From positions 1 through 64,000 of the forward strand of contig CAMKMX010000010.1 of NCBI GenBank assembly GCA_946414025.1: 64,000 nucleotides of DNA, given 5' to 3'. Each line of letters opens with the position of its first letter. Positions within the stretch are counted from its first letter, which is position 1. Below the pieces are notes generated by a model that worked only from the letters and a program-made list of their open reading frames with translations, was not told the DNA's origin and made no database searches. The position numbers were made by a program, and so were the translations under genes. This DNA comes from an uncultured Fibrobacter sp. (GTDB lineage: Bacteria; Fibrobacterota; Fibrobacteria; Fibrobacterales; Fibrobacteraceae). Below are positions 1-64,000 of this stretch, piece after piece.

Positions 1-17
1 GTCGCTGCAGGATTCTC

Positions 18-56
18 GAGGCCCCTCGCCGAAACGGCGGGGGGCCTCTTCGTTTT
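18..56 (+). terminator. Rho-independent terminator of an upstream gene
   Basis: A GC-rich hairpin (GAGGCCCC and CGCCG paired with their complements around an AAA loop) is followed by a T-rich run. It probably ends a plus-strand transcript that starts left of the window, since no gene lies between it and the window edge. Confidence 0.7.
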
Positions 57-175
57 TACAGACCGTTCCGCCTTGCGGCTTCACTCTCGCCGCCACGGCA
101 AGTTGATACTTGCCGCTTGCGGCTCACGCCCCACTTGCTGTAAACAGCGAGAGGGGCTTTTTTTATACCCGCGTT

Positions 176-300
176 GTCATGCCCGCGCAGGCGGGCACCA
201 CCTTGCCGGACCCGGGCCCGGGACGGGCCGCCCCCGACGCACGAGGGGGTGGCGAGCAACAGCGTGCGAGCCAGGGGGAGGCCTACCCCTTCTAGATAAA
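176..300. repeat. Intergenic palindromic repeat cluster
   Basis: This gap holds a GTCAT-led hairpin with stem GCCCGCG/GCGGGC (176-196), of the family also seen at 13931 and 15707. A G-rich unit follows (240-297) with an AGGGGGAGGC core and a CCCC echo, similar to the one inside the PHP-domain gene at 27140-27236. The short ORFs here look spurious. Nothing else was seen between 57 and 300. Confidence 0.55.
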
Positions 301-2205
301 TTAAATCGGATATCTATCCTTCGCTGATTCCAGTTCGGCGGAGGTTTTTTCCCAGTCTTCGTAGAGGCTGTCCACGGCCTTCTTGTTGTCGTCCATGTCC
401 TTGGCGATAGCGGTAATGGCATTGCCGTCGCCGCTTTCGGAGGCGGCTACCAGCTTTGCTTCCAGCTCGCCACCCAGGGCTTCGGCCTTGGCGATGTCTT
501 CTTCGATTTTGGCAAGCTTCTTTTCCAGGGGCTTGATGACCTTAGAGCGTTCGGCGATGTAGTCGGCGCGGGCCTTGCGGTCTTCTTTGGCGCTGGGCGC
601 GGCATTCTCTGAGTCGCCTTTCACGTCAATGTTCGAGACCTTGATGTTTGCAGAATTTGCACCGCCGGGTTTCTTTTCGCTGGCCCAGCCCACCTTTTCC
701 AAGAAGTCGGCGTATGTGCCTTCGAATATGCGGCAGGTCCCGCCGTCAAAAACCACAAGGCGGTTGGCGAAGGCGTGCAGAAGTTCCTCGTCGTGGGTCA
801 CCACCAGGGCGGTTCCTTCGTAATCTTCCAGGGCGTCGATGAGGCTCTCGATAGATTCCATGTCCAGGTGGTTCGTGGGTTCGTCCAGCAGCAGCATGTT
901 GCAGGCGCTGGCCAGAATCTTCCCCAGCAAAACGCGGCTCCGCTCGCCACCACTCAGGACCTTTACCTTCTTTAAGGCGGCGTCGCCACTGAACATCATG
1001 AGGCCCGCAAGCCCGCGGGCGCGGCTCTTCTGCGAGACTTCTTCAATGGCCGAGGCGATTTCTTCTTCGACGGTGTTGTCCAGGTTCAGGCGGTTGATGT
1101 TCGTCTGCCCAAAATAGTTTATCTGCAAATTCGGATTGTAACTGATTTCGCCTGCGGTGGGCTGCAGCTCTTTGGCAATCAGGTTCAAAAGCGTCGTTTT
1201 ACCGCGACCGTTGGGGCCAATAACCGCGATGCGGTCCCCCTTGAAAACTTCCATGGTGAGGTCGGTGATGAGTTCGGGGCCCATTCCCTGCACGGTGCCG
1301 TTTTCGCCCTGGTTCGGGTATGCAAACGAGAGCCCCTTGATTTGCAACATGCGCTTGCCGGGGAACCCTGCCTCGGTAAAGCTGAATTCCAGATTGCGCT
1401 CGTGGGTGAGCCGCTCGCCGGTGGCAAGCTTTGCCGCCGCCTTGATCTTGGACTGCACCATGGCGGCCTTGGCGGCCTTGTAGCGGAACCGCTCGATGAT
1501 TTTTTCCAGCTGTTCCTTTTTCTTGGCCTCGTTTTCTTGCGTGCGCTGGGCCACTTCCTCTTCTTCGGCGATGGTCTCCCGGAGCTTTTCTACGGAGCCT
1601 TTCACCTTGCGGATCTTGTGGCGGAAAATCCCTGCGGTGTGGGTGCAGACCTCGTCCATAAAATGATGGTCGTGGGTAATCAGCAGCACTTCGCCTTTCC
1701 AGCTGCGCAAAAAGCGGCTGAGCCATCGCATGGAGACGATGTCCAGGTAGTTGGTGGGTTCGTCCAGCAAGAGCATGTCGGGTTCTGCGGCCAGCACTTT
1801 CGCCAGGTTCAGGCGAATCTGGAATCCGCCCGAAAGGAGCATGGGGCTCTTGTGCATGGATTCTTCGTCGAAACCGAGACCGAAGAGAATTGCCTCCACC
1901 TTGTGTTCTTCTAGCCAGCCGTCTTCGTTGGGTTTTAGAACGCTGCAGGCTTCTTCGTGGACGGTGGCGTGGGTAAAATTCAGATGTTGCTGCAGGTAGC
2001 CCAGGGTGTATTTCTTGGGAATGTCGATGTTTCCGCCGTCCAGGCATTCCTGGCCGAGAATCATCTTGAAAAGCGTCGATTTGCCGCAACCGTTACGGCC
2101 CACCAGGCCCACCCGCTCGTGGTCGCCTATGAGCAGGCTCGCACCGTCCAAAAGGACCTGCATGCCAAATGACTTGGAAACGTTCTGGATTTGAATCACC
2201 GCCAA
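301..2205 (-). CDS. ABC-F family ATP-binding protein
   Basis: A 634-residue soluble protein with two ABC ATPase domains and no membrane segments, as in the ABC-F family that acts on ribosomes (EttA/Uup/YheS relatives). Domain 1 has Walker A GRNGCGKST (about 36-44), LSGG (124-127) and Walker B LLLDEP (about 145-150). Domain 2 has GPNGRGKTT (330-338), LSGG (417-420) and LLLDEP (about 438-443). A charged helical linker (about 205-270) joins them, and a Lys/Glu-rich coiled-coil tail (about 555-630) follows. The linker and tail favour a translation or ribosome role over transport. It is divergent from the deacetylase gene. The exact ABC-F subgroup cannot be settled by eye. Confidence 0.9.
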   Translation of the reverse strand: MAVIQIQNVSKSFGMQVLLDGASLLIGDHERVGLVGRNGCGKSTLFKMILGQECLDGGNIDIPKKYTLGYLQQHLNFTHATVHEEACSVLKPNEDGWLEEHKVEAILFGLGFDEESMHKSPMLLSGGFQIRLNLAKVLAAEPDMLLLDEPTNYLDIVSMRWLSRFLRSWKGEVLLITHDHHFMDEVCTHTAGIFRHKIRKVKGSVEKLRETIAEEEEVAQRTQENEAKKKEQLEKIIERFRYKAAKAAMVQSKIKAAAKLATGERLTHERNLEFSFTEAGFPGKRMLQIKGLSFAYPNQGENGTVQGMGPELITDLTMEVFKGDRIAVIGPNGRGKTTLLNLIAKELQPTAGEISYNPNLQINYFGQTNINRLNLDNTVEEEIASAIEEVSQKSRARGLAGLMMFSGDAALKKVKVLSGGERSRVLLGKILASACNMLLLDEPTNHLDMESIESLIDALEDYEGTALVVTHDEELLHAFANRLVVFDGGTCRIFEGTYADFLEKVGWASEKKPGGANSANIKVSNIDVKGDSENAAPSAKEDRKARADYIAERSKVIKPLEKKLAKIEEDIAKAEALGGELEAKLVAASESGDGNAITAIAKDMDDNKKAVDSLYEDWEKTSAELESAKDRYPI

Positions 2206-2309
2206 AAAATAGCAAAAAAGGGCCGTATATAGCTTTTTTTACAAAAAAGATTACGCCCCTTTACAAAATGGATGTATTTTTATTCGAAAGACAGAAAAAA
2301 AGGTGGACC

Positions 2310-3656
2310 ATGAAAAAGAATTACTCTTTGGCAGTGGCGGTAGGGTGTGCTTTCTCGCTGTCCTTTGCGGGTTCCGCTTACGCGCAGGGAAATATGGAAA
2401 TTGCAACTTGGGCCGGTTTTCGCGATGCTGCAGCAGTGTTCACTTTTGATGACGGTTGTGCAAACCAACTTTCCGTCGCTGTTCCCATTTTTGATAAATA
2501 CGGCTACAAGGCCAGTTTCTATTTGGTGACGGGCTGGTCTCCAAATTACAATGCCTATCAAGCTCTGGTTGATAGGGGCTACGAGGTCGGTAGTCACTCC
2601 GATAACCATGCCTCCAATGCAGCTGACGGCCGTACCATGCCCGATTCAGAAATAACATCGTCCAAGACAAACATCAATAATCGTATTTCGGGCCAGACTT
2701 GTAACACCATTACATATCCCAATTGCGAAGAGCCAAACGAATCTACCTTGATGGCGAACTATATCGGCGGAAGAATTTGCGGTAACGGAATAGATGGTCC
2801 GACCCCCAGCAATTACTATCGCATCAATTCTATCATTTGCGGGAACACCGGTTCGGTCAATAGCGCAGAGGCTTTCCAGGGGAAAATGCAGGACGCTATC
2901 AGTAGAAAGGGCTGGGTCACTTTTTTGATTCACGAAGTAGATAATGGCAGCGGCTATTCTCCCACATCTTCGCAAGCCATTGACGGAGCTCTAGCCTGGG
3001 CCAAGGCAAACGACTCCAAGATTTGGGTGACTACATTCCGCAATGCGATTATGTACTCCAGGGAAAGGGACGCTTCGTCACTGAGCAAAAAAACGGGTGA
3101 TTCCTCTAGCGAAACTTACACCCTGACGCATTCCTTGGACAGGACGCTTTCCCAGTACGACTACCCTCTTTCGATTCGTGTCCAGAACAATAACAGCTGG
3201 ACCACTGTTTCTGGAAGCCAGGGCGACAAGGCCATTACGGCCTCCATCAAGGATGGTTACATCTATTTCGATGCCGTTCCCAACGGTGGTGACATTGTTT
3301 TGTCAAATGGTCAGGGAGCTACGCCTCCTGTCAGTTCGTCTTCGCAACCAGAAAGTTCCTCATCTCAAATCGAATCCAGCGCCTCTGACGGAATCGCCAG
3401 CAGTACGTCGTTTAACCCTGAACCTTCGGAGGAAATTTCAGAAGCTATTCAAGGGAATTTCCACTGGAATGTTTCCGGCGACGTGTTGTGCCAGGTGTTC
3501 GATATGAAGGGCCAGCTATTGAAAAATTTATCTGTGCCTGCGGCTCAAGGTACGGCACTACTGTGGAATGCAGTAAACGTTGGGCTTCCTAAGGGCGTTT
3601 ATGTTTTGCGCTACGGGAATGAGGGTGTTATGAGGAGCGTCCAGGTCCGTAAATAG
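2310..3656 (+). CDS. Secreted polysaccharide deacetylase (NodB/CE4-like) with C-terminal sorting domain
   Basis: The chosen start (MKKNYSLAVAVG) opens a clear signal peptide ending near SAYAQ; an ORF open further upstream has no signal-like start. The mature part has NodB-type motifs: FTFDDG (metal and catalytic Asp), SHSDNH (HxxxH metal site) and LIHEV near the end of the fold. This suggests removal of acetyl groups from a polysaccharide such as xylan or chitin; the substrate is inferred. Then come a Ser/Glu-rich linker (about 355-385) and a roughly 65-residue tail with GQLLKNL and LPKGVYVLRY, which resembles type IX secretion C-terminal sorting domains. It is probably exported or surface-attached. 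448 residues. Confidence 0.85.
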   Translation: MKKNYSLAVAVGCAFSLSFAGSAYAQGNMEIATWAGFRDAAAVFTFDDGCANQLSVAVPIFDKYGYKASFYLVTGWSPNYNAYQALVDRGYEVGSHSDNHASNAADGRTMPDSEITSSKTNINNRISGQTCNTITYPNCEEPNESTLMANYIGGRICGNGIDGPTPSNYYRINSIICGNTGSVNSAEAFQGKMQDAISRKGWVTFLIHEVDNGSGYSPTSSQAIDGALAWAKANDSKIWVTTFRNAIMYSRERDASSLSKKTGDSSSETYTLTHSLDRTLSQYDYPLSIRVQNNNSWTTVSGSQGDKAITASIKDGYIYFDAVPNGGDIVLSNGQGATPPVSSSSQPESSSSQIESSASDGIASSTSFNPEPSEEISEAIQGNFHWNVSGDVLCQVFDMKGQLLKNLSVPAAQGTALLWNAVNVGLPKGVYVLRYGNEGVMRSVQVRK

Positions 3657-3693
3657 GTCGGCATTTGTTCCTGATAACTATATTTTGTCTGTG

Positions 3694-4014
3694 ATGATGC
3701 GGGGCTTTTTCGTAATGCTCTTTTTTGTATCGGCAGGCTTTTGCCAGCTGATGCCCAAGCGCGTACAGTCTGATTCGTTAACAGTGGAGGGGCAGACAAA
3801 GCCCCTGGTCTATGTGGACAGTTCCGGGCAAGACAAAAATAGCGCCCTAACGGGGTTGACCGCCAGCATGGATAGCCGTGAGTTTTCCAATGATTCCACT
3901 ATTGGAACCGTTATAGGTGTCGGTGCGGAGTTTGTAGGCGACATGGTGAAGGGTATGCTCTCGCCCAATTCCCCCGAAGCAGACGCCGTTGAACTGGAAC
4001 GCACCAGACGGTAA
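3694..4014 (+). CDS. Small secreted protein of unknown function
   Basis: About 106 residues with a hydrophobic N-terminus ending in AGFCQ, which looks like a signal peptide. No known domain was recognised. Possible starts cluster: TTG 3685, GTG 3691, ATG 3694 and ATG 3697. No Shine-Dalgarno sequence is visible, but TATATT (3679-3684) lies just upstream, so the message may have almost no leader. It lies 37 bp after the deacetylase and could be co-transcribed with it. The start choice is uncertain. Confidence 0.55.
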   Translation: MMRGFFVMLFFVSAGFCQLMPKRVQSDSLTVEGQTKPLVYVDSSGQDKNSALTGLTASMDSREFSNDSTIGTVIGVGAEFVGDMVKGMLSPNSPEADAVELERTRR

Positions 4015-4015
4015 C

Positions 4016-4114
4016 TAGTTCTGAGTTCGGAATTCGGAATTACGAATTAGAATAGTCGCGGCGAAGCCGCCTAACTAAACAACTCTGAACTCTGAAATCC
4101 GAAATCCGAATTAT
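4016..4114. repeat. Heptanucleotide repeat, inverted arms (locus A)
   Basis: Left arm 4020-4051 is a run of 7-bp units of the type TCGGAAT. Right arm 4079-4113 uses the roughly complementary unit (TGAAATC, CGAAATC). The arms can fold into a hairpin around a short GC-rich middle (GTCGCGGCGAAGCCGC). The right arm reaches the folD stop codon. It is closely related to loci C (39691) and F (63656). Confidence 0.75.
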
Positions 4115-4950
4115 CCCAAGTATTTCTCGCCGCTTTCCACACTCTGGTAGATGAGCGTGTTGATGGTCATTGGGCCCACGCCGCCTGGAACCGGTGTGTA
4201 GGCGCTGGCTACGTCGTCGAGACCCTTCTCGATGTCGCCCACGCCACCCGGATGGTAACCGGCATCCACCACGACCGCGCCCTGCTTGATCCATTCCTTC
4301 TTGATGAACTCGGGCTTGCCGACCGCACCCACCAGGATGTCAGCCTGCTTCACGAATTCTGGGAGGTTCTGTGTCTTGCTGTGGCAGATGGTCACGGTGC
4401 AGTCCGCGTTCAGGAGCATCATGGCCATGGGCTTGCCGAGGATGGCGCTGCGACCTACAACCACGGCGTGCTTGCCTGCAAGCGGGATGTTGTAAGCCTT
4501 CAACAGACGCATGATGCCTGCAGGAGTCGCACATCCGTAGGCAGGTTCGCCCATGGCCATGCGTCCAAAGCCCAGGCAGGTCACTCCGTCTACGTCCTTG
4601 CGGGCGTCGATGGCTTCGAAGGCGGCACGTTCGTCGATGTGGCGCGGGACCGGGTGCTGCAGGAGAATTCCGTGCACGTCGCGGTTCTCGTTCAGTTCCT
4701 GAATTTTGTTGAGGAGTTCTTCGGTGGTGGTGTTCTTGGGGAGCACCACGCGGATGCTTTCCATGCCCACCCGGGCGCAGGCGTTGCCCTTCATCTTCAC
4801 GTAGGTGGCGCTGGCCGGGTCGTCGCCCACCAGGATGGTGGCGAGTATCGGGGTCTTGCCCGTCTTTTCCTTGAGTTTCGCCACGCGGGCGCTGAGTTCT
4901 TCTTCAGTGGTCTTGGCAAGGGCCTTGCCGTCCAGGATGAGTGCTGCCAT
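4111..4950 (-). CDS. folD: Methylenetetrahydrofolate dehydrogenase / cyclohydrolase
   Basis: A 279-residue cytosolic enzyme that interconverts 5,10-methylene-THF and 10-formyl-THF for purine, fMet and one-carbon metabolism. The N-terminal half holds the catalytic Tyr/Lys region ([17 protein letters not shown]), and QHPVPRHID and [14 protein letters not shown] follow. The Rossmann half has [16 protein letters not shown] for NADP binding, and GGVGPMT lies near the C-terminus. Length matches the family (about 280-300). The gene is single, with a heptad repeat at each end (loci A and B). Confidence 0.95.
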
Positions 4951-4977
4951 ATAAACTCCGTTTTGGGCACAAGATAG

Positions 4978-5035
4978 TAAATAGGGGATAGGATTTAGGG
5001 ATTAGGATCTAGGGGTTAGGATTTAGGGGTTTGAG
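4978..5035. repeat. Heptanucleotide tandem repeat (locus B)
   Basis: About eight consecutive 7-bp units of the form TAGGRNT (for example TAGGATT, TAGGGGT) lie in the divergent gap between folD and the ABC transporter operon. Unlike loci A, C, D and F, no complementary arm is seen. The rest of the gap (5036-5203) is AT-rich and should hold the transporter promoter. Confidence 0.75.
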
Positions 5036-5203
5036 GTTGCGCTATTTTGTAAACATTCTTAAACAATTTTTCCCAACGCCCCGATGCTCAACGCCTTGTA
5101 AACAGAAAAATTTTTTTTGCCGTGAATTTTTGGCCATAAATAAACTAGATTAAAAAACGATTTTCATCGATGCCGTTTTTTGGCTACATAAAATGAGGAT
5201 ATA

Positions 5204-7036
5204 ATGATTGCTATGAAATCTACTGCCAAGATGCTTTTGGCTCTCTCGGCAAGTGGTGTTGTCTTTTCGGGTTGTGGAAGTGACCAGGTCGAAGGTGCAC
5301 TTCCTCGCCAGGAGACGCTCTACCTGTCCGGTCAGCAATGGGGCGCTCCCGCGACGTTCAACCCCCTTGCCGAAAGCTGGATGGCTGCCTGGCCCGTGGG
5401 TGGTCGCTTTAACCTGGTTTACGAACCGCTTATCACCTATAATACCTTGAACGGCCAGATCGAGGACCTTCTGGGACACCTGGACGAAGACCTCTCCAAC
5501 AACGACAGCATCGTGGTTACCCTGAACCCCGCTGCCAAGTGGAGCGACGGGGTGCAGGTGAACTCCAACGACGTGAAGTTCATTTTCACCAAGGGTTCTA
5601 TCAACACCTCCGAACAGATTTCCGACATTCATGTGGACACCCTTTACGCCGAACCGGCATCCGAGGACTCCACCGCCGAACGCAAGATGATTGGCGAACG
5701 TCTGGCCTTTATCGTGAACAAGGCCCAGAGGAACAACCCGCTGTCTGTGCGCGACCTGCTTCAGGCCATCCGTATCGCTCCGGCCCACGTGTTCGAGCCG
5801 CTGATTGCCGAAAAGGGTCTCGACGAAGTCAAGAAACTCACCATGGACAAGAACCCGGTGGTTTCTGGCCCCTACAATATCATGTCCGCCGACCCCAACA
5901 AGATTATCTTGCAGCGTCGTGACGACTACTGGGGCAATGCCGCCCTCCACGACGGCAAGCTCCCCGCTCCTAAGTACGTGGTTCACCCCATTTACAAGAG
6001 CAACGATGCTAACACCATCGCTCTCACCACGGGTAACCTCGATGCTTCTATGAGCTTCGTGACCCGCATTTGGCGCAAGCGCGGCGTGCATACTTGGTTC
6101 AACGAACCGCCTTACTTTGCTCCTGGCGCTATGCCCATGCTCATGATCAACACCATGAAGGAACCGCTCAACGACAAGCGTTTCCGTAGGGCTCTGGCAA
6201 CGGCTATCGACTACACGGCTATCCGCCAGTTCGCTGTTTCCAATTACACCTCTACCCTGAAGCCGGGCCTGATTATGCCTACCGGCCTCGAGGGCAAGTA
6301 CATCAATGAAGAAGACACCCAGAAGTACGGCGTGAACCTTGCCATTACCGACGAGAACGAACGCCTGAGAACAGTGAAGCAGATGCTTTCTGAAGCGGGC
6401 TTCAAGTCCGTATGGAAGAGCGATGGAACTCTTGACCACATGGAAAATGCCAAGGGTGAAAAGCTCCCCACGCTGTTCATCACGAGCCCTGCCGGTTGGA
6501 CCGACTGGGAAGCCATGGTGACCATCGCCGTAGAAGGCATGCGTAAGGCCGGTATCGACGTGCGTGAAGGCTTTGTAGATGGCGGTCAGTACTGGCCTGC
6601 CAAGGGTACGGGTAACTTTGACCTGCTCATGGACAAGCCCTCTGCTGACGTGTCTCCGTCTCTGCCGTGGAGCCGTTTCAACGAAGTCATGTCCAGCCGC
6701 GACTGGCAGCCTCTTGGCGCCTGGGCCGGTACCAACATCGGCCGTTATAACCAGCCGGGCACTCCTGAATTCCGCCCCGAAGTGGACCAGCTGATGTCTG
6801 CAATCCCGCTGATGACCGACCCCGAAGAAATCGCGAAGGCTTACCGCGAACTCAACAAGATTTTCATGGAAGACCAGCCCTCCATTCCGCTGGTTTACCT
6901 GCCCGAACAGTTCTACGAATTCAGCGACCGCGTATGGACTAACTGGCCCACTGCCGAAAACCCCTACGCTCCGCCGCAGCTCCCGTGGATTGCCTCCGGC
7001 ACCAAGATTCTTTGGAACCTCAAGCTTGCTAAATAA
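5204..7036 (+). CDS. ABC transporter substrate-binding lipoprotein, family 5 (Dpp/Opp type)
   Basis: A 610-residue extracytoplasmic solute-binding protein. The signal peptide ends in a lipobox (VVFSGC, Cys at about 24), so it should be lipid-anchored. The family-5 pattern is visible: NLVYEPLITYNT, then LNPAAKWSDGVQVNSNDVKF, RRALATAIDY and a C-terminal PLVYLPEQFYEFSDRV. GAGG (5195-5198) sits 5 bp before ATG 5204; ATG 5213 is possible but too far from it. First gene of a five-gene operon. Family members bind oligopeptides, nickel or, in some bacteria, oligosaccharides. In a cellulose degrader a cello-oligosaccharide ligand is possible but unproven. Confidence 0.9.
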   Translation: MIAMKSTAKMLLALSASGVVFSGCGSDQVEGALPRQETLYLSGQQWGAPATFNPLAESWMAAWPVGGRFNLVYEPLITYNTLNGQIEDLLGHLDEDLSNNDSIVVTLNPAAKWSDGVQVNSNDVKFIFTKGSINTSEQISDIHVDTLYAEPASEDSTAERKMIGERLAFIVNKAQRNNPLSVRDLLQAIRIAPAHVFEPLIAEKGLDEVKKLTMDKNPVVSGPYNIMSADPNKIILQRRDDYWGNAALHDGKLPAPKYVVHPIYKSNDANTIALTTGNLDASMSFVTRIWRKRGVHTWFNEPPYFAPGAMPMLMINTMKEPLNDKRFRRALATAIDYTAIRQFAVSNYTSTLKPGLIMPTGLEGKYINEEDTQKYGVNLAITDENERLRTVKQMLSEAGFKSVWKSDGTLDHMENAKGEKLPTLFITSPAGWTDWEAMVTIAVEGMRKAGIDVREGFVDGGQYWPAKGTGNFDLLMDKPSADVSPSLPWSRFNEVMSSRDWQPLGAWAGTNIGRYNQPGTPEFRPEVDQLMSAIPLMTDPEEIAKAYRELNKIFMEDQPSIPLVYLPEQFYEFSDRVWTNWPTAENPYAPPQLPWIASGTKILWNLKLAK

Positions 7037-7047
7037 AAGGACGACAA

Positions 7048-8433
7048 ATGCTTAAACAATATCCAATGTTGCGCTATGTCCTGCAGAAGGGATTCTGGTA
7101 TCTCTTGACGTTTGTTGTCGCCGTGGCGATTAACTTTACGTTGCCCCGTATGGGTGAGAACAACCCTGTGGACATCATTATGGGTAAGGCCGCCCAGGGC
7201 CTTTCGCCCGAAGAAGCCAAGCTCAAGAAAGAAGGCCTGCTCAAGGCTTTCGGTATGGCCGAACTGGACGACCAGGGTAACGTGATCTACGACCCCGAGG
7301 TGGATGCCAACGGCCAGATGAAGACCATCAAGGTGGCAAAGCTGGACGAAAACGGCGCCCCTGTGCTGAAGACCGTCAAGGAAGTGAACGAAGACGGCAC
7401 GCCCAAGATGCTGGAGCGCCAGGTGGTGGACGCCGAGGGTAACCCGGTATTCGAAGAAAAGCCGGTGCTCGACGAAAAGGGTAAGCCGGTCATGGAAAAG
7501 GACCCGAAGACCAAGAAGAAGGTGGCCAAGGTGGAACAGGTTCCGGTGATGGAACAGTACCAGGCCGAACGCCAGGACACCGTCATGGTGGACGAAGTGG
7601 TCAAGAAGGCCGACCCCCGCCTTGCTTCTGGATTCTCCCAGTTCCTGGTCTATATCAAGAACGTGTTCAAGGGTGACCTGGGTATCTCTTACAGCCAGTA
7701 CCCGAAGCCGGTGGTGGACATCATCAAGGAATCCGTTCCTTGGACGCTCCTTATCCAGGCTCCCACCATTATCCTCGGCTGGATTATCGGTAACCTGCTG
7801 GGTGCCTTCGCTGCCTACAAGCGCGGCATCTTCGACAAGGTGTTCTTCCCCTGCGCCATGTTCTTAAACGGCATTCCCTTCTTCGTGTTCGGTATGCTTC
7901 TGGTGGCGCTCTTCTCCATCACTCTCGGCTGGTTCCCTGCCATGGGCGCCTACAGCCCCGACATTACGGAGCTTAGCTTCTCCTGGGGTTGCATCAAGAG
8001 TGTGGGCTGGTACTACATTCTGCCCTTCTTCTCGGTGTTCCCGATCCTGCTTTCTGGTCAGGCAACGGGTATGCGTTCCATGTCCATCTACGAACTGGGT
8101 ACCGACTATATGAAGTACGCCAAGTGGCTTGGACTTCGCGAAGGCAAGATTATCAGCTACGTGTTCCGTAACGCCATGCTCCCGCAGCTCACCGGCCTTG
8201 CCCAGAGCCTCGGTACCATGGTGGGCGGCGCCCTCATTACCGAAATGATCTTCTCTTACCCGGGCCTCGGTATGGCGATGCTTACCGCTATCCAGCAGAA
8301 CGACTACGCGACCATTCAGGGTTGTACCTTGATGATTTCGACCTGCGTGCTCGTGGCTAACTTTGCCGTTGACGTTTTGATTGCGGTGTTTGACCCCCGT
8401 GTCAAGGCCGGTCTCCAGATGGGAGGTAAGTAA
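7048..8433 (+). CDS. ABC transporter permease (DppB type) with a 14-residue repeat insertion
   Basis: A 461-residue inner-membrane permease; usual DppB/OppB length is about 310-340. TM1 is at about 14-32. GDLGISYSQ (about 209-217) and the permease core with the EAA-like loop (GTDYMKYAKWLGLREGKI) are normal. Between TM1 and GDLG lies an extra acidic block of about 110 residues (71-185). Its glycines at 89, 103, 117, 131 and 145 are exactly 14 apart in repeats of the form DExGxPV. This segment should face outside the cytoplasm. It pairs with the DppC-type permease that follows. Confidence 0.9.
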   Translation: MLKQYPMLRYVLQKGFWYLLTFVVAVAINFTLPRMGENNPVDIIMGKAAQGLSPEEAKLKKEGLLKAFGMAELDDQGNVIYDPEVDANGQMKTIKVAKLDENGAPVLKTVKEVNEDGTPKMLERQVVDAEGNPVFEEKPVLDEKGKPVMEKDPKTKKKVAKVEQVPVMEQYQAERQDTVMVDEVVKKADPRLASGFSQFLVYIKNVFKGDLGISYSQYPKPVVDIIKESVPWTLLIQAPTIILGWIIGNLLGAFAAYKRGIFDKVFFPCAMFLNGIPFFVFGMLLVALFSITLGWFPAMGAYSPDITELSFSWGCIKSVGWYYILPFFSVFPILLSGQATGMRSMSIYELGTDYMKYAKWLGLREGKIISYVFRNAMLPQLTGLAQSLGTMVGGALITEMIFSYPGLGMAMLTAIQQNDYATIQGCTLMISTCVLVANFAVDVLIAVFDPRVKAGLQMGGK

Positions 8434-8435
8434 TC

Positions 8436-9281
8436 ATGGGAAAACTATTAAGAAACCTTCTCAAGTCCCCGATGTTTGTCATCGGTATCTCGATCTTTAT
8501 TATTACCCTGTTGATTGCGCTGTTTGGCCCCATGTTCTACCATGTGGACATCAACGCTCGTGACATCGTGGCTGGGCCCTATGCGGGTTCTAGCGGCGAA
8601 CACCTGCTGGGTACCGACCACCTGGGCCGTGACTACGTGTCTCTCTTGATCGAAGGCCTCCGCAGCTCCCTCTACGTGGGTCTTGTGGCGGGCATCATCG
8701 CCACCACCATCGGTGTGCTTATCGGCCTCTTTGGCGGTTTCCGCGGCGGATGGATTGACGAAGTGTTGAACATGCTCACCAACATCTTCATCGTGATTCC
8801 GCAGTTCGTGATTCTCGTGCTTATCAGCTCTGCTGTTAAGGACGGTCGTTCTTTGACGCTGATTGGTCTTATCATCGGCCTTACGGCTTGGAGCTGGTCT
8901 GCCCGTGCGGTGCGTGCCCAGGCTTCTTCGCTGCGCAGCCGTGACCATATCTCCCTTGCAAAGATTAACGGAGCGTCTACGCTCACGATCGTTATCAAGC
9001 ACGTGCTTCCGTACCTGCTTTCTTATGTGTTCATGGTGTTCATCATGCAGGTGTCTTCCGGTATCCTTTCCGAAGCCTCCATCTCCATGATCGGCCTTGG
9101 TCCTCTGGATTCCACTTCTCTGGGTATCATCTTGAACCAGGCGAAGGACAACGGAGCCCTTTCCGACGGCATCTGGATCGCCTTCTTGCCCGCCACCATC
9201 ATCATTACCCTGACGGTGTTTGCGCTGTTCCTGATCAATACTTCCATGGAAGGCGTCTTTAACCCGCGTCTTCGCAAGTAG
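8436..9281 (+). CDS. ABC transporter permease (DppC type)
   Basis: A 281-residue inner-membrane permease of normal length. A TM segment at about 14-36 is followed by GTDHLGRDYVSLLIEGLRSSL, a hallmark of DppC/OppC, and by further TM segments. The loop WSWSARAVRAQASSLRSRDH is the ATPase-coupling EAA region. It starts 2 bp after the DppB-type gene ends, so the two are almost certainly co-translated and form the transport channel together. Confidence 0.93.
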   Translation: MGKLLRNLLKSPMFVIGISIFIITLLIALFGPMFYHVDINARDIVAGPYAGSSGEHLLGTDHLGRDYVSLLIEGLRSSLYVGLVAGIIATTIGVLIGLFGGFRGGWIDEVLNMLTNIFIVIPQFVILVLISSAVKDGRSLTLIGLIIGLTAWSWSARAVRAQASSLRSRDHISLAKINGASTLTIVIKHVLPYLLSYVFMVFIMQVSSGILSEASISMIGLGPLDSTSLGIILNQAKDNGALSDGIWIAFLPATIIITLTVFALFLINTSMEGVFNPRLRK

Positions 9282-9293
9282 GAGGTTTAGAAA

Positions 9294-10295
9294 ATGTCTG
9301 AAAATGTATTTGAAGTCGAAAACCTGAGCCTCTACTACCTGGGCCGCTTTGGCGACAAGACCCACGCGGTGACCAATGTGAGCTTCTCCATGAAGCAGGG
9401 TGAAATCCTGGGTATCGCCGGTGAATCCGGTTGCGGCAAGTCCACCTTGGTGTCTGGCCTTATGGGCATGTGCATCCCGCCTCTCTATCCCGAAGGCGAC
9501 GGTGACGTGCGCGTAAAGAGCGGCGACAAAATGGAATCTTTGATGAACCGCTCTATCGAGGATGTTCGCAAGAACGTGCTCGCCCAGAAGGTTTCCATGA
9601 TTCCTCAGGGCGCCTTTAACGCCCTGAACCCGGTCCGCAAAATCAAGGATATCGCCGCCGACGTGATTGGCGCCCACCAGCAGCCCGGCAAGCACCTGGA
9701 CAAGAAGGAAGTCTATGACCGCCTTTGCGAGCGCTTCGACCTGTTTGGCATGGACACCAAGCGCGTGCTGGATTCTTACCCCATTCAGCTTACCGCCGGT
9801 GAACGCCAGCGTTCCGTGATCGGTATCTCTACGCTTTTGAACCCCCAGATGGTGATTGCCGACGAACCCACTTCCGCCCTGGACGTTTCTACCCAGAAAG
9901 AAGTGATCAAGTTGATCTTTGACCTTTTGGACAAGGGCATCTTCAGCACCATGATTTTCATTACCCACGAACTTCCGCTGCTGTACCACGTGGCCGACAA
10001 TATCGCCATCATGTACGCCGGCGAATTCGTGGAAAAGGGCACTGCAGAACAGGTGGTGAAGGATCCCCGTCACCCCTACACCCAGGCTCTTATGGGTGCC
10101 ATGCTCAGTACCGAGGCCAGCCAGCGTCACCGCCACCCGGTGGCAATCGAAGGCGCACCTCCGAGCCTGCGTAACAAGATTACGGGTTGCCGCTTTGCCG
10201 ACCGTTGCAAAAAGGCATGCCCCGACTGCAAGAAGAATACCCAGAACCTCCGCGTTGTCGGTGGTCGTGATGTGAGGTGCGATTATGCTGAGTGA
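9294..10295 (+). CDS. ABC transporter ATP-binding protein (DppD type)
   Basis: A 333-residue cytoplasmic ATPase. Walker A is GESGCGKST (about 43-51). The signature is degenerate, LTAGERQR in place of LSGGQ-R, and Walker B is VIADEPTSALDV. The C-terminus has the oligopeptide-transporter extension with four cysteines (CRFADRCKKACPDC), which in this family can bind an iron-sulfur cluster. An AGGAGG-like site precedes the start. The gene overlaps the next ATPase by 11 bp. Confidence 0.93.
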   Translation: MSENVFEVENLSLYYLGRFGDKTHAVTNVSFSMKQGEILGIAGESGCGKSTLVSGLMGMCIPPLYPEGDGDVRVKSGDKMESLMNRSIEDVRKNVLAQKVSMIPQGAFNALNPVRKIKDIAADVIGAHQQPGKHLDKKEVYDRLCERFDLFGMDTKRVLDSYPIQLTAGERQRSVIGISTLLNPQMVIADEPTSALDVSTQKEVIKLIFDLLDKGIFSTMIFITHELPLLYHVADNIAIMYAGEFVEKGTAEQVVKDPRHPYTQALMGAMLSTEASQRHRHPVAIEGAPPSLRNKITGCRFADRCKKACPDCKKNTQNLRVVGGRDVRCDYAE

Positions 10296-11094
10296 TAAGC
10301 CTGTTGTATTTTCTGCCAAGCGCATTAGCAAGGACTTTGGCGCGGGCAAGACCCTGAAGACCGCCGTGAAGGATGTTTCCTTCGATATCTATGACGAAGA
10401 ATTCATCTCCATCGTGGGCGGCTCCGGTTGCGGCAAATCCGTGCTGGCAAAAATTATGCTCGGCCTCTACGAACCCACCCGCGGCCAGTTCCTCTACAGG
10501 GATCACAAGATCAAGAACCTGAGGGACCACTGGAACGAGGTTCAGTTCGTATTCCAGGACCCGTTCGGATGCTTCAACCAGTTTTTTACTATCCGTAGCC
10601 AGCTGGAAGACGCCCTGAACGTGCTCAAGAACAAGCCCTCCAAGGAAGAAGTTCGCCGCCGTGTGGACGAAGGCCTGATGGCCGTGAACGTGAAGCCCTC
10701 CGATATCGAAGGCAAGTACCCCTTCGAGCTTTCGGGTGGTCAGATGCAGCGTATGCTTTTGGCCCGTATCTTCGCGCTCCGCCCGAAGGTGCTGATTGCC
10801 GATGAAGCTACTTCCATGGTGGACGCCTGCGTGCGCGCCAACATCCTCGATTACCTCCGCAAGTTGAAAGACGAGCTGAAGATGACCGTGGTGTTCGTGA
10901 CCCACGATATCGGCCTTGCCAACTACGTGTCTGACCGAATCTTCATCATGCACGACGGAAAGATTGTGAACCAGGGAACGCCTGCAGAAGTGCTGGACAA
11001 CACTACGGAACCGCATACGCTCCGCCTGCTGGACGATATCCCCGAAGTCCACAAGACCGAATGGATTAAGAACAGCCATCGCTCTAAGAAATGA
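10285..11094 (+). CDS. ABC transporter ATP-binding protein (DppF type)
   Basis: A 269-residue partner ATPase. It has Walker A GGSGCGKS, Q-loop FVFQDPFG, signature LSGGQMQR, Walker B VLIADEATSMVDA (Ala replaces Pro after the catalytic Glu) and the H-loop VTHD. It lacks the Cys-rich tail of the preceding ATPase. Its ATG lies inside the preceding gene, so translation is probably coupled. It is the last gene of the transporter operon; a repeat and a terminator follow. Confidence 0.93.
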   Translation: MLSDKPVVFSAKRISKDFGAGKTLKTAVKDVSFDIYDEEFISIVGGSGCGKSVLAKIMLGLYEPTRGQFLYRDHKIKNLRDHWNEVQFVFQDPFGCFNQFFTIRSQLEDALNVLKNKPSKEEVRRRVDEGLMAVNVKPSDIEGKYPFELSGGQMQRMLLARIFALRPKVLIADEATSMVDACVRANILDYLRKLKDELKMTVVFVTHDIGLANYVSDRIFIMHDGKIVNQGTPAEVLDNTTEPHTLRLLDDIPEVHKTEWIKNSHRSKK

Positions 11095-11150
11095 CACTCG
11101 CGGAGCGTGTGTCATCCTGAGCGGCGTGAGCCGCGAAGGATCCAGTCCAA
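11095..11150. repeat. GTCATCCTGAGC...GAAGGATCC palindromic repeat
   Basis: The unit begins GTCATCCTGAGC and ends CGAAGGATCC, with a small internal hairpin (GGCGTGAGCC). The same outer ends with a different centre occur at 61108-61149. Confidence 0.6.
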
Positions 11151-11163
11151 AGGTTAAACGAAA

Positions 11164-11191
11164 AGCCGCAGTCCAAAGCTGCGGTTTTTTT
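11164..11191 (+). terminator. Rho-independent terminator of the ABC transporter operon
   Basis: Stem CCGCAG/CTGCGG with a 7-nt loop is followed by seven T residues. It lies 70 bp after the last transporter gene. The minus-strand gene ending at 11202 is just beyond it. Confidence 0.85.
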
Positions 11192-11201
11192 GTATCGCCC
11201 A

Positions 11202-11975
11202 TTATTGAAATAAGGGCATCAAGTAAAAACCGACAGTTCCTGTAATGCCATACACATAACCGGATTCCAATGAACCAACATTGGTCAATACGGTGCCTAA
11301 GCTGAGTTCAATAAAATCGCCAAACCTGTACCCCATTGAAATATAATGCGACAAGATAGGTGTATCTACAATATCAAAGCCCTCTATGCTGAAACTGTAA
11401 TTCAGGAATGACTTGCCTATAATGATTCCTACAAATCCACCAAAGAACAAATCTTCAACATATTTTATTTCCTCTTTTTCAAAAGGCTCGTATGACGCAC
11501 ATACAGTCCTGCTCCAGAATACGGCCCCATCTATGGTCACGTTATTTTTTTCGGTTTCCACGCACCTTTCTCCGCTATATTTGATATCACGGAACAGAAT
11601 GTGTCCTGTGAAAAAACCAAATTCGAAATCCCGAAAATTCCAACCTAATGTAAGATGGTAATATAGTCCATCATCGTAGCCTAGACCGGCTCCAAATATA
11701 AGGGTTCCACTTTTGTGCAAATAGTCTATTTTTCCGGATCCTTCTACGCCTCCTATTTCATAAGTCCGCTCCTTATCGTCGATTTTCTCTTCTTTTGCAC
11801 CAATTACTTTCCCACTGACTCGCCACATTGACGAATAAGGTTCTTGTGTCGTATTGGAGCCATGTACTTCTGGAGCGTCGGATACCGTCGCATTTAATAT
11901 GCGTTCGGATTCGTATGCAAGGGCTTCGGAAGAGAGTATAACTATCAGGCTAAACAGAAACAGACTTTTTTTCAC
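11202..11975 (-). CDS. Probable outer-membrane beta-barrel protein, unknown function
   Basis: About 257 residues with a signal peptide (MKKSLFLFSLIVIL...EALA). The rest is rich in alternating aromatic and polar stretches (GAGLGYDDGLYYHLTLGW, GFVGIIIGKSFLNYSF, SMGYRFGDFIELSLG) that suggest a small beta-barrel. An ATG at 11990 is possible, but it lies inside the AGGAGG that would serve a GTG at 11975, so GTG 11975 is preferred. The gene is more AT-rich than its neighbours. No family was recognised. Confidence 0.6.
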   Translation of the reverse strand: MKKSLFLFSLIVILSSEALAYESERILNATVSDAPEVHGSNTTQEPYSSMWRVSGKVIGAKEEKIDDKERTYEIGGVEGSGKIDYLHKSGTLIFGAGLGYDDGLYYHLTLGWNFRDFEFGFFTGHILFRDIKYSGERCVETEKNNVTIDGAVFWSRTVCASYEPFEKEEIKYVEDLFFGGFVGIIIGKSFLNYSFSIEGFDIVDTPILSHYISMGYRFGDFIELSLGTVLTNVGSLESGYVYGITGTVGFYLMPLFQ

Positions 11976-12115
11976 AAAGGCCCTCCTCATTTTAAGTTAG
12001 AAAAAACGGGCCGGTTTTGAGTATAGTTTCTACATTTTTGTTTTTTGCCCGTCCCTGTTTTCAAGGGAAAACAGGAAATTTGGCAGAGTGGGTACAGGAA
12101 AGTGCCTTTTTTAGG

Positions 12116-12121
12116 TATATT
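12116..12121 (+). promoter_or_regulatory. Putative -10 element, near-leaderless, of the GH9 gene
   Basis: TATATT lies 6 bp before the ATG at 12128, with no Shine-Dalgarno sequence between. If this is the -10 box, transcription would start at or next to the start codon. No convincing -35 was found. Confidence 0.35.
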
Positions 12122-12127
12122 CTGGCC

Positions 12128-13909
12128 ATGAATACCTGCAAAAGTTTTTTTTCTAGTATGGGTGCGGTGGCTTTGTCTGCCGTAGCCGTTGTTTCCCTTT
12201 GTTCTGCCACGGCCATTGCAGGCCCCCTGATGAACCAGCTGGGTTATGCTCCCGGGGCCGAAAAACAGGTGGTGATTCCCGGTAACGACGCCAACGGGCT
12301 TGAAGTCCGGGATTTGAACGGGAAGACTGTATTGAAACTCGCAGCCCCCTACGTGCTCGAGTGGGAATACAGCGGCGAAGAGATCCAGGTGTTCGACATC
12401 TCTGCGGTAAAGACTCCGGGTACTTACCGCCTGTATCGCAATGGCGAATACCTGGGGAACCCGTTCTTTGTGGGCAAGAACGTTTACGAGGGCGTGACAA
12501 AGGCTGCGCTCAAGTGGTTCTATTACCAGCGGGCCAGCATGCCTTTGGAAAGCCCCTACGCAGGCAAGTGGGTCCGTGCGGCCGGCCACATGGACGACAA
12601 GGTTGTCGTCTACGGTACCGACAAGGCCACAGGCGGCAAGGGTGCGGGCAAGACTATCAAATCCCCCCGCGGTTGGTACGACGCCGGCGATTACGGCAAG
12701 TACATCGTGAATTCTGGCATTACGGTATGGACCCTGCTGGACCTGTACGAAAAGTTCCCGAAATATGCGGACACCCTGAGCTGGGATATCCCGCGGGAGT
12801 ACGCGAAGCTGCCCCTGCTGTTGGAAGAAGTCCGCTATAACCTGGACTGGGTGCTGACCCTGCAGGACAAGGATGGCAGTGTATTCCACAAGGTTTCGAC
12901 CCTCAAGTTCTGCGGTAGCGTAATGCCTGAACAGGATGTCGCTCCCCGTTACGCCATTCTGAAAAGTGTAACGGCGGCTCTGGACTTTGCAGGCGTAATG
13001 GCCCAGGCCAGCGTGGTGTATGCTCCCTTCGACAAGGCCTACAGCTCCAAGATGCTGAAGGCGGCGGAGGCTGCTTATGCCTGGGCGAAGAAAAATCCGG
13101 AAATGTTCTACAAGCAGCCCGCCGACGTGAATACGGGAAGCTACGCCCCCGGTAACGAAGACGGCAAGGACGAATTCCGTTTTGCGGCGGCTGAACTTTT
13201 CAATGCGAAGGTGGCATCTGGAGCAAACCCGGCAACGGACAAGGCTACGGCTGCCTACCTAGAAGACTTGAAGGCTAACCCCTTTACCCAGAATGGCGCC
13301 TGGTGGGGCGACCTGAACATGCTTGCGGTATTCCGCGTGGCAAATGCTCCTAAGGTGTTCGGCGATAGCCTTGCCGGTGTGGCAAAGAAGATTTTGCTGG
13401 ACGAGGCGAACAGCCTGCGTTCTATCGGCGATACCAGCGCCTACAGGCTCCCCATGCACCCCTGGAACTGGAACTGGGGCAGCAACAGCGCCGTGGCGAA
13501 CAACGGCATTGTGCTTTTGCAGGCATACCTCTTGACTAATGACAAGAGTTATTTGGACGGTGCGCAGCAGTGCCTGGATTACCTGCTGGGTAAAAACCCC
13601 ATGGACATTACCTATGTGACGGGCTTTGGTTTCCGCAGCCCCCGCAATCCGCACCATCGTCCCAGCGAATCGGACTTTGTGGACGATCCTGTGCCCGGTA
13701 TGCTGGTGGGCGGCCCCCACTTGGGCAAGCAGGATATCAACTTGAACGGGACTGATCATTGGAAATGCCCGAACTACGCCGCTGCCGACAAGCCGGCCCT
13801 GGCCTACTTGGATGACCGTTGCAGCTACGCTACCAACGAGGTGGCTATCAACTGGAATGCTCCCTTGGCATTTTTGGCAGGCGCCCTCCAGGCGATTTAC
13901 AATCGCTAA
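12128..13909 (+). CDS. Secreted glycoside hydrolase family 9 cellulase
   Basis: 593 residues from the ATG that opens a signal peptide (MNTCKSFFSSMGAVAL...AIAG). The ORF is open further upstream, but those codons do not encode a signal. A CelD_N-type Ig-like domain (about 30-115, starting MNQLGYAPGAEKQVV) precedes the (alpha/alpha)6-barrel GH9 domain (about 130-590). GH9 hallmarks: YDAGDYGKY (catalytic Asp about 185/188), HHRPSES (His about 509) and NEVAINWNAPL with the probable acid Glu (about 571). It should cut beta-1,4-glucan outside the cell. No carbohydrate-binding module or dockerin is visible. Confidence 0.93.
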   Translation: MNTCKSFFSSMGAVALSAVAVVSLCSATAIAGPLMNQLGYAPGAEKQVVIPGNDANGLEVRDLNGKTVLKLAAPYVLEWEYSGEEIQVFDISAVKTPGTYRLYRNGEYLGNPFFVGKNVYEGVTKAALKWFYYQRASMPLESPYAGKWVRAAGHMDDKVVVYGTDKATGGKGAGKTIKSPRGWYDAGDYGKYIVNSGITVWTLLDLYEKFPKYADTLSWDIPREYAKLPLLLEEVRYNLDWVLTLQDKDGSVFHKVSTLKFCGSVMPEQDVAPRYAILKSVTAALDFAGVMAQASVVYAPFDKAYSSKMLKAAEAAYAWAKKNPEMFYKQPADVNTGSYAPGNEDGKDEFRFAAAELFNAKVASGANPATDKATAAYLEDLKANPFTQNGAWWGDLNMLAVFRVANAPKVFGDSLAGVAKKILLDEANSLRSIGDTSAYRLPMHPWNWNWGSNSAVANNGIVLLQAYLLTNDKSYLDGAQQCLDYLLGKNPMDITYVTGFGFRSPRNPHHRPSESDFVDDPVPGMLVGGPHLGKQDINLNGTDHWKCPNYAAADKPALAYLDDRCSYATNEVAINWNAPLAFLAGALQAIYNR

Positions 13910-13930
13910 CAAGTCTCGTTCTCTTTCATT

Positions 13931-14000
13931 GTCATGCCTGCGCAGGCGGGAATCCGCTGGAATGATGCAAGCAGATCCTCGCCTTCGCGAGGATGACGAC
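13931..14000. repeat. Composite two-hairpin intergenic repeat, copy 1
   Basis: Hairpin 1 (13931-13951) has stem CCTGCG/CGCAGG-like arms after GTCAT. A conserved joint, ATCCGCTGGA plus GCAAGCAG, leads to hairpin 2, ATCCTCGC-CTTC-GCGAGGAT (13975-13994). It is the compact form of the element, with no loop insert. Related copies lie at 15707 and 20632. Confidence 0.7.
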
Positions 14001-14007
14001 GAAAGTC

Positions 14008-14013
14008 TATATT
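14008..14013 (+). promoter_or_regulatory. Putative -10 element, near-leaderless, of the Nudix gene
   Basis: TATATT lies 7 bp before the ATG at 14021, and no ribosome-binding site is visible. The layout is the same as at 12116. Confidence 0.35.
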
Positions 14014-14020
14014 TCCCTCT

Positions 14021-14560
14021 ATGGAAGAACAAATCGACATCCTGAACCCTGACGGCAGCCCGGCAGGGTATTCTTGCGGGCGCACAGAGGTTCATGCCAA
14101 AGGGCTTTGGCACCGCACGGTTCACATCTGGGCCTTTGATGGAACGGGCCGTGTATTGTTCCAGCTTCGCAGTCACCTGAAGGAAAACAACCCGAACCTT
14201 CTGGATACCAGCTGTGCGGGCCACATCTCTGCTGGCGACACCAGCCGGAATGCCGCCGTCCGAGAACTGAAAGAGGAATTAGGTGTCCATAAAAATTCAG
14301 GTGATTTGGAATACCTCTTTGAAGCGACCCACGAAAGCATCTTGAACGACGGCACTTATTTCGACAACGAATATTACGATACATACAAAATAACGCTTAC
14401 CGACGAAGAGACCCGCCATCTGGTGCCGCAGCCTGGCGAGGTGGACGATTTCGTGTGGATGACAGTGCCGGAATTTCTGGAACTGAACCGCAAGCGCCCC
14501 GAAAGGTTCGTGAGCCACCCGAAGGATTACCAATGGCTCGAAAGTATTTCTAGATTGTAA
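14021..14560 (+). CDS. Nudix hydrolase (isopentenyl-diphosphate isomerase-like subfamily)
   Basis: A 179-residue cytosolic enzyme. The Nudix box runs from GHISAGDT to RELKEELGV; the Glu of GX5E is replaced by Asp, while the REXXEE core is intact. The N-terminus (DILNPDGSPAG...VHAKGLWHRTVHIWAF) is typical of Nudix proteins related to IPP isomerase and YfcD. It probably cleaves a nucleoside-diphosphate-type substrate; the substrate is unknown. The patatin-like gene follows 3 bp later, so they are likely co-transcribed. Confidence 0.85.
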   Translation: MEEQIDILNPDGSPAGYSCGRTEVHAKGLWHRTVHIWAFDGTGRVLFQLRSHLKENNPNLLDTSCAGHISAGDTSRNAAVRELKEELGVHKNSGDLEYLFEATHESILNDGTYFDNEYYDTYKITLTDEETRHLVPQPGEVDDFVWMTVPEFLELNRKRPERFVSHPKDYQWLESISRL

Positions 14561-14563
14561 CCC

Positions 14564-15430
14564 ATGATGTACAAGAAAGTGGCAGTGGTTGTGGAAGGCG
14601 GCGGCATGCGCGGCGCCTACACGGGCGGTATCCTGGACGTGTTCAACGAGCTGGGGCTCCGCTTTGGAGGCGCCTGCGGAACTTCTGCCGGCGTGACCCA
14701 CCTGTGCAGTTTCTTGTCGGAACAGATTGGCCGCAATTTCCGTATCGATACGGTGCATTCCAAGTCCAGTAAATATATGGGCTGGGGAAACCTGATTCGT
14801 ACCGGCGAATTTTTCGAGGTGGATTATTGCTACAGGCAAATCCCTTACGAGATAGAGCCTTTTGACATGGAAAAATTCGCCGAGGCCTGCAAGACGACGG
14901 AATTTTACGCCTGCAGTTCCAACCTGGAAACGGGTGGCGCGGAATACCTGCGGGTGATGGACTACCGCGATGCCCACGACATGAACGCCATTCGCGCCTC
15001 GGCATCGCTCCCGCTGATGAGCCATATCGTGGAACTAGATGGCAAAAAGCTTTTGGACGGCGGTATCGCCGACAGCATTCCCTTTGAGATTATGGAGAAG
15101 AAGGGGTTCGAGAAGATCGTGATTCTCTTGACGCAACCGGAAGGATTCCGCAAGAAACCCAACTCCATGATTCCCCTGTTCAAGCTGCTCTACCGCAAGT
15201 ACCCGAAGTTTATCGAGGCGGCGGCCAACCGGCACGAGCGTTACAATGCCTGTCTGGACCTGATTGGCGAAAAGGAAAAAGCGGGGAAGGTATTCGTGTT
15301 CCGACCCAGCGAGGCCATGCACATTTCCCGACTGGAAAAGGACAAGTCCAAACTGGTGGACCTTTACAACTTGGGTCGCAAGGATGTAAACGCCCGCTTG
15401 GATGCCCTGCTGAATTTTTTGGAAAAGTAA
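14564..15430 (+). CDS. Patatin-like phospholipase
   Basis: A 288-residue serine hydrolase. It has the oxyanion loop GGGMRG (about 12-17), the nucleophile elbow GTSAG (Ser about 41) and the dyad Asp in DGGIADSIP. There is no signal peptide or barrel domain, so it should act in the cytoplasm as a YjjU-type acyl hydrolase on lipids. Length fits that group. It lies 3 bp after the Nudix gene and 11 bp before the DUF1653 gene. Confidence 0.88.
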   Translation: MMYKKVAVVVEGGGMRGAYTGGILDVFNELGLRFGGACGTSAGVTHLCSFLSEQIGRNFRIDTVHSKSSKYMGWGNLIRTGEFFEVDYCYRQIPYEIEPFDMEKFAEACKTTEFYACSSNLETGGAEYLRVMDYRDAHDMNAIRASASLPLMSHIVELDGKKLLDGGIADSIPFEIMEKKGFEKIVILLTQPEGFRKKPNSMIPLFKLLYRKYPKFIEAAANRHERYNACLDLIGEKEKAGKVFVFRPSEAMHISRLEKDKSKLVDLYNLGRKDVNARLDALLNFLEK

Positions 15431-15441
15431 TTCGGGATTTT

Positions 15442-15681
15442 ATGTCCGTTGCAGAAAAAGGCAGGCGCTATCGCCATTACAAGAAAGAGACCATGGTCTA
15501 TACTGTGGTGGAAATCGCCCTGGACTGCGAGACTGTGGAACCTCTGGTGATTTACCGCAGCGAATACGAGACGCCTGACCACCCCAAGGGAACGCTCTGG
15601 GTCCGCAAAAAGTCGGACTTCGAAAGCACGGTGACGCTTTCCGATGGCCGCACCGTGGACCGGTTTACACTGATTGTGTAG
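15442..15681 (+). CDS. DUF1653 family small protein
   Basis: A 79-residue protein with the family pattern: YRHYKKE near the start, a central VIYRSEYETPD, and WVRKKSDFEST before RFTLI at the end. DUF1653 proteins are short, soluble and mostly of unknown function. It closes the three-gene Nudix-patatin-DUF1653 group. An earlier ATG/GTG is not supported by any clear ribosome-binding site. Confidence 0.8.
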   Translation: MSVAEKGRRYRHYKKETMVYTVVEIALDCETVEPLVIYRSEYETPDHPKGTLWVRKKSDFESTVTLSDGRTVDRFTLIV

Positions 15682-15706
15682 AACGTTGTAATCATACGTC
15701 ATCTTC

Positions 15707-15840
15707 GTCATTCCCGCGCATGCGGGAATCCGCTGGAGGGTAGTCATTCGTCATGTTCGCGCAGGCGAACATCCGCTGGAGGAATGTAAGCAGATCCTCG
15801 CCTTGGTTCGACTACGCTCACCACAGGTCGCGAGGATGAC
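15707..15840. repeat. Composite hairpin repeat, copies 2 and 3
   Basis: Two hairpin-1 units lie in tandem: 15707-15737 (stem TTCCCGCG with its complement) and 15750-15780 (stem GTTCGCG...CGAAC). Each is followed by ATCCGCTGGA. The second continues through GTAAGCAGATCCTCGC into hairpin 2, whose loop carries a roughly 25-nt insert beginning TTGGTTCGACTACG. The base changes are matched on both sides of each stem. Confidence 0.7.
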
Positions 15841-15897
15841 GACGGAGAAAGAGCGCGAGGATGACGAAGGAAAGTCGCGAGAAAGGCCCAGCGCCAT

Positions 15898-17388
15898 TTA
15901 CGGTAGCATCTTGCCGGTTTCAAGATACCGGTTGTGCATCTCGAAGGCTCTGCTCAGCGCAAGGGGCATGTGCACGCCCTTGGCGTGTTTCAGGCTGTAT
16001 TCCAAGAAGTCCGTGAGCGGTTCCTTGAAATCGGGGTGTGCGCATTCCTTAATGATGAGCCGTGCCCGCTCTTCGCTGGCAAGGCCCCGCAAATCTGCAA
16101 GTCCCTGTTCCGTCACAAAAATCTGGGTGTCGTGTTCTGTCTGGTCCACATGGCTCACGTAGGGCACAATGCTGGAAATGGCACCGCCCTTGGCTACCGA
16201 CGGCGTCAAGAAAAATCCGAGAGCGCAGTTTCTGGCAAAATCTGCCGCTCCGCCGATGCCGTTCATCATAGATGACCCGCACACGAGAGAACTGTTCACG
16301 TTCCCGAAAATATCCGCTTCTAGGGCGGTGTTCATGGAGATGACGCCAACGCGACGGATTACGTCGGGACTGTTGCTCACCTCTTGTTGCCGAATGACAA
16401 AATGTTTTTTCCAGTCGGCTGCATTACGGATAAATTCATCTTGTGCACCCTGGGAAAGTGTTAAAGCCGTGCCGCTAGCCACGCCCAGCTTGCCCTTTTT
16501 GAGCAGGGGGATAACCGCTTCCTGGATGACTTCGGTAAAGATGTCGATTTGTCCCAGGCGCTCGTCGTTTGCCATGGCGGTGAGCACGGCGTTGGCCACC
16601 TTACCCACACCGCTCTGGTAGGCCATTCCTTTGGGAAGCCTACCCTTGGATTCTTCGAAACGGATAAAGTCCAGAATACGTTCGGCGATGTTGGTAGAAA
16701 CGCTGTCGGGCTCTACGAAGGGTGTTACCTCGTCGTAGCCGGAATTTTCCACGATGGCGATAACCTTGTTCGGGTCAATCTTTACAAGGTCTTCTCCAAC
16801 GCGATCGCCTGCGCTGTAAATGGCAAGAGGTCTTGCGTGTGGAGGCAGTTCCGGCAGGGCGTTGTCGTGGATGCCCATGTAGCTGTCGCCCAGGCGGGTG
16901 TTCAACTCCAGGATAATCTTTTCGGAGCGTTCCAGGTAGCAGACGGAATTTCCACCGGAGGTAGAAAGGCACACACGGCCATCGGGCAAAATGGCGCTTA
17001 CCTCTATGACGGCAATTTTCGGAGTCGGCACGGCTCCCGTGCGGACCAGGTAACCCATCTTGCCCAGGTGTGCGTCTATGTAACGGATAGAACCGTCGTT
17101 GATGGCTTTGCGAAGGCTTGGATTGCTCTGGTAGGGCATGCGTAAGTTGATGGCGTTTGCCCGAGCCAGTGCACCGTCGCAGCTGTCGCCGGTAGAGGCT
17201 CCTGAAAATAGCGACACCTTGAAAGGCTTGCCTTCGCCGTGTAGCTTTTCGGCACGGGCAGCCAGTGCGCTTGGCACCGCCTTGGGGTACCCGGCAAGCG
17301 TAAAACCCGAAATGCCCAGGATATCGCCGTCTTCAATCATTGCTGCGGCATCGGCCGCCGAACACTTTTTACTTGCAATCCAGTCCAT
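15898..17388 (-). CDS. Acetyl-CoA hydrolase/transferase family: succinate (propionate) CoA-transferase
   Basis: A 496-residue cytosolic enzyme of the Cat1/ScpC/AarC family, matching the usual length of about 500. FTEVIQ probably carries the active-site Glu that forms the enzyme-CoA thioester. The C-terminal half has GIGGAADFARN and VDQTEHDTQIFVTEQGLADLRG, both typical. It moves CoA between succinate and acetate or propionate. That fits a fermentation forming succinate and acetate, as in Fibrobacter. It lies 23 bp downstream of the GH5 gene on the same strand and may share its transcript. The exact CoA acceptor cannot be told from sequence. Confidence 0.85.
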   Translation of the reverse strand: MDWIASKKCSAADAAAMIEDGDILGISGFTLAGYPKAVPSALAARAEKLHGEGKPFKVSLFSGASTGDSCDGALARANAINLRMPYQSNPSLRKAINDGSIRYIDAHLGKMGYLVRTGAVPTPKIAVIEVSAILPDGRVCLSTSGGNSVCYLERSEKIILELNTRLGDSYMGIHDNALPELPPHARPLAIYSAGDRVGEDLVKIDPNKVIAIVENSGYDEVTPFVEPDSVSTNIAERILDFIRFEESKGRLPKGMAYQSGVGKVANAVLTAMANDERLGQIDIFTEVIQEAVIPLLKKGKLGVASGTALTLSQGAQDEFIRNAADWKKHFVIRQQEVSNSPDVIRRVGVISMNTALEADIFGNVNSSLVCGSSMMNGIGGAADFARNCALGFFLTPSVAKGGAISSIVPYVSHVDQTEHDTQIFVTEQGLADLRGLASEERARLIIKECAHPDFKEPLTDFLEYSLKHAKGVHMPLALSRAFEMHNRYLETGKMLP

Positions 17389-17411
17389 TTTAGCCCTTCC
17401 CGTGAGTTCAA

Positions 17412-18488
17412 TTACCCGCGGGCAAGCATCTCCATCAGTTCCTTGTCCAGGCGTTCCGGGTTGTTGTACTGCGCAAGGTTGTTGTGCAGCGACTCGCCCT
17501 TCGATACCAGGCCAAAGTCAAGGTTCTTGTAGTTCCAGTAGCTAAAGCCCACGTCGGCTTCACGCAGAATGTCAAGGAAATCCCGCATCCAGGCAAGCTG
17601 GTACTGACGGGGTACCTGCACGTACACTCCGAATTCGTTGCAGCTGACCGGCAGGTCGTACTTGGCACGGAAATCCAGGGCGTTCTGGATGCTCGCCTGC
17701 AAGCGGGCCTTGTCCCACTTGCCGTATTCCACGTTCAGGCGCGTGGTGGCGTCTGCTTCGGGAGCGGCATAGTCGCCCGGCCAAGGGCGTTCAATGTGGA
17801 AGAACGGGTCCTGGATCCAGGCAGCCCCCTGGTGGGTGAACGTCACCGGAGTGTAGGTGTGGAAACTGTAAATGGCGTTGTCGTCGTCCATGGGAGTCAA
17901 GAACTCGAATTCCTTGGCGCTGTTCCACTTGTTGCTGCCCACCACGATGGTGTTCTTGGGAGCGTGCTTGCGGATAGCCCAGAAGATTTCGTCTTTCACC
18001 TTGTCCCATACCTTGGAATCACTTCCGGCGGGTTCGTTCAAAAGTTCCATCATTACACGGCTCTCGCCGCTGTAGCGTTCGGCCATGTAGGCCCAGATGT
18101 CGCAGGTCTTTTTACGGGCGGCAGGGTCTGCAAAGAAGGCCTGTTCCGTAGAGCATCCCAGGTGAAAGTCATGACCGGGGCACTTGTGCAGGTCTAAAAT
18201 CACGTCCAGGTCTGCGGCCTGGATCTCTTTGAGGGCCTTGTCCAAAAGGCCGAACACTTCTTCGTTCGGCTTGCTGGCGTCGTCGGTCTCGAACAGGTTG
18301 AAGTAGTCCACCGGCAGGCGCACGTGGTTGAACCCCGCCTCGCGGATGCGCTTGAAGTCTTCCACCCCGAGGAAAGTCTTGATGTGGGGCACGAGCCCCG
18401 GAAAACCTACAGGGTCCTTTTCTTCGATACAGTCCACTTGACTGAACCAGCCACCCAAATTCACTCCCCGTAGCCTTTCTTTTTTCAT
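17412..18488 (-). CDS. Glycoside hydrolase family 5 (cellulase-like), no signal peptide
   Basis: A 358-residue (beta/alpha)8-barrel enzyme. N-terminal RGVNLGGWF and FNHVRLPVDY are GH5 hallmarks. The acid/base Glu is in ELLNEP and the probable nucleophile Glu in CNEFGVY near residue 290; YSFHTYTP lies between them. The N-terminus (MKKERLRGVNLGG) has no hydrophobic segment, so it should be cytosolic or exported by another route. It probably cuts beta-glucans or imported cellodextrins. It lies between a small protein and the CoA-transferase, all on the minus strand. Confidence 0.9.
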   Translation of the reverse strand: MKKERLRGVNLGGWFSQVDCIEEKDPVGFPGLVPHIKTFLGVEDFKRIREAGFNHVRLPVDYFNLFETDDASKPNEEVFGLLDKALKEIQAADLDVILDLHKCPGHDFHLGCSTEQAFFADPAARKKTCDIWAYMAERYSGESRVMMELLNEPAGSDSKVWDKVKDEIFWAIRKHAPKNTIVVGSNKWNSAKEFEFLTPMDDDNAIYSFHTYTPVTFTHQGAAWIQDPFFHIERPWPGDYAAPEADATTRLNVEYGKWDKARLQASIQNALDFRAKYDLPVSCNEFGVYVQVPRQYQLAWMRDFLDILREADVGFSYWNYKNLDFGLVSKGESLHNNLAQYNNPERLDKELMEMLARG

Positions 18489-18531
18489 CTTTTGCTCTGT
18501 TGGTTATGCCGCCGGAATTGACGGCGTAAAG

Positions 18532-18843
18532 TTATTCGTTGACGATGTTCAGGTCTTCGTCGGCGATGTTCAGGTCTTCGTCGGCGATGTTCAGGTCCTG
18601 GACCACTTCCAGGTCGTCGGGCAGGTTGTAAAAGTCAACCACCAGTCCCACCTTCTTGTCTTCGTCCTTCTGCTTGTCGAACTGGACCACATCGTAAATC
18701 TTCATCTTGATCACGGTTTCGCCCGTCACGGGGATTTCCATGGTCATGCCCTTGCTGATGGGCCCTTCGATAATCTTGCCCTTGAACACGAGACTGGTCT
18801 TGTCTTCGCCTAGGGACGTCTTTTTCACGTGAAATACAGCCAT
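18532..18843 (-). CDS. Small acidic protein with C-terminal heptapeptide repeats
   Basis: 103 residues. The N-terminal 75 residues look like a small beta-rich domain (FKGKIIEGPISKGMTMEIPV, MKIYDVVQFDKQKDE) reminiscent of the beta-barrel in translation-factor domain 2, but no family was recognised. The end is three copies of DLNIADE (last DLNIVNE), encoded by near-identical 21-bp DNA repeats (about 18535-18600). AAGGA lies before the ATG. It lies 43 bp upstream of the GH5 gene and may be co-transcribed. Confidence 0.65.
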   Translation of the reverse strand: MAVFHVKKTSLGEDKTSLVFKGKIIEGPISKGMTMEIPVTGETVIKMKIYDVVQFDKQKDEDKKVGLVVDFYNLPDDLEVVQDLNIADEDLNIADEDLNIVNE

Positions 18844-18926
18844 TATTCCTTAGCCAATATCTTTTATTTTTCGGTTAATTGTTTTGCGGCCTACAAAATG
18901 CCACCGCCAAAAGTTAATTTTTTTCC

Positions 18927-19745
18927 ATGGATTTATTGGTGGGTCGAATTCCTTTTTTGGTCTGTGCGCCGTTCTTTCACGGCTTTTTGGGCCGTGAGCA
19001 GGAATTCCCCCGTGTGCGCTTTGTAGATGGTCCGCCCAGCGTGCACAGCAGGGGGCTTAGGGAGGGCGCGATTCATTTGTCCCCAGCCTCTTCGATCACC
19101 TTTGCCCAGAAACCGGGCGCCTTTGTCTTGTCGCCCAGGCTTTGTACCTCTTGCTCCTTCGAGGTCCGTTCCGTAAAGCTTTTTTCCAGGTTCCCCATCG
19201 AGGACCTTGACGGCAAGACGGTGCGGCTTACCTCCCAGAGCCAGGCCTCGGTGGCCCTGCTGAAGATTCTGCTTTCGGAACGATTCCGGGTGCGTGCCGA
19301 ATATACCGGCGGCCTTGCCGCCGAAGCCACCGACGACGCCTGTCTGCTTATCGGGGACTTGGCCCTGGAAGAAGCGGAACGCCATCGGTTCCCTTACAGC
19401 TACGACCTAGGGACCCTGTGGCAGGACTGGCAGGGCATGCCTTTTGTATTTGGGGCGTGGATTATCGAGAAGTCGGCTTTAAAGCCGGAGCTTCGGCCAA
19501 TTCTGGAGCAATACTTACAAGAAACGGAAAAAAGCGTAGAGTCTTTCCGAGCCGACCCCGCTGCCGCCCTTGCCCGCTGGATTTCCAGATTTCCTGCAAA
19601 TCTGGAAATGAATAAACTTTTGGATTACTATAAAATTATAGATTATCATTTTACAGACGAACGAAAAAAATCCCTGGAGTGCTTTTTCGGGTATGCCGCA
19701 AAACTTGGCCTGGTCGAAAAGTCGCCTGCCTTGGAATTTTTATAG
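18927..19745 (+). CDS. mqnA: Chorismate dehydratase, futalosine menaquinone pathway
   Basis: A 272-residue protein with the periplasmic-binding-protein-like fold of MqnA, the first enzyme of the futalosine route to menaquinone. Family features: short N-terminal strand GRIPFLVCAPFF, GAIHLSPASSITFAQ (usually GxxDxSPxSS), LTSQSQASVALLKILL and LLIGDLALE. Family members are about 270-290 residues. Menaquinone would serve fumarate reduction to succinate. It starts divergent to the small acidic protein and lies 9 bp before the response-regulator gene. Confidence 0.85.
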   Translation: MDLLVGRIPFLVCAPFFHGFLGREQEFPRVRFVDGPPSVHSRGLREGAIHLSPASSITFAQKPGAFVLSPRLCTSCSFEVRSVKLFSRFPIEDLDGKTVRLTSQSQASVALLKILLSERFRVRAEYTGGLAAEATDDACLLIGDLALEEAERHRFPYSYDLGTLWQDWQGMPFVFGAWIIEKSALKPELRPILEQYLQETEKSVESFRADPAAALARWISRFPANLEMNKLLDYYKIIDYHFTDERKKSLECFFGYAAKLGLVEKSPALEFL

Positions 19746-19754
19746 GGGAGTACA

Positions 19755-20621
19755 ATGATCGAAGAAAAAATCCTTATTGTAGATGATAGTGCCGAAATCC
19801 TGAAAAAGAACTGGGAACTGTTGACCCAGGTGGGCTACAAGGTGATATCCGCCACCTCCGGCGAAGAGGCTTTAGCCCTTCTGGAAAAGGACACCTTCGA
19901 CCTGGTGCTCCTGGACATCAATATGCCGAGCCTGAACGGCTACGAGGTGTGCTTGCGTATTCGTGAGGGGCATGCTCTGGATGACCTGCCCATCATTTTC
20001 CTTACCAGCCGCGAAGACCCGGACAGCATTACCAAGGGGTTTCATGCAGGAGCTTCTGACTTTGTGGGCAAGCATTCTCCTACTGAAATTCTGCTGGCTC
20101 GCATCAACGTGCATATCCGGCTTTGCCGCACCCTCAAGTACCTGCGCGACATTTCCCTCACCGACGACTTGACCCAGAGTTACAACCGCAGACACGCCAT
20201 TTACACCCTGCGTGAGTGGTTCTCCCGCAGCAAGCGCTATGGTACGCATTTCTCCATGGTTTATTTTGACCTGAACGGTCTCAAGGCGGTAAACGACAAG
20301 TTCGGACACCAGGCGGGGGATTTGTTGCTCCGGGCCGTGGTCAAGGCCTGCAAGGACCTGCTTCGCGAATCCGACGTGCTGTTCCGTATGGGCGGCGACG
20401 AATTCATGGTGCTTTGCCCCGATACCGACAGGGCGGGAGCTTTAATTTGTGCAGAACGCATGCAAAAGGCGGTGGGCGACATCACCATCGTAGACCAGAA
20501 GGTCTCCTTTGCCTACGGCATCGCCTATTCCGGCGAGGTCTATAAGGACATGGACGAGATGCTCCACAGCGCCGACGCCTCCATGTACGAGTGCAAAAAG
20601 AAGATGCACGCCGGACGGTAA
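19755..20621 (+). CDS. Response regulator with GGDEF diguanylate cyclase domain
   Basis: 288 residues. A receiver domain (1-120) has the acidic pair in VDDS, phospho-acceptor Asp in LLDINMP and FLTSRED. After a linker, a GGDEF domain (about 130-285) carries the intact RMGGDEF active-site motif. It should make cyclic-di-GMP when phosphorylated, as in PleD/WspR-type regulators. No histidine kinase is nearby. A GGGGAG site lies before the ATG, and mqnA ends 9 bp upstream. Confidence 0.93.
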   Translation: MIEEKILIVDDSAEILKKNWELLTQVGYKVISATSGEEALALLEKDTFDLVLLDINMPSLNGYEVCLRIREGHALDDLPIIFLTSREDPDSITKGFHAGASDFVGKHSPTEILLARINVHIRLCRTLKYLRDISLTDDLTQSYNRRHAIYTLREWFSRSKRYGTHFSMVYFDLNGLKAVNDKFGHQAGDLLLRAVVKACKDLLRESDVLFRMGGDEFMVLCPDTDRAGALICAERMQKAVGDITIVDQKVSFAYGIAYSGEVYKDMDEMLHSADASMYECKKKMHAGR

Positions 20622-20631
20622 CCCCTTCCCT

Positions 20632-20772
20632 CGTCATCCTCGCCCATTCGGCCTTGCTTGCTTCGGCTTTGCTCAGCACAAGCAGGGGCAGGCTCCGGCG
20701 AGGATCTGCTTGCTATACTCCAGCGGATGTTCGCCTTGGTTCGACTTCGCTCACCACAGGTCGCGAACATGA
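20632..20772. repeat. Composite hairpin repeat, inverted copy with two loop inserts
   Basis: This is the reverse-complement orientation of the element at 13931. Stem GTCATCCTCGC/GCGAGGAT encloses a roughly 55-nt insert (CCATTCGG...GGCAGGCTCCGG). After the CAGCGGAT joint, stem GATGTTCGC/GCGAACAT encloses the TTGGTTCGACTTCGCTCACC insert also seen at 15793. After it, 20773-20937 is AT-rich and should hold the promoter of the lipoprotein cluster. Confidence 0.65.
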
Positions 20773-20937
20773 CAAACGACTTAAAATTGTAAAAATAATT
20801 TTACGCAACATCTCAAAGATGTGATTCCGGGCAATTTTTCGGCGTTTCCTACAAAAAACTTACTTTTTCTGGGACTTTTTTCCTACATTTCCGACCATAG
20901 GAACAAGGACTCCCTAGTCCAAAACAAGGAGAACAAT

Positions 20938-22839
20938 ATGAAGAAACGGCTCCTGGCCATGAGCCTTGCCGCGGGATTTACGGTCCTTATGACCGCTTGC
21001 GGTGACGAGACGACCAATACGGACATCATAAAGGCAGAAACCTTTGCTACGGAAGACTCCCTGCCGGACTGTAACAAGGCCTTTGCAGGCAAGTTTGCGA
21101 CGGTTGCCGACAAGAAGCAGATTTTGATTTGTGCCCAGGACGGGAGCAGCTTTGACTGGCTTCCTGTGGCAGCTTCTGTTCAGTCCGCCACCGATAGTTC
21201 GAGCAAAAAGACCGAGGGTTGCACCGCCAAGGCCCTTGAAGACGGCAGTGGTGTCGAGGTCCTCTGCAACGGCAAGTCCGTGGCTGTGGTCAAGAACGGC
21301 GCCAAGGGCGAACAGGGCCAGAAGGGAGCCGCCGGCGACGACGGCGACGACGGCAAGAAGGGTTCCGATGGTACAAAGGGTGCTCCCGGCAAGGACTTCA
21401 AGCTGGATTCCTCCTACTGCTCTGCCATGGACTACGGCTACGGCATCGTCATCTACGATTGTAACGGGCGTATATACCCCGTGAATGTGTCAGGTGAGGG
21501 GTCTGCCTATACCCAGCCTTGGATGGCGATATCGATGAATGAGTACTTTTACGATAAATGGGATAACGATATAGGTTATTTTGAGGGCGTTCATCTGGAA
21601 AGTGCGGCCGCTGGCACAAGCCAGGGAAAGATTGCCCGCTGGGAAGGGGACGATTCTTGGGATTACACCATGTCATATGAGACGTTTGCAAGGAACTTTG
21701 CCATTGGGGGCAAGGCGACGCTGACCGTGAGTCAGGAGGCTACGCAGTACGCCGGTGCCGAGTTGGAACCCCTGGTTGGTGCGGCCCTGGAGTTCTATGA
21801 TTCAGAAAGGTTGTTTGACTGGCGCGGTATTTGCCTGGCCTACACCGCCACGGATTCTATGCAGATTGTTGTCCGCAATTCTGAAGGCCGGATTGCCCGT
21901 GCGTCTCTCGCCCCTGCTGCAGACAACACCGTGGCCGACATCCTTGCCACCGAGTTTGTTCCCGACAGCGAAAGTGTTGATTTGGGCGACATCATGAACG
22001 ATGCCGAGTACATCTACGTCAAGGCGGTGGGTAGCCTTGAGGCAGGCACCTATGAGAATACCTTCGCTATCTATGAATTTGGCGCCTATGGCCAGTGCTC
22101 TAATGAAGTTACCGGTTTGGGTATCAAGGCCGCTATCCAGGGAGCTAAGGGCGAGGCAACGCCTGACTTGGAAGATGGTCGAATTGACCCGACAGACCCG
22201 GAAATCTATAAGACGGTGAAAATCGGCAACCAGGTCTGGATGGCCGAGAACCTGCGGATACCTTACCCGTATCTTGCATATGATGGCGATGACGACCCGG
22301 ATACTGGCGATCTCATGGCGCTATGCCCCAGCGACCCCGATGAGCTGGCCGCCAAGGGCTGTCTCTATACCTGGGCTGCCGCTATGGATAGCGCTGCACA
22401 GCTCAGTGGCAAGACTAGTACGGATCCGGGCTACAATGTGTGTGGTTCTGGCGTGAGTTGCACCGCCGAGGCCCCCGTGCAGGGCATCTGCCCCAACGGC
22501 TGGCACCTGCCCAGTAAGGATGAAATCGATACGCTGTTGAACATTGCCTCTTATGGCGGTGAATACGAGCAAATGAGATTTTTGGCCTTGGCTGGGGATA
22601 CGGCGAATGGCCTCAATTGGCTTGGGTTCTCATCCATTGCGACGGGTATCTGGAACGCCGGTGCTTCTCAAATCGAATTTACTGGAATCTCCTATTTTAG
22701 GCTTTCTAGCCAGACAGGAACCTTTCCGATGTTTATGCTGATAAGTACGGATGATGGAGAGGTTTCAGTCAACGAATCCGGCTGGGGTGCTGAAAATATG
22801 ATGTCTGTCCGTTGCATCAAGGACCAGGTTGAGGAATAA
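20938..22839 (+). CDS. FISUMP-domain lipoprotein with collagen-like segment (1 of 3)
   Basis: 633 residues. The start is the ATG after AAGGAG that opens a lipoprotein signal (lipobox LMTAC). A Cys-containing N-terminal domain is followed by Gly-X-Y triplets (GEQGQKGAAGDDGDDG, about 120-150), a middle beta-rich domain, and a C-terminal Fibrobacter paralogous domain. The latter runs from KIGNQVWMAENLR through ICPNGWHLPSKDEIDTLL to SVRCIKD. The domain family is expanded in Fibrobacter and its function is not established. It probably sits on the cell surface. First of three tandem paralogues. Confidence 0.85.
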   Translation: MKKRLLAMSLAAGFTVLMTACGDETTNTDIIKAETFATEDSLPDCNKAFAGKFATVADKKQILICAQDGSSFDWLPVAASVQSATDSSSKKTEGCTAKALEDGSGVEVLCNGKSVAVVKNGAKGEQGQKGAAGDDGDDGKKGSDGTKGAPGKDFKLDSSYCSAMDYGYGIVIYDCNGRIYPVNVSGEGSAYTQPWMAISMNEYFYDKWDNDIGYFEGVHLESAAAGTSQGKIARWEGDDSWDYTMSYETFARNFAIGGKATLTVSQEATQYAGAELEPLVGAALEFYDSERLFDWRGICLAYTATDSMQIVVRNSEGRIARASLAPAADNTVADILATEFVPDSESVDLGDIMNDAEYIYVKAVGSLEAGTYENTFAIYEFGAYGQCSNEVTGLGIKAAIQGAKGEATPDLEDGRIDPTDPEIYKTVKIGNQVWMAENLRIPYPYLAYDGDDDPDTGDLMALCPSDPDELAAKGCLYTWAAAMDSAAQLSGKTSTDPGYNVCGSGVSCTAEAPVQGICPNGWHLPSKDEIDTLLNIASYGGEYEQMRFLALAGDTANGLNWLGFSSIATGIWNAGASQIEFTGISYFRLSSQTGTFPMFMLISTDDGEVSVNESGWGAENMMSVRCIKDQVEE

Positions 22840-22852
22840 GGAGGGCTAAACA

Positions 22853-24781
22853 ATGAAAAAGTTTACTATGAAAAATCCTATTATGTCATCCTGGAGCAAG
22901 CGTAGCGCTGCGATAGGATCTATGTTGGCCCTTGCCTTCCTCTTCGGCGCTTGCGGTGATGATGTTACCAACGACAGCGTGGTCAAGGCAGAATCCTTCG
23001 CCGATAAGGCCGACCTGCCCAGCTGTAGCGAAAAGTACGAGGGCATGTTTGCCACAATCCCCTCTAAGGGCGATATCTATTTCTGCACACAGAAAAAGTG
23101 GCAGCTTGTTGTGAGTGGAACGTCCGCCGACGGCAAGGGTGCTGAGGTGGAAATGTCTACCTGTTCTACCGTCGAGCTTGCCGACAAGAGCGGCTTCAAG
23201 GTGGTCTGCGGCGGCGATTCTGTGGCGGTAGTCAAGAACGGCGCCAAGGGTGAAGCCGGCGACAAGGGCGATGACGGTACTCCCGGTAACAAGGGTAAGG
23301 ATGGCGAATCCGGCCCTAAGGGTGTAGATGGCAAGGACCTCACCTTGGATTCGAGCCTTTGCGTAACCCGGTATTATGGCTATGATGTGATTATCTTCGA
23401 GTGTGGTGATTCTACCTACTCGGTGAACATTCAGAATTATAGCAGCTATAAGATTGAAACGTGGTATTCGGCTAAGATAGAGGATCACCATGTGTATGAC
23501 GTAGATGGCAATGATATGATAAACATATACGTGGATGCTCACGAAAGTGGATCCGCCGACAAGGGTAATGGCTCTCTGGTTCGCTGGCTGGGAGATGAAG
23601 CCTGGAAGTCTCCTATGTCAAAGTACTATGGTATTGATGGCCTGGTGAAGAATGAAGCCATCGCGGGCAAGGCCACTATGGTGGTCGAGGCGAATGCAAC
23701 GCCCAATGATACGCTGGGTATCGAACCCTTCGTTGGGCTTTATTTGGAAATGCAGAACGCTCCGTTTGCGGCCGAAATGGGTGGGCTTTGTTTCACCTAC
23801 ACATCCGAGAATGCTATGGATGTCATAGTCTGGGCGGCCAAGGACTCTATGGCGCGTGTAACTCTTGCCCCCGCTACCGAAAAGACCACGGTGGACATTA
23901 TGGCAAGCCAGTTTGTTCCCGATGCCGATACTGTCAGTCTTGATGAAATCATGAAGCAGGCTTGGGCTGTCTATGTCATTCTTGCGGGTGGCCTTGAGGC
24001 CGGTACCTATGAGAACAACTTTGCCTTCTATGAGATTGGTGGTTTTGGTGGCTGCGGTGTCGAGCGCGAAACTATAGCCGAGGTCAAGGCCAAGATTCAG
24101 GAAGCCAAGGGCGAAGCGACGCCGGACCTTGTGGATAACCGTGGTGTTACTAATACCTACAAGACGGTAAAAATCGGCAACCAGGTGTGGATGGCCGAAA
24201 ACTTGCGGATACCTTACCCATACCGTGCTTACGATGGCGATGATGACCCGAGTACTGGCCCTCTTATGGCGTACTGCCCTACAGACCCCGATGAACTAGC
24301 CACCAAGGGCTGCCTCTATACCTGGGCTGCCGCTATGGACAGTGCCGGAAGACTCAATGGAAAGACTAGTACGGATCCCGGTTACAATGAGTGTGGTAAA
24401 GGTCTGGCCTGCACTGCTGAAGCCCCTGTACAGGGCATCTGCCCCAACGGCTGGCACCTGCCCAGCAATGACGAAATCGATACGTTGCTAAGCATCGCCT
24501 CTTATGGTGGGGAGTACCCGATTATGGCGGAAATTTTGGCCTTGACCGGGGATACTGCGAATGGACTCAACTGGCTCGGATTCTCGGGGAACGGCAGGGG
24601 GTACACGTATAACTTTACGGATATAGCTGACACTACCTACCTCTACTTGTGGTCTAGTGAAGACTATTCTTCTAGTTTTTATGCATGGACATTAGTTATG
24701 AGCGCCTATGCTAATACAAGTAATTATGAAAAGAGCACTGGTCGTTCTGTCCGTTGCATCCAGGATCAGGTCGAGGAATAA
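22853..24781 (+). CDS. FISUMP-domain lipoprotein with collagen-like segment (2 of 3)
   Basis: 642 residues with the same plan as its upstream neighbour. Signal peptide with lipobox LFGAC, short Cys-containing domain, Gly-X-Y run (GEAGDKGDDGTPGNKGKDG), beta-rich middle part with EPFVGLYLE, and C-terminal FISUMP domain (WMAENLR, GICPNGWHLPS, SVRCIQD). It starts 13 bp after the first gene, with an AAGGAGGG site. Its first 25 codons are nearly identical to the next gene's, which points to recent duplication. It is probably surface-exposed. Confidence 0.85.
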   Translation: MKKFTMKNPIMSSWSKRSAAIGSMLALAFLFGACGDDVTNDSVVKAESFADKADLPSCSEKYEGMFATIPSKGDIYFCTQKKWQLVVSGTSADGKGAEVEMSTCSTVELADKSGFKVVCGGDSVAVVKNGAKGEAGDKGDDGTPGNKGKDGESGPKGVDGKDLTLDSSLCVTRYYGYDVIIFECGDSTYSVNIQNYSSYKIETWYSAKIEDHHVYDVDGNDMINIYVDAHESGSADKGNGSLVRWLGDEAWKSPMSKYYGIDGLVKNEAIAGKATMVVEANATPNDTLGIEPFVGLYLEMQNAPFAAEMGGLCFTYTSENAMDVIVWAAKDSMARVTLAPATEKTTVDIMASQFVPDADTVSLDEIMKQAWAVYVILAGGLEAGTYENNFAFYEIGGFGGCGVERETIAEVKAKIQEAKGEATPDLVDNRGVTNTYKTVKIGNQVWMAENLRIPYPYRAYDGDDDPSTGPLMAYCPTDPDELATKGCLYTWAAAMDSAGRLNGKTSTDPGYNECGKGLACTAEAPVQGICPNGWHLPSNDEIDTLLSIASYGGEYPIMAEILALTGDTANGLNWLGFSGNGRGYTYNFTDIADTTYLYLWSSEDYSSSFYAWTLVMSAYANTSNYEKSTGRSVRCIQDQVEE

Positions 24782-24794
24782 GGAGGGCTAAACA

Positions 24795-26621
24795 ATGAAA
24801 CAGTTTACTATGAAAAATCCTATGTCATCCTGGAGCAAGTGTAGCGCTGCGATAGGATCTATGTTGGTCCTTGCTTTCTTCGCTGCTTGCGGCGACGACG
24901 TCACCGACAATGACCCGGTAACCACCCAGGGCTACGAAAGCGAAGAGGCTTTCCCCAAGTGCGATGCCGATTACGAGGGCTATTTTGCCACCCTGCTTTC
25001 TAGCCAGGATGTCTATATATGCACAGCCAAGAACTGGGTGAACATCAGCAAGGCTGGCAGCAATGCGGGCACCTCTAGCAAGACCAGCTGCACAGCCGAA
25101 GAACTCTCTGACGGTACAGGCGTTGAAATCACCTGCAACGGCAAAAAGAGCGTGCTGCAGTACGGCAAGCAGGGCGCCCAGGGTGACCCCGGCAAGGCCG
25201 GTTCCAATGCCGAAAACGGCAAGGCGGGTGAACCAGGTGGCAAGGGTAAGGATGGCGATGACGCTGTACCCGATGCGGATCGCTGCTTTGTCAAGTACGA
25301 GGCGGGTGACGTGGTGCTCTTCGAGTGCGGCGACTCCACCTACGTGCGGAGTATGGGCAATAAAACAACAGACCCGGGTTTAACGTTCGATGTTTGGAAT
25401 ACTCTGTACGTTAATAGAAGCTATTATCCGTCGTGGAATGGCTACTATCCGCGGACGTTGTACAATGACGTCTTTGATACCAGAGCTTCTGGAAGTCTTG
25501 TTCGTTGGGAAGGCGACGATGAGTGGAACAAGGCTGGGACAACCCTTGGTCAAAAGGAAATCTATAAAAACCTCGCCTTTGCGGGTACGGCTAAGGTAAC
25601 TATTAGCGAGGCGATTGAGGTGACTGCAGATAGCTACCGTCCCTTTGTAGGGATAGAATTCCGCGTTAAGCCTGGCACGAACATTGCTGATGTTGCAAGG
25701 AGTGGCGGATTCTGCCTCACCTATTCTTCGGATAGCGCTATGGCGTTGCTGTTGAAGGGCGATTCCGGCTACGTCAAGGCGGAAATTCCCGCTACAGAAA
25801 ATGGTGCGGAAGCCGTCATGGACATTTCTATCGATGACTTTGAACCCGTTACCGACAGCGTGAACGTATCTGCGGTCATGGGGTCGATGAATGCTATCTA
25901 TGTCGAGGCTGTAGGAGGCGAGGCCCAGGGTGAGTACAGCAATAAGTTTGCCGTACACCAGTTCGGCTCTTATGGCGGTTGCAACAGTAACACGTTCAGC
26001 ACCAATGCCTGGGTGACGCACGTTAACTCCGTATGCACCCCAGGTGAACCTCTGGTAGATAAACGTGGCCCTGGTGACTCCGTCGTCTATAAGACGGCCA
26101 CTATCGGGAACTTGGTCTGGATGGCAGAGAACCTGCGCTTTGAAACTGAAGATAGTGAGTGCTATTATGCAGGTGATGATGCTAACTGCACTCTTTATGG
26201 AAGGAAGTATAATGGTGCCGATGCGGACACCGCCTGCCCTGCTGGGTGGCGCCTGCCGTCCATATCGGAATGGGGCAGTATGGTAAAGACTGTCATGCAG
26301 GGGTCCAACTCCGATGGCAGTATGTATAAAGGCTTTGCAACCACGCTGGCCTTCAGCTCCGAAAATTCACAATATGGGGGAAAGAATTTGTCTGGCCTGA
26401 ATATTGAAAGTCCAGTGGACACAATGTATAATTATTATAGAAGCTCGACGGATTCCTTGGTTAATGGCACAAAGAGGGTCCTGACCTTTTATTATAGGCG
26501 CAATTCATCTGGTGATTATATCTCAGGTGACAGTCCAGTCTTGCTGGATGAAAACTACAGGGGCTATTGGATTAACTGGACTAGTAAATACAGGGTCCGT
26601 TGCGTAAAGGACGCCGAGTAG
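24795..26621 (+). CDS. FISUMP-domain lipoprotein with collagen-like segment (3 of 3)
   Basis: 608 residues. Lipobox FFAAC and collagen-like stretch GAQGDPGKAGSNAENGKAG, interrupted more than in the paralogues. The C-terminal domain is a shorter FISUMP form (TIGNLVWMAENLRF, CPAGWRLPSISEWGSM, YRVRCVKD). The 13-bp spacer and ribosome-binding site are the same as before the second paralogue. Last gene of the cluster; a terminator follows at 26653. Confidence 0.85.
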   Translation: MKQFTMKNPMSSWSKCSAAIGSMLVLAFFAACGDDVTDNDPVTTQGYESEEAFPKCDADYEGYFATLLSSQDVYICTAKNWVNISKAGSNAGTSSKTSCTAEELSDGTGVEITCNGKKSVLQYGKQGAQGDPGKAGSNAENGKAGEPGGKGKDGDDAVPDADRCFVKYEAGDVVLFECGDSTYVRSMGNKTTDPGLTFDVWNTLYVNRSYYPSWNGYYPRTLYNDVFDTRASGSLVRWEGDDEWNKAGTTLGQKEIYKNLAFAGTAKVTISEAIEVTADSYRPFVGIEFRVKPGTNIADVARSGGFCLTYSSDSAMALLLKGDSGYVKAEIPATENGAEAVMDISIDDFEPVTDSVNVSAVMGSMNAIYVEAVGGEAQGEYSNKFAVHQFGSYGGCNSNTFSTNAWVTHVNSVCTPGEPLVDKRGPGDSVVYKTATIGNLVWMAENLRFETEDSECYYAGDDANCTLYGRKYNGADADTACPAGWRLPSISEWGSMVKTVMQGSNSDGSMYKGFATTLAFSSENSQYGGKNLSGLNIESPVDTMYNYYRSSTDSLVNGTKRVLTFYYRRNSSGDYISGDSPVLLDENYRGYWINWTSKYRVRCVKDAE

Positions 26622-26652
26622 CGGACAATATTGAGCAATTGTCAAAAAATCA

Positions 26653-26681
26653 AAGAGGCCGTTTTCAAGGCCTCTTTTTGT
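26653..26681 (+). terminator. Rho-independent terminator of the FISUMP cluster
   Basis: Stem AAGAGGCC/GGCCTCTT with loop GTTTTCAA is followed by a T run. It lies 32 bp after the third lipoprotein gene. The remaining gap to 26812 holds only a short CCGCTG/CAGCGG hairpin and no gene. Confidence 0.85.
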
Positions 26682-26812
26682 ATATTATCCCTCAGATTAG
26701 CGTTAATCCCGCTGACAGCGGATTCGTTCTGGGCGGGCCGTTTAACGCTCTGCTTGCCGCCCTCTGCCCTTTGTTAGCCATGACAAGCCGGCAATTCGCG
26801 AGACAGTTCGCC

Positions 26813-28399
26813 CTATGGGGAACACTTGGCGGCGGAAGTGAGTGCGAAACGACCGCTGGCGGTTTCGCATTCGGCCCGCAGGTAGGCGTAGCCTGAACTG
26901 TGAACCGTGATGGTCTCGTTCTGGCTTGCGGCCACGAGGCTTTCGGGACAAATTTCTTCTTTGACGGCCCACTTGCCGCCTGCGAGAATGCGGCGGCCAT
27001 AGATGCGTATGTAACGGAAACCGCCGCCCAGGTCCTGAGTGCTCTGGGCGTGGAACTTTACGGTGTCGCTGTCATGTTCCCACCAGAGGGCGGGCCCGTC
27101 GGTGATGTAGCAGTTGTCGCCTGAGAAGGCCTGCTGCAATGATTCCAGCGAGGGGGCGTTGCGGGGTGTCCCCGCAGAGGGGGTAGCGGAAGCCGCGTCA
27201 GCGGCAGACGCGAGGGGGAGGCTTCCCCCTTTCACGACGGTGCGGACTTTTCCGAAGACGTGGTGGCGGTTGTTCCCCAGGGAGAAAAGTGGCAGGCGCA
27301 CGAAGGTGGTGTCGTTTAGGTCGCCGTGGGCGTCGTTTCCGCCGATGGGGAGTAGGAAATTTCCTTTGCCCAGTTCGTCGATCCACCAGGCGCGACCCAG
27401 TTTAAATCCTTCGTCGCGGATTCCGTTCCAGAACTGGATGCCGCGAACGGGGTGCTTTGCGTCTAGGTGCAGGTCTGCGGTTTTCCAGTAGCCGCGCCGG
27501 AAGATGAATTTTTCGAGCAAGCCCATTTGCTGCAGGGGGTGTGCGGCAAAGCAGGGGGCGTCCGTCATTTCGAGGATGCGCCCGATGGGGAGCGTGGGCC
27601 TGTTGTTGAGCCAGTAGCGTCCGCAGTCGCCGAGGCCCGGCAGGTAGGAGGCGGGCCCGAGGGCGGTCATGTGCACGTTTTCGCCCTTGCTGTTGCCTGC
27701 GGAGATTTCTTCGCCGGCGATAAGGAGCGGCTTTGCGGGGAGTGCGGCGATTTCGTCTTTCAGGTTCTGGAAACGCGCCGATGCTGACGGGGCTTCTTTG
27801 GTGTAGTCTTCGACGGTAAAGGCGAAATCGTAGGCGTGGTCCGTGAAGTTCACGAAGTCGAGTCCCACGGCCTCTGCCGCCTGCTGCATCACGGCAGGAC
27901 TTGCTCCATATTCCACATGGTCTGCCGAGTAGTAGGTGTGGCAGTGCATTTCGCCGGCGGCATATCCTTCGGGTTTGGGAAGCTCGTGCCGGAGCACCTG
28001 GATTTTCAGCGGCGAGGGTTTCAGGCCCGGAAAGTTCCAGCGTTGGAAGGTCCGTTCTTTGCCGTTGCGACACGCAACGACTTTCGGGAAAATCTCGTAG
28101 AGGCCGGGTTCCAGCGCACCGATTCCTACGGGGAAAAAGTGAAAGGGCTGGTCTGCTTTTAGTTCCAGGTGGTCAAAACGCCTGGTTTCGTCGGGGCTGT
28201 TTTCGTCCAGGCGCCGGATTGAAATTTCTAGGCTCTTGACGGTGGCCGGGAACCGGTGGGCGTCCCGCACCACAATCCACAGCAGGGGCGTTTTGCCCGG
28301 CACAAACTGGAACGGTGCGTCCGTGAAAATTTCAGGCCAGGGCCTGTACAGCAGGGACCAGGGCAGCTTGAATTTGAAGTGGGTCTCGGCGTAGTGCAT
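26813..28399 (-). CDS. PHP-domain metal-dependent phosphoesterase-like protein
   Basis: 528 residues. An N-terminal beta-rich part (1-145) precedes a PHP domain with EMHCHTYYSAD (metal-binding His pair), NFTDHAYDF, GEEISAG, AAHPLQQMG and GNDAHGD. PHP domains bind two or three metals and hydrolyse phosphoesters; the substrate here is unknown. There is no signal peptide. A stretch near residues 390-420 (PLASAADAASATPSAGTP) interrupts the fold and comes from an intergenic-type DNA repeat. It ends 3 bp before the barrel protein's stop codon on the same strand (BamD-barrel-PHP order). Confidence 0.8.
   Translation of the reverse strand: MHYAETHFKFKLPWSLLYRPWPEIFTDAPFQFVPGKTPLLWIVVRDAHRFPATVKSLEISIRRLDENSPDETRRFDHLELKADQPFHFFPVGIGALEPGLYEIFPKVVACRNGKERTFQRWNFPGLKPSPLKIQVLRHELPKPEGYAAGEMHCHTYYSADHVEYGASPAVMQQAAEAVGLDFVNFTDHAYDFAFTVEDYTKEAPSASARFQNLKDEIAALPAKPLLIAGEEISAGNSKGENVHMTALGPASYLPGLGDCGRYWLNNRPTLPIGRILEMTDAPCFAAHPLQQMGLLEKFIFRRGYWKTADLHLDAKHPVRGIQFWNGIRDEGFKLGRAWWIDELGKGNFLLPIGGNDAHGDLNDTTFVRLPLFSLGNNRHHVFGKVRTVVKGGSLPLASAADAASATPSAGTPRNAPSLESLQQAFSGDNCYITDGPALWWEHDSDTVKFHAQSTQDLGGGFRYIRIYGRRILAGGKWAVKEEICPESLVAASQNETITVHSSGYAYLRAECETASGRFALTSAAKCSP
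27140..27236. repeat. Intergenic-type repeat inserted in frame in the PHP gene
   Basis: G-rich and palindromic unit (GCGGGGTGTCCCCGC, then GAGGGGGAGGCTTCCCCC) resembling the repeat at 240-297. On the coding strand it gives about 27-30 Ala/Ser/Pro-rich residues without breaking the reading frame. Confidence 0.55.
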
Positions 28400-28402
28400 G
28401 GC

Positions 28403-29416
28403 CTACTCCGGCTTGGTGGCGGGATTCGCCTCCGGCTGCTTTGCTTCTGGAGCGGGCGCCTGCTTTTCGGCGCTTGAAGGTGCGGCGGCGCTGTCCTTTG
28501 TAACGATGGTCGCACCTTCCTTGCCTGCGGTTGTGCCTTCTTGTGCGGCGGAGCTGCCGTCCTTTGCGGTGGCGGCGCTACTGCCTTTCGGTACAGCGGT
28601 ACTGTCCGCCGTGGCGGTGCTGTCCTCGATGACTTCGGGCTTGTTCCAGGCGCCAAAGCTTATGCGGATTTGCAGCTGGATTCCGCCGATGTTCCACTTG
28701 GCCTTTTCTTCGGGGCCGTCGGGCACGATGTCGGCATACTGTTTCTTGGACTTGACCGAAATGGAACTGTACCCCAGGTCGCCATAAATGTACAGGCTTT
28801 TCCAGTTGAACAGCAGGTAGCCGATACTGAGCCCGAATCCGGAACCGTAAAAGGGAGTTTCTGCGGCAAGCTTGCCCCAGCTGGTATAGATTTCGGTGTG
28901 GGGGAGCGCCCAGTACCAACGCAAGGCGATACTGAAAAGGCTTTCGTTACTGAGGGACATCAGGTTCACTGGGATGGCGAACCGGTATTCCAGAAAAAGC
29001 GGGAACCCCTGGATGGTGTAGCTGTAATTGTGGGAGCGGTTGTTCTGATCTACAAGCACGACAGATTCGTTGTCGTGAATGTAGCCTGCGCCAACGCTTA
29101 CGAAATGGTCTTGCCGCAGCTGGAACTGCAGTCCTGCATAAACCGGGAAGCAGAAGTTCACCTTCTGAAAGTCCTGCTTGGCCACGTTGGCGCTGTCCCG
29201 CTTGTCTAGCGCCTGTGTCAAGAATTCGTGATGGATGGTGTCGATGGCGTCTTGAAAGTATTCCCGCTGGTCAAAGCTGAGAAAGGAAATTCCCGGTTGC
29301 AAAAACAGGGCGATTCTGGAATTGTCGTGGATGTCCGTGCTGTTTTCGGTTTCCGCAAGGGATGATACCGTAAGCACGAATGCAAGACACAGAATCTTTT
29401 TTGCCAGGGAAACCAT
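28403..29416 (-). CDS. Outer-membrane beta-barrel protein with Ala/Ser-rich tail
   Basis: 337 residues. A signal peptide (MVSLAKKILCLAFVLTVSSLA) is followed by about 230 residues with repeated aromatic-ended strands (VSVGAGYIHD, FGLSIGYLLFNW, YIYGDLGYSSISV, LQIRISFG), as in a small porin-like barrel. The last 80 residues are low-complexity and rich in Ala, Ser, Thr and Lys (TAVPKGSSAATAKDG...). The function is unknown. It lies 4 bp downstream of bamD on the same strand, which suggests an envelope role. Confidence 0.65.
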   Translation of the reverse strand: MVSLAKKILCLAFVLTVSSLAETENSTDIHDNSRIALFLQPGISFLSFDQREYFQDAIDTIHHEFLTQALDKRDSANVAKQDFQKVNFCFPVYAGLQFQLRQDHFVSVGAGYIHDNESVVLVDQNNRSHNYSYTIQGFPLFLEYRFAIPVNLMSLSNESLFSIALRWYWALPHTEIYTSWGKLAAETPFYGSGFGLSIGYLLFNWKSLYIYGDLGYSSISVKSKKQYADIVPDGPEEKAKWNIGGIQLQIRISFGAWNKPEVIEDSTATADSTAVPKGSSAATAKDGSSAAQEGTTAGKEGATIVTKDSAAAPSSAEKQAPAPEAKQPEANPATKPE

Positions 29417-29420
29417 AAGG

Positions 29421-30269
29421 CTAGTTTGTCATTTCCTTGTCTTCTTTGTCTTCTTTCTTTTTCTTGGAATCTTTTTTCATGCGCTTTTCGAAATCTTTTT
29501 CGGCGCTAGCAATATTCTTTTCGTTTTTCTTGAAGATCTTTTCCATATCGTCGTCACCCGCGAATTCGCCCCGCATCATGGTGAGGTAATTGCGGGCGGG
29601 CTCAAACTGGTCCAGCTCTATGTAAGAATCTACGATTATCTTGAAGGCGTCTTTTCGACGCTTGCTTACCGTGTATTTTTCCAGGAATTCCTTGAGGTAG
29701 ATGACGGCGGCCTGGTACTTGTCCATACGGTAATAGAGCCGAGCGGTCTGGAATTCCTTTTCGGCCAGGCGTTCGGTTAGAAGGTTCTGGTAGTACTTGA
29801 CAGAATCTCGCAGGGGGGAGTTGGGGTAGTTGAAAAGGTATCGCTCAAAGTCTTTCATGGCGGTGGTGGTGTTGGTTTCGTCGCGGGCCACCTTGAACTC
29901 TATGTTGAAAGAGGATATAGCCTTGCGGAATTCGGCGTCCTCGATATAGGAGGATCCTGGAAAATTCACCACGAATGAGCCGTACTCGCCACGGGCTTCT
30001 ATCCATTCTTCTAGGTTGAAGTAGCTTTGGGCTAGTAGGAAACTGCTTTTTTCCATAACGCCCGTGCCTGAGCATAAGCTGATTATTTCTTCTAGCTTGT
30101 CCTGGGCCCTGCCGTATTTCTGTTTATTGAAAAGTTCTTCAGCTGCTGTGAGCTTGTTCCGGCAGAATTCGGTATGGCTTATTGTGCCGCGGTCCGAGGA
30201 ACAGCCGCTAAGGAAAGCAGTCAGGGCAAAAAGACAGAGTATTGGGGCTGACTTTGAGAAAAGGGTCAT
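29421..30269 (-). CDS. bamD: BamD-like outer-membrane assembly lipoprotein
   Basis: 282 residues. The signal peptide ends in lipobox FLSGC, and TPR-like helices follow with YGRAQDKLEEIISL, AQSYFNLEEWIEA, and FPGSSYIEDAEFRKAISSF (like the FPxSxYxxDA motif of BamD). The C-terminus is a highly charged Lys/Glu/Asp tail. BamD works with BamA to insert beta-barrel proteins into the outer membrane. It is divergent from lptF and upstream of a barrel protein, so the area is devoted to envelope building. Confidence 0.85.
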   Translation of the reverse strand: MTLFSKSAPILCLFALTAFLSGCSSDRGTISHTEFCRNKLTAAEELFNKQKYGRAQDKLEEIISLCSGTGVMEKSSFLLAQSYFNLEEWIEARGEYGSFVVNFPGSSYIEDAEFRKAISSFNIEFKVARDETNTTTAMKDFERYLFNYPNSPLRDSVKYYQNLLTERLAEKEFQTARLYYRMDKYQAAVIYLKEFLEKYTVSKRRKDAFKIIVDSYIELDQFEPARNYLTMMRGEFAGDDDMEKIFKKNEKNIASAEKDFEKRMKKDSKKKKEDKEDKEMTN

Positions 30270-30333
30270 TTTTTTTCTTTGGTTAATTCTAATTTTCAGC
30301 TATCAAATTAGAAAAAAGAAATACACCAGAAAA

Positions 30334-31734
30334 ATGATTTTAGTCCGATATGTCTTGAAAGAGCAGATAGGCCCCTTTTTGGCGGCTCTTTTTGGCATCA
30401 CGTTTTTGTTTGTGGTGGACTTTCTGGTGAAGATTCTGGACAATGTGCTTTCCAAGGGGCTCCCGGCGGCGACGGTTCTTGAAATTTTCGTGCTGAACCT
30501 GGCCTGGATGCTTTCGCTGTCTATCCCTATGGCGGTGCTGGTGGCCTGCCTCATGTCTTTTGGCAGGCTTTCTGGTGACCAGGAAATTACGGCGGTAAAG
30601 GCGGCGGGAATGTCGCCCCTTTCGCTGATGCGCCCGGTGATGCTTGTGGCCATGCTCATATCGGTACTCATGGTGCTGTTCAACAACTGGGTGCTGCCCG
30701 AGGCGAACCACCGCTCCGTAGAGCTGATGAACGCTGTTTCCAGAAAGAAGCCTCACGTGTTTATCGACGAGGGCCGTCTGATTACCCAGTTCCCCGATGT
30801 GCAACTGTGGGTGAGCCGCATTGACCAGGTGTCTGGAACGCTGTACGGGATTCAGGTGTACGAAATGGAACGCAGGGGGTCGCCCCGCATTATCTACGCG
30901 GATAGCGCTTCTTTGGACTACGTAGATAATGGTGCGACCCTCATGTTCAAGCTCCGGAGCGGCGAGACCCACATGGTGGACCCGGACAATCCCGAAAACT
31001 ATTTCCGCATCAGGTTCTATTCTCAGGACCTTGCTATGGAAAACGTGGATGACCGTCTGGAACGCCGTAGCCGCAGCTACCGTAGCGACCGCGAGATGCC
31101 TGTAGAAATGATGATGGACGTTGTGGAAGAGGCTAGGCACAATTACGATTCTTTGGCGGATTACGCCCAAAGTACACGCCTGTCGTCGCTTCTGGTCACC
31201 TGCCGCCTGCTGGAAGGCGACAGTATTGTTCCCGATAGCGCCCGCGGTATAGCGAATGACGATTCCAGACAGCTTTCCAGGGTCATTCCCAGAGTTCGCG
31301 CCCAGGAGCAGGGCGTGTTGCGCACTACGGAACGCCTGCGTGGGCGCATGGAGGTGGAAGAAAAGCGCCAGGCTCAGTATCTGGTAGAAATCCACAAGAA
31401 GTTCAGCACCTCCTTTGCCTGCTTTATCTTTGTGCTTATCGGAGCTCCCCTCGGGATCATGGCCCGCAAGGGCGGTATCGGCACGGGCATTCTCTACAGT
31501 CTTGCCTTTTTCGTCATCTACTGGATCTGCCTGATTGGCGGCGAGAACCTGGCGGACCGCCTGATTATTTCGCCTGAGCTTGCCATGTGGGCTTCTAACA
31601 TCATTATCGGCGCATTCGGTATTTTCATCACGGTGGCCATGGTCCGCGACCGATTCTCCGGAGATTCCAAGTTCTTTAGGGCGGTTCGTGCCGTGGGTGG
31701 GTTCTTCAAAAAGTTCACGAAGAGGTTCGGATGA
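30334..31734 (+). CDS. LptF/LptG-family permease with extra helical segment
   Basis: 466 residues from MILVRYVLKEQIGPF; the ORF is open further upstream, but the family starts here. N-terminal TM segments and the typical LSIPMAVLVACLMSFGRLSGDQEITAVKAAG loop identify a YjgP/YjgQ permease of the LPS exporter LptB2FG. C-terminal TMs include FACFIFVLIGAPLGIMARKGG. It is about 100 residues longer than usual because of a charged, Arg-rich helical block (about 265-360) before the last TM group. It overlaps the next permease gene by 4 bp. Divergent from bamD. Confidence 0.88.
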   Translation: MILVRYVLKEQIGPFLAALFGITFLFVVDFLVKILDNVLSKGLPAATVLEIFVLNLAWMLSLSIPMAVLVACLMSFGRLSGDQEITAVKAAGMSPLSLMRPVMLVAMLISVLMVLFNNWVLPEANHRSVELMNAVSRKKPHVFIDEGRLITQFPDVQLWVSRIDQVSGTLYGIQVYEMERRGSPRIIYADSASLDYVDNGATLMFKLRSGETHMVDPDNPENYFRIRFYSQDLAMENVDDRLERRSRSYRSDREMPVEMMMDVVEEARHNYDSLADYAQSTRLSSLLVTCRLLEGDSIVPDSARGIANDDSRQLSRVIPRVRAQEQGVLRTTERLRGRMEVEEKRQAQYLVEIHKKFSTSFACFIFVLIGAPLGIMARKGGIGTGILYSLAFFVIYWICLIGGENLADRLIISPELAMWASNIIIGAFGIFITVAMVRDRFSGDSKFFRAVRAVGGFFKKFTKRFG

Positions 31735-32822
31735 AGTTTTCCCGCTATCTCATCCGCAATTTCTTGAAGATGTTCCTCATCGTGGTGGTGGGCGCCATCT
31801 TCATGTTCGTGGTGATTGACTTTGTGGGCAACATCAAGACCTGGCTTACCCGCGATGTACAGTCGGTATATGATTACTACATCAGCTACTTGCCCTACAT
31901 TCTTTACCTGATTACTCCGGTGGCGCTGTTTATAGCGGTCCTTGCCTCTGTGGGCAACATGACCCGCCACCTGGAGATGAGTGCCATGCAGAGTTCGGGG
32001 CAGAACCCGTTCCGCACGCTGATGCCCATATTTTTCTTTGGCGTACTGGTCTCTCTGGGGGCTTACGAGATGAGCGAGCTTTGGTTGCCCGACGCGAACC
32101 ACAAGCGCCTGGAAATCATGGAGACCAACGCCCAGAAAAAGAAGAACCCGCGAATCAAGGAAAAAAGCAATTTTACCTTTATCGACAGCGAACGGGCCAG
32201 CTGGTTCTTTAGGCATTATTCCGGTGACAGGAAATTGGGCCGCGACGTGGTGCTGCTTTTGCGGGACCAGGGTCACCTGGTGGAGCGATTTGATGCCAAG
32301 AGCGTGACCTGGGTCGAAGAAGAAAACGCGAGCTACTGGCTTTTTGAAAGGGGCTACCAGAGGATTTTCAACAAGGACGGTTCCGTGACGGTGCATCCCT
32401 TTACCAAGGAAAAACTGGTGGACAAGGTCAGCACCCGCCCCGAAGACCTGATCAACGAGCGGCAGGTTCCCGACGAGATGGACTCCAAGATGGTCCTCAA
32501 GCGTATCGAGGTGCTGAAACGTTCCGGCGAAGACACCCGTGCCATGGAGACAGCCCTGTACTTTAAGCGGTCTGCTCACTGGATGAACTTGATTGTGCTT
32601 TTGATCGGTGCCGCCCTCTGTCACCGCTATACCCGCTCCGGAGGGCTTTCCCAGAAATTCGGTATTGGCCTGCTGCTTGTTTTTAGCTATTATATCTTGG
32701 AACGGATTGGACTGAAAATGGGCGAGAATGGAGCCCTTTCCCCCTTCATGGGTGCCTGGATAAGCCACCTGGTGTTCGGGGCTTTGGCTTCTACCATGTT
32801 GTACCGCTCGTTTAGGCTGTAG
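31731..32822 (+). CDS. LptF/LptG-family permease (second subunit)
   Basis: 363 residues, normal length for the family. MKFSRYLIRNFLKMFLIVVVGAIFMFVVIDFVGN is TM1. The loop LASVGNMTRHLEMSAMQSSGQNPFRTLMPI matches the coupling region of LptG. Three C-terminal TMs follow with VLLIGAALCHRYTRSGGLSQKFGIG. With the preceding permease it should form the membrane part of the LPS extractor. The start overlaps the first subunit (ATGA), so translation is coupled. No LptB ATPase is in the window. Confidence 0.88.
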   Translation: MKFSRYLIRNFLKMFLIVVVGAIFMFVVIDFVGNIKTWLTRDVQSVYDYYISYLPYILYLITPVALFIAVLASVGNMTRHLEMSAMQSSGQNPFRTLMPIFFFGVLVSLGAYEMSELWLPDANHKRLEIMETNAQKKKNPRIKEKSNFTFIDSERASWFFRHYSGDRKLGRDVVLLLRDQGHLVERFDAKSVTWVEEENASYWLFERGYQRIFNKDGSVTVHPFTKEKLVDKVSTRPEDLINERQVPDEMDSKMVLKRIEVLKRSGEDTRAMETALYFKRSAHWMNLIVLLIGAALCHRYTRSGGLSQKFGIGLLLVFSYYILERIGLKMGENGALSPFMGAWISHLVFGALASTMLYRSFRL

Positions 32823-32832
32823 AGGTTTTTGA

Positions 32833-34650
32833 ATGTTGGTGGCATGTGTGTTGTTTTTTGTGGCGGGCCTTTTTTTAGGCACCGCATTCCAGGGAGGGAT
32901 GTTCCTGTTCTTTATCCCTGTGGCAGGTATTGCCGTAGCTCTCGGTTATATTAACCTGCCCCGTATTCCTGGCAGCAAGACGGCGAGCCTTCCGGTGGTG
33001 ACCCGTGCTATGCGGGCGACAGGCCTTGCCCCTGCGGTGACTCCGGAACTTCGGAACTCCATCAAGGACGAATCTTCTGAATTCAACGAACCCAATTCTA
33101 CTTTGAAGGTGAATCAGGTCTGGGCCCGTGCAAACGCCGATGTGAACAAGGCCATGACCGATTTGCTCCACGGGCTAAAAAGGGTCATTCCCAATGTCCA
33201 CTCTTTGGTCATTTTCTCTTCATTGAACAGCAACAAGGAATGGGGGATCCGGGTCTATAGTGCAGACCCCAGTGTTCAGATAGCTTCCGATGTAAAAGTG
33301 ACTGAAACTTCTGGGCTTATCGGCCAGCTTTTCAACATGGACGTGGAACGCTTGCTAGAAGGCGACCTTTCCGGCGGAAAGGCGCTGCTGTACTATATCG
33401 ACAATCCCATGATCAAGTCCCTTGCTGCGGTACCCATTTTGGACCAGGGCAAGAACCGCATTGGTGCCCTGGTGATAGATTCGCTGTACCCCAACGCCTT
33501 CAACCAATCGACGGTCCAGGCCCTTACCCACATTGCAAGCACCTTGTTTGCTCTCTACTACAAGTCCTTTGTTTCGGCAAAAAACTTTATCGGCCAGCAC
33601 CAGTTCAGCATTCTGTACAGTTACCAGCACAAGTTTTTCCAGACCATGTCCGTCAAGGACATTTACAACCAGATTTTTGACTACGTCAAGCAGAATATTC
33701 CATACGACCGCATGATGCTTTTGGCCCTGGATAAGCAGGACCAGGTGGATACCCACAAGGAACGTGAAGGCCATGTGGTCTGCGCCGACGGTATCGACAG
33801 CGAACAGTTCCAGAATAAAAAGTTCACCCTTTCGGACAAGGGCCTTGCGGTGTTGGCGCTTTTCCAGAACCGCCCCGTGGAGCGATTCTTCAGTTCTAGC
33901 TCCAGCCAGTACATTCCCCGCATAGACAACCGCGAAAACAAGAACCTGGATTTCCGCCAGCTGTTCGTGATGCCCATTTCTACGGACAACAATGCGGGTC
34001 AGGCGGAACTGGCTATCTGCCTCGAGAGCAGAACCTCTGGCCGTTACACCGAACACGAAATGCAGCTTCTGAAAGCCTTTGCCGGAGTGGCGGGTTTTGC
34101 CTACGCCAGGGCAAGCCAGTACGAGACCAAGAAAGACGAGGCTACTCGCGACGGCATGACAGGCCTTTTGAACAAGCGGACCCTGCCCGACGCCCTGCGC
34201 ACCGAAAAGATTCGTGCCGACAGACGCCAGTACAATATCGGCGTGCTGATGATGGACATTGATCACTTCAAGAGTGTGAACGATACCTACGGTCACGGCG
34301 TTGGCGACATGGTGATCATCGGGATTGCAAAGACCCTGCTCAAGGAAGTCCGCAAGGATATCGACGTGGTGGCCCGCTACGGCGGCGAAGAACTTGTGGT
34401 GGGCCTTGTAGATACGACGCCCGAAGGCATGATGGAAACGGCGGAGCGCATCCGCAAGGCCGTACTGGATTTGGAATTCGAAGTGCACCAGGCCACGCCT
34501 CTCCGGGTGAGCATCAGTATCGGTGCGTTCCTCGTGACTCCGGAATTCAAGGACAACATGATGAAGGCCGTGAACTTTGCGGACCAGGCCCTGTACAAGG
34601 CCAAGGAAGGCGGCCGTAACCAGGTTATCCAATACACAGAAACGGCCTAG
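32833..34650 (+). CDS. Membrane-anchored GAF-GGDEF diguanylate cyclase
   Basis: 605 residues. Two closely spaced N-terminal TM segments (about 2-20 and 23-42) are followed by GAF-like sensor regions (about 90-230 and 250-420) and a GGDEF domain (about 435-600). The active-site motif is ARYGGEEL, an accepted GGEEF variant. It should make cyclic-di-GMP in response to an unknown signal. It lies 10 bp after the second LPS permease and is probably co-transcribed with it. Confidence 0.88.
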   Translation: MLVACVLFFVAGLFLGTAFQGGMFLFFIPVAGIAVALGYINLPRIPGSKTASLPVVTRAMRATGLAPAVTPELRNSIKDESSEFNEPNSTLKVNQVWARANADVNKAMTDLLHGLKRVIPNVHSLVIFSSLNSNKEWGIRVYSADPSVQIASDVKVTETSGLIGQLFNMDVERLLEGDLSGGKALLYYIDNPMIKSLAAVPILDQGKNRIGALVIDSLYPNAFNQSTVQALTHIASTLFALYYKSFVSAKNFIGQHQFSILYSYQHKFFQTMSVKDIYNQIFDYVKQNIPYDRMMLLALDKQDQVDTHKEREGHVVCADGIDSEQFQNKKFTLSDKGLAVLALFQNRPVERFFSSSSSQYIPRIDNRENKNLDFRQLFVMPISTDNNAGQAELAICLESRTSGRYTEHEMQLLKAFAGVAGFAYARASQYETKKDEATRDGMTGLLNKRTLPDALRTEKIRADRRQYNIGVLMMDIDHFKSVNDTYGHGVGDMVIIGIAKTLLKEVRKDIDVVARYGGEELVVGLVDTTPEGMMETAERIRKAVLDLEFEVHQATPLRVSISIGAFLVTPEFKDNMMKAVNFADQALYKAKEGGRNQVIQYTETA

Positions 34651-34673
34651 AGCCGCTTGACTAGGGGGCGATT

Positions 34674-36137
34674 TTGTTCACTGTTTTGGATTGGGCGGTT
34701 CTCGCCGCTTACCTTTTAGTTTCCCTGTTTATCGGCCTCTGGGTCTCCCGTGGCAACAAGAACCTCAAGGAATACATGTTCGGTGGCGGATCCATGCCTT
34801 GGATTGCCGTAGGCATAAGCCTTATCGCTACCTCCGTAAGCGCTACCACCTTCTTGGGCGCTCCCGCCGATGTCTATGGCGACAACATGACGTTCCTCAT
34901 GTTCCAGATAGGAGCGCTTCTCAGCATTATTGTGGTGGGCTTCGTGTTTATCCCCAGGTTCCGTACATCCGGAATCAACAGTGCCTATGAACTTTTCGAA
35001 GTCCGCTTCGGCTCTAAGGCGGTGCGCCGTCTGGCGGCGGTTTTCTACTGCATGCATCTGCTGCTCCGCACGGGTATTTTGCTGTACGCACCATCCCTGG
35101 TGCTGGCCCAGATTTTGCATATCGATTTGAAGCTTGCCATTGTGGTGTCTGCGGCGGTGGCCATTTTTTACACCTGGTTCGGCGGCATCAAGGCGGTTAT
35201 CTGGACCGACGTGATGCAGTTCTGCGTGTTCTTTGGCGGCGGCGTTTTGGTGCTGGTTTTAATCGCCAATGCCGTCGGTGGCTTTGGCGAGATGGCCGCT
35301 CTTGCAAGCGAGGCGGGCAAGACCAAGTGGTGGGATGCCAGTTTTGATATTTCTAACGCCCGGACCTTGGTGTCGGCGGGCTTTGCCTATGCTGTTCTGG
35401 AAATCGCCATTCGCGGTTGCGACCAGCAGTTCGTGCAGCGCTACCTGAGCTGCAAAGACGTGAAGGCGGCCAACCGCTCCAGCGTGCTCTCCATGGTGCT
35501 GGGCTGTGCTGTTTCCATATTGTTCTACTGGGTTGGCGCCGCCCTGTTCGTTTATTACAAGATTTCCAAGGTGGCCTCCTTGCCCGATGGCCTTGGCCAG
35601 AACGACGTGTTCCCCTATTTTATCGTGAACGGACTTCCGGTGGGGGTGACCGGCCTGATTGTGGCGGCCATTTGTGCGGCTGCTATGAGCAGCCTTTCGG
35701 GAGCTATTAATTCCCTCAGCAACACCTCGGAGCACGACTTCTTGGGTTGGGGCGAATCCGAAGGGATTGGCGGCCTCAAGCGGGCGAAAATCTGGACGGT
35801 GGTCTGGGGCGTGCTGGGCGTGTTCTTTGCACTGTTTGCCGCCACCCAGCAGGGCAGCCTCCTCAAGAACGCCATCTTCTTTACGGGACTTTTCACAGGA
35901 CCTCTCCTCGGTATGTTCCTGCTGGCCTTCTTTGTGAAGGGCTTGCGCAGTTGGCAGGTAATTGCGGCCGTGCTTTGCGGCATGGCAAGCCTGGTGCTTA
36001 TTCAGGGGATTCCCGCCTTTGGCGTGCCTGCGGTACTGGGCGGCATCTTCAGCTGGCCCTGGATGCCCTTTATCAGCATGACCACCACCATCCTGGTGGC
36101 GCTGGTGCTTAGAGTTTTTTCTTCGCGGCCTTCTTGA
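34674..36137 (+). CDS. Sodium:solute symporter family transporter
   Basis: 487 residues with about 13 hydrophobic segments. The family pattern is clear: DWAVLAAYLLVSLFIGLW at the start, then FGGGSMPWIAVGISLIATSVSATTFLG and AAAMSSLSGAINSLSN. It is inner-membrane and sodium-coupled; the solute is unknown. The start is a TTG with AGGGGG 5 bp upstream (34663-34668), a strong site for a weak codon. The 3' end overlaps the convergent lipoprotein gene by 29 bp, leaving no room for a terminator between them. Confidence 0.88.
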   Translation: MFTVLDWAVLAAYLLVSLFIGLWVSRGNKNLKEYMFGGGSMPWIAVGISLIATSVSATTFLGAPADVYGDNMTFLMFQIGALLSIIVVGFVFIPRFRTSGINSAYELFEVRFGSKAVRRLAAVFYCMHLLLRTGILLYAPSLVLAQILHIDLKLAIVVSAAVAIFYTWFGGIKAVIWTDVMQFCVFFGGGVLVLVLIANAVGGFGEMAALASEAGKTKWWDASFDISNARTLVSAGFAYAVLEIAIRGCDQQFVQRYLSCKDVKAANRSSVLSMVLGCAVSILFYWVGAALFVYYKISKVASLPDGLGQNDVFPYFIVNGLPVGVTGLIVAAICAAAMSSLSGAINSLSNTSEHDFLGWGESEGIGGLKRAKIWTVVWGVLGVFFALFAATQQGSLLKNAIFFTGLFTGPLLGMFLLAFFVKGLRSWQVIAAVLCGMASLVLIQGIPAFGVPAVLGGIFSWPWMPFISMTTTILVALVLRVFSSRPS

Positions 36138-36948
36138 ATTCAGACATGGCCTTGTCGATGGTGTTCACGTAGGCGTCCACGCTGGTGTCGGATTGCAGGT
36201 CCACGTACTTGTCCACCAGCATTACGTTGCCGTTGCCCTTGACCTGGGTCCAGCCGTGGTCCGTAAAGAGAAGCTTGTTCCCTTTCTTGTCGATAAGCAC
36301 CACGTCCACCATCACCACGGGCTTTGCCGTATTGGCCAGGGTCAGTAGGCCGTCTTCGTAAAAGAAGTAGTATTCGGCCACGGCCACGGCATCTACGTTC
36401 AGGGATTCGCAGAGCTTGCCCGCTTTTTCCCGGACTTCCTGGTCGTCGGTTTTGGCACCAAAGAGTGCCGTTTCTCCGGAGACTACCGTTTCGTAGGGCA
36501 GTTCGTGCATTCCCTGGGGTGTCATGTAGCGCCAGCCGTTTACCGGCACGAGCCTTGCAATCTTGCTCATGACGCCTTCTGCTCCCGTGGAATCGAAGAA
36601 TTTTTGGACATCGGCGTTGCCTGTCACCTCTTCGGCGGGCACGACCGTCCAGCCGTCGAGACCGGCGAGGGTTTCTGCCAGGGCGTCGGCGCCGTGGGTG
36701 ATGATTTTCTCCCGGCCCTTGGAGAGCTGCTTCACGTTGTCTTCGGCGGCACTGGTGGCGACCCCGACCAGGGCGTCCTTCAGGCTGCCGCTTTCTTCTT
36801 CGTCTTCCAGCTTCTTGATGTCCTCGCTGGCCGACACGCTCAAGATGGCGACTTTCTTTACGTCGTTGACTTCGGGTTTTTGGACATGTACCCCTGCGCA
36901 GGAGCAGAGCAGAAATGCGAGGGAGCAGAGTGCGATGGCCTTTTTCAT
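36109..36948 (-). CDS. Lipoprotein of unknown function
   Basis: 279 residues with a lipoprotein signal (lipobox LLCSC). The mature part has VKKVAILSVSASED, a central LPYETVVSGETALFG and a C-terminal VVMVDVVLIDKKGNKLLF that reads like a beta-sandwich stretch. It ends in a Lys-rich tail. No family was recognised. GAGGAGG precedes the ATG. It is convergent with, and overlaps, the symporter gene. Confidence 0.7.
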   Translation of the reverse strand: MKKAIALCSLAFLLCSCAGVHVQKPEVNDVKKVAILSVSASEDIKKLEDEEESGSLKDALVGVATSAAEDNVKQLSKGREKIITHGADALAETLAGLDGWTVVPAEEVTGNADVQKFFDSTGAEGVMSKIARLVPVNGWRYMTPQGMHELPYETVVSGETALFGAKTDDQEVREKAGKLCESLNVDAVAVAEYYFFYEDGLLTLANTAKPVVMVDVVLIDKKGNKLLFTDHGWTQVKGNGNVMLVDKYVDLQSDTSVDAYVNTIDKAMSEFKKAAKKKL

Positions 36949-37257
36949 AATTCCTCCTCGGAGCGGGCGGTGCCGCTTTCCGGAATGCTTGTTTGTTACA
37001 TCTATAATTTAAGTCCGTTAATCCATATTGTCAAATGAATAATTTTGATTGAAACGATATATATTTTTGATTAAATGCGCTTTTTTCCCGAATGCCCGCC
37101 ATTTTTCTCGTTTTTTCTGTTGCGGTTGGGCGCAAAGGGGCGTAATCTTCCCGGTAGCTTTCCGCAATCTTACTTTTTTCTGTTTTCCTTAAATATTTGT
37201 GTATTAAGGAGTTGGACGAAAATTCCCCCGACCTCTGGTGGTGGTCCGACCTCAAAA
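36949..37257. other. AT-rich divergent intergenic region
   Basis: This gap between the lipoprotein and nrdD should hold promoters for both. It contains ATATATATTTTTG (about 37056-37068) and several T runs, but no clear paired -35/-10, hairpin terminator or ORF with coding character. Confidence 0.4.
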
Positions 37258-37306
37258 TCACCACATGTTGTGGTGGTCTTGAATTGAAAAGCACAAGATA
37301 TGGTGT
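37258..37306 (+). promoter_or_regulatory. Putative pair of NrdR boxes upstream of nrdD
   Basis: Box 1 (37258-37273) and box 2 (37291-37306, GCACAAGATATGGTGT) resemble the 16-bp NrdR consensus ACACWATATATWGTGT; by eye 12 and 13 of 16 positions fit. Box 1 lies in a perfect 7-bp inverted repeat, CACCACA/TGTGGTG. The centres are 33 bp apart, about three helical turns, as NrdR pairs usually are. NrdR represses ribonucleotide reductase genes when dATP is high. No nrdR gene is in the window. Confidence 0.6.
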
Positions 37307-37359
37307 TTTTTGTTATTATTTGACCGCTGACCCATTTTGATGAAAAAAAGGTAAAAGTA

Positions 37360-39690
37360 ATGATTGTTACAGTGAAAAAGCGCGACGGCCGCGAGATGCC
37401 GTTTAACATCGAGAAGATTTCTGCCGCTATCGAGAAGGCTTTCCGCGCCTCTGGTGAATTGGATGAACAGATCAAGGCTTCCCAGGACCAGCTGAATTTG
37501 TTGGGAAACGACGACGTGCTTTCTAGCACGGCCCTCCAGGTGGCGGCAAGCGCCGTTGGCCTTTTGGAAGCCGAGGGCAAGGTAAAGCCCGAAATCGAGG
37601 AAATCCAGGACGCCGTTGAAAAGGCCCTGACCGAGGGCGGTTATGCCGATACCGCCAAGAGCTACATCCTGTACCGTGCCGAGCGTACCCGCATCCGCGA
37701 AGTGAACACCCGCCTCATGCACACGCTCCGCGACATTACTTTCAGTTCCGCCAAGGAATCCGACCTCAAGCGCGAAAACGCGAACATCGACGGCGACACC
37801 GCCATGGGCACCATGCTCAAGTACGGCTCCGAATCGGCCAAGCATTTCTACACCATGATGATGCTCAAGCCCGAGCACAGCCGCGCACACTCCGAGGGCG
37901 ATATCCACATCCACGATTTGGACTTCTACTCCCTCACCATGACCTGCTGCCAGATCGACCTGAAGAAACTGTTCAAGGGCGGTTTCAACACGGGTCACGG
38001 CCACCTGCGCGAACCCAAGGATATCCGCAGCTACGCGGCTCTTGCCGCCATTGCCATACAAAGTAACCAGAACGACCAGCACGGCGGCCAGTCCATTCCC
38101 AACTTCGACTACGCCATGGCCGACGGCGTGCGCATCACCTACCGCAAGGCCTATCTCTCCAACCTGGTGAAGGCCCTGATTCTCTTTACCGGCAAGGAAG
38201 AAGAGGAAATCATGCCGGTGGTCAAGAAGCTCCACTCCGAAATGGCCGAGATGGGCATGGTGGCGACCCTCGTGCCCAACGAGAAGTTTGTGGAAGCCGA
38301 AGCTCGCGAACTTTCCAAGGTCTATGACACCGAAATCGTGATGAAGGCCCAGAAGTTTGCCGAGAAGCAGGCCTATGAAGAAACGGACAAGACAACCTTC
38401 CAGGCCATGGAAGCCTTCGTGCACAACCTGAACTCCATGCACAGCCGCGCCGGCGCCCAGACGCCGTTCTCTAGCATCAACTACGGCATGTGCACCGAGC
38501 CCGAAGCCCGCATGGTCATGCGTAACCTGCTGCTCACCACCGACGAGGGCCTGGGCGGCGGCGAGACGGCCATTTTCCCCATCCAGATTTTCCGCGTCAA
38601 GGAAGGCATCAGCCTGAATCCTGGCGACCCCAACTACGACCTGTTCAAGCTGGCCTGCAAGGTGAGCGCGAAGCGCCTGTTCCCCAACTTCAGCTTCCAG
38701 GATGCCCCTTATAACCTGCAGTACTACAAGCCGGGCCACCCCGAAACGGAAATCTCTTACATGGGTTGCCGTACCCGCGTGATTGGCAACAACTACGACC
38801 CGACCCGCGAAATCAGCTTCGGCCGTGGCAACCTGAGCTTCACCTCTATCAACCTGCCCCGCATCGCCATCAAGATGAAGTCCGTGGACCTGTTCTTCAA
38901 GGAACTGGACCGCATGCTGCAACTGGTGAGCGACCAGCTCATGGAACGCTTTGCTGTGCAGAGCCGTCGCAAGGTCAAGAACTTCCCCTTCCTCATGGGA
39001 CAGGGCGTGTGGATCGATTCCGAAAAGCTGGGCTGGGAAGATACCGTGGGCGAGGTCATCAAGCACGGCACCCTTTCCATCGGTTTCATTGGCCTTGCCG
39101 AAACCCTGGTGGCCCTTACCGGCAAGCACCACGGCGAATCCGAGGCTTCCCAGGAACTGGGCCTCAAGATTATCGGTCACATGCGTGAATTCTGCGACAA
39201 GGAATCCAAGCGCCTGGGCCTCAACTTCAGCTTGCTTGCAACACCTGCCGAAGGTCTTTCCGGTCGCTTCGTGCGTATGGACAAGAAAAAGTTCGGCATT
39301 ATCCCGGGTGTTACCGACCGCGACTACTACACCAACTCTTTCCATGTGCCGGTGTACTACAAGATTTCTGCATTCAAGAAGCTCTCGCTTGAGGCTCCGT
39401 ACCATGCGCTCACCAATGCGGGGCACATCAGCTACGTCGAACTCGATGGCGACCCGACGCAGAACCTGGACGCTTTCGAAAAGATCGTGCACCACATGGC
39501 GAAGGTGGGAATCGGCTACGGTTCCATCAACCATCCGGTGGACCGTGACCCGGTTTGCGGATTCGTGGGTGTTATCGGAGACTGCTGCCCCCGCTGCGGA
39601 CGTAGCGAAGGTCACGCCATTTCCGAGGCCAAGATCGAGGAACTGCGCAAGCTTTACCCGGGTATGCCTGCGTTCAAGGGAATTAGATAA
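37360..39690 (+). CDS. nrdD: Anaerobic ribonucleoside-triphosphate reductase, catalytic part without glycyl-radical domain
   Basis: 776 residues. An N-terminal ATP-cone (VTVKKRDGREMPFNIEKISAAIEKAF) for allosteric control is followed by the NrdD barrel (DLDFYSLTMTCCQIDLKKLF, INYGMCTEPEARMV, GCRTRVIGNN, GRGNLSFTSINLPRIA). Near the end is a zinc-type Cys cluster (PVCGF and DCCPRCG, about 731-747). The protein then stops at MPAFKGIR, with no RVTGYL-type glycyl-radical motif. That motif is on a separate ORF at 39786. The enzyme makes dNTPs without oxygen. Putative NrdR boxes lie upstream, and nrdG follows. Confidence 0.93.
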   Translation: MIVTVKKRDGREMPFNIEKISAAIEKAFRASGELDEQIKASQDQLNLLGNDDVLSSTALQVAASAVGLLEAEGKVKPEIEEIQDAVEKALTEGGYADTAKSYILYRAERTRIREVNTRLMHTLRDITFSSAKESDLKRENANIDGDTAMGTMLKYGSESAKHFYTMMMLKPEHSRAHSEGDIHIHDLDFYSLTMTCCQIDLKKLFKGGFNTGHGHLREPKDIRSYAALAAIAIQSNQNDQHGGQSIPNFDYAMADGVRITYRKAYLSNLVKALILFTGKEEEEIMPVVKKLHSEMAEMGMVATLVPNEKFVEAEARELSKVYDTEIVMKAQKFAEKQAYEETDKTTFQAMEAFVHNLNSMHSRAGAQTPFSSINYGMCTEPEARMVMRNLLLTTDEGLGGGETAIFPIQIFRVKEGISLNPGDPNYDLFKLACKVSAKRLFPNFSFQDAPYNLQYYKPGHPETEISYMGCRTRVIGNNYDPTREISFGRGNLSFTSINLPRIAIKMKSVDLFFKELDRMLQLVSDQLMERFAVQSRRKVKNFPFLMGQGVWIDSEKLGWEDTVGEVIKHGTLSIGFIGLAETLVALTGKHHGESEASQELGLKIIGHMREFCDKESKRLGLNFSLLATPAEGLSGRFVRMDKKKFGIIPGVTDRDYYTNSFHVPVYYKISAFKKLSLEAPYHALTNAGHISYVELDGDPTQNLDAFEKIVHHMAKVGIGYGSINHPVDRDPVCGFVGVIGDCCPRCGRSEGHAISEAKIEELRKLYPGMPAFKGIR

Positions 39691-39770
39691 ATTCAGATTT
39701 TAGATTTCGGAGTTCGGAATTTGATGAATGAAAATAATTCTGAAATCTGAAATCCGAAATCATAATTAAA
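39691..39770. repeat. Heptanucleotide repeat, inverted arms (locus C), between nrdD and its radical domain
   Basis: Directly after the nrdD stop codon. Left arm 39691-39725 has units such as TTTCGGA and GTTCGGA. Right arm 39735-39770 has AAATCTG and AAATCCG. The arms are roughly complementary. It is the same subfamily as loci A and F. AGGAGG and the next ATG follow. Confidence 0.75.
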
Positions 39771-39785
39771 CATAAGGAGGATAAC

Positions 39786-39932
39786 ATGTCTGAAAAAGAA
39801 CTGAGCAAGTATGGTGAGGGTGTGGGTTTCGAACGCATCCGCCGCATCACCGGTTACCTGGTAGGTACCATCGACCGTTTCAATAACGCGAAGCGCGCCG
39901 AAGTGAACGACCGCGTAAAGCACGGGGTGTAA
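39786..39932 (+). CDS. Stand-alone glycyl-radical domain of the anaerobic ribonucleotide reductase
   Basis: A 48-residue ORF. FERIRRITGYLVGT carries the predicted radical Gly (residue 23), and FNNAKRAEVNDRVKH matches the conserved end of NrdD proteins (FNxGKxxEVxxRVKH in E. coli). In other NrdD proteins this follows the zinc site on the same chain. Here it is in another reading frame, 95 bp after the nrdD stop, with its own AGGAGG (39775-39780) and ATG. It probably docks non-covalently with NrdD and is activated by NrdG, much as GrcA (YfiD) serves pyruvate formate-lyase. nrdG follows at once. Confidence 0.85.
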   Translation: MSEKELSKYGEGVGFERIRRITGYLVGTIDRFNNAKRAEVNDRVKHGV

Positions 39933-39933
39933 T

Positions 39934-40503
39934 ACGGAACAGCAAACTCCGAGACTCCGCATCGCGGGAATCGAGCCGGAATCCTTCGTGGACGGGCCCG
40001 GTATCCGCATGACGATTTTCACCCAGGGCTGTCATCACCATTGCCCCGGTTGCCAGAACCCGCAGACCCACGACTTTGCAGGCGGGCACTTTATCGACAT
40101 CGAAGAGATTCTTGCGATGATCGACGAGAACCCCCTGCTGGACGGTGTCACTTTCAGCGGTGGCGACCCTATGGAGCAATCGGCGGCCCTGATCCCGCTG
40201 GCCCGCGAAATCAAGGAACGGGGTATGAACCTGATTATCTACACGGGTTATACCTACGAACGCCTCATGGAACTGAAGGACGAGCGTCCGGACTTTTTCG
40301 AGCTGCTCACCTTTGCCGACATCTTGATTGACGGCCCCTTCGTGATGGCGAAGCGTTCCCTGGAACTCAAGTTCCGCGGCTCCAGCAACCAGCGTATCAT
40401 CGATGTGCCCGAAAGCCTCGCCCAGGGCCGTGTGGTGCTGCACCAGATCCAGCTGGACGAAATGGCGGAGCGGGAACCGCTTGCCGTCAAGTGCGCCGTT
40501 TAG
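39934..40503 (+). CDS. nrdG: Anaerobic ribonucleotide reductase activase (radical SAM), start codon uncertain
   Basis: A radical SAM enzyme that puts the glycyl radical on NrdD. CHHHCPGC (CX3CX2C) binds the 4Fe-4S cluster; SGGDP and RGSSNQR are also typical. The first standard start in frame is GTG 39988, at FVDGPGIR. But conserved N-terminal residues (RIAGIEPESF) lie upstream, and the frame is open back to 39919 with no ATG, GTG or TTG. An ACG at 39934, preceded by GGGG at good spacing, sits where an ATG would be expected. It is given here as a tentative start. The stop overlaps the convergent rhomboid gene by 4 bp. Confidence 0.88.
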   Translation, partial: TEQQTPRLRIAGIEPESFVDGPGIRMTIFTQGCHHHCPGCQNPQTHDFAGGHFIDIEEILAMIDENPLLDGVTFSGGDPMEQSAALIPLAREIKERGMNLIIYTGYTYERLMELKDERPDFFELLTFADILIDGPFVMAKRSLELKFRGSSNQRIIDVPESLAQGRVVLHQIQLDEMAEREPLAVKCAV

Positions 40504-41486
40504 CCCAGCGCCAGTTTCCAGGCCAGCAGGTAAAGCCCGTAATAGAACAACAAACCAACACCGTCTGCGCTCGAAAGGGGAGTCCCCCAGCGCAGACTCT
40601 TTTTTTTCGGTATGAACCCGCAGAAAAGTCCTGCCACGAACCCGTAGGCGTGTCCCAGGATGTCGGCGTTCTCTCCAAGCCCGAGGAACACCGCCAGTGA
40701 CGCCGCCCCGCACAGGGGCGCGAACCTGCGGAGCATCCCGTGGCTCTCCTTGGGCATCAGCCGGAACTCGATGACGGCGAGGCACCCGATGGCGGCGAAC
40801 ACGAAGGTGGAAAAACCCAGGGAGTGAAAATCCGTCTGTACCGTGGCCGACACACAGAGGTTTGCCACGGCGGCGGCCACGGCGATGAAGGGTACTAGCC
40901 TAAGGAGCGGAATGCGGAAGGTAATCATGTTCATTACGATGTATCCGCAGAGCAGGTTCGACGCCAAATGCCTGGCGTCGCCGTGCAGGGTCTGTGCGGT
41001 AAGGCTCCGCCACCATTCCCCCTTCAGGACCTTGGCTGCGTCGGAGACCCCTTCGCTGTGGAGGTTTATTTTGTCCGTGAATTGCAGCAGTGTTACGAGA
41101 ATGGGGGCAAGCAGCACCCACAGGGGCTGCAGGCTGAAACTCAGCGGTATGGGCGGGTTCTCTTCCTTCGGAGGATTTTCCCTGTGGTACAGTTCCAGTT
41201 GCAGCCTTGCCGCACCCTCCATCTCCGGCACAATGAAAATTTGGAACGGCCCTTCTTCAGAACGCACAAGTCTGTGCTCGATTCCCTGGGAAAGTAGCAC
41301 TAGACTGTCGTCCCGCACCTGCCGGAAAGTTCCTTCGGATACCTGCACCGTTTCGGGGTATTCGGGCGTTTCCTGCTGTTCCGCAGGCGGCACAGGCTGT
41401 GCAGATGCCGCCGTAAACGCTTCCGTAGAACCTTCGGGAGGCTTGCGCATATAGCGGGGCCTAAGCGGCGACATCAGGCGTGGCAT
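40500..41486 (-). CDS. Rhomboid-like intramembrane serine protease
   Basis: 328 residues. The N-terminal 120 residues are soluble and Pro/Glu-rich. About six TM segments follow. Rhomboid features: WWRSLTAQTLHGDARHLASN (the HxxxN region), Ser226 in LGFSTFVFAAIG (usually GxSG; here GFST) and His279 in LGHAYGFVAGLFCG. The Ser-His dyad is present, so it may be active, but the Gly-to-Thr change next to the Ser is unusual. The substrate is unknown. GAGGAGGA precedes the ATG. Convergent with nrdG. Confidence 0.78.
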   Translation of the reverse strand: MPRLMSPLRPRYMRKPPEGSTEAFTAASAQPVPPAEQQETPEYPETVQVSEGTFRQVRDDSLVLLSQGIEHRLVRSEEGPFQIFIVPEMEGAARLQLELYHRENPPKEENPPIPLSFSLQPLWVLLAPILVTLLQFTDKINLHSEGVSDAAKVLKGEWWRSLTAQTLHGDARHLASNLLCGYIVMNMITFRIPLLRLVPFIAVAAAVANLCVSATVQTDFHSLGFSTFVFAAIGCLAVIEFRLMPKESHGMLRRFAPLCGAASLAVFLGLGENADILGHAYGFVAGLFCGFIPKKKSLRWGTPLSSADGVGLLFYYGLYLLAWKLALG

Positions 41487-41512
41487 GCAATCCTCCTCGG
41501 GTGAACATCGGG

Positions 41513-41518
41513 AATATA
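41513..41518 (-). promoter_or_regulatory. Putative -10 element of the rhomboid-like gene
   Basis: On the minus strand this reads TATATT, 26 bp before the ATG, with GAGGAGGA between. No clear -35 was seen. Confidence 0.35.
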
Positions 41519-41604
41519 CAAAAATTTTATTGGGCGTTCCCCCGGCCCTTATGCTAGCGTTGAGGGGCCGGGGTCGGGCTCTGCTCGCCTTCGGCTCGTC
41601 AAGC

Positions 41605-41670
41605 CTTGCGATTTGTCGTCATGGCGGGCTTGACCCGCCATCTAGAATAACGATTGTGTCAAATCGCAAG
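41605..41670. repeat. Nested palindromic intergenic repeat
   Basis: Outer arms CTTGCGATTTG (41605-41615) and CAAATCGCAAG (41660-41670) are perfect complements. Inside is a second hairpin, ATGGCGGG/CCCGCCAT, led by GTCGTC. This is the same hairpin-within-loop design as the repeats at 15793 and 20632. The gap 41487-41604 holds only GC-rich simple sequence. Confidence 0.65.
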
Positions 41671-41905
41671 TCTCGCCACTTCGTGCGACGATCCCTAACG
41701 CAAAAGCAGGTGAGGAGCGTAAACCTATTTTTACGCATTTGTGCGGTTTTTAAGGTATTCCAAGATTTACTGATAAATAGAAATCGCCCCAAAGGCGGTT
41801 AAAAATGGCAGCAGGCGGCCCGAATTCATGAATGAATCCAGAATGGCGCGAAAAATCAGTGCTATATTTATGGAGACATAATGAATTAGAGTAGAATCTT
41901 GTTCC

Positions 41906-42020
41906 TGTATTGAAAAGTCTGGTAAACTTGAAGTTAGCAGGGAACAGATCGATACTCGCACCCTATGGTGCGGGTCGTCTGTTGCTTATTGCTAACAGGT
42001 TTACCAGAGCCTTCAATACA
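41906..42020. ncRNA. Long imperfect hairpin, possible structured RNA or small mobile-element remnant
   Basis: Two 43-nt arms (41906-41948 and 41978-42020) pair over about 34 positions. Paired blocks include TGTATTGAA, TCTGGTAAAC, GTTAGCA and AACAGA with their complements. The apex is a perfect CGCACC-CTAT-GGTGCG stem-loop. The transcribed strand is unknown. It lies at the left edge of the AT-rich accessory run and is not one of the other repeat families here. Confidence 0.5.
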
Positions 42021-42079
42021 TAAGCCTTGCGACTACGCACCTTTTTTATTCCCAAAAATCGTGCGGAGAGGTTGCGGTG

Positions 42080-42112
42080 TCATTGCGAGGAACGCAAGTG
42101 ACGAGGCAATCC
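42080..42112. repeat. TCATTGCGAGG...GAGGCAAT palindromic repeat
   Basis: ATTGC and GCAAT ends enclose GAGGAACGCAAGTGACGAG. Similar TCATTGCGAG...GCAATC units are common dispersed repeats in many bacterial genomes. It lies in the open frame upstream of the 42178 gene and supports starting that gene after it. Confidence 0.6.
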
Positions 42113-42177
42113 GTGTCTGTAGGTTGTTGAATGAGAATTCTACTCGTAAGCCGCCTTTGGCGGAAAGGGATGATGAT

Positions 42178-42798
42178 ATGAAGAGATGCCTAAAAGGTGT
42201 GGATTCCATGAAGAGAGCGATAAAGTTATTGCCCTATGTGCTGATTATCGTTTTTTGGGCCGCCGCATATGGTTTTGGTAATATAAACAATCCCCCTATG
42301 TTCCCGGAATATTTCGCGGAACAGAAATATGATAGCGAGGAATTTTCTTTGTATCCATCCCAATTTGTAATTCATTCAGATAAGGGAGATTTTTCTTATA
42401 GTGTACTTTTGAATGAAGATAAAGAAGCGTTAAGGCATGTGATTCGTATTTTGAATTATGTGGAAAGGACTCAACAGGCAGAGTGGCCTTCAATTCAACG
42501 AAAAATAGCGCTATGTAACGGAGTCACTTGCGGAGACACTTTGAATCTTAATCTAAGAGAAGGAGATTCCCTTTTGGTGAATGTGTACATAAATGGAGAA
42601 ATGTTTGATTTGATTGCTTATTATCCGGCAACGACTCCAACCTACATTTTTGTATGGATTATGTCAACCTCCTCTATTTGGGGAGTTCTTCTTGTTGGCA
42701 TTATCGGCTTTCTTTGGAATTATAAGAAACAATCTAATAAATTAGAAAAGGAAATCCCTGTTTATTCTGCGTCTAGAAATGATGAGAAGGAGGCTTAA
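42178..42798 (+). CDS. Membrane protein of unknown function (AT-rich island)
   Basis: 206 residues from ATG 42178 (GAAAGGGA upstream); ATG 42208 is an alternative. A TM segment near residues 15-32 (LLPYVLIIVFWAAAYGFG) and one near 155-180 enclose a roughly 120-residue extracytoplasmic part with two Cys (LCNGVTCGDTL). No family was recognised. Base composition is clearly more AT-rich than the flanking genes, which suggests transfer. It lies 1 bp before the next gene's ATG. Confidence 0.6.
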   Translation: MKRCLKGVDSMKRAIKLLPYVLIIVFWAAAYGFGNINNPPMFPEYFAEQKYDSEEFSLYPSQFVIHSDKGDFSYSVLLNEDKEALRHVIRILNYVERTQQAEWPSIQRKIALCNGVTCGDTLNLNLREGDSLLVNVYINGEMFDLIAYYPATTPTYIFVWIMSTSSIWGVLLVGIIGFLWNYKKQSNKLEKEIPVYSASRNDEKEA

Positions 42799-42799
42799 A

Positions 42800-43363
42800 A
42801 TGGCTTTTGACTTGGAAAAAGAAGAAGCGAAATATCGCGAAGAAAGAGCACGTCGTTTTACGAATAATGCCGTAAATCAGGAATCAACTGTGGAGAGAGA
42901 TGACGGCAAAACCACACAAATTATAGACGAGTCTGCGGGAACCCCATTTAGTGAAACCTTTATGTGGTCCGCGTTTTTTGGTGGCCCAATTATCAGTTAT
43001 TTGGCACATCTTTCAGAAATAAGACGTTCAAGAAAGTCTTATTTCTGGGTGGTCTTCGGTATTTGTCTTGTTCCTCGTGTTGTTGTTCAGGGAATAAATC
43101 GAGCTGTTGAGCATGCGGCTGACAAATTCATAGTCAATATGAATAACGTTGACATTGCCTATTATGCTTGTTGCGCTTTAGAAACATTATTGATTGTTGC
43201 GTTTAATCTTTTTATGGCTTTCGTTGCTGCACAACGTTTTGGAAAAATATGCCCTTATTGCGATGCTGACAAGTACAATAAAATGGAAAGAAATGGTGTG
43301 ATTGCAGGTGCCGTTTTTTGGCTTATATTGTGCACTCTAAATTTTTTTCGTTCAATGGGGTAA
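42800..43363 (+). CDS. Membrane protein of unknown function (AT-rich island)
   Basis: 187 residues from the ATG after GAAGGAGG. A charged N-terminus (DLEKEEAKYREERARR) is followed by about three TM segments. A short cytosolic CPYCDADKYNK motif with two Cys lies between the last two and may bind a metal. No family was recognised. Same strand and close spacing as its neighbours, so an operon 42178-44506 is likely. Confidence 0.6.
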   Translation: MAFDLEKEEAKYREERARRFTNNAVNQESTVERDDGKTTQIIDESAGTPFSETFMWSAFFGGPIISYLAHLSEIRRSRKSYFWVVFGICLVPRVVVQGINRAVEHAADKFIVNMNNVDIAYYACCALETLLIVAFNLFMAFVAAQRFGKICPYCDADKYNKMERNGVIAGAVFWLILCTLNFFRSMG

Positions 43364-43369
43364 GTAAAA

Positions 43370-44506
43370 ATGAGAAAAATACTTTCAAAGAAAGCGGCAC
43401 GCATACTAGCATTAATCTTATTCATTGTTGTTCTGTTTTTTGCTTATCTTAAGTTTTTCTTGAATGAATCATCTGCAATTGTTATGTCAATTGTGGTGGT
43501 GATTACGTTAGCTGTTTGGATACTCTATTTTTTGAAAAAAAAGGATGTTATTGAGGAAGATATTACTGATTTTCTGAAAGATAGTTGGATAATTGTGTTG
43601 TTCGGAATGCTTTTTTGTTGGGGAATAATAATTGCTTTGTTCCTTTCAGTTGAAAAAATATCACCCGAAAAAACCGTTGAAACAATTCAAGCGCAAAGAC
43701 TTCCTGACAGGGAAATTTCAAAACGAATGTCATGTGATTCAATTCAACGTTTTGTTGAACACGATGTATCTCTTGACACGATCAAGCATTATCGATATAG
43801 TTGGGGAATTATGAGAAATCATGATGATACGATAAAACACAAAAATCCCGTTTTTTCATATACACAACTGAATAGACAATATAGTATGATGCCTGAAACA
43901 TATGTTGATGGATATAAGCTAAAATGTGGAGAACAAATTCTTGTGGATGTGCAGAAAAAATATTTCGAAGGTAGCAAATCTAAACCATTTACTCGATTCA
44001 TTATAATGGAATATAACGAAAATGGGGTGAGAACATATTCTCAATTTGAAAACGAACCTCAATCAGAAAAGGATGAATCCAATCTTTACGATCTTTTCTT
44101 TGATGGTGCTCGCGCCCAATGGTATGATACTGTAATTGTTCCGCAGTTTTATTGCTCTTTGCCTGCAACACCCTCGAAAATTCAACAAATTTTTAGAAGC
44201 GTTAGAAACAATGATGCAAGATACATAGGAGGAGACGAATCCCAATCTGCCAACTATTCTACACGAGAAGAAGCTTATGATTTTTGTGATGCGGTGTGTA
44301 AAAAAACTGCTGATAAATTATTGTCTGGTTTTAACTATACAGAATATAAAGCGTGTTTGTCGACCATTGAAGTTTATCGCACCTACAAACAAGAGAAACG
44401 TCCTTGTGGTACCGCAAAAATAACGGTAAACAGAACTCGTGGCTTTTTGTCAAGACGCCCGTATTCTTGCAATTCGACGGGAACTTGGGACATGATTAGA
44501 GAATAG
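43370..44506 (+). CDS. Membrane protein of unknown function (AT-rich island)
   Basis: 378 residues. Three N-terminal TM segments (about 10-30, 36-55 and 70-95) are followed by a roughly 270-residue soluble part with several Cys (CDAVCKKTADKLL, YKACLSTIEVY). The soluble part is probably outside the cytoplasm, but its fold is not recognisable. It starts 6 bp after the preceding gene. Strongly AT-rich. It ends the run of three unknown membrane proteins. Confidence 0.6.
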   Translation: MRKILSKKAARILALILFIVVLFFAYLKFFLNESSAIVMSIVVVITLAVWILYFLKKKDVIEEDITDFLKDSWIIVLFGMLFCWGIIIALFLSVEKISPEKTVETIQAQRLPDREISKRMSCDSIQRFVEHDVSLDTIKHYRYSWGIMRNHDDTIKHKNPVFSYTQLNRQYSMMPETYVDGYKLKCGEQILVDVQKKYFEGSKSKPFTRFIIMEYNENGVRTYSQFENEPQSEKDESNLYDLFFDGARAQWYDTVIVPQFYCSLPATPSKIQQIFRSVRNNDARYIGGDESQSANYSTREEAYDFCDAVCKKTADKLLSGFNYTEYKACLSTIEVYRTYKQEKRPCGTAKITVNRTRGFLSRRPYSCNSTGTWDMIRE

Positions 44507-44772
44507 GGAAAGGGCAACAGCCCGATTTACGGAAAGTAAAATTTTTTGCAGAAAATCTTGCTTTGGGTGAAAGAAAAATATATATTTCATAATAGTAAAT
44601 GACCTTGCCATTGATAAAGCTCTGTCGTAAGTTAGATTTGTTTATGACGAGCTGCAAGAGCGGAATAATCGTGTACATTGGTTATTCCGATTCCCAGAAT
44701 GGTCCGGACGGGCGGACAAAATCAAAAAATAATTTAATCCTAGACTGAGTCTGGAAGGGAAAAAAGGTCATT
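44507..44772. other. Intergenic gap with a possible decayed ORF
   Basis: No complete gene is seen. A short open stretch (about 44633-44733) would read VYDELQERNNRVHWLFRFPEW, which looks natural, but it has no start or upstream frame. It may be a relic of a longer gene once fused to or preceding the toxin domain. AGGTCATT lies just before the ATG at 44773. Confidence 0.25.
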
Positions 44773-45243
44773 ATGACACTTAATGAATATACTAAAATAG
44801 TTGTAGCAAAACGAAATAAATTGGCGTTACGGGATAAAACTAATGTAGTCATTCCATATTCAAATGCTTGTGATTATTATAGAAATCATTTGCCGAAAGG
44901 CCCCACCGGAGCAAGTATAGATGAAAATATTTCTGAGATTTTAGATTGGAATATTTTTTCAATAATTCCGTTCGTGAAGGCTGTTAATACTCATCAGCGA
45001 TGGGATTACAAGGATCAAGGCCCTTACGAAGATTTTGGAAATGTGAATTATGGTGCTACTGGGCGAGCCGCAGGAATTCCAAGGGCAATCCTCCAAGTTG
45101 GGGCTGGGCTTGCGCAATACAAAGATGGGACTCATAAACCAGAATATGGTTCTTTCTTTTCATCAACTTTTGGAGATGATCCAAAAGATCAAGAACAAAT
45201 AAAACTAGGTATGGACTATTTTGATGCTTGCTTTGAAAAATAA
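44773..45243 (+). CDS. Polymorphic toxin type 44 domain, stand-alone
   Basis: 156 residues. Residues 75-156 follow the type 44 (Ntox44) pattern: RWDYKDQGPYEDFGN, then VNYGATGRAAGIP, VGAGLAQY, and near the end GDDPKDQEQIKLGMDYF. Such domains usually sit at the C-terminus of large secreted toxins and are predicted nucleases. Here there is no signal peptide or delivery domain, so it may be an orphan toxin cassette or a short effector. AT-rich, like its surroundings. The next gene may be its partner. Confidence 0.7.
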   Translation: MTLNEYTKIVVAKRNKLALRDKTNVVIPYSNACDYYRNHLPKGPTGASIDENISEILDWNIFSIIPFVKAVNTHQRWDYKDQGPYEDFGNVNYGATGRAAGIPRAILQVGAGLAQYKDGTHKPEYGSFFSSTFGDDPKDQEQIKLGMDYFDACFEK

Positions 45244-45333
45244 CTTTTTCAGAAAATTATTAAAATGGTGTGCACTTTTCGTGTACATCTTTTTAGTGGT
45301 TGCTGGAATTTTTTTTGCGGCAATGAAATTGTT

Positions 45334-45762
45334 ATGAGTAAAAAGGACTTGAAAATTCTCCTCCTTGTGTTTACGATTCCATTTGCACTGTTGGGGGTGT
45401 ACGGTGTATTTGCAATCGTGTACGCAATTGCGGTGTTTGACGATTCAATGACACTTGTGGTGGAAAGATGCTTCCTTTCTCCAGATGGTAACAAAAAAGC
45501 CGTCCTTTATCAAGCTTCTGGTGGTGGTGCGGCAGGTTGGATCCACCACTCCGTTGCAATATTAAATATTAATGACTCTTTAGACGAATCTGTTTTTATA
45601 AGCGAGAGAACGGTATTCTCAAAACGTTGCTGCGATAGTGTTGATGTGAATTGGGAGAATGATTCCACCTTGCAAATTCGCTATATAAAAGAAGATGAAT
45701 ATTGCGTTTACAAAATGCAAGAAAACGGTGGTATGATAAATGTTGAATATTTTATAAAGTGA
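45334..45762 (+). CDS. DUF5412-like membrane-anchored protein
   Basis: 142 residues from MSKKDLKILLLV; the ORF is open further upstream but without a better start. One N-terminal TM segment (about 8-30) precedes an exported domain with SPDGNKKAVLYQASGGGAAG and DVNWENDSTLQIRYI, which match the DUF5412 pattern as remembered. It lies 90 bp after the toxin domain. Whether it protects against that toxin is unknown; a membrane anchor is not typical of immunity to a nuclease. Confidence 0.6.
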   Translation: MSKKDLKILLLVFTIPFALLGVYGVFAIVYAIAVFDDSMTLVVERCFLSPDGNKKAVLYQASGGGAAGWIHHSVAILNINDSLDESVFISERTVFSKRCCDSVDVNWENDSTLQIRYIKEDEYCVYKMQENGGMINVEYFIK

Positions 45763-45860
45763 GGTGAAGGAACTTTCTAAAAAATGCGTAGTAGGTGCAT
45801 CAGACTTATCTTTTTTATCATTGTTTGCATTATGATGATGTTGTAATGTTTATATGTGTG

Positions 45861-47153
45861 TTACGGCATTTCCTGCACGCTGGCGATTGCCCTGATGATT
45901 CTTGCAGGAACACCGTTTTGGCGGGCGAGCTTTGGCCACTGGCGAACGGCATCTTCGACTTCGTGTAGAATTTTTTTGTAGCGGCCCTGCCTGAGCCCTG
46001 CAAACTTTGCCACGGCCTTGAAATCGTCCTGTGTAAAGCCGCCACGCTTGCCGTTGAAGGTCATCTGGTGTGACCCGGTCCATGCCCCTTGCGGGTTGTA
46101 GGCATAGGTCATGTCGAATGCGGGGGCGAGGGCCCATGTTCCCTGCTTGTCCATAAGGAACCCGATGTTCTTGGCGTGATCGTCTTGGTTGCGGGAGCAA
46201 ATGTTGAAGGCTGCCCGGCGGTACATTTCTTCTAGGGCGTCGTAGCCCAGGCCTAGCCGCTTGATAACGTCTAGTGCCTGCTCGTAACTGTAGGCCCCCG
46301 GCATGTTGAAGTCGTAGTGGGCAAGGCCGCAAAGGGACTGGTAATGCAGCTTTTTACCGCCAGCCAGCCTGTCGAACCGACGTGTCATAAAGTGCCTGTG
46401 TCCGGCACTTTCGTAGAGCCTGCATTCTGTCATGTGGATGCCTGCAAGTTTCACCATTTGCGAGTAGGTGTATTCTATGGCGCCGTAACCGAACAGGTCT
46501 GCGTTTTCCTTGTCGCCGTTATGCTCCACGTCATCGAGTTTCAACAGCCAGTATCCAAAATCCGGTTCGGCCTCCACCTGCCCGGAGCGCATTTCGCCGG
46601 TGGTTTCGTTGTAGGCCACCAGGATTTTTGCCCGGGCGCCCCCCGCAGAAGTTCCGACCTTGAGAATTTCCTCGAAAGACCGGTTGTTCTTTTTGCTGAG
46701 CCTTTTTGTGGAAAAGCGCTTGCGCCGGTTCAGAATTTCGGCGGCGAAAGCTCGCAGGCTTTCTACGTCAATGGAATCGTCTGTGCGGGAATCGGGCCCC
46801 TGTAGGGGTGAAAATTCCAGAGCCCCCATGCCGCGGTTTCCGGTGTAGCACAGGCGTTCAAGGGCGGTAAAACTTTCGGGAGTGCGCCCCTGCCGCAGCA
46901 GCCAGGAGTCTATGACCTTGTTGCCGAACTTGTCGGGAAGGCTGTCTGCAAAAAGTCCGGGCAATCCGTGGAATGTCCTTGACAGTTGCGGAAAACTGTA
47001 GATCCGCCTGGATACGGGCATCACGAGGGGCGAAGGCTCGATTCCCGCTCCAATAAAGGGCTCGGCGTATTCGAAACGGGCGACGGAATCGCTTTCCAGC
47101 ATGGAAATCGCTCCGATGGTCGTTCCCCAGAGTTTTACCTGTACTGCAATCAT
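45861..47153 (-). CDS. hipA: HipA-family serine/threonine kinase toxin
   Basis: 430 residues. The N-terminal HipA domain (FHGLPGLFADSLPDKFGN) and the kinase part are both present. VGTSAGGARAK forms the Gly-rich loop, FMTRRFDR follows, and SRNQDDHAKNIGF holds the catalytic Asp. FDMTYAYN follows. HipA phosphorylates an aminoacyl-tRNA synthetase and slows growth; it is neutralised by HipB. It lies 9 bp downstream of the hipB-like gene, so the two form an operon. Confidence 0.88.
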   Translation of the reverse strand: MIAVQVKLWGTTIGAISMLESDSVARFEYAEPFIGAGIEPSPLVMPVSRRIYSFPQLSRTFHGLPGLFADSLPDKFGNKVIDSWLLRQGRTPESFTALERLCYTGNRGMGALEFSPLQGPDSRTDDSIDVESLRAFAAEILNRRKRFSTKRLSKKNNRSFEEILKVGTSAGGARAKILVAYNETTGEMRSGQVEAEPDFGYWLLKLDDVEHNGDKENADLFGYGAIEYTYSQMVKLAGIHMTECRLYESAGHRHFMTRRFDRLAGGKKLHYQSLCGLAHYDFNMPGAYSYEQALDVIKRLGLGYDALEEMYRRAAFNICSRNQDDHAKNIGFLMDKQGTWALAPAFDMTYAYNPQGAWTGSHQMTFNGKRGGFTQDDFKAVAKFAGLRQGRYKKILHEVEDAVRQWPKLARQNGVPARIIRAIASVQEMP

Positions 47154-47162
47154 CTTGTACCG

Positions 47163-47573
47163 TTACTTGTCTTCTTCCCAGATCCAGGGCTTCTTTTTAC
47201 CGGAATTTGGTGTTGCGGAATAATTGGCGATGGTGTCGGAAATGATGTTTTGGCCGGACTTTTTTTTGTGGGGAGAGCCCGCCCGCTGTCGGGGTTTGAT
47301 TTTTCCCATTTGCAGGATTTGCATGGGCGATGGGGAATCGTCGGGGAAAATGCCCAGGAAGGTATCCAGCATGTCGCAGGCCCGCAGCACCTTGACCAGG
47401 TTCAGGATCTGTACGGAATCACCACGTTCGATTCGCTCTACCGTTCCCTTGCTGACTCCGGCCATTTGGGCAAGCTTTGCTTGAGTCCAATTGTTCCTGA
47501 CGCGGAAAGCCGCCATGCGCTTGCCGAGCAGGGCAAGTGCGGATTCGTCGTTCTGTGCAGAGTACATGGCCAT
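47163..47573 (-). CDS. hipB: HipB-like XRE-family antitoxin/repressor
   Basis: 136 residues. Helix-turn-helix (about 17-70): RMAAFRVRNNWTQAKLAQMAGVSKGTVERIERG. The tail is long, basic and probably disordered (KPRQRAGSPHKKKSG). It binds DNA and should repress its own operon and bind HipA. AGGAGGAAC lies before the ATG. AT-rich palindromes directly upstream (47593-47653) are likely operators. Confidence 0.88.
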   Translation of the reverse strand: MAMYSAQNDESALALLGKRMAAFRVRNNWTQAKLAQMAGVSKGTVERIERGDSVQILNLVKVLRACDMLDTFLGIFPDDSPSPMQILQMGKIKPRQRAGSPHKKKSGQNIISDTIANYSATPNSGKKKPWIWEEDK

Positions 47574-47592
47574 AGTTCCTCCTATTATCTTG

Positions 47593-47653
47593 TTTTAAAT
47601 ATAATAAAATTCTTAAAAATGTGCAAATATTTTTCATTAAATATAATGAAAAA
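47593..47653. promoter_or_regulatory. Putative HipB operators
   Basis: Two sites share TTAAATATAAT followed by RAAA. Site 2 (47630-47653) is a perfect inverted repeat with 9-bp arms, TTTTTCATT/AATGAAAAA, around AAATAT. Site 1 (47593-47609) has 5-bp arms, TTTTA/TAAAA. Their cores are 42 bp apart, about four helical turns. A weaker relative lies near 47678. They lie just upstream of hipB on its promoter side. Confidence 0.55.
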
Positions 47654-47708
47654 TTGACGAAAACTAGTATTATTTCTTAAAATTTAGTGAAATAAATTTT
47701 AATGTTTA

Positions 47709-47723
47709 GAGCGGGAAAAGGGA
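47709..47723. other. Partial copy of the tRNA-Gly 3' end (possible attachment-site scar)
   Basis: GAGCGGGAAAAGGGA repeats the sequence at 47931-47945, the 3' end of tRNA-Gly, in the same orientation 222 bp away. Direct copies of tRNA 3' ends are typical of integrase attachment sites. No integrase gene is seen in the window. Confidence 0.4.
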
Positions 47724-47896
47724 ATGTTGCTTCGCAGTCTCCGCTGACGCGGCTGCTCAGCAACCCTTCGGGCTCGACACTCACTCATGTTCGCGTCAAG
47801 CTCAAAAACCACCTATTTCATACGCTACGCGCACGGTGGTTTTTGCCGCACCCTCTTCTCGGCACCGAGTCCCTTTTTATCCCGACGCAAAAAAAA

Positions 47897-47922
47897 GAAA
47901 ACCACCCAAATGGGTGGTTTTT
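47897..47922 (-). terminator. Terminator after tRNA-Gly
   Basis: Stem AACCACCCA/TGGGTGGTT with a short AA loop and A/T runs on both sides, so it can work in either direction. It lies 10 bp beyond the tRNA 3' end. Confidence 0.75.
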
Positions 47923-47931
47923 CTTTTTTCG

Positions 47932-48004
<73 letters not shown>

Positions 48005-48033
48005 GGGGTGAGACCAATTATAGCTTAAGGATT

Positions 48034-49113
48034 TTAGATTGTCAAGGGCTTTTGAAGTGAAAAAATCAAAATTTCGTGCTTTTTTCCCCTCAATTCGAAG
48101 ATTCCCTCTTTTTTGGCGATATAGCCGTGGGGGATGGGCTTGGGCAGTTCCTGGAAGTAATCCTCCGAAATCAGGAATTCCTGCCCCAGCTTGGTGCAGA
48201 GCCCCTGGATTCTGGCGGTAGTGTTCAGCACGTCCCCGTGGTAGGCCATTTCGCTCCCGAAGTTGCCCACCTCCGTAGAAATGACCTTCCCGCAGTGGAT
48301 TCCGGCCTTGAACTGGGGCGTTACCCCGAATTTTTTCATGAATTTGGCGCTTTTCCCGGCGATACACTCCGAAAAGTCGTAAAAACAGTCCACTGGCCGG
48401 GCCTTTTTGCGGCAGGCGGACATTTTCCAGGTCAAAAAGGCCCCGTCCCCCGCAATCTGGTAGATTTCGCCCCTGTTTTCTTCGCAACAGTTAGAAAGCA
48501 GGCTGTAGTAGTCCTTCAAAAAGCTGCTGTACTTCACGTGGCCCAGTTCTTCGGCCAGGGAGGTGGAGTGCCTGAGGTCGATGAACATGAAGACTCGTTC
48601 TTCTTCCTTGGGCTCTTGCGATTTGCCAAGGAAGGTGTTCCAGAACACCCTCGGGCCGAATTTTTTGTGCACGGAACGTAAGGCCGTAATGAGGTATGCT
48701 GCAAAGAAGTACAAAATAACCTGGACCCGCACCTCGTGGGACATTAGGTTGTCTTTGATGGAGGCTAGCGATACTTCGTTGACGATGCCCTCTTCGGCAT
48801 TGGACTGGAACAGCAGTATGCACAGGATAATGCTTGCGTGTATGGCGGCGATAAAGTAGAAGGTTCGCACCAGCAGGGCCTTCCACACGGGCCTGCAGTC
48901 CCGCTCGTCTTTCAGGATGACGACGTCGTATATCCCATGGGAAAGCCCCATGAATAGGGAGAACTGCAGCATGAGCAGGAGAGGCTCTATAGACAAGTCG
49001 CCCTGGTCACGGTACATCTCCAGCATAGAAATGCCGATGGCTACACCCATCCAGCAGAGCACATAGAAGCATACGGCTCGGAACTTTCGCTGTGTCTGTC
49101 GTGTAATAGCCAT
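48034..49113 (-). CDS. Membrane-bound class III adenylate/guanylate cyclase
   Basis: 359 residues. Four N-terminal TM segments (about 12-30, 42-62, 80-102 and 130-150) precede a class III cyclase domain (about 170-350). Metal-binding Asp are in MFIDLRHST and AGDGAFLTW; YHGDVLNTTARIQ carries the transition-state residues Asn and Arg. It probably makes cAMP; GTP specificity cannot be excluded by eye. It lies 4 bp downstream of a 59-residue membrane protein and should be co-transcribed with it. Confidence 0.85.
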   Translation of the reverse strand: MAITRQTQRKFRAVCFYVLCWMGVAIGISMLEMYRDQGDLSIEPLLLMLQFSLFMGLSHGIYDVVILKDERDCRPVWKALLVRTFYFIAAIHASIILCILLFQSNAEEGIVNEVSLASIKDNLMSHEVRVQVILYFFAAYLITALRSVHKKFGPRVFWNTFLGKSQEPKEEERVFMFIDLRHSTSLAEELGHVKYSSFLKDYYSLLSNCCEENRGEIYQIAGDGAFLTWKMSACRKKARPVDCFYDFSECIAGKSAKFMKKFGVTPQFKAGIHCGKVISTEVGNFGSEMAYHGDVLNTTARIQGLCTKLGQEFLISEDYFQELPKPIPHGYIAKKEGIFELRGKKHEILIFSLQKPLTI

Positions 49114-49117
49114 AGGT

Positions 49118-49297
49118 CTAGTGGATAAAGAGGGGAAGCGCCCAGATCATGGCGATGAGGATGATATCCTTGTAGGATTCCCCCATCAAGAGGGTGGAGG
49201 ACAAGAAGAAAATGATGGTTGCAAGGGTCAGGAACACCCACAGGGGCGCCCTTTTCTTCAAAAAACTCTTGATTTTGTCTTTTGTTTCCTTGTCCAT
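49118..49297 (-). CDS. 59-residue membrane protein upstream of the cyclase
   Basis: The ORF reads MDKETKDKIKSFLKKRAPLW, then two hydrophobic stretches, VFLTLATIIFFLSSTLLMG and YKDIILIAMIWALPLFIH. The basic N-terminus should stay inside, giving a two-TM hairpin. The stop is 4 bp before the cyclase ATG, so translation may be coupled. No family was recognised. The closeness suggests a regulator or partner of the cyclase, which is inference. Confidence 0.65.
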   Translation of the reverse strand: MDKETKDKIKSFLKKRAPLWVFLTLATIIFFLSSTLLMGESYKDIILIAMIWALPLFIH

Positions 49298-49314
49298 CGA
49301 ATAAATCCCGAAAA

Positions 49315-49472
49315 CAGTAATCAGTCATCAGTTATGAGTTTTCAGTTATAGAAGAAGTACCTCGCACCTCGAGCCTCGAACCTCACCACTCACAACTCAC
49401 CACTCACAACTCATAACTCATAACTCATAACTCACAACTCATAACTCACAACTCATAACTCATAACTAATTT
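49315..49472. repeat. Heptanucleotide repeat, inverted arms (locus D, longest)
   Basis: Left arm: five 7-bp units of CAGTTAT type (49315-49349). Right arm: sixteen units in perfect register from 49361, starting CTCGCAC and becoming CTCATAA or CTCACAA. The right unit is nearly the reverse complement of the left. The array fills the divergent gap between the small membrane protein and hemW. Confidence 0.85.
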
Positions 49473-49518
49473 ACATTTTTTTCCCCCGTGGGCAACAACT
49501 ATAATGTATTTTTTAGAA

Positions 49519-50655
49519 ATGCTGGGCCTCTATATCCATATTCCCTTTTGCGAAAAAATCTGCGATTACTGCGATTTTTTCACTATCCAGGGGCCGGATC
49601 GGCTCCACGTGGAGTACCTGGACCTGCTTTCGCAAGAAATTTCTGCCTTTTCGGAGCGGCATCCAGGAGCCTTAGAACAGGTGGAAACCCTTTATTTGGG
49701 GGGTGGAACTCCGTCTATCCTGTCTTCGGAGAAACTGGCTCGGCTTTTTTCCATATTGGACAGTGCCGGAGTGCCTCTTTGGCGGTTGAAGGAATCCACC
49801 ATGGAGTTCAATCCGGAATCCTGCGACTGGGAGCGACTAGCCGTAGCGCTAGAAAATGGCGTTACCCGGGCAAGCCTCGGACTACAGACCCTTAGGCCGG
49901 AGCTTTTGCAGGCGGTGGGCCGTAGGCACACTCCGGAGGCAGGCCTTGCCGCCCTGGAGCTCCTCTTGTCCCAAGAAAACTTGCGAGTTACGGCAGACTT
50001 GATGTTCAATCTGCCGGGGCAGACGGTTGCACAGTTTTTGAAAGACCTGGACCGATTGTCTGCCTATCCGCTGGGCCATATCAGTTTTTACGGCCTTAAG
50101 GTGGACCCCCGCACAAGGCTCGGCCACCGCCTAGAAAAGGGTGAGCTGCAGGTAGATGAGGACTTGTACGGCGACATGTACCGGAAAGGGGTCGAGCTGC
50201 TGGAATCCAGAGGTTTTGAGCGCTATGAAGTGTCCAACTTTGCCCGACCTGTCGAAGATAGCCTGCACAACCAGAACTACTGGCGTCGGGGCGAGTACCT
50301 TGCTTTTGGCCCTTCGGCCAATGCCTACTTTGAGGGAGTTCGCTTCCACGCACCCGACCGATATCCGGAGTGGCGTCGCTATGTACAGGCAGGCTGCCCG
50401 GAAAGCCTGCTGTCAAAAGACCCTATCGGCCACGACGAGCAGGTGGCGGAACTTATCCAGCTTTCATTACGAACAAAGTACGGCCTGGACATAGACGCCT
50501 TGCAACAGTTGGGCGTTCGCCTCTCGGAAAAAACAGTTTCCCGCTGGATGGAACGGGGCTTCTTGAAACGGCAGGGGCCGCACCTTGTGCTCGAAGGCGA
50601 CGGCTGGCTCTTTATGGACTCTGTAGTGGCCGATTTATATTCCAACTTGGAATAA
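49519..50655 (+). CDS. hemW: Radical SAM protein HemW (coproporphyrinogen III oxidase-like)
   Basis: 378 residues from MLGLYIHIPFCEKICDYCDF; ATG 49504 is possible but lies inside a TATAAT box (49500-49505). CEKICDYC is the CX3CX2C cluster motif of HemW/HemN. TLYLGGGTPSIL and STMEFNPE follow, and the C-terminal half has NYWRRGEYLAFGPSA. HemW has been shown to be a haem chaperone in several bacteria; the N-terminal extension of true HemN is absent. Single gene with its own promoter. Confidence 0.9.
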   Translation: MLGLYIHIPFCEKICDYCDFFTIQGPDRLHVEYLDLLSQEISAFSERHPGALEQVETLYLGGGTPSILSSEKLARLFSILDSAGVPLWRLKESTMEFNPESCDWERLAVALENGVTRASLGLQTLRPELLQAVGRRHTPEAGLAALELLLSQENLRVTADLMFNLPGQTVAQFLKDLDRLSAYPLGHISFYGLKVDPRTRLGHRLEKGELQVDEDLYGDMYRKGVELLESRGFERYEVSNFARPVEDSLHNQNYWRRGEYLAFGPSANAYFEGVRFHAPDRYPEWRRYVQAGCPESLLSKDPIGHDEQVAELIQLSLRTKYGLDIDALQQLGVRLSEKTVSRWMERGFLKRQGPHLVLEGDGWLFMDSVVADLYSNLE

Positions 50656-50822
50656 TTCGCCTTGAATTCGGATTCTAGAAAAGTGTGATTTAGGCCTCAA
50701 ATCGGGCCGTGTCCTCGGCGAAAAAAATACCCTTGCCCATAAAAAAACATATTTTTAGAGATGTAAGTGCCCAGGCTTGTAATTGGGCGTGTTTGTTGTT
50801 GCGCAAAAAGAGCGAGGATGGT

Positions 50823-53576
50823 ATGTTGGCAAAACGACAAAATGGGTTGTTCCTATTTGTAAGCACCCTGCTGCTGATGGCGGCATGGGGTTTTGCCGGC
50901 GTGAACTATAGTGGAGACTGCATTAACGATGCTAAGCCGGATTCCCGCTGCGTTTACCTGCCCCTGGATGTGGGACAGATGATAGGGCTCTATGTAGAAG
51001 ATCCTCCAAAAAGCGGGAATCGCCTTAAAAATGCGTCCTTGTACGTTTATGCCCCCAATGCGGGATCCGATACAATTGTGTTTACGGTGGGAAGTGATGT
51101 CGTCGCCAACGGCCAGATGTTCACTTCTGACAATAATGGCTACGTGGTCACCGGTGTAACGGGGCATTGGACCGTTTCCAACGCCCCTCTAGGGGTTTCC
51201 GTCAACTCTTCCATGCAGGATGTCAATGTCATCTATGTCTACAACTTCTACGTGCCGGAGTTCCAATTCTGCGAAGATGCCGACTGCAAGGAGGTCATCT
51301 CCGATATTTCGAACATCCAGCTGAACGTGGGTGATACGCTGCCGGTCTATGTTCAGTCGGTAGTACCCCTTGGCCCCTCGAAAGGCAAGCTGGACACCCT
51401 TGCCAAGGATTTGCAATACTTCCTTTCCTCAAAGCACGAAGACCTAAAGTTCTTGACGCCGGCAAAAACGCCTATGGGCCATGGGACGATCAATGGGACG
51501 AAATACTACATAGGTCAGCTTTCCGAGTCCAGGTCGTCTTTCCTGGTGACGTCGGACAAGGCTATTTCCGATGTGAATTTTACCCTGGAATCTTCTATCT
51601 ACAACCCGAAGCCAGATAGTACGGTTTTCCGCGCCAAGGAAGAGTTCCCCGGCAACCTGCAGTTTGTGAATTACGGACTGCCCTCCCTGGACAGCGCCTT
51701 CATTTACGATACCGACGGCGACGGTGTGGGCGATAGCATTGCGGCCTACTTTAATGGCCAGATGAACGGGGTTTCTCTGGAGAATTTCCAGTATAACTGG
51801 CCTATGGGCGGTGATTACACGGATTTCAGCGGGGACTTTACTCTGGACGGTCACCTGGCCGAGCTCACCGGCGTAAAGACTACGATTCCCGATGGCGAGG
51901 GCCAGGGGAACCTGAAGGTAGATGCCTCGTCTACGGTGTCTGGTGCCAGCGGAAACCTTTCCACCGCTATTCAGGACCGCATTGGCCCGGTTATCCAGAC
52001 GGCAACCCTTGAACCGGGTGACGGTGACTATGATTATGTGATTCTCAGCTTCAACAAACCTCTGGATACGTCTTGGACCTCGGGTAGCGGTTTCCTCCTG
52101 GATGGCGTCCCCCTGTCCATGACGGCGGTAGAGAAAGGCGTCGATGGAAACGACCGTATCTGGAAGTTCAAGGTGCCCAAGAATTCCGTCCAGGTGGGAG
52201 GCGAGTTGGAACTGGCCACCTCTTGCGCCAAGGACAAGTGCCCCGACGGGCTTATCAAGGCCGCCGACGGCAACAAGACGGGCAAGAACAACCCCGTGAA
52301 GATTACCAATTCGGGCAAGAACTACGTGGACGACGAACGGAACGGCTTCTACGACAAAAACGGTGACGGCCGTATGGACAGTGCCACGGTGGCCTTCAAG
52401 GAACCCATTTCCAAGAAGGACCTGGAAGATATGGAAGTGGTGCTGTACTGGATGGATAATCAGGGCAACGTGCTGGAAATCAAGCCCGACCTGACGGACA
52501 CCAACTTCGTGAAGCTTTCCAAGGACGGCTTGATGCTTTCCATTACGGTGGATACCACCAAGTTCGACGTGCAGCGGATGCTCACCTATGTGGATACTGC
52601 CGGCATCGATGTGGATAGCCTCAAGTACGGCTTTGCCAAGGTCACAAAGCCCGTGGTCCAGGCGGACGGCACCACCAAGATGGAAACCTACGATTGCACC
52701 ATGCACGACCGCATGTCTCCCGTGATTTCGGGAACCTTCCTGGAGCCGGAGTCCTTCCAGAAGATGGAAGCCGACGTGCTGACCATCTCCTTCTCTGAAC
52801 CTGTGGACAAGAAGGCTTTGGAGGACTTGACGGCCCTGTCCGATTGCTTCAAGTTCAAGGTGGACGGAGAATGGGTGTCTATTCCCTTCAGTTCTCTGGA
52901 ATGGAGCAAGGACGGCAAGTCCGTAAAGCTCCACCTGGAAAACGGCGTGCCCCTTGCGGAGCGCCTGAACCCGGCGGATTCCATAAAGTTTGATTTCGAC
53001 AAGGCGAAGATTACCGACCTGGATGGCAATGGCGTGTCACCCAATTCCCAGCCGACGATGGTCAAGGGCGACCCCCGCGTGCTGATGCAATCCACCTCCC
53101 TTGCCAGTCTGGACCGCGCAGTTCTGTTGGCGGACAAGGCGGCCTTTACGGAACGCTTTGTCAATGCCGACGAACCTATGGACGAAGAGATGAAAAAGTC
53201 TCTCGGAGTCCTGATGGACATCAGTTTTGCGACCGTCATGGGAGAGGATTCTACGGGAGTTTCCCAGATGAACCTGGACGATGTGGGTCTCTCTTGGGAG
53301 CTGAAGGTGTTTACCAATTTGGGTGCCTATGTGGGTGGCGCTTCGAATAAAATAAAGTGCAGCGACAAGGCTTTTGAAGGCAACTGCTTTGAGCATGCCA
53401 AGAAGATGTATGTGCGCTGGAACATGCGTTCTAGCGAGGGCCGCAAGGTCGGCGTAGGTGTTTATGTTGCGCAGTTCAAGATCAATGTCTACGGCGCAAA
53501 GGACAATTTTAAAGTTGAAAGGATTTACAACTGGGGCATCCGTGCCGGCAAAGGCGGAATGAGCCTTGGGGACTAA
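50823..53576 (+). CDS. Large secreted protein with Asp-rich calcium-type loops (paralogue 1)
   Basis: 917 residues from MLAKRQNGLFLF, which opens a signal peptide (cleavage near WGFAG); GAGGATGGT precedes it. Repeated beta-sandwich-like modules carry DxDxDG loops (DTDGDGVGDSI, DKNGDGRMDSA), each followed by a strand such as AAYFNGQM. The C-terminus (VRWNMRSSEGRKVGVGVYVAQFKI) resembles FlgD-type or sorting-domain ends. It shares this end with the 1426-residue neighbour. It is probably a surface or secreted structural protein or adhesin; no catalytic motif was seen. Confidence 0.7.
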   Translation: MLAKRQNGLFLFVSTLLLMAAWGFAGVNYSGDCINDAKPDSRCVYLPLDVGQMIGLYVEDPPKSGNRLKNASLYVYAPNAGSDTIVFTVGSDVVANGQMFTSDNNGYVVTGVTGHWTVSNAPLGVSVNSSMQDVNVIYVYNFYVPEFQFCEDADCKEVISDISNIQLNVGDTLPVYVQSVVPLGPSKGKLDTLAKDLQYFLSSKHEDLKFLTPAKTPMGHGTINGTKYYIGQLSESRSSFLVTSDKAISDVNFTLESSIYNPKPDSTVFRAKEEFPGNLQFVNYGLPSLDSAFIYDTDGDGVGDSIAAYFNGQMNGVSLENFQYNWPMGGDYTDFSGDFTLDGHLAELTGVKTTIPDGEGQGNLKVDASSTVSGASGNLSTAIQDRIGPVIQTATLEPGDGDYDYVILSFNKPLDTSWTSGSGFLLDGVPLSMTAVEKGVDGNDRIWKFKVPKNSVQVGGELELATSCAKDKCPDGLIKAADGNKTGKNNPVKITNSGKNYVDDERNGFYDKNGDGRMDSATVAFKEPISKKDLEDMEVVLYWMDNQGNVLEIKPDLTDTNFVKLSKDGLMLSITVDTTKFDVQRMLTYVDTAGIDVDSLKYGFAKVTKPVVQADGTTKMETYDCTMHDRMSPVISGTFLEPESFQKMEADVLTISFSEPVDKKALEDLTALSDCFKFKVDGEWVSIPFSSLEWSKDGKSVKLHLENGVPLAERLNPADSIKFDFDKAKITDLDGNGVSPNSQPTMVKGDPRVLMQSTSLASLDRAVLLADKAAFTERFVNADEPMDEEMKKSLGVLMDISFATVMGEDSTGVSQMNLDDVGLSWELKVFTNLGAYVGGASNKIKCSDKAFEGNCFEHAKKMYVRWNMRSSEGRKVGVGVYVAQFKINVYGAKDNFKVERIYNWGIRAGKGGMSLGD

Positions 53577-53597
53577 AACCTTTCAGAGGGTAATGCT

Positions 53598-56500
53598 ATG
53601 AAAAAGATGGCAAGAAACTTGACAATGGCGATTCTTTCGGCAGTGACGCTTGCACTTGCCGGAGTCGCAACTCCGTCGGGAGCTCCGGAAAACCCGGCGA
53701 CAGGCATCTGGATTCAGCAGATTGGTGAAATCGTGGAACAGCCTTCCACGAACGCTACTCTTTATTATACCAAATATATTGGCGATGATCGCGTCAAGAG
53801 TATCGACTACTTCTATGATGGACTGGGATACCTGAGACTGTTGAACAAGAAGGATCTATGCCATTCGAACGGAGCCGATGGCATTATGCATCATCCTGAT
53901 GGAGATTTGATTGTAGCTGGCCAGGGAGCCAGGCTCCATAAGGTAAAAAAGAATAGCGGAAGCACCAATGCCAACACCTGTGTGGCAAAGACCTCCCCTG
54001 CGAACTACAAGACGGAAAATTCGGGAACGGGAAGTACACAGGGCTACTGGCACGTGATGGTGGACCCGAACCACAAGTTTGTTTGGGCCGACGGTATGCC
54101 GGGGCCCCTGGTTCGCTATGCTTTGGATAACAAGAATGACAATGGTTTGTCCAATGTGGGTTATCAGGTGGAACTGAGGACGCCCGCCAAGGAACCCTAC
54201 AAGAGCCTGCCGGACCGCAACAAGAATATTAAGCAGGTTACTACCGTGATATGGGACGGCGAAGGCAATGCCTTTTATACCTATTCAAACTATGCAGGCG
54301 GCGGATGTGAAACGGACCTGAATGGTGTTGCTTGTAGCGAATCCCTGAAAAAACAGTGGAGGGCGGGCTCCCACTTCGGTTATTTTACGGATACTACATG
54401 GAAAAAAATCAACAGTGCCGCAGATTCGGCGAAATACTTGGGGCACGTAGGGGATTCCGTGGTCATTGGCCTTGGGAAAATAACCCTTATTGATTCTCTG
54501 GAAGGAGCCCATGGCGGAACGTACGACCCCTATTCAAACACCATCTTTATCTTTGGCGGTTCTAAAATTGTGCAGATTGAACCCTACAGGGAAGGAGGCC
54601 AGATGAAGGCTAGGGTGCTTGCCGAAATTAACCTGCGCACCTTCTTTTTCCCGGAAGACACGACCCACCTTTCTGGTCCCCGTACTCCCTCCTGCAGGCA
54701 GAAAGCCGACCCTACGACAGGTGAATGGGGCAATTCCGGTCAATCCGGCTATTGCGATGGTGGTACAAACAGAAATGGGGCCACTCCCACGGTGGGTTGG
54801 CGCCTGGACCAGGGAACGGTCGATGGTCACGGCCACTTGTTTGTGGCTAGTAACACTGGACATGTGATTTTCATAGACTATGCGGCAAATCCGCAACGTC
54901 TTATCGATAACAATGTGCTTGCCCATATGCAGTGGATAGATAACTTCCTAGACGATTTGGCTCCTTTGGACAAAATTAAAATCGCCCGTTCTAGCGCAAG
55001 TACCATTGGCGATGTTTCTTCAAGTAGTTGGGAAAGACTCAGTTCACAAGAAGAATGGAATGAATCTTCTAGCAGTAAACAGTCGTCTAGCAGTCAGGGT
55101 TCTTCTTCTAACAGTGAAGGGTCGTCCGGTAGTGAGGATTCTTCTAGTAGCACGGATTCTTCGGATAGCAACGATTCTTCTTCCGGCAGCGAAGGATCTT
55201 CTGGTAGTGGGGACTCTTCTAGTAGCACGGGTTCTTCGGATAGCAATGATTCTTCTTCCGGCAGCGAAGGATCTTCTGGTAGTGGGGACTCTTCTAGTAG
55301 CACAGGTTCTTCGGATAGTAATGGTTCTTCTTCCAACAGCGGCGGCTCCTCTGGCAGCACGGGCTCTTCTGGCAGCAACGGCTCCAGCAGCAGCCAGGGC
55401 GGTGGTGGAGAACTGTTCAGCAGTTCTTCCAGCAGTGACGAAGGCAGTGGCGGAGGAATTCTGTTTAGCAGCAGTACTGGAAACTACAGCCCCAATGGTG
55501 GCGGTGAGGATTTCGGGTATAGCTCAGCTGGCGGTGGATATGTCAACCCGTCTTGGGACGATTATGACAAGGGCGATTCTGTAGTCCAGAATGCGGGTGT
55601 TCTGGTGCCTGCCGACGACAAGAAGCCCGGTGACCCCGGTACGGTGACTATCGGTGAGAATGTGTACTATGTGGACAACAACCCCACGGATATCTCCTTG
55701 GACTTCCGTCAGAACGCCAATATCGATTCGGCCAAGGTCGGAGATGTGGTGGCTATAACACTGAGTGCGGACAAGGTGAAGGAATACTTCGGTGACCATG
55801 TGGATTCCCTTACGTTCACCACTCCGTCGGGACTTATCCTGATAGACCCCAACAACCCGGCTCCGGGCGATTCCATCAAGGTCAATGCCGACGGCAGCGT
55901 CACGATTTATGTGACCGCCTATGACCCCGTACGCAATGGAGAAATCTACATCACCAACGAAGTAGGTCAGCTTGTAGTGATAGACAATATCAACTTCTTT
56001 GCGGTGGTTCCCGAAGGCAAGATTGCTCTAATCAAGGACTCCGGCGAGCTAGACGGCCAGCTGGATTACGTGGAAATCCTGTTACAGGATACGTTGTCCA
56101 AATTTGTAGATGTGGTGTCCGTTTCCCTGGTGGTCAACGGTGTGACCATGAATCCGGCGACGGTACCGACCCTCAACGGAGAACGGAACAGGATTATCCT
56201 GAACGACGTTTCCGACCTGGTGTTCCCCGATGAAATCGACCAGAGCTCCTATGCCCAGATTGTCTATAAGGACAAGCAGAACGGGGCCACCTACGTGCGT
56301 CAGGTACCCCTGGTGGAACTGGGAACCAATATCATCAAGGCGGCACACGCCATTAGGGATACTACCAAGGGTGGCCTGGACTCTTTGTTTGTGGAGTTCA
56401 ATGTTGATATTATTCCCATTGATTTGAGCTATCCAGAGATGCTGATTGCCATGAAGCAAAAGGGCAAGGAAGTGTTCTTTGGACTTGGCCAGGTTTCCAA

Positions 56501-57878
56501 GGTCTACTTGCCTTCGAAAAATATTGTCATATTTGTGGGCGAAGACCTGAAACTCCAAGGGAACATGAAAGATAGCGTTTCCCTGTATCCCAATGTGACC
56601 TTCAGCAACGCACCCTTCATCACGTCCGACGAATACGACCGCCATGTCCCCGTGACGGTGGTGGATCGCCTGCCGGCGGTAAAGGCGGTGGAATATTGGG
56701 ATACGGATTACGACGGAGTCATGGACCAGGTGGTCGTCAACTATTCCGCGCCTCTGAAGCAGGAGGATTTGGAAAAACTCCACATGACCTTCCCCTGGTA
56801 TAGCGACCGTGGATTGCTCGTTCAGCTGCAGGCTCAGCCTTCGTATCTGAAACTGGACCCGAACGATCCGACCAAGGTGATTTGGGATGTATACTCCCCG
56901 TCGCCACTTGCCAAGGGCGTTACCAGTATTAGCGATCAGCTGCCTCCAGCGACGGTCTACACCTACTATCCGGTCTTTGATGAAATCTTTGTGAACGAAG
57001 ACCCTGTAAAGGTCACCGACAAGATGTCTCCTGTTATTGCGGGCGCCACCCTCAATTACGGCAAGAAGGCGGATACGCTGGCAGTCGCCTTCTCGGAGCC
57101 CATCAAGAAGGTAGAGGGCAGGGATTATTTCCGTTATATCCATGGTAAGGATACTCTGGATTTGATTCCCTCGTCCATTTCCTGGTCCGAGGACGGCATG
57201 ATTGCGACTCTGATTCTGGATGCTAACCAGGTTACGGTGATGCCGGGTGACTCCCTGATGGTGGTTCGCGGAAGTAAGGGGGCTATTCAGGATAATTTCG
57301 GCAACATCGCCGGAGACGACCCGTCGCCGGTGATTATCGGAGGCCTCTTGAACCACTTGGTGGAATCTACCAAGATGGGTACCTTCGACGACAAGGACGA
57401 AATCCTGCATACCATGAGTTCCGTGAACCTGCGCTACGTGCCTAGCTCCACCACCAAGGAAGACTTGGAAAAGGAAGGGGCCTTGGGCCACCTGGTTCAG
57501 CTAGGCGAACGGTTCGTGCCGCAGTTGCTGGACCGTGCCCAGATTGCAGCCGATGGTTCTGTGGATCCTTCTGTACTCGATTCCCTGAATCCTGAAAAGG
57601 TGTTCATCTCCTTCGTGGTGAACTACTTTGACCACCTGGGACAATATGTGAACGACACCGCCATAACGGTGCCCTGTAACAGTCCTAAGTTTGGCGGTAA
57701 CTGCCTGAATTCGGACCAGAAGGTGTTCGTGAACTGGAACTTCAAGGACCATAAGGGCCGCTTCGTTGGCGCGGGCGTCTATACGGTGCAGTTCAAGATG
57801 GTGGTTCGTTACGAAAAGAAGAAGATAGAAGAAGAAATCAAGGATAAGTGGGGCGTGCGCCGTAAAAAGAAAAAGTAG
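53598..57878 (+). CDS. Very large secreted Ser-rich protein (paralogue 2)
   Basis: 1426 residues, signal peptide MKKMARNLTMAILSAVTLALAG. The N-terminal region (about 35-480) has repeating GDLIVAGQGARLHKV and HGHLFVASNTGHVIFIDY elements, perhaps a beta-propeller. A Ser/Gly/Asp linker of about 150 residues (485-640) follows. The C-terminal modules (640-1426) have WDTDYDGVMDQVVVNY and end in VNWNFKDHKGRFVGAGVYTV, clearly like the upstream paralogue. A basic tail (RRKKKK) closes it. The two genes are 21 bp apart and probably work together at the cell surface. Confidence 0.7.
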   Translation: MKKMARNLTMAILSAVTLALAGVATPSGAPENPATGIWIQQIGEIVEQPSTNATLYYTKYIGDDRVKSIDYFYDGLGYLRLLNKKDLCHSNGADGIMHHPDGDLIVAGQGARLHKVKKNSGSTNANTCVAKTSPANYKTENSGTGSTQGYWHVMVDPNHKFVWADGMPGPLVRYALDNKNDNGLSNVGYQVELRTPAKEPYKSLPDRNKNIKQVTTVIWDGEGNAFYTYSNYAGGGCETDLNGVACSESLKKQWRAGSHFGYFTDTTWKKINSAADSAKYLGHVGDSVVIGLGKITLIDSLEGAHGGTYDPYSNTIFIFGGSKIVQIEPYREGGQMKARVLAEINLRTFFFPEDTTHLSGPRTPSCRQKADPTTGEWGNSGQSGYCDGGTNRNGATPTVGWRLDQGTVDGHGHLFVASNTGHVIFIDYAANPQRLIDNNVLAHMQWIDNFLDDLAPLDKIKIARSSASTIGDVSSSSWERLSSQEEWNESSSSKQSSSSQGSSSNSEGSSGSEDSSSSTDSSDSNDSSSGSEGSSGSGDSSSSTGSSDSNDSSSGSEGSSGSGDSSSSTGSSDSNGSSSNSGGSSGSTGSSGSNGSSSSQGGGGELFSSSSSSDEGSGGGILFSSSTGNYSPNGGGEDFGYSSAGGGYVNPSWDDYDKGDSVVQNAGVLVPADDKKPGDPGTVTIGENVYYVDNNPTDISLDFRQNANIDSAKVGDVVAITLSADKVKEYFGDHVDSLTFTTPSGLILIDPNNPAPGDSIKVNADGSVTIYVTAYDPVRNGEIYITNEVGQLVVIDNINFFAVVPEGKIALIKDSGELDGQLDYVEILLQDTLSKFVDVVSVSLVVNGVTMNPATVPTLNGERNRIILNDVSDLVFPDEIDQSSYAQIVYKDKQNGATYVRQVPLVELGTNIIKAAHAIRDTTKGGLDSLFVEFNVDIIPIDLSYPEMLIAMKQKGKEVFFGLGQVSKVYLPSKNIVIFVGEDLKLQGNMKDSVSLYPNVTFSNAPFITSDEYDRHVPVTVVDRLPAVKAVEYWDTDYDGVMDQVVVNYSAPLKQEDLEKLHMTFPWYSDRGLLVQLQAQPSYLKLDPNDPTKVIWDVYSPSPLAKGVTSISDQLPPATVYTYYPVFDEIFVNEDPVKVTDKMSPVIAGATLNYGKKADTLAVAFSEPIKKVEGRDYFRYIHGKDTLDLIPSSISWSEDGMIATLILDANQVTVMPGDSLMVVRGSKGAIQDNFGNIAGDDPSPVIIGGLLNHLVESTKMGTFDDKDEILHTMSSVNLRYVPSSTTKEDLEKEGALGHLVQLGERFVPQLLDRAQIAADGSVDPSVLDSLNPEKVFISFVVNYFDHLGQYVNDTAITVPCNSPKFGGNCLNSDQKVFVNWNFKDHKGRFVGAGVYTVQFKMVVRYEKKKIEEEIKDKWGVRRKKKK
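55137..55361 (+). repeat. Three 75-bp in-frame repeats in the Ser-rich linker
   Basis: Copies at 55137-55211, 55212-55286 and 55287-55361 encode 25 residues each (DSSSSTGSSDSNDSSSGSEG and so on). Copies 1 and 2 are nearly identical; the third has diverged. The array can change length without breaking the frame. Confidence 0.8.
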
Positions 57879-57916
57879 GTAGAATTCTCTAGTTACTAGA
57901 GAATGCAGAAAAAAAA

Positions 57917-57941
57917 CAAAAGCCGCGATTTCGCGGCTTTT
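57917..57941. terminator. Bidirectional terminator
   Basis: Stem AAAGCCGCG/CGCGGCTTT with loop ATTT, A run before and T run after. It lies between the convergent large surface protein (plus) and the 80-residue gene (minus). A second palindrome (57963-57983, AGGGAGGGCGAAGCCTTCCC) follows. Confidence 0.75.
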
Positions 57942-57993
57942 CATGTTAGTGAAGGGAGAGCTTTAGGGAGGGCGAAGCCTTCCCTAGTCATCA

Positions 57994-58236
57994 TTATGCA
58001 ATCATTTCCATAACGGCGGGGATGATTGTGCAGATGATTACCCAGGGATAAGAAAGAGAACCCTTTAGCCAGCCAGTGGTTTGCATCCCGCTCTTGTTAA
58101 AAGAGACTTGCTGAACCTTGCTCTGGGCTGTTGCAACGGATTCGTGGAGGGAATCCTTGAGATAGGTAACGGACAAGTCGAATTCGCGCTTGCTTTCCTG
58201 TGCCGAATCTACCATCTGTAAAAACTTGTTGCTCAT
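57994..58236 (-). CDS. Small protein with C-terminal membrane segment
   Basis: 80 residues. The N-terminal 50 form an amphipathic helix (QMVDSAQESKREFDLSV, SVATAQSKVQQV). After GWLKGSLSYP comes a hydrophobic stretch, WVIICTIIPAVMEMIA, possibly a tail anchor. No family was recognised. AAAGAG upstream of the ATG could be its ribosome-binding site. Confidence 0.5.
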   Translation of the reverse strand: MSNKFLQMVDSAQESKREFDLSVTYLKDSLHESVATAQSKVQQVSFNKSGMQTTGWLKGSLSYPWVIICTIIPAVMEMIA

Positions 58237-58417
58237 AGACTTAGCTCTTTTTGCTTCCGCAAATATAGTAATTTTTTCTGAAATTTAAAGGGTTTTTGTT
58301 TATTTATGTTTACAAATAAGGTTTTATGTGAAAAAATGCACAAAACAGCATATTTCTCCATAAAAAAAGCTAATTTAAGTGTGTTATGGGTCACATTGGT
58401 GGCTTAAAAGGAGTCTT

Positions 58418-59635
58418 ATGAACCTGATTCGCTATTCTTTTGGTCTTGCTGTAGGCGCCGTTTTGGTCGCATGCGGTGGCAATAACCCGCAGCCGGTGGT
58501 GGAACCCGCCGAGCCTGTAGCCGCTCCTGCGCCTCAGGTTTCCCTGGACAGCGCCGTGGACCGCTACAGCTATGCTTTGGGTATGGACTTGGGGAAGGCT
58601 ATCGCCAATATCAATGTTCCTGTCAAGATGGACGTGCTGATGCTTGCCCTCCAAGACGAAGTGGACCCTGCCCGTAAGGTTCTGCTGTCGGATTCCGCTT
58701 CGGAATCTGCCCTGCAAGATCTGCTGCTCCGCATGCAGAAGCAGAAAGAGGACGACGAGAAGGCTGCCGCCGCCAAGGCTCTGGAAGACCAGGCTGCATT
58801 CCTCGCCAAGAACGTTCTGGATTCTACGGTAAAGGTGACGCCCAAGGGTGTGCAGTACCGTGTGCTCAAGGCCGGTACGGGCATTTCTCCCAAGGTGACG
58901 GACAAGGTCCAGGTGCATTACATCGGGGCTTTGTTAGACGGCACACAGTTTGACAACAGCGTCAAGCGTGGTGAACCTCTGGAGTTCCCCGTAGGCGCGG
59001 TCATCGAAGGTTGGCAGGATTTGCTCCAGGTCATGAAAGAAGGGGACAAGGTGAAGGCCTGGATTCCCAGCGCCCTGGCCTATGGCGAAGCTGGTGTTCC
59101 GCCTACCATTCCGGGCAATGCACTCCTGATTTTTGAAGTGGAACTGTTGAAGGTCTATGCCGAAGTTCCGCCTGTGGATTCTACGGCTGTTCCGGCTGAC
59201 AGCGCCGCAGCGGCTCCTGCTGATTCTGCTGCATCGGCAGCCGCAGCTCCTGCTGTAGCACCAGCAGACACGACGAAGGCTGCGCCTTCTAAGCCTGCCG
59301 CCGCTCCCGCTGCTGCTCCTGCGGACAGCGCCAAGGCAGCCCCCGCCGCAGCTCCTGCTGCTAAGGCCGAAGCCAAGCCTGCTGCCGCCGCTCCCGCTGC
59401 TGCTCCTGCGGACACGACAAAAACTGCCCCCGCTGCAAAACCTGCTGCTGCACCTGCCGATACAGCAAAGGCTGCTCCAGCTAAGCCTGCTGCAGAACCG
59501 GCTAAATCTGTTGCTCCTGCCGCCAAGCCTGCTGCTCCTGCCGCGAAGGCAGCTCCTGCTGCAAAACCGGCCGCCGAGGCAAAACCCGCAGCAGCTCCTG
59601 CAAAGCCTGCCGCCAAACCGGCTGCCAAGCAATAG
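58418..59635 (+). CDS. FKBP-type peptidyl-prolyl isomerase lipoprotein with long Ala/Pro tail
   Basis: 405 residues from the ATG after AAAAGGAG. Lipoprotein signal with lipobox VLVAC. The FKBP N-terminal dimerisation domain (about 45-140) has RYSYALGMDLGKAI and a helical Lys/Glu/Ala stretch. The FKBP domain (about 145-245) has VQVHYIGALLDGTQFDNS, GVIEGWQ-like VIEGWQDLLQVMKEGD and IPSALAYGEAG. The last 155 residues are almost only Ala, Pro, Lys, Asp and Ser (APAAAPADSAKAAPAA). It should be an envelope folding helper, with the tail perhaps reaching across the periplasm or peptidoglycan. Confidence 0.9.
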   Translation: MNLIRYSFGLAVGAVLVACGGNNPQPVVEPAEPVAAPAPQVSLDSAVDRYSYALGMDLGKAIANINVPVKMDVLMLALQDEVDPARKVLLSDSASESALQDLLLRMQKQKEDDEKAAAAKALEDQAAFLAKNVLDSTVKVTPKGVQYRVLKAGTGISPKVTDKVQVHYIGALLDGTQFDNSVKRGEPLEFPVGAVIEGWQDLLQVMKEGDKVKAWIPSALAYGEAGVPPTIPGNALLIFEVELLKVYAEVPPVDSTAVPADSAAAAPADSAASAAAAPAVAPADTTKAAPSKPAAAPAAAPADSAKAAPAAAPAAKAEAKPAAAAPAAAPADTTKTAPAAKPAAAPADTAKAAPAKPAAEPAKSVAPAAKPAAPAAKAAPAAKPAAEAKPAAAPAKPAAKPAAKQ

Positions 59636-59715
59636 GTCGCGATAGACAAGTTTTAATAAAGGCGCGGGTCACCCTGCGTCTTTTGTTATAAGTAAGATTT
59701 ATTATTTTTTGAACT

Positions 59716-61074
59716 ATGAGCAATACTGTGTCCGATTTTTATTCCCAGCATTTCGAAGTTTCCGGGTTTATCCGGGAAGTCTTCGGCTATATGGACCGAT
59801 TCAAGGGCCAGCTCTTTGTATTGAAGATTGAAGACGGCCTTATGGACCACCCGCTGTTCCCTGTGCTCATGCGGGATATCGCCTTGTTGCACAAGGCGGG
59901 AATCCGAATCATTATCGTGCCGGGAACCAGGAACAGCATTGACGCTCAGCTGAAGGCTTGGGAAATCGAGTCCAAGTTCGAAGGCGGCGTGCGGCTTACC
60001 AGCGAAGAGGCCTTGCCCCTGATAGAGCAGGCGTCTTTGGGTGTTGCCCAGAGGATTATGAGCCACCTGACGGCCAGCGGCCTGAGCGGCATCCAGGGGA
60101 ACTGGGTGCTGGCCCGGAGTCTTGGGGTCATCGAAGGTGTCGACTACATGCGGACTGGCCGGATTGAACGGATCCAGCGGGACATTCTGGAGCAGCTTCT
60201 GAACGAGAAGTTCGTGCCCATTATCCCGCCTATCGGCTGGAACAAGCTGGGTCAGGCCTACAACATCAGTTCTACGGAACTGGCTACGGAACTCTGCAAG
60301 TACATGCAGGTGGGCAAGTTGTTCTTTATCGGCAGCGAGAACGGTATTAAGCTAGAAGGCCTTGCTACCGGCAAGAACACCAAGTATCTGGAACCAACGG
60401 ACAGTGGCGTGATTTCGGCCCTGGACGTGGACCAGGCCAAGGAACTTCTGGAGCTGAATGCCGACAAGCTGAACTTTGCCCAGAAGGATTATCTGCAGAA
60501 TGCCATCAACGCTTGCGAGGCTGGCGCGAACCGTGTTCACCTGCTGAGCGGCGAGTTCCAGGGCAGTGTGCTGCAAGAAGTATTTAGCGCCAGGGGTGAT
60601 GGAACCATGGTCTATGCGAACCAGTATTCCAGCATCCGGCCCGCCAATATGGAAGACATTCCCGATATCTTGCGGATCATGCAGGACTATATCGCGAAGG
60701 GTTACCTGGTGCCCAGGACCCAGGAGAGCATTTCCGAAAAGCTCAAGGACTACGTGGTCTATAGCATCGACAACAGCATCCACGGCTGCGGCGCCCTCCA
60801 CGAGTTCGAAGACGGCATGGCCGAAGTGGCCGCCATTGCCGTGGCGGCCAACTACCGCAAGTCTGGCATTGGAGACGCTATCGTGCGGCATTTGATTTCG
60901 GTTGGCCGGATGAAGGGCTACAAGAAACTGTTCCTGCTCACTACCCAGGCTTTGGACTGGTTCTACCCCTTCGGATTCGAAGACGGCTCCGTAGAGGATT
61001 TGCCGAAGAGCAAGCGGGAACATTACAACACCAAGCGGAAATCTCGTATCTTGGTTATGCCGCTGGACAAGTGA
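59716..61074 (+). CDS. argA: N-acetylglutamate synthase (amino-acid kinase plus GNAT domains)
   Basis: 452 residues. An N-terminal amino-acid-kinase fold (about 20-300: IIIVPGTRNSIDAQL, NWVLARSLGVIEGVDYMRTG) is fused to a C-terminal acetyltransferase (about 310-450: IRPANMEDIPDILRIM, VAAIAVAANYRKSGIGDAIV for acetyl-CoA). This is the classical ArgA architecture and length, for the first step of arginine synthesis. Feedback inhibition by arginine is usual for the family. No other arg gene is nearby. Confidence 0.9.
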   Translation: MSNTVSDFYSQHFEVSGFIREVFGYMDRFKGQLFVLKIEDGLMDHPLFPVLMRDIALLHKAGIRIIIVPGTRNSIDAQLKAWEIESKFEGGVRLTSEEALPLIEQASLGVAQRIMSHLTASGLSGIQGNWVLARSLGVIEGVDYMRTGRIERIQRDILEQLLNEKFVPIIPPIGWNKLGQAYNISSTELATELCKYMQVGKLFFIGSENGIKLEGLATGKNTKYLEPTDSGVISALDVDQAKELLELNADKLNFAQKDYLQNAINACEAGANRVHLLSGEFQGSVLQEVFSARGDGTMVYANQYSSIRPANMEDIPDILRIMQDYIAKGYLVPRTQESISEKLKDYVVYSIDNSIHGCGALHEFEDGMAEVAAIAVAANYRKSGIGDAIVRHLISVGRMKGYKKLFLLTTQALDWFYPFGFEDGSVEDLPKSKREHYNTKRKSRILVMPLDK

Positions 61075-61150
61075 CGCCCATTCGACAAGCTCAGGGCAGG
61101 CTCCGCGTCATCCTGAGCGAGATGCCGCGAGGCATCGAGTCGAAGGATCC
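61075..61150. repeat. Palindromic intergenic repeat (GTCATCCTGAGC family plus loop module)
   Basis: CCCATTCGACAAGCTCAGGG and GGCAGGCTCCG resemble the loop insert at 20641-20699. GTCATCCTGAGC ... CGAAGGATCC (61108-61149) repeats the ends of the element at 11113. An inner hairpin is GATGCC/GGCATC. Confidence 0.6.
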
Positions 61151-61167
61151 TGTAAAAGGTGAATATT

Positions 61168-61758
61168 ATGAATACATTGGAAGCCATACGCACGCGCCGC
61201 AGTACCCGCAAGTTCAAGGCACAACCTGTGGAAATAGAAAAGCTACAGGCCATTGTGGAGGCGGGGCGTTTTGGACCTACCGGCGGTAATGCCCAGACGA
61301 ATCACTTCTTCGTGATTTCGGATGGGGCTGTAATCGCTAAGCTCAAGGAGCTGGTTCAGGCCGCGTTCGCGAAGATGGAACTTCGTGAAGACCTGTACAA
61401 GAGCCTCAAGAATTCTATCACCCTTGCCCGCAAGGGAAACTATTCTTTCTGCTACACGGCGCCGGTGCTTATCGTGGTGGCGAACAAGAAGGATTACGGC
61501 AACAACATGGCCGACGTGGCCTGCGCCGTAGAAAACATGATGCTTGCGGCCAACGAGCTGGACCTGGGTAGCTGCTACATCAACCAGCTCAAGTGGCTGA
61601 ACGAAGACCCGACGATTTTGGAATACCTGCGTGGCTTCGGCTTGCGTGAAGACGAGCGGGTGTACGCTTCTGTCGCCGTTGGTTACGCCGACACCGAAAG
61701 CGGCCTCCCGAATCGAAACGAGTCTCCTCGCGTCGGTAACGAAGTGGTGTTTGTGTAA
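61168..61758 (+). CDS. Nitroreductase-family flavoprotein
   Basis: 196 residues from ATG 61168 (AAAAGG upstream; a GTG lies at 61159). FMN-binding pattern: IRTRRSTRKFK at the start, FGPTGGNAQTNHFFVIS in the middle, DVACAVENMMLAANELDLGSCYIN, and SVAVGYA near the end. It uses NAD(P)H to reduce a nitro compound, quinone or similar; the true substrate is unknown. It may be co-transcribed with folE, 12 bp downstream. Confidence 0.9.
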   Translation: MNTLEAIRTRRSTRKFKAQPVEIEKLQAIVEAGRFGPTGGNAQTNHFFVISDGAVIAKLKELVQAAFAKMELREDLYKSLKNSITLARKGNYSFCYTAPVLIVVANKKDYGNNMADVACAVENMMLAANELDLGSCYINQLKWLNEDPTILEYLRGFGLREDERVYASVAVGYADTESGLPNRNESPRVGNEVVFV

Positions 61759-61770
61759 AAGGATAGCCAG

Positions 61771-62337
61771 ATGAATTTAAAGATGATGGAAGACGGATTT
61801 CGGATGATTCTTACCGGCATGGGCGAAGATCCGAACCGCGAAGGATTGCTGGAAACGCCCCGTCGTGTGGCGAAGATGTACGCCGAACTCATGACTGGAC
61901 TTTCGGGTGAAATGAAAGCCGAGGATATCCTCAAGACGCGCTTTCACGAAAAGTACGACGAGATGATTATCGTGCCGGACATCGAGTTTGCCAGCATGTG
62001 CGAACATCACTTTTTGCCGTTTACGGGCAAGGCCCATGTGGCCTACATTCCGGGTGACTGCGTGGTGGGACTGTCGAAAATTCCCCGAGTGGTGGAGTTC
62101 TATGCCCGCTTCCCGCAAATCCAGGAACGCATGACCCGCCAGATAGCGGAACTCATCCAGAAGGAGCTGAACCCGAAGGGCGTGGCCGTTGTGCTCGAGG
62201 CGTCGCATATGTGCATGACCATGCGCGGGGTGAAAAAGCCCGGCGCTACCATGGTCACGACCCAGCTTTTGGGCAGGTTCAAGACCGACGAGAAGACCCG
62301 TGCGGAATTTATGTCCCGCATATATGCCCCTCGGTAA
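61771..62337 (+). CDS. folE: GTP cyclohydrolase I
   Basis: 188 residues, the usual length. Zinc ligands are in [12 protein letters not shown] and [42 protein letters not shown] is the conserved substrate loop. It makes dihydroneopterin triphosphate from GTP, the first step to folate. It follows a nitroreductase-family gene by 12 bp. Confidence 0.96.
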
Positions 62338-62377
62338 GGATTTTAGTATAATTATCCTGTAAGAGGGTCCTTCTGCC

Positions 62378-62420
62378 CCAACCACGGCCTTACGGCCTAA
62401 CCACTAACCACGGCCTACTA
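62378..62420. repeat. Short heptad-like repeat (locus E)
   Basis: Units ACGGCCT and AACCACT/AACCACG recur at 7-8 bp spacing in the leader of glycogen synthase. It is less regular than loci A-D and F. A TATAAT (62347-62352) lies upstream and could be the -10 box. Confidence 0.5.
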
Positions 62421-62423
62421 ATT

Positions 62424-63653
62424 ATGAACGCTGCTATTCTTACTAACGAGTTTCCGCCGGAGATTTACGGCGGTGCAGGTATTCACGTCAAGTTCCTGAC
62501 CCAGGAACTGGCAAAACTTTGTCATATAGAAGCCCGCTGTTTTGGCGACCAGAATATTGACGAGGACAATATCCGTGCGATTGGTTTCTCGCGGAAGTTG
62601 GGTCTGAACCCGAAGGACGACCGTTTCCAGAAAATTTTCAAGCCGTTGGACATCAACCTCCAGTGGGCGGCAGCCCTCGACAATATCGATGTCATTCACT
62701 GCCACACTTGGTATAGCCACTTTGGTGGAGTGCTTGCCAGTCGTCTTTTGCAGTGTCCGCTGATTCTCACTACCCACTCGCTGGAACCCCACCGCCCGTG
62801 GAAGGCAGAACAGCTGGGAGATGGCGGCTATGCCATGAGCTGCTGGATTGAACGCACGGCCTATGAGGCTGCCGACGGCGTGATTGCCGTAAGCCAGGGC
62901 ATGAAACGGGACGTGATGAAGCTTTACGGCGTGCCCGAAGACCGGGTGAAGGTGATATACAACGGCATCGATCCGGACTTTTATGCTCCGACTTTCAACG
63001 AAGATATTTTGACTAAGTGGGGAGTGGATCCCAAGCGTCCTTATGTATTGTTCGTGGGTCGCATTACCCGCCAGAAGGGCATCAGCCAGCTGATCCAGGC
63101 CATTCCGCAAATCGACAAGAGCGCCCAGGTGGTGCTCTGTGCTGGTGCTCCCGACACCATTGAACTTGCCGACGAGTGCAAGGACCTCATCGAAGAGGTG
63201 CAGAAGACCCGCGACGGCGTGGTGTGGATTCAGGAGGCGGTTCCTCACGAGGAACTTCGCGTGCTTTACAGCCACGCTACCGTTTTCGCGACCCCTTCGC
63301 TTTACGAGCCCTTCGGTATTATTAACCTGGAAGCCATGAGCTGCGGCACTCCGGTGGTAGGTTCTGCGGTGGGAGGCATTCCCGAAATTATCGTGGACGG
63401 CGAGACCGGATTCCTGGTGCCCCTGAAGCACGTCTCCGAAACGGACTTTGATCCGGCAGACCCCAAGGCTTTCCAGACGGACTTTGCAAGCAAGCTGAAC
63501 AAGATTCTTGAAAATCCGGAACTGGCAAAGAAGATGGGCGAAGTGAGCCGCAAGCGGGCCATCGACGTGTTCAGCTGGAAGTCCATTGCCAAGCAGACCT
63601 TCGACTTCTACGCCGAATGTATCGAGCGGTACAAGAAAGAAGGCAAGCGGTAA
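62424..63653 (+). CDS. glgA: Glycogen synthase (GT4/GT5-like glucosyltransferase)
   Basis: 409 residues with two Rossmann domains. N-terminal TNEFPPEIYGGAGIHVKFL, then HCHTWYSHFGG and THSLEPHRPWK. The C-terminal half has FVGRITRQKGISQLIQAI and the sugar-nucleotide site YEPFGIINLEAMSCGTPVVGS. This is the shorter glycogen synthase type (TIGR02149-like) with a nucleotide-glucose donor, ADP-glucose or UDP-glucose. It fits glycogen storage in Fibrobacter. Heptad repeats flank it on both sides. Confidence 0.88.
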   Translation: MNAAILTNEFPPEIYGGAGIHVKFLTQELAKLCHIEARCFGDQNIDEDNIRAIGFSRKLGLNPKDDRFQKIFKPLDINLQWAAALDNIDVIHCHTWYSHFGGVLASRLLQCPLILTTHSLEPHRPWKAEQLGDGGYAMSCWIERTAYEAADGVIAVSQGMKRDVMKLYGVPEDRVKVIYNGIDPDFYAPTFNEDILTKWGVDPKRPYVLFVGRITRQKGISQLIQAIPQIDKSAQVVLCAGAPDTIELADECKDLIEEVQKTRDGVVWIQEAVPHEELRVLYSHATVFATPSLYEPFGIINLEAMSCGTPVVGSAVGGIPEIIVDGETGFLVPLKHVSETDFDPADPKAFQTDFASKLNKILENPELAKKMGEVSRKRAIDVFSWKSIAKQTFDFYAECIERYKKEGKR

Positions 63654-63655
63654 AG

Positions 63656-63731
63656 CAGTTCGGATTTCTGAGTTCGGAATTCCGAATTAATTTTAATTCT
63701 GAAATCCAAAATCTGAATTCTGAATTTTCTC
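63656..63731. repeat. Heptanucleotide repeat, inverted arms (locus F)
   Basis: Left arm has GTTCGGA, TTTCTGA and ATTCCGA units. Right arm from about 63694 has AATTCTG, AAATCCA and AAATCTG. It is the same subfamily as loci A and C. The right arm runs into the coding end of the minus-strand DsbD-like gene. Confidence 0.75.
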
Positions 63732-64000
63732 TACAATCCCCTCTACCGTGAGCAACTCCGGCAGCACAATCTGCTTGGAGGCGTCTCCGGCGGGGTAGAT
63801 GGCGTAGGCAGGCACCCCTGATTTTTCCATGCTTTGCAGAAGTGCGTTGACTTCGGGAGTTTCCCGGGTCCAGTCCGCCTTTACAAGGGCCACGTTCAGG
63901 CTGTCCATGGCGCGGACAAAATCTTCGTCTTCGAGGACGGCGGCTTCGTTGGCCTTGCAGGTGAGGCACCAGTCGGCGGTAACGTCGATAAAGACGGTGC
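63693..64000 (-). CDS. DsbD-like thiol:disulfide interchange protein, C-terminal part (runs off the window)
   Basis: Only the last 102 codons are in the window. They encode a thioredoxin-fold domain: VFIDVTADWCLTCKANE with the WCxxC redox motif, then VALVKADWTRETPE and SGVPAYAIYP with the cis-Pro. This matches the C-terminal domain of DsbD, which passes electrons from the cytoplasm to the periplasm. The final residues (NSDFGFQN) are encoded by the heptad repeat of locus F, so the natural C-terminus has probably been extended by it. Confidence 0.85.
   Translation of the reverse strand, partial: TVFIDVTADWCLTCKANEAAVLEDEDFVRAMDSLNVALVKADWTRETPEVNALLQSMEKSGVPAYAIYPAGDASKQIVLPELLTVEGIVEKIQNSDFGFQN

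Follow-up and report, generated by a model that had tools for sequence, protein, structure and literature searches.

The window, by which we mean the whole 64,000-nucleotide stretch of the gut bacterium Fibrobacter analysed here, carries an ABC importer operon in the order SBP-B-C-D-F (5204-11094), in which a solute-binding protein (SBP), a second permease subunit and two ATPases are all present beside a permease with a long periplasmic insert, referred to below as the arm:

5204..7036, plus strand: family-5 solute-binding protein (SBP) gene, first gene of the operon (610 aa; PF00496, 139.9 bits)
7048..8433, plus strand: DppB/OppB-type ABC importer permease carrying the arm (461 aa; PF00528, 127.9 bits, cut-off 26.4)
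8436..9281, plus strand: second permease subunit, DppC/OppC-type (281 aa; PF00528, 83.3 bits; OppC_N, 27.9 bits)
9294..10295, plus strand: ATPase D with an oligo_HPY C-terminus (PF00005, PF08352)
10285..11094, plus strand: ATPase F (269 aa; PF00005, 96.5 bits; PF08352 not among its matches)

The SBP is likely a lipoprotein, with a lipobox-like VFSGC near its N-terminus. The arm-bearing permease passes the PF00528 cut-off and thus belongs to the permeases of binding-protein-dependent importers, and phmmer matches it to E. coli DppB (8z1v_A) at 1.7e-31; it fails the DppB equivalog model NF008161 (121.4 bits vs. a cut-off of 590). A second DppB-like gene of the same genome, a 345-residue frame, matches the Opp4B model end to end (1-319), and the loop used as a query against this genome found itself alone at E ≤ 5. 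The protein is a PF00528 permease from an SBP-dependent importer, and its unusual part is a repeat-built outgrowth with a length rule. As a separate observation, the Pfam scan returned an oligo_HPY match in ATPase D and none in ATPase F; perhaps just one of the two ATPases holds an iron-sulphur cluster like those reported in E. coli DppD and DppF.

The insert lies between the first transmembrane helix and the GDLG motif of the permease. The preliminary description had placed it at 7255-7605, which corresponds to residues 70-186, and had correctly located it ahead of GDLG, which starts at residue 209. We delimited the following parts, all on the basis of sequence and predicted models:

7063..7149, plus strand: TM1, residues 6-34 (helix H6-34 of the full-length model)
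7165..7248, plus strand: putative scoop motif alpha1-loop-alpha2, residues 40-67 (loop-model helices at local 4-12 and 18-31; by order, the E. coli DppB 32-62 region)
7258..7500, plus strand: outgoing half of the arm, residues 71-151 (six D/N-x-x-G units of period 14; repeat score, alignment and model)
7501..7518, plus strand: predicted tip turn of the arm, residues 152-157 (between strands at local 113-115 and 122-124; tip-region charge)
7519..7617, plus strand: predicted return strand of the arm, residues 158-190 (6-residue steps; strands at local 122-124, 126-130, 132-136, 138-142, 144-148 and 150-154)
7630..7668, plus strand: alpha3, residues 195-207, leading to GDLG at 209-212 (sequence and loop model)

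Alignment with E. coli DppB places the insert close to an element of known function. By phmmer, residues 196-453 of the window permease align strongly with E. coli DppB 63-336, and a first block (7-58 on 1-51) scores 3.4 bits only; by these two blocks, the insert falls after residue 51 and before residue 63 of E. coli DppB. The cryo-EM account of DppABCDF (PMC12136057) describes residues 32-62 of that protein as the scoop motif, an alpha1-loop-alpha2 element that occupies the DppA cleft and whose alpha2 contacts the N-lobe of DppA. The window permease shares the family and the order TM1, alpha1-loop-alpha2, alpha3, GDLG, and its predicted model has two short helices between TM1 and alpha3 (40-48 and 54-67). 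It differs from E. coli DppB at the arm site, where the latter has about 11 residues, and in the scoop loop: the charged E41/R42 pair of E. coli was not seen in the window by eye, which reads K47-A48-A49-Q50 there. The arm thus begins after alpha2, at the end of the scoop motif, and finishes where alpha3 starts; residues ~71-190 grow out from the far end of the motif that, in E. coli, comes into contact with the binding protein.

The outgoing half of the arm is a genuine protein-level repeat. Glycines 89, 103, 117, 131 and 145 are spaced exactly 14 apart, as had been noticed earlier, and the mean BLOSUM62 self-similarity of residues 72-149 peaks at lag 14 (1.19; runner-up 0.72 at lag 28), a value that none of 5000 shuffles reached at any lag from 2 to 40. 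The period also survived the alignment of relatives. However, the count of five units that came with it is one short: there are six D/N-x-x-G turns, beginning at residues 74, 86, 100, 114, 128 and 142, the first being DDQG at 74-77 and the one at 114 starting with N. The 14-residue block is moreover a part of the feature alone, since residues ~158-190 seem to be its return strand. The statement that the block adds about 110 acidic residues does not hold, as residues 70-190 contain 12 D, 15 E, 17 K and 2 R (27 D/E vs. 19 K/R, net -8). At the DNA level the units are 33-64% identical to each other, and Tandem Repeats Finder at its default score reported no array at the repeat in the window (in L068 and L070 it found short arrays of other periods only). 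On these two results we rejected a recent microsatellite-type expansion; they point to an old repeat kept at the protein level. Within the unit, compared over the four units of residues 86-141, the glycine (mismatch 0.03) and register 11 (0.00) vary least, and positions 2, 3, 9 and 13 most. We rejected a metal-binding repeat, another early suggestion, as unsupported: no D-x-D-x-D-G pattern was seen, turn positions 2 and 3 are among the most variable (0.36 and 0.43), and about one-fifth of the facing pairs are opposite-charged at the predicted register.

Structure prediction gave a strand pattern with the same period. The AF2 model of residues 37-214 with 38 relatives reached a mean pLDDT of 80.7 (up to 89 in 10-residue blocks; pTM 0.45) and shows a beta-ribbon-like arrangement, with outgoing strands every 14 residues, return strands every 6, six of each, and single bridge residues beside each turn. 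The mean pLDDT of the five loop models ranges from 80.7 down to 63.0, and the full-length model, though poor (mean 60.5, with much of its TM part below 50), repeats the strand pattern. The strand pairing is our inference from the DSSP strand list. As modelled, the arm most likely folds into a long antiparallel beta-ribbon of two strands. Each 14-residue unit of the outgoing side would divide into a strand of 5 residues and a side excursion of 9 that a D-x-x-G-x turn closes; its counterpart on the return side would be one 6-residue step (5 residues paired, 1 opposite the excursion), so that the cost of one added unit would be 14+6=20 residues. Opposite charges would face each other across the ribbon, with an acidic stem and a cationic tip.

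Searches for similar structures and families returned mostly weak matches. Foldseek of the loop model gave no row at E ≤ 0.001, from which neither a new nor a different fold follows; its weak rows include Rhs proteins (E 0.34 and 0.87), and VIA-align of the same model returned one row (Z 2.1). A structure search with the full-length model retrieved E. coli DppB and OppB. By sequence, the best PDB match of the loop has an E value of 0.16, and Pfam scans of three 14-residue arms and two other inserts yielded sub-threshold matches only. Among known repeats, the first units of the arm weakly resemble CshA_repeat (PF19076; E 1.3e-4, 23.0 bits, under its cut-off of 27). Our search of largely open-access literature on such ribbons and repeat inserts, OppB inserts, the scoop motif and Fibrobacter transport found no paper on the insert among the titles listed; two of the Fibrobacter papers refer to other subunits of the probable S85 operon described below.

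The ribbon makes predictions about sequence that were examined in four ways. The first concerns length. For seven architectures with one, two, four, five and, in three cases, six units, assigned by hand after automatic counting failed on many rows, the length of the insert increases with unit number with a slope of 20.02 ± 0.43 (r2 0.998), and that of the remainder beyond the last unit, which the units do not include, with a slope of 6.60 ± 0.41 per unit. Three of these architectures (L119, L074 and L069) are absent from the alignment used for the loop model; one turn of L069 is degenerate, and in L074 and L069 the first unit measures 16 and 15 residues, respectively. Loops that fall off the line or could not be counted were omitted from this law (L073/L099, L084, L086, L097, L078/L079, the Lys-rich variants and the other inserts); by a post hoc reading, L084 and L086 resemble ribbons of one unit in which the two sides have gained similar lengths. 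Insertions are also coupled between the two halves. In 61 of the 64 distinct long loops both sides could be measured (L078 and L079 are among those not measurable): 5 have two extra residues in the outgoing and two in the return half, 56 have neither, and none has one alone. Seven of the 56 uninserted loops have one outgoing residue fewer with an unchanged return half, a difference that alignment A2 places within a turn excursion. The corresponding gaps in A2, at 108|109 and 176|177, face each other in the predicted pairing, although each can be slid by a residue or two.

Covariation and charge bear on the register of the two strands. The two strongest of 2555 outgoing-by-return pairs in 50 rows, 122-171 and 112-173, both lie on the 41 predicted rungs, and none of 24 shifted registers contains either of them. 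However, the mean APC-MI of the predicted register ties with that of register +6 (0.0366 vs. 0.0365), and hydropathy matching across the strands gives r 0.33 at +6 against 0.16 at the predicted register, hence the covariation must not be over-read. As to charge, at the predicted register 21.7% of pairs are opposite and 3.7% like, the top opposite fraction of 17 registers (next 16.0%), and in all 50 rows the residues at 95 and 182 are oppositely charged. The rows are closely related to each other, and many of these sequences also went into the AF2 model, so that the model and the covariation are not independent; these two tests support but do not prove the ribbon. The alignments comprise 47 of 52 distinct relatives (A1) and 38 of 45 (A2); A2 dropped L078, L079, L072 and near-duplicates, and the motif search missed L085 and L158. 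Taken with the predicted beta-ribbon arm, the four tests support the earlier idea that the block may reach out.

Two other views of the insert concern its fold. Were it disordered, or a loose linker rich in charge, with a model that merely reflects the repetitiveness of the sequence, the high K/E content, the poor full-length model and the pTM of the loop model would be readily understood, but the length law, the coupled insertions, the covariation and the charge register would not, and we regard this view as quite improbable. The units might also form a meander or an OspA-like single-layer sheet instead of a two-stranded ribbon with side excursions. Such an arrangement would agree with the hairpin-like D-x-x-G turns and with the bridge residues that the model places beside each turn; it would leave unexplained the six-step return strand, the roughly 6 extra residues per unit and the cross-strand pairs, and is improbable.

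The distribution of the arm was assessed across the phylum. A search started from a short-armed relative finds the permease in 133 of 167 Fibrobacterota genomes (E ≤ 1e-60), and the 57 loci taken from genome contigs all have Fibrobacter or Fibrobacteres-type names. A loop query against plasmids and phages matched Acinetobacter records alone, 1 and 7, respectively. The same insertion in many unrelated DppB proteins, an occurrence raised in the preliminary description, was not found among these 57 loci, the plasmids and the phages. That DppB proteins have no such block was also claimed, which fits E. coli DppB, where about 11 residues join the aligned blocks, but not the relatives: outside the arm-bearing clade, 28 of 38 distinct loops are 23-24-residue versions of the insert, typically V-x-V-D-x-x-G-x-I-x-R-D-x-x-G-K-P-V. 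This short form also occurs in several genera of the window's own family (e.g., L124, L131 and L132), and two deep relatives (L158 and L159) have a plain D-K-P linker. Rows that have at least two clear 14-residue units group in one clade (31 of 70 rows, SH-aLRT 100) on a tree built by a quick method with the insert left out; this tree comprises the 70 rows that remained after thinning and excludes L155.

Arm length differs among relatives, in a series from the short hairpin through 2, 4 and 5 to 6 units. We suggest that, in one clade of the window's family, the arm grew from the short hairpin-like insert common outside that clade; growth as the direction of change is our reading of the sequences. 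Reduction occurs as well. L073, with a spacing of 106, is nested among relatives at 177-190, and is a firm case of an arm cut back with the operon intact, which means that the arm is not indispensable. The tree is compatible with the short state being either lost or old in L086 (82), L084 (86) and the group of F. intestinalis (94). In total, the long and short states require at least 9 changes on the 70-row tree.

Other kinds of insert were observed at the same permease site. Unrelated inserts of ~180 residues occur in L094 (2107-3699), L098 (4882-6531), L154, L156 and L157 (families f7 and f10), and those of L094 and L098 gave no Pfam match over threshold. RDT-rich inserts with ~45-50 extra residues are found in L125, L133 and L135; by eye they are near-even about a central turn and resemble plain ribbon extensions. 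The unlike inserts and the repeated changes in length together mark the junction of the scoop motif and alpha3 as a hot spot for outgrowths.

The arm is under looser constraint than the core of the protein, yet it evolves under purifying selection: dN/dS pooled over 20 distinct sequences of 461 residues is 0.13 in the repeat and 0.15 in the return half, compared with 0.07 from alpha3 to the end and 0.03 in the scoop motif. Its charge layout is conserved, the tip being net positive and the remainder net negative in all 61 long arms with a delimitable tip (of 64). In 12 of these 61 the tip is Lys-rich, with +11 to +14, and in the shorter arms L070 (five units) and L069 (four units) the Lys cluster at the tip is absent by eye.

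The arm prolongs the very motif that, in E. coli Dpp, inserts into the cleft of the binding protein, and we therefore propose that it serves the operon's own SBP. Our first choice is a docking or guiding arm that would lie along the binding protein. The SBP gene adjoins the permease in every locus with a long enough stretch except L164 and the distant paralogue L100. In partial Mantel tests, the loop correlates with the SBP (partial r 0.37, p 0.001, and 0.28, p 0.004, for 41 and 29 operons, respectively); however, the values for the cytosolic ATPase F are higher (0.55 and 0.75, both p 0.001), and those for C (0.18 and 0.00) and D (-0.36 and 0.06) vary, so the mirror-tree signal is not specific to the SBP. 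An analogue of the proposed role is the P2 region of MalF, which likewise adds a large periplasmic part to a single permease subunit and presumably sits in another loop than the window's arm. It belongs to another permease, that of the maltose importer, where it spans residues 91-271 and has one segment that directly contacts the binding protein; it is described as anti-parallel sheets plus a helix, with no 14-residue repeat (PMC3150292). Overall, we assign a probability of roughly 0.5 to the reading that the insert is a structured, expandable arm rather than a disordered linker, and docks the operon's own SBP. The wider notion of a new kind of structural repeat, an asymmetric beta-ribbon whose one strand moves on by 14 residues with a side hairpin for every 6 of its partner, and which forms an adjustable arm holding the SBP or the envelope and tuned in 20-residue steps within one family, is put forward tentatively and with considerable doubt.

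Two further explanations accept a structured insert and dispute its partner. A cationic tip might contact an anionic partner in the envelope, such as peptidoglycan, the inner leaflet of the outer membrane or the lipid head groups of the inner membrane, and thereby anchor or space the transporter. The positive tip in all the measured long arms, strongly so in 12 of them, agrees with this, as does the reach of the arm, because a 33-residue return strand, if straight, would span at most about 110 Å; nevertheless, the arms of L070 and L069 have no Lys cluster by eye and the operon is kept in L070 and L071, which leaves envelope contact unlikely. Alternatively, the scoop/alpha3 junction may be a tolerant site, where the tip of a hairpin drifts in length and is selected only to fold and not to interfere, with no partner at all. 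At least three unlike kinds of insert at this site in the phylum, the frequent switches between long and short states and the loss of the arm from L073 with its operon intact are what such a site would produce. The dN/dS of the arm, the kept charge and the coupled lengths indicate, on the other hand, a maintained structure, although fold-only selection could explain these too, and we consider the tolerant site somewhat unlikely. The scoop element, which in E. coli Dpp meets the binding protein, is here extended in one clade by a modular arm that changes length in near-constant steps, and the series of arm lengths offers a natural set for testing how binding-protein docking is tuned. The 14:6 ribbon, if confirmed, would also represent a repeat fold whose simple length rule can be read from sequence alone.

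The operon most likely corresponds to FSU_1687-FSU_1691 of F. succinogenes S85, which we identified via locus L065. The predicted masses of the L065 proteins (D 36.62, F 30.50 and SBP 67.47 kDa) match those printed for FSU_1688 (36.622), FSU_1687 (30.503) and, within 0.1 kDa, FSU_1691 (67.554) (PMC4619616; PMC6851124), which makes the S85 counterpart very probable; the D mass is common to L065 and L167 alone, and the F mass occurs also in several other loci. FSU_1690, the permease by gene order, is unnamed in the main texts of these two papers. The S85 SBP is reported from all substrates tested, with a speculated import of cellodextrins (PMC4619616), and FSU_1687, for which cellobiose/cellodextrin import is predicted, and FSU_1688 are reported to be 1.32-fold and 1.15-fold up on cellulose, respectively (PMC6851124). 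In view of this cellodextrin link, the substrate of the window's transporter need not be a dipeptide.

Similar 14-residue units occur outside the permease family. Seven Acinetobacter phage proteins (H2-H8), one of them annotated as a tail fibre, are 36-37% identical to the loop over 78 aa, and a similar stretch in an Acinetobacter record can be read as a series of D/N-x-x-G-x-P units with a spacing of 14; the phage proteins differ in that, as far as their sequences can be read, they are not permeases. The 14-residue turn unit may therefore be a recurring beta-turn unit, maybe in unrelated proteins. A reading frame with a similar unit lies in L172 at 401-625 (NZ_CP064203.1, 715988-716212), a record that is listed as an A. 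baumannii plasmid of 3.97 Mb and is perhaps a chromosome.

Several other tandem repeats were noted in the window. Upstream of the SBP gene, at 4982-5031, there are 3.6 copies of the 14-base repeat TAGGGGTTAGGATT, which was also found by eye in L032 and is absent from nine other loci compared. A heptamer array, CTCACAA, with 12.3 copies is located at 49382-49467, and the tandem repeats at 55065-55385 and 59295-59562, with longest periods of 75 and 42, respectively, resemble coding linkers.

Follow-up and report, generated by a model that had tools for sequence, protein, structure and literature searches.

The window, by which we mean the whole 64-kb stretch analysed here, comes from a 2.52-Mb, 82%-complete genome of the genus Fibrobacter and carries heptanucleotide (heptad) repeats in spacers beside genes that include folD and nrdD. 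Its NrdD is 93% identical to that of the genome holding L148 (labelled Fibrobacter succinogenes RUG10152) and 92% identical to that of another genome of the same genus. Arms of the arrays were typed G or C by which of these bases exceeds the other on the top strand. The window has the following features:

4014 to 4053, plus strand: locus A left arm, G-strand, TTCGGAR-type heptads
4054 to 4077, no strand: locus A core, hairpin GCGGC-GAA-GCCGC, common to L045:8914-8944
4078 to 4114, minus strand: locus A right arm, C-strand on top
4982 to 5031, plus strand: locus B, single arm of TAGGRTY/TAGGGGT-type heptads, upstream of folD (minus strand)
39690 to 39723, plus strand: locus C left arm, G-strand, immediately 3' of the nrdD stop codon
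39733 to 39769, minus strand: locus C right arm, C-strand on top, before the ribosome-binding site of the next gene
49308 to 49349, plus strand: locus D left arm, CAGTTAT/GAGTTTT heptads, equal in length in three sister species
49356 to 49473, minus strand: locus D right arm, about 16 AACTCAY heptads, inner ones ACCTCGN, copy number varying among sister species
62378 to 62413, minus strand: locus E, about two to three ACTAACC-type units, alone not above chance
63656 to 63688, plus strand: locus F left arm, TTCGGAR-type heptads
63698 to 63729, minus strand: locus F right arm; the whole element is swapped for a GAGTTAT-type element in G149 and G017

Locus D has the structure described in the first-pass annotation, a five-heptad left arm (49315-49349) followed, after a short gap, by about 16 in-register heptads of near-complementary type (49359-49472). 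That annotation had placed arrays at six loci, of which A, C and D stand clearly above local shuffles (0/500 for A and D, p = 0.002 for C) and B and F do so marginally (p = 0.016-0.04 and 0.05, respectively), but E (62378) does not (p about 0.1). The loci it called similar do consist of heptads; A, C and F, however, are not single arrays but pairs of opposed arms flanking a short core. For loci A and C, none of 200 shuffles folds as well as the native sequence (z of -2.7 and -2.9). The sole Rfam match in the window is a tRNA that lies at none of the arrays, and a known RNA family was therefore rejected as their identity. In-frame repeats of 75/39/18 bp within a large ORF (55065-55385) and of 42/21 bp (59295-59562) are also present, with codons read as Ser-rich and Ala/Pro-rich linkers.

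Period, placement and unit grammar

Across 464 kb of the host genome (the window plus 400 kb) there are 35 period-7 arrays compared to 0, 0 and 1 for periods 5, 6 and 8, and third-order Markov shuffles of the same 464 kb yielded none at the same threshold. Period 7 is therefore commoner than 6 or 8, the comparison on which the first-pass annotation had staked its proposal. The arrays are mainly intergenic, with 117 of 155 segment centres outside the ORFs predicted by a simple ORF caller, in DNA of which only about 9% is non-coding.

The G-rich strand of the arrays is poor in C (7% of bases), and its units follow one phase-aligned profile, roughly YKAGKNN, i.e., about (T/C)(T/G)AG(G/T)NN, which scores 68 compared to 39 +/- 1.7 for column-permuted controls. 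GAGTTRT, TAGGGGY/TAGGATY, TTCGGAR, GTGTART, AGACGAG and TAGTTAC can all be read as variants of this grammar. The main units here are GAGTTRT, TAGGRTY and TTCGGAR, G-tracts occurring only in TAGGGGT runs, and neighbouring heptads within a run differ by an excess of transitions (0.45 vs 0.32 predicted from composition). Units do differ between loci, as had been noted from the window, and nonetheless share this grammar. The suggestion that length matters more than sequence is thus only half right: period 7 is specific, but C is scarce on one strand of the units, they have a grammar in common, and a GAGTTAT array recurs across phyla. The gene-proximal heptad of GAGTTRT arms is often TAGTAAT, giving TAGTAATGAG (e.g., L065:17809, L034:8625 and L061:14832).

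Arm polarity relative to genes

Neighbouring opposite arms at most 200 bp apart were counted as pairs. In 1.26 Mb of the host genome, which is half of the genome, all 23 opposed pairs run G-then-C and none C-then-G, and a keto/amino definition of the arms gave the same polarity. The inverted arms for which a copying origin had been suggested are thus systematic, with the G-strand on the left and the C-strand on the right. Among 80 loci from other organisms, which were chosen through an exact search with one unit sequence, (GAGTTAT), and come mostly from Bacteroidota and Cyanobacteria with some from Elusimicrobia, Ignavibacteria, Marinimicrobia and others, 44 of the 45 opposed pairs show the same order; pairs without the search seed are G-then-C in 14 cases and reversed in 1. 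The lone exception, L122, has an AATTCAC/GTGAATT-type unit. An exact 32-base (GAGTTAT) array is found in Cyanobacteria, Bacteroidota, Elusimicrobia, Ignavibacteria and others.

Single arms are likewise oriented: the 5' side of the G-strand lies a median of 4.5 bp from the nearest predicted ORF and the other side 61.5 bp (48:16). Arrays occupy spacers of at least 60 bp between convergent (22/103), tandem (53/260) and divergent (11/103) ORFs. The rule that the G-strand has its start beside a gene and extends in the direction leading away from that gene fits the published Xanthomonas and Beggiatoaceae data as well.

Long near-perfect inverted repeats lie exactly between both heptad arms at three Bacteroidota loci (L102, L105 and L161). 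A MAG contig labelled Klebsiella pneumoniae (L165) carries many Bacteroidota-type heptad arrays and is probably mis-binned or mislabelled. Phage carriage of (GAGTTAT) arrays is rare, since only 11 stretches among 2.9 million viral contigs contain a 25-base match. Plasmid pn1 of Nostoc sp. UHCC 0926 (L347-L351, 250 kb sampled), intended as an unbiased cyanobacterial polarity sample, has no excess of period 7; arrays are almost absent from it, so that it is uninformative on polarity and was dropped. Its lack of a period-7 excess agrees with published work in which plasmids of Xanthomonas and Nostoc were free of heptads.

Array turnover among sister species

GAGTTRT triplets occur in 17 of 151 genomes of the phylum, every one of them in the genus Fibrobacter, and a few genomes contain many. 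Three species, which are about 91% identical in the region around the site, carry array D with an unchanged left arm and a differing number of right-arm copies; it is missing in five other species, which have about 20 bp in its place. Related species thus do carry such arrays and vary in heptad copy number, a comparison that the first-pass annotation had proposed.

Array sites were compared among four sister species. Most of them hardly differ, differ by indels or cannot be aligned, and their flanks are mostly >90% identical. Many of the unalignable partner sites are complete new heptad elements, again composed of a G-arm and then a C-arm. At one gene pair, five species carry three unit families: GAGTTGT in the host genome, GAGGTAT in G017 and G149, and GTGTGAT-like units in G105 and G155. 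Locus F is of the TTCGGAR type in the host genome and in G121, the GAGTTAT-type element of G149 and G017 taking its place. Where the host genome has an array, the sister spacer also has one in 14/18, 15/20 and 20/21 cases, compared to 1/39, 2/36 and 2/44 where the host genome has none (Fisher p <2e-7 in each of the three comparisons, the four sister genomes not being independent samples). The array site therefore persists while its sequence is exchanged. Metagenome assemblies may collapse or mis-join repeats; such errors would nevertheless hardly account for replacement where the flanks are single-copy and, at several loci, each state is shared by two species. A spacer with an array in G149 (L305:7543-7800) and in the host genome (L034, near 8150) also contains a parS-like palindrome, TGTTTCACGTGAAAC, and G149 and G017 have an extra insert directly beside it that the host genome lacks.

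Possible origins and relation to known heptads

The anatomy of the arrays suggests a process that acts at both gene-side ends, with inward 3' ends and growth of a C-poor strand. Outward growth of the C-strand from the core would fit the polarity, taken by itself, just as well; we prefer inward growth because of the gene-edge starts and the replacement that reaches up to the flanks. We therefore hypothesise, tentatively and well short of conviction, that the arrays are products of recurring, lineage-specific DNA synthesis that rewrites intergenic spacers by inward 3' growth. The observations to be accommodated are period 7, the C-poor G-strand, the facing arms, the gene-edge starts, whole-array replacement and copy-number change. 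In such a cycle, a double-strand break or a stalled fork would open a spacer, which would then be eroded as far as the gene edges, selection preventing further loss. Two 3' ends on opposite strands would then grow inward via repeated 7-nt slippage or realignment synthesis, favouring a C-poor strand, before being joined, in many cases around a hairpin or REP-like piece. The outcome would be a G-arm, core and C-arm irrespective of gene orientation, and because the array would be unstable the cycle could repeat with a different unit.

Inward growth is favoured by the polarity (23:0 in the host genome, 44:1 elsewhere and 14:1 in seedless pairs), the gene-edge starts (48:16), wholesale replacement between flanks mostly >90% identical, site persistence and the lack of consistent target duplication at empty sites, and the published Xanthomonas and Beggiatoaceae repeats obey the same rule. 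Against it, the break, the polymerase and the joining are all postulated steps, the candidate genes do not track heptad richness and the genus has no Ku. Shared core and arms at separate sites require copying between sites as well, and the arms of compact elements are modestly more alike than expected by chance, a likeness that is not foreseen if each end grows independently. Arms of long elements show no such likeness, and direct copying of the left arm into the right was rejected on these grounds.

The main rival, which we regard as fairly unlikely, is ordinary slippage of the polymerase, with 7 nt as the favoured step (Mrazek 2007, cited in PMC4679880 and PMC4692102), beside pre-existing inverted repeats. 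Since both nascent strands nearing a hairpin would slip, both arms would expand with the same strand identity, and replacement would amount to deletion followed by re-expansion. Such slippage needs no special enzyme and agrees with the whole-heptad copy-number changes at locus D, the hairpin cores between many arms and the same-family arms of compact elements. Single arms, however, are not clearly beside hairpins (p = 0.03, no better than random 60-mers), and this association was set aside as weak. Moreover, few sites lie between near-identity and failure to align, and neither the C-poor strand nor the absence of arrays from most of the genus follows from slippage. Slippage had been among the origins proposed at first pass, and in its plain form it accounts on its own for neither the invariant polarity nor the exchange of whole arrays.

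Some elements have counterparts at other sites of the host genome, 77-88% identical in core and arms but set in unrelated flanks, and because of this sharing, copying between sites contributes. The same matches speak for small MITE- or REP-like mobile element families with heptad arms that insert into spacers and differ between sisters, and a symmetric element would retain the G-then-C order in either insertion direction. Such families are nonetheless an unlikely source of the arrays. Comparison of empty with filled sites revealed no consistent target duplication, and termini differ with no fixed terminal sequence found in common to the families, so that the elements lack the fixed terminal repeats and target-site duplication of the MITE/DDE type. 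Many arrays are single arms, and insertion is not free, since spacers without an array in the host genome rarely have one in a sister. A selected regulatory role, as terminator or mRNA-end hairpins, G-quadruplexes or protein-binding sites, would account for the position of arrays at gene edges and for the folding of loci A and C, and related repeats have been published as transcribed and quadruplex-forming (PMC4692102). We consider this role very unlikely, as arrays lie between convergent, tandem and divergent ORFs alike, both unit and core differ through exchange between sister species at the same gene pair, and a hairpin forms from either arm order, which leaves the polarity unexplained.

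Among candidate enzymes, the copying enzyme that had been suggested for the inverted arms is unlikely to be a reverse transcriptase of the ordinary type: no RVT_1 domain was found in the seven most heptad-rich Fibrobacter genomes, one of which is 99% complete, and a retron, DRT, DGR or group II enzyme was accordingly rejected as the maker. Y1 transposase does not track heptad richness, being absent from the four rich assemblies G000, G149, G121 and G140 (80-84% complete) and broken in G017, which argues against a REP transposase and against mobile elements of this kind. Ku-dependent end joining was rejected, no Ku gene being present in 26 Fibrobacter genomes, and DinB-type polymerase, SbcD and MutS1 are near-universal in the genus and fail to discriminate rich from poor genomes.

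The STRR heptads of Calothrix and other cyanobacteria (cited in PMC4692102) are intergenic, with period 7 as here and several units per genome. They are described as repeats only, and polarity and turnover do not feature in the literature consulted. The knowledge of short heptad repeats in cyanobacteria to which the first-pass annotation appealed is borne out, and published examples extend to Xanthomonas and Beggiatoaceae with compatible polarity. The GGGAATC and GGGGA(C/T)T heptamers of Xanthomonas and Nostoc are intergenic, have a G-rich strand and are not on plasmids (Rehm 2015, PMC4692102); the Xanthomonas repeats lie a mean of 28 nt from the ORF on the 5' side vs 160 nt on the other and form convergent pairs. 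Period 7, the G-rich strand, intergenic placement, convergent pairs and a 5' side nearest the ORF all recur here (23:0 for pairs, 48:16 for single arms), whereas the Fibrobacter units are not of the quadruplex-capable GGGNATC form, and a single unit family mostly at the same site in two Xanthomonas species contrasts with many families exchanged between sisters. TAACTGA direct repeats, described from Beggiatoaceae, Cyanobacteria and Bacteroidetes, show 7-nt indels between strains, and for the most part those of Beggiatoaceae stop a short way upstream of a start codon (MacGregor 2015, PMC4679880). TAACTGA is the complement of the CAGTTAT unit seen here and has the same polarity relative to genes, but those repeats were read as translational control and comprise one conserved unit, nearly all direct and unpaired, rather than paired arms of many units.

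Heptameric repeats are thus not a new kind, being already known in several phyla. A literature search covering mostly freely available published papers revealed no prior description of Fibrobacter heptads, as the first-pass annotation had supposed, and no paper joining the Xanthomonas and Beggiatoaceae polarity observations. Within that literature, the polarity rule across families and phyla, the shared grammar and the wholesale replacement at persistent sites look new. Together they hint at one DNA-writing process common to distant bacterial phyla. A stronger form, which we think improbable and advance as speculation, would be a bacterial DNA-end-writing activity that adds C-poor heptads to 3' ends in intergenic breaks, patchy in Fibrobacterota, Bacteroidota, Cyanobacteria and other phyla, as the common cause of STRR, GGGAATC and TAACTGA repeats. 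Such an activity would bear a loose resemblance to the addition of telomere repeats, except that its unit would be degenerate and no reverse transcriptase would take part. The dominance of heptamers in many bacterial microsatellite sets has been an open question since at least 2007, and a polarity rule across unit families and phyla, together with array turnover between nearly identical flanks, makes it testable through close-strain comparison and through genes that separate heptad-rich from heptad-poor species.

REP/BIME systems with TnpA_REP offer a further likeness in the REP-like hairpins between the arms of several long elements, but heptad arms are not part of REPs, many elements here lack such a core and Y1 transposase does not follow richness. 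The hairpins consist of GTCATCCTCGC...GCGAGGATGAC pairs (e.g., L050:15370-15460 and L056:770-850), in an assembly without a detected Y1 transposase.
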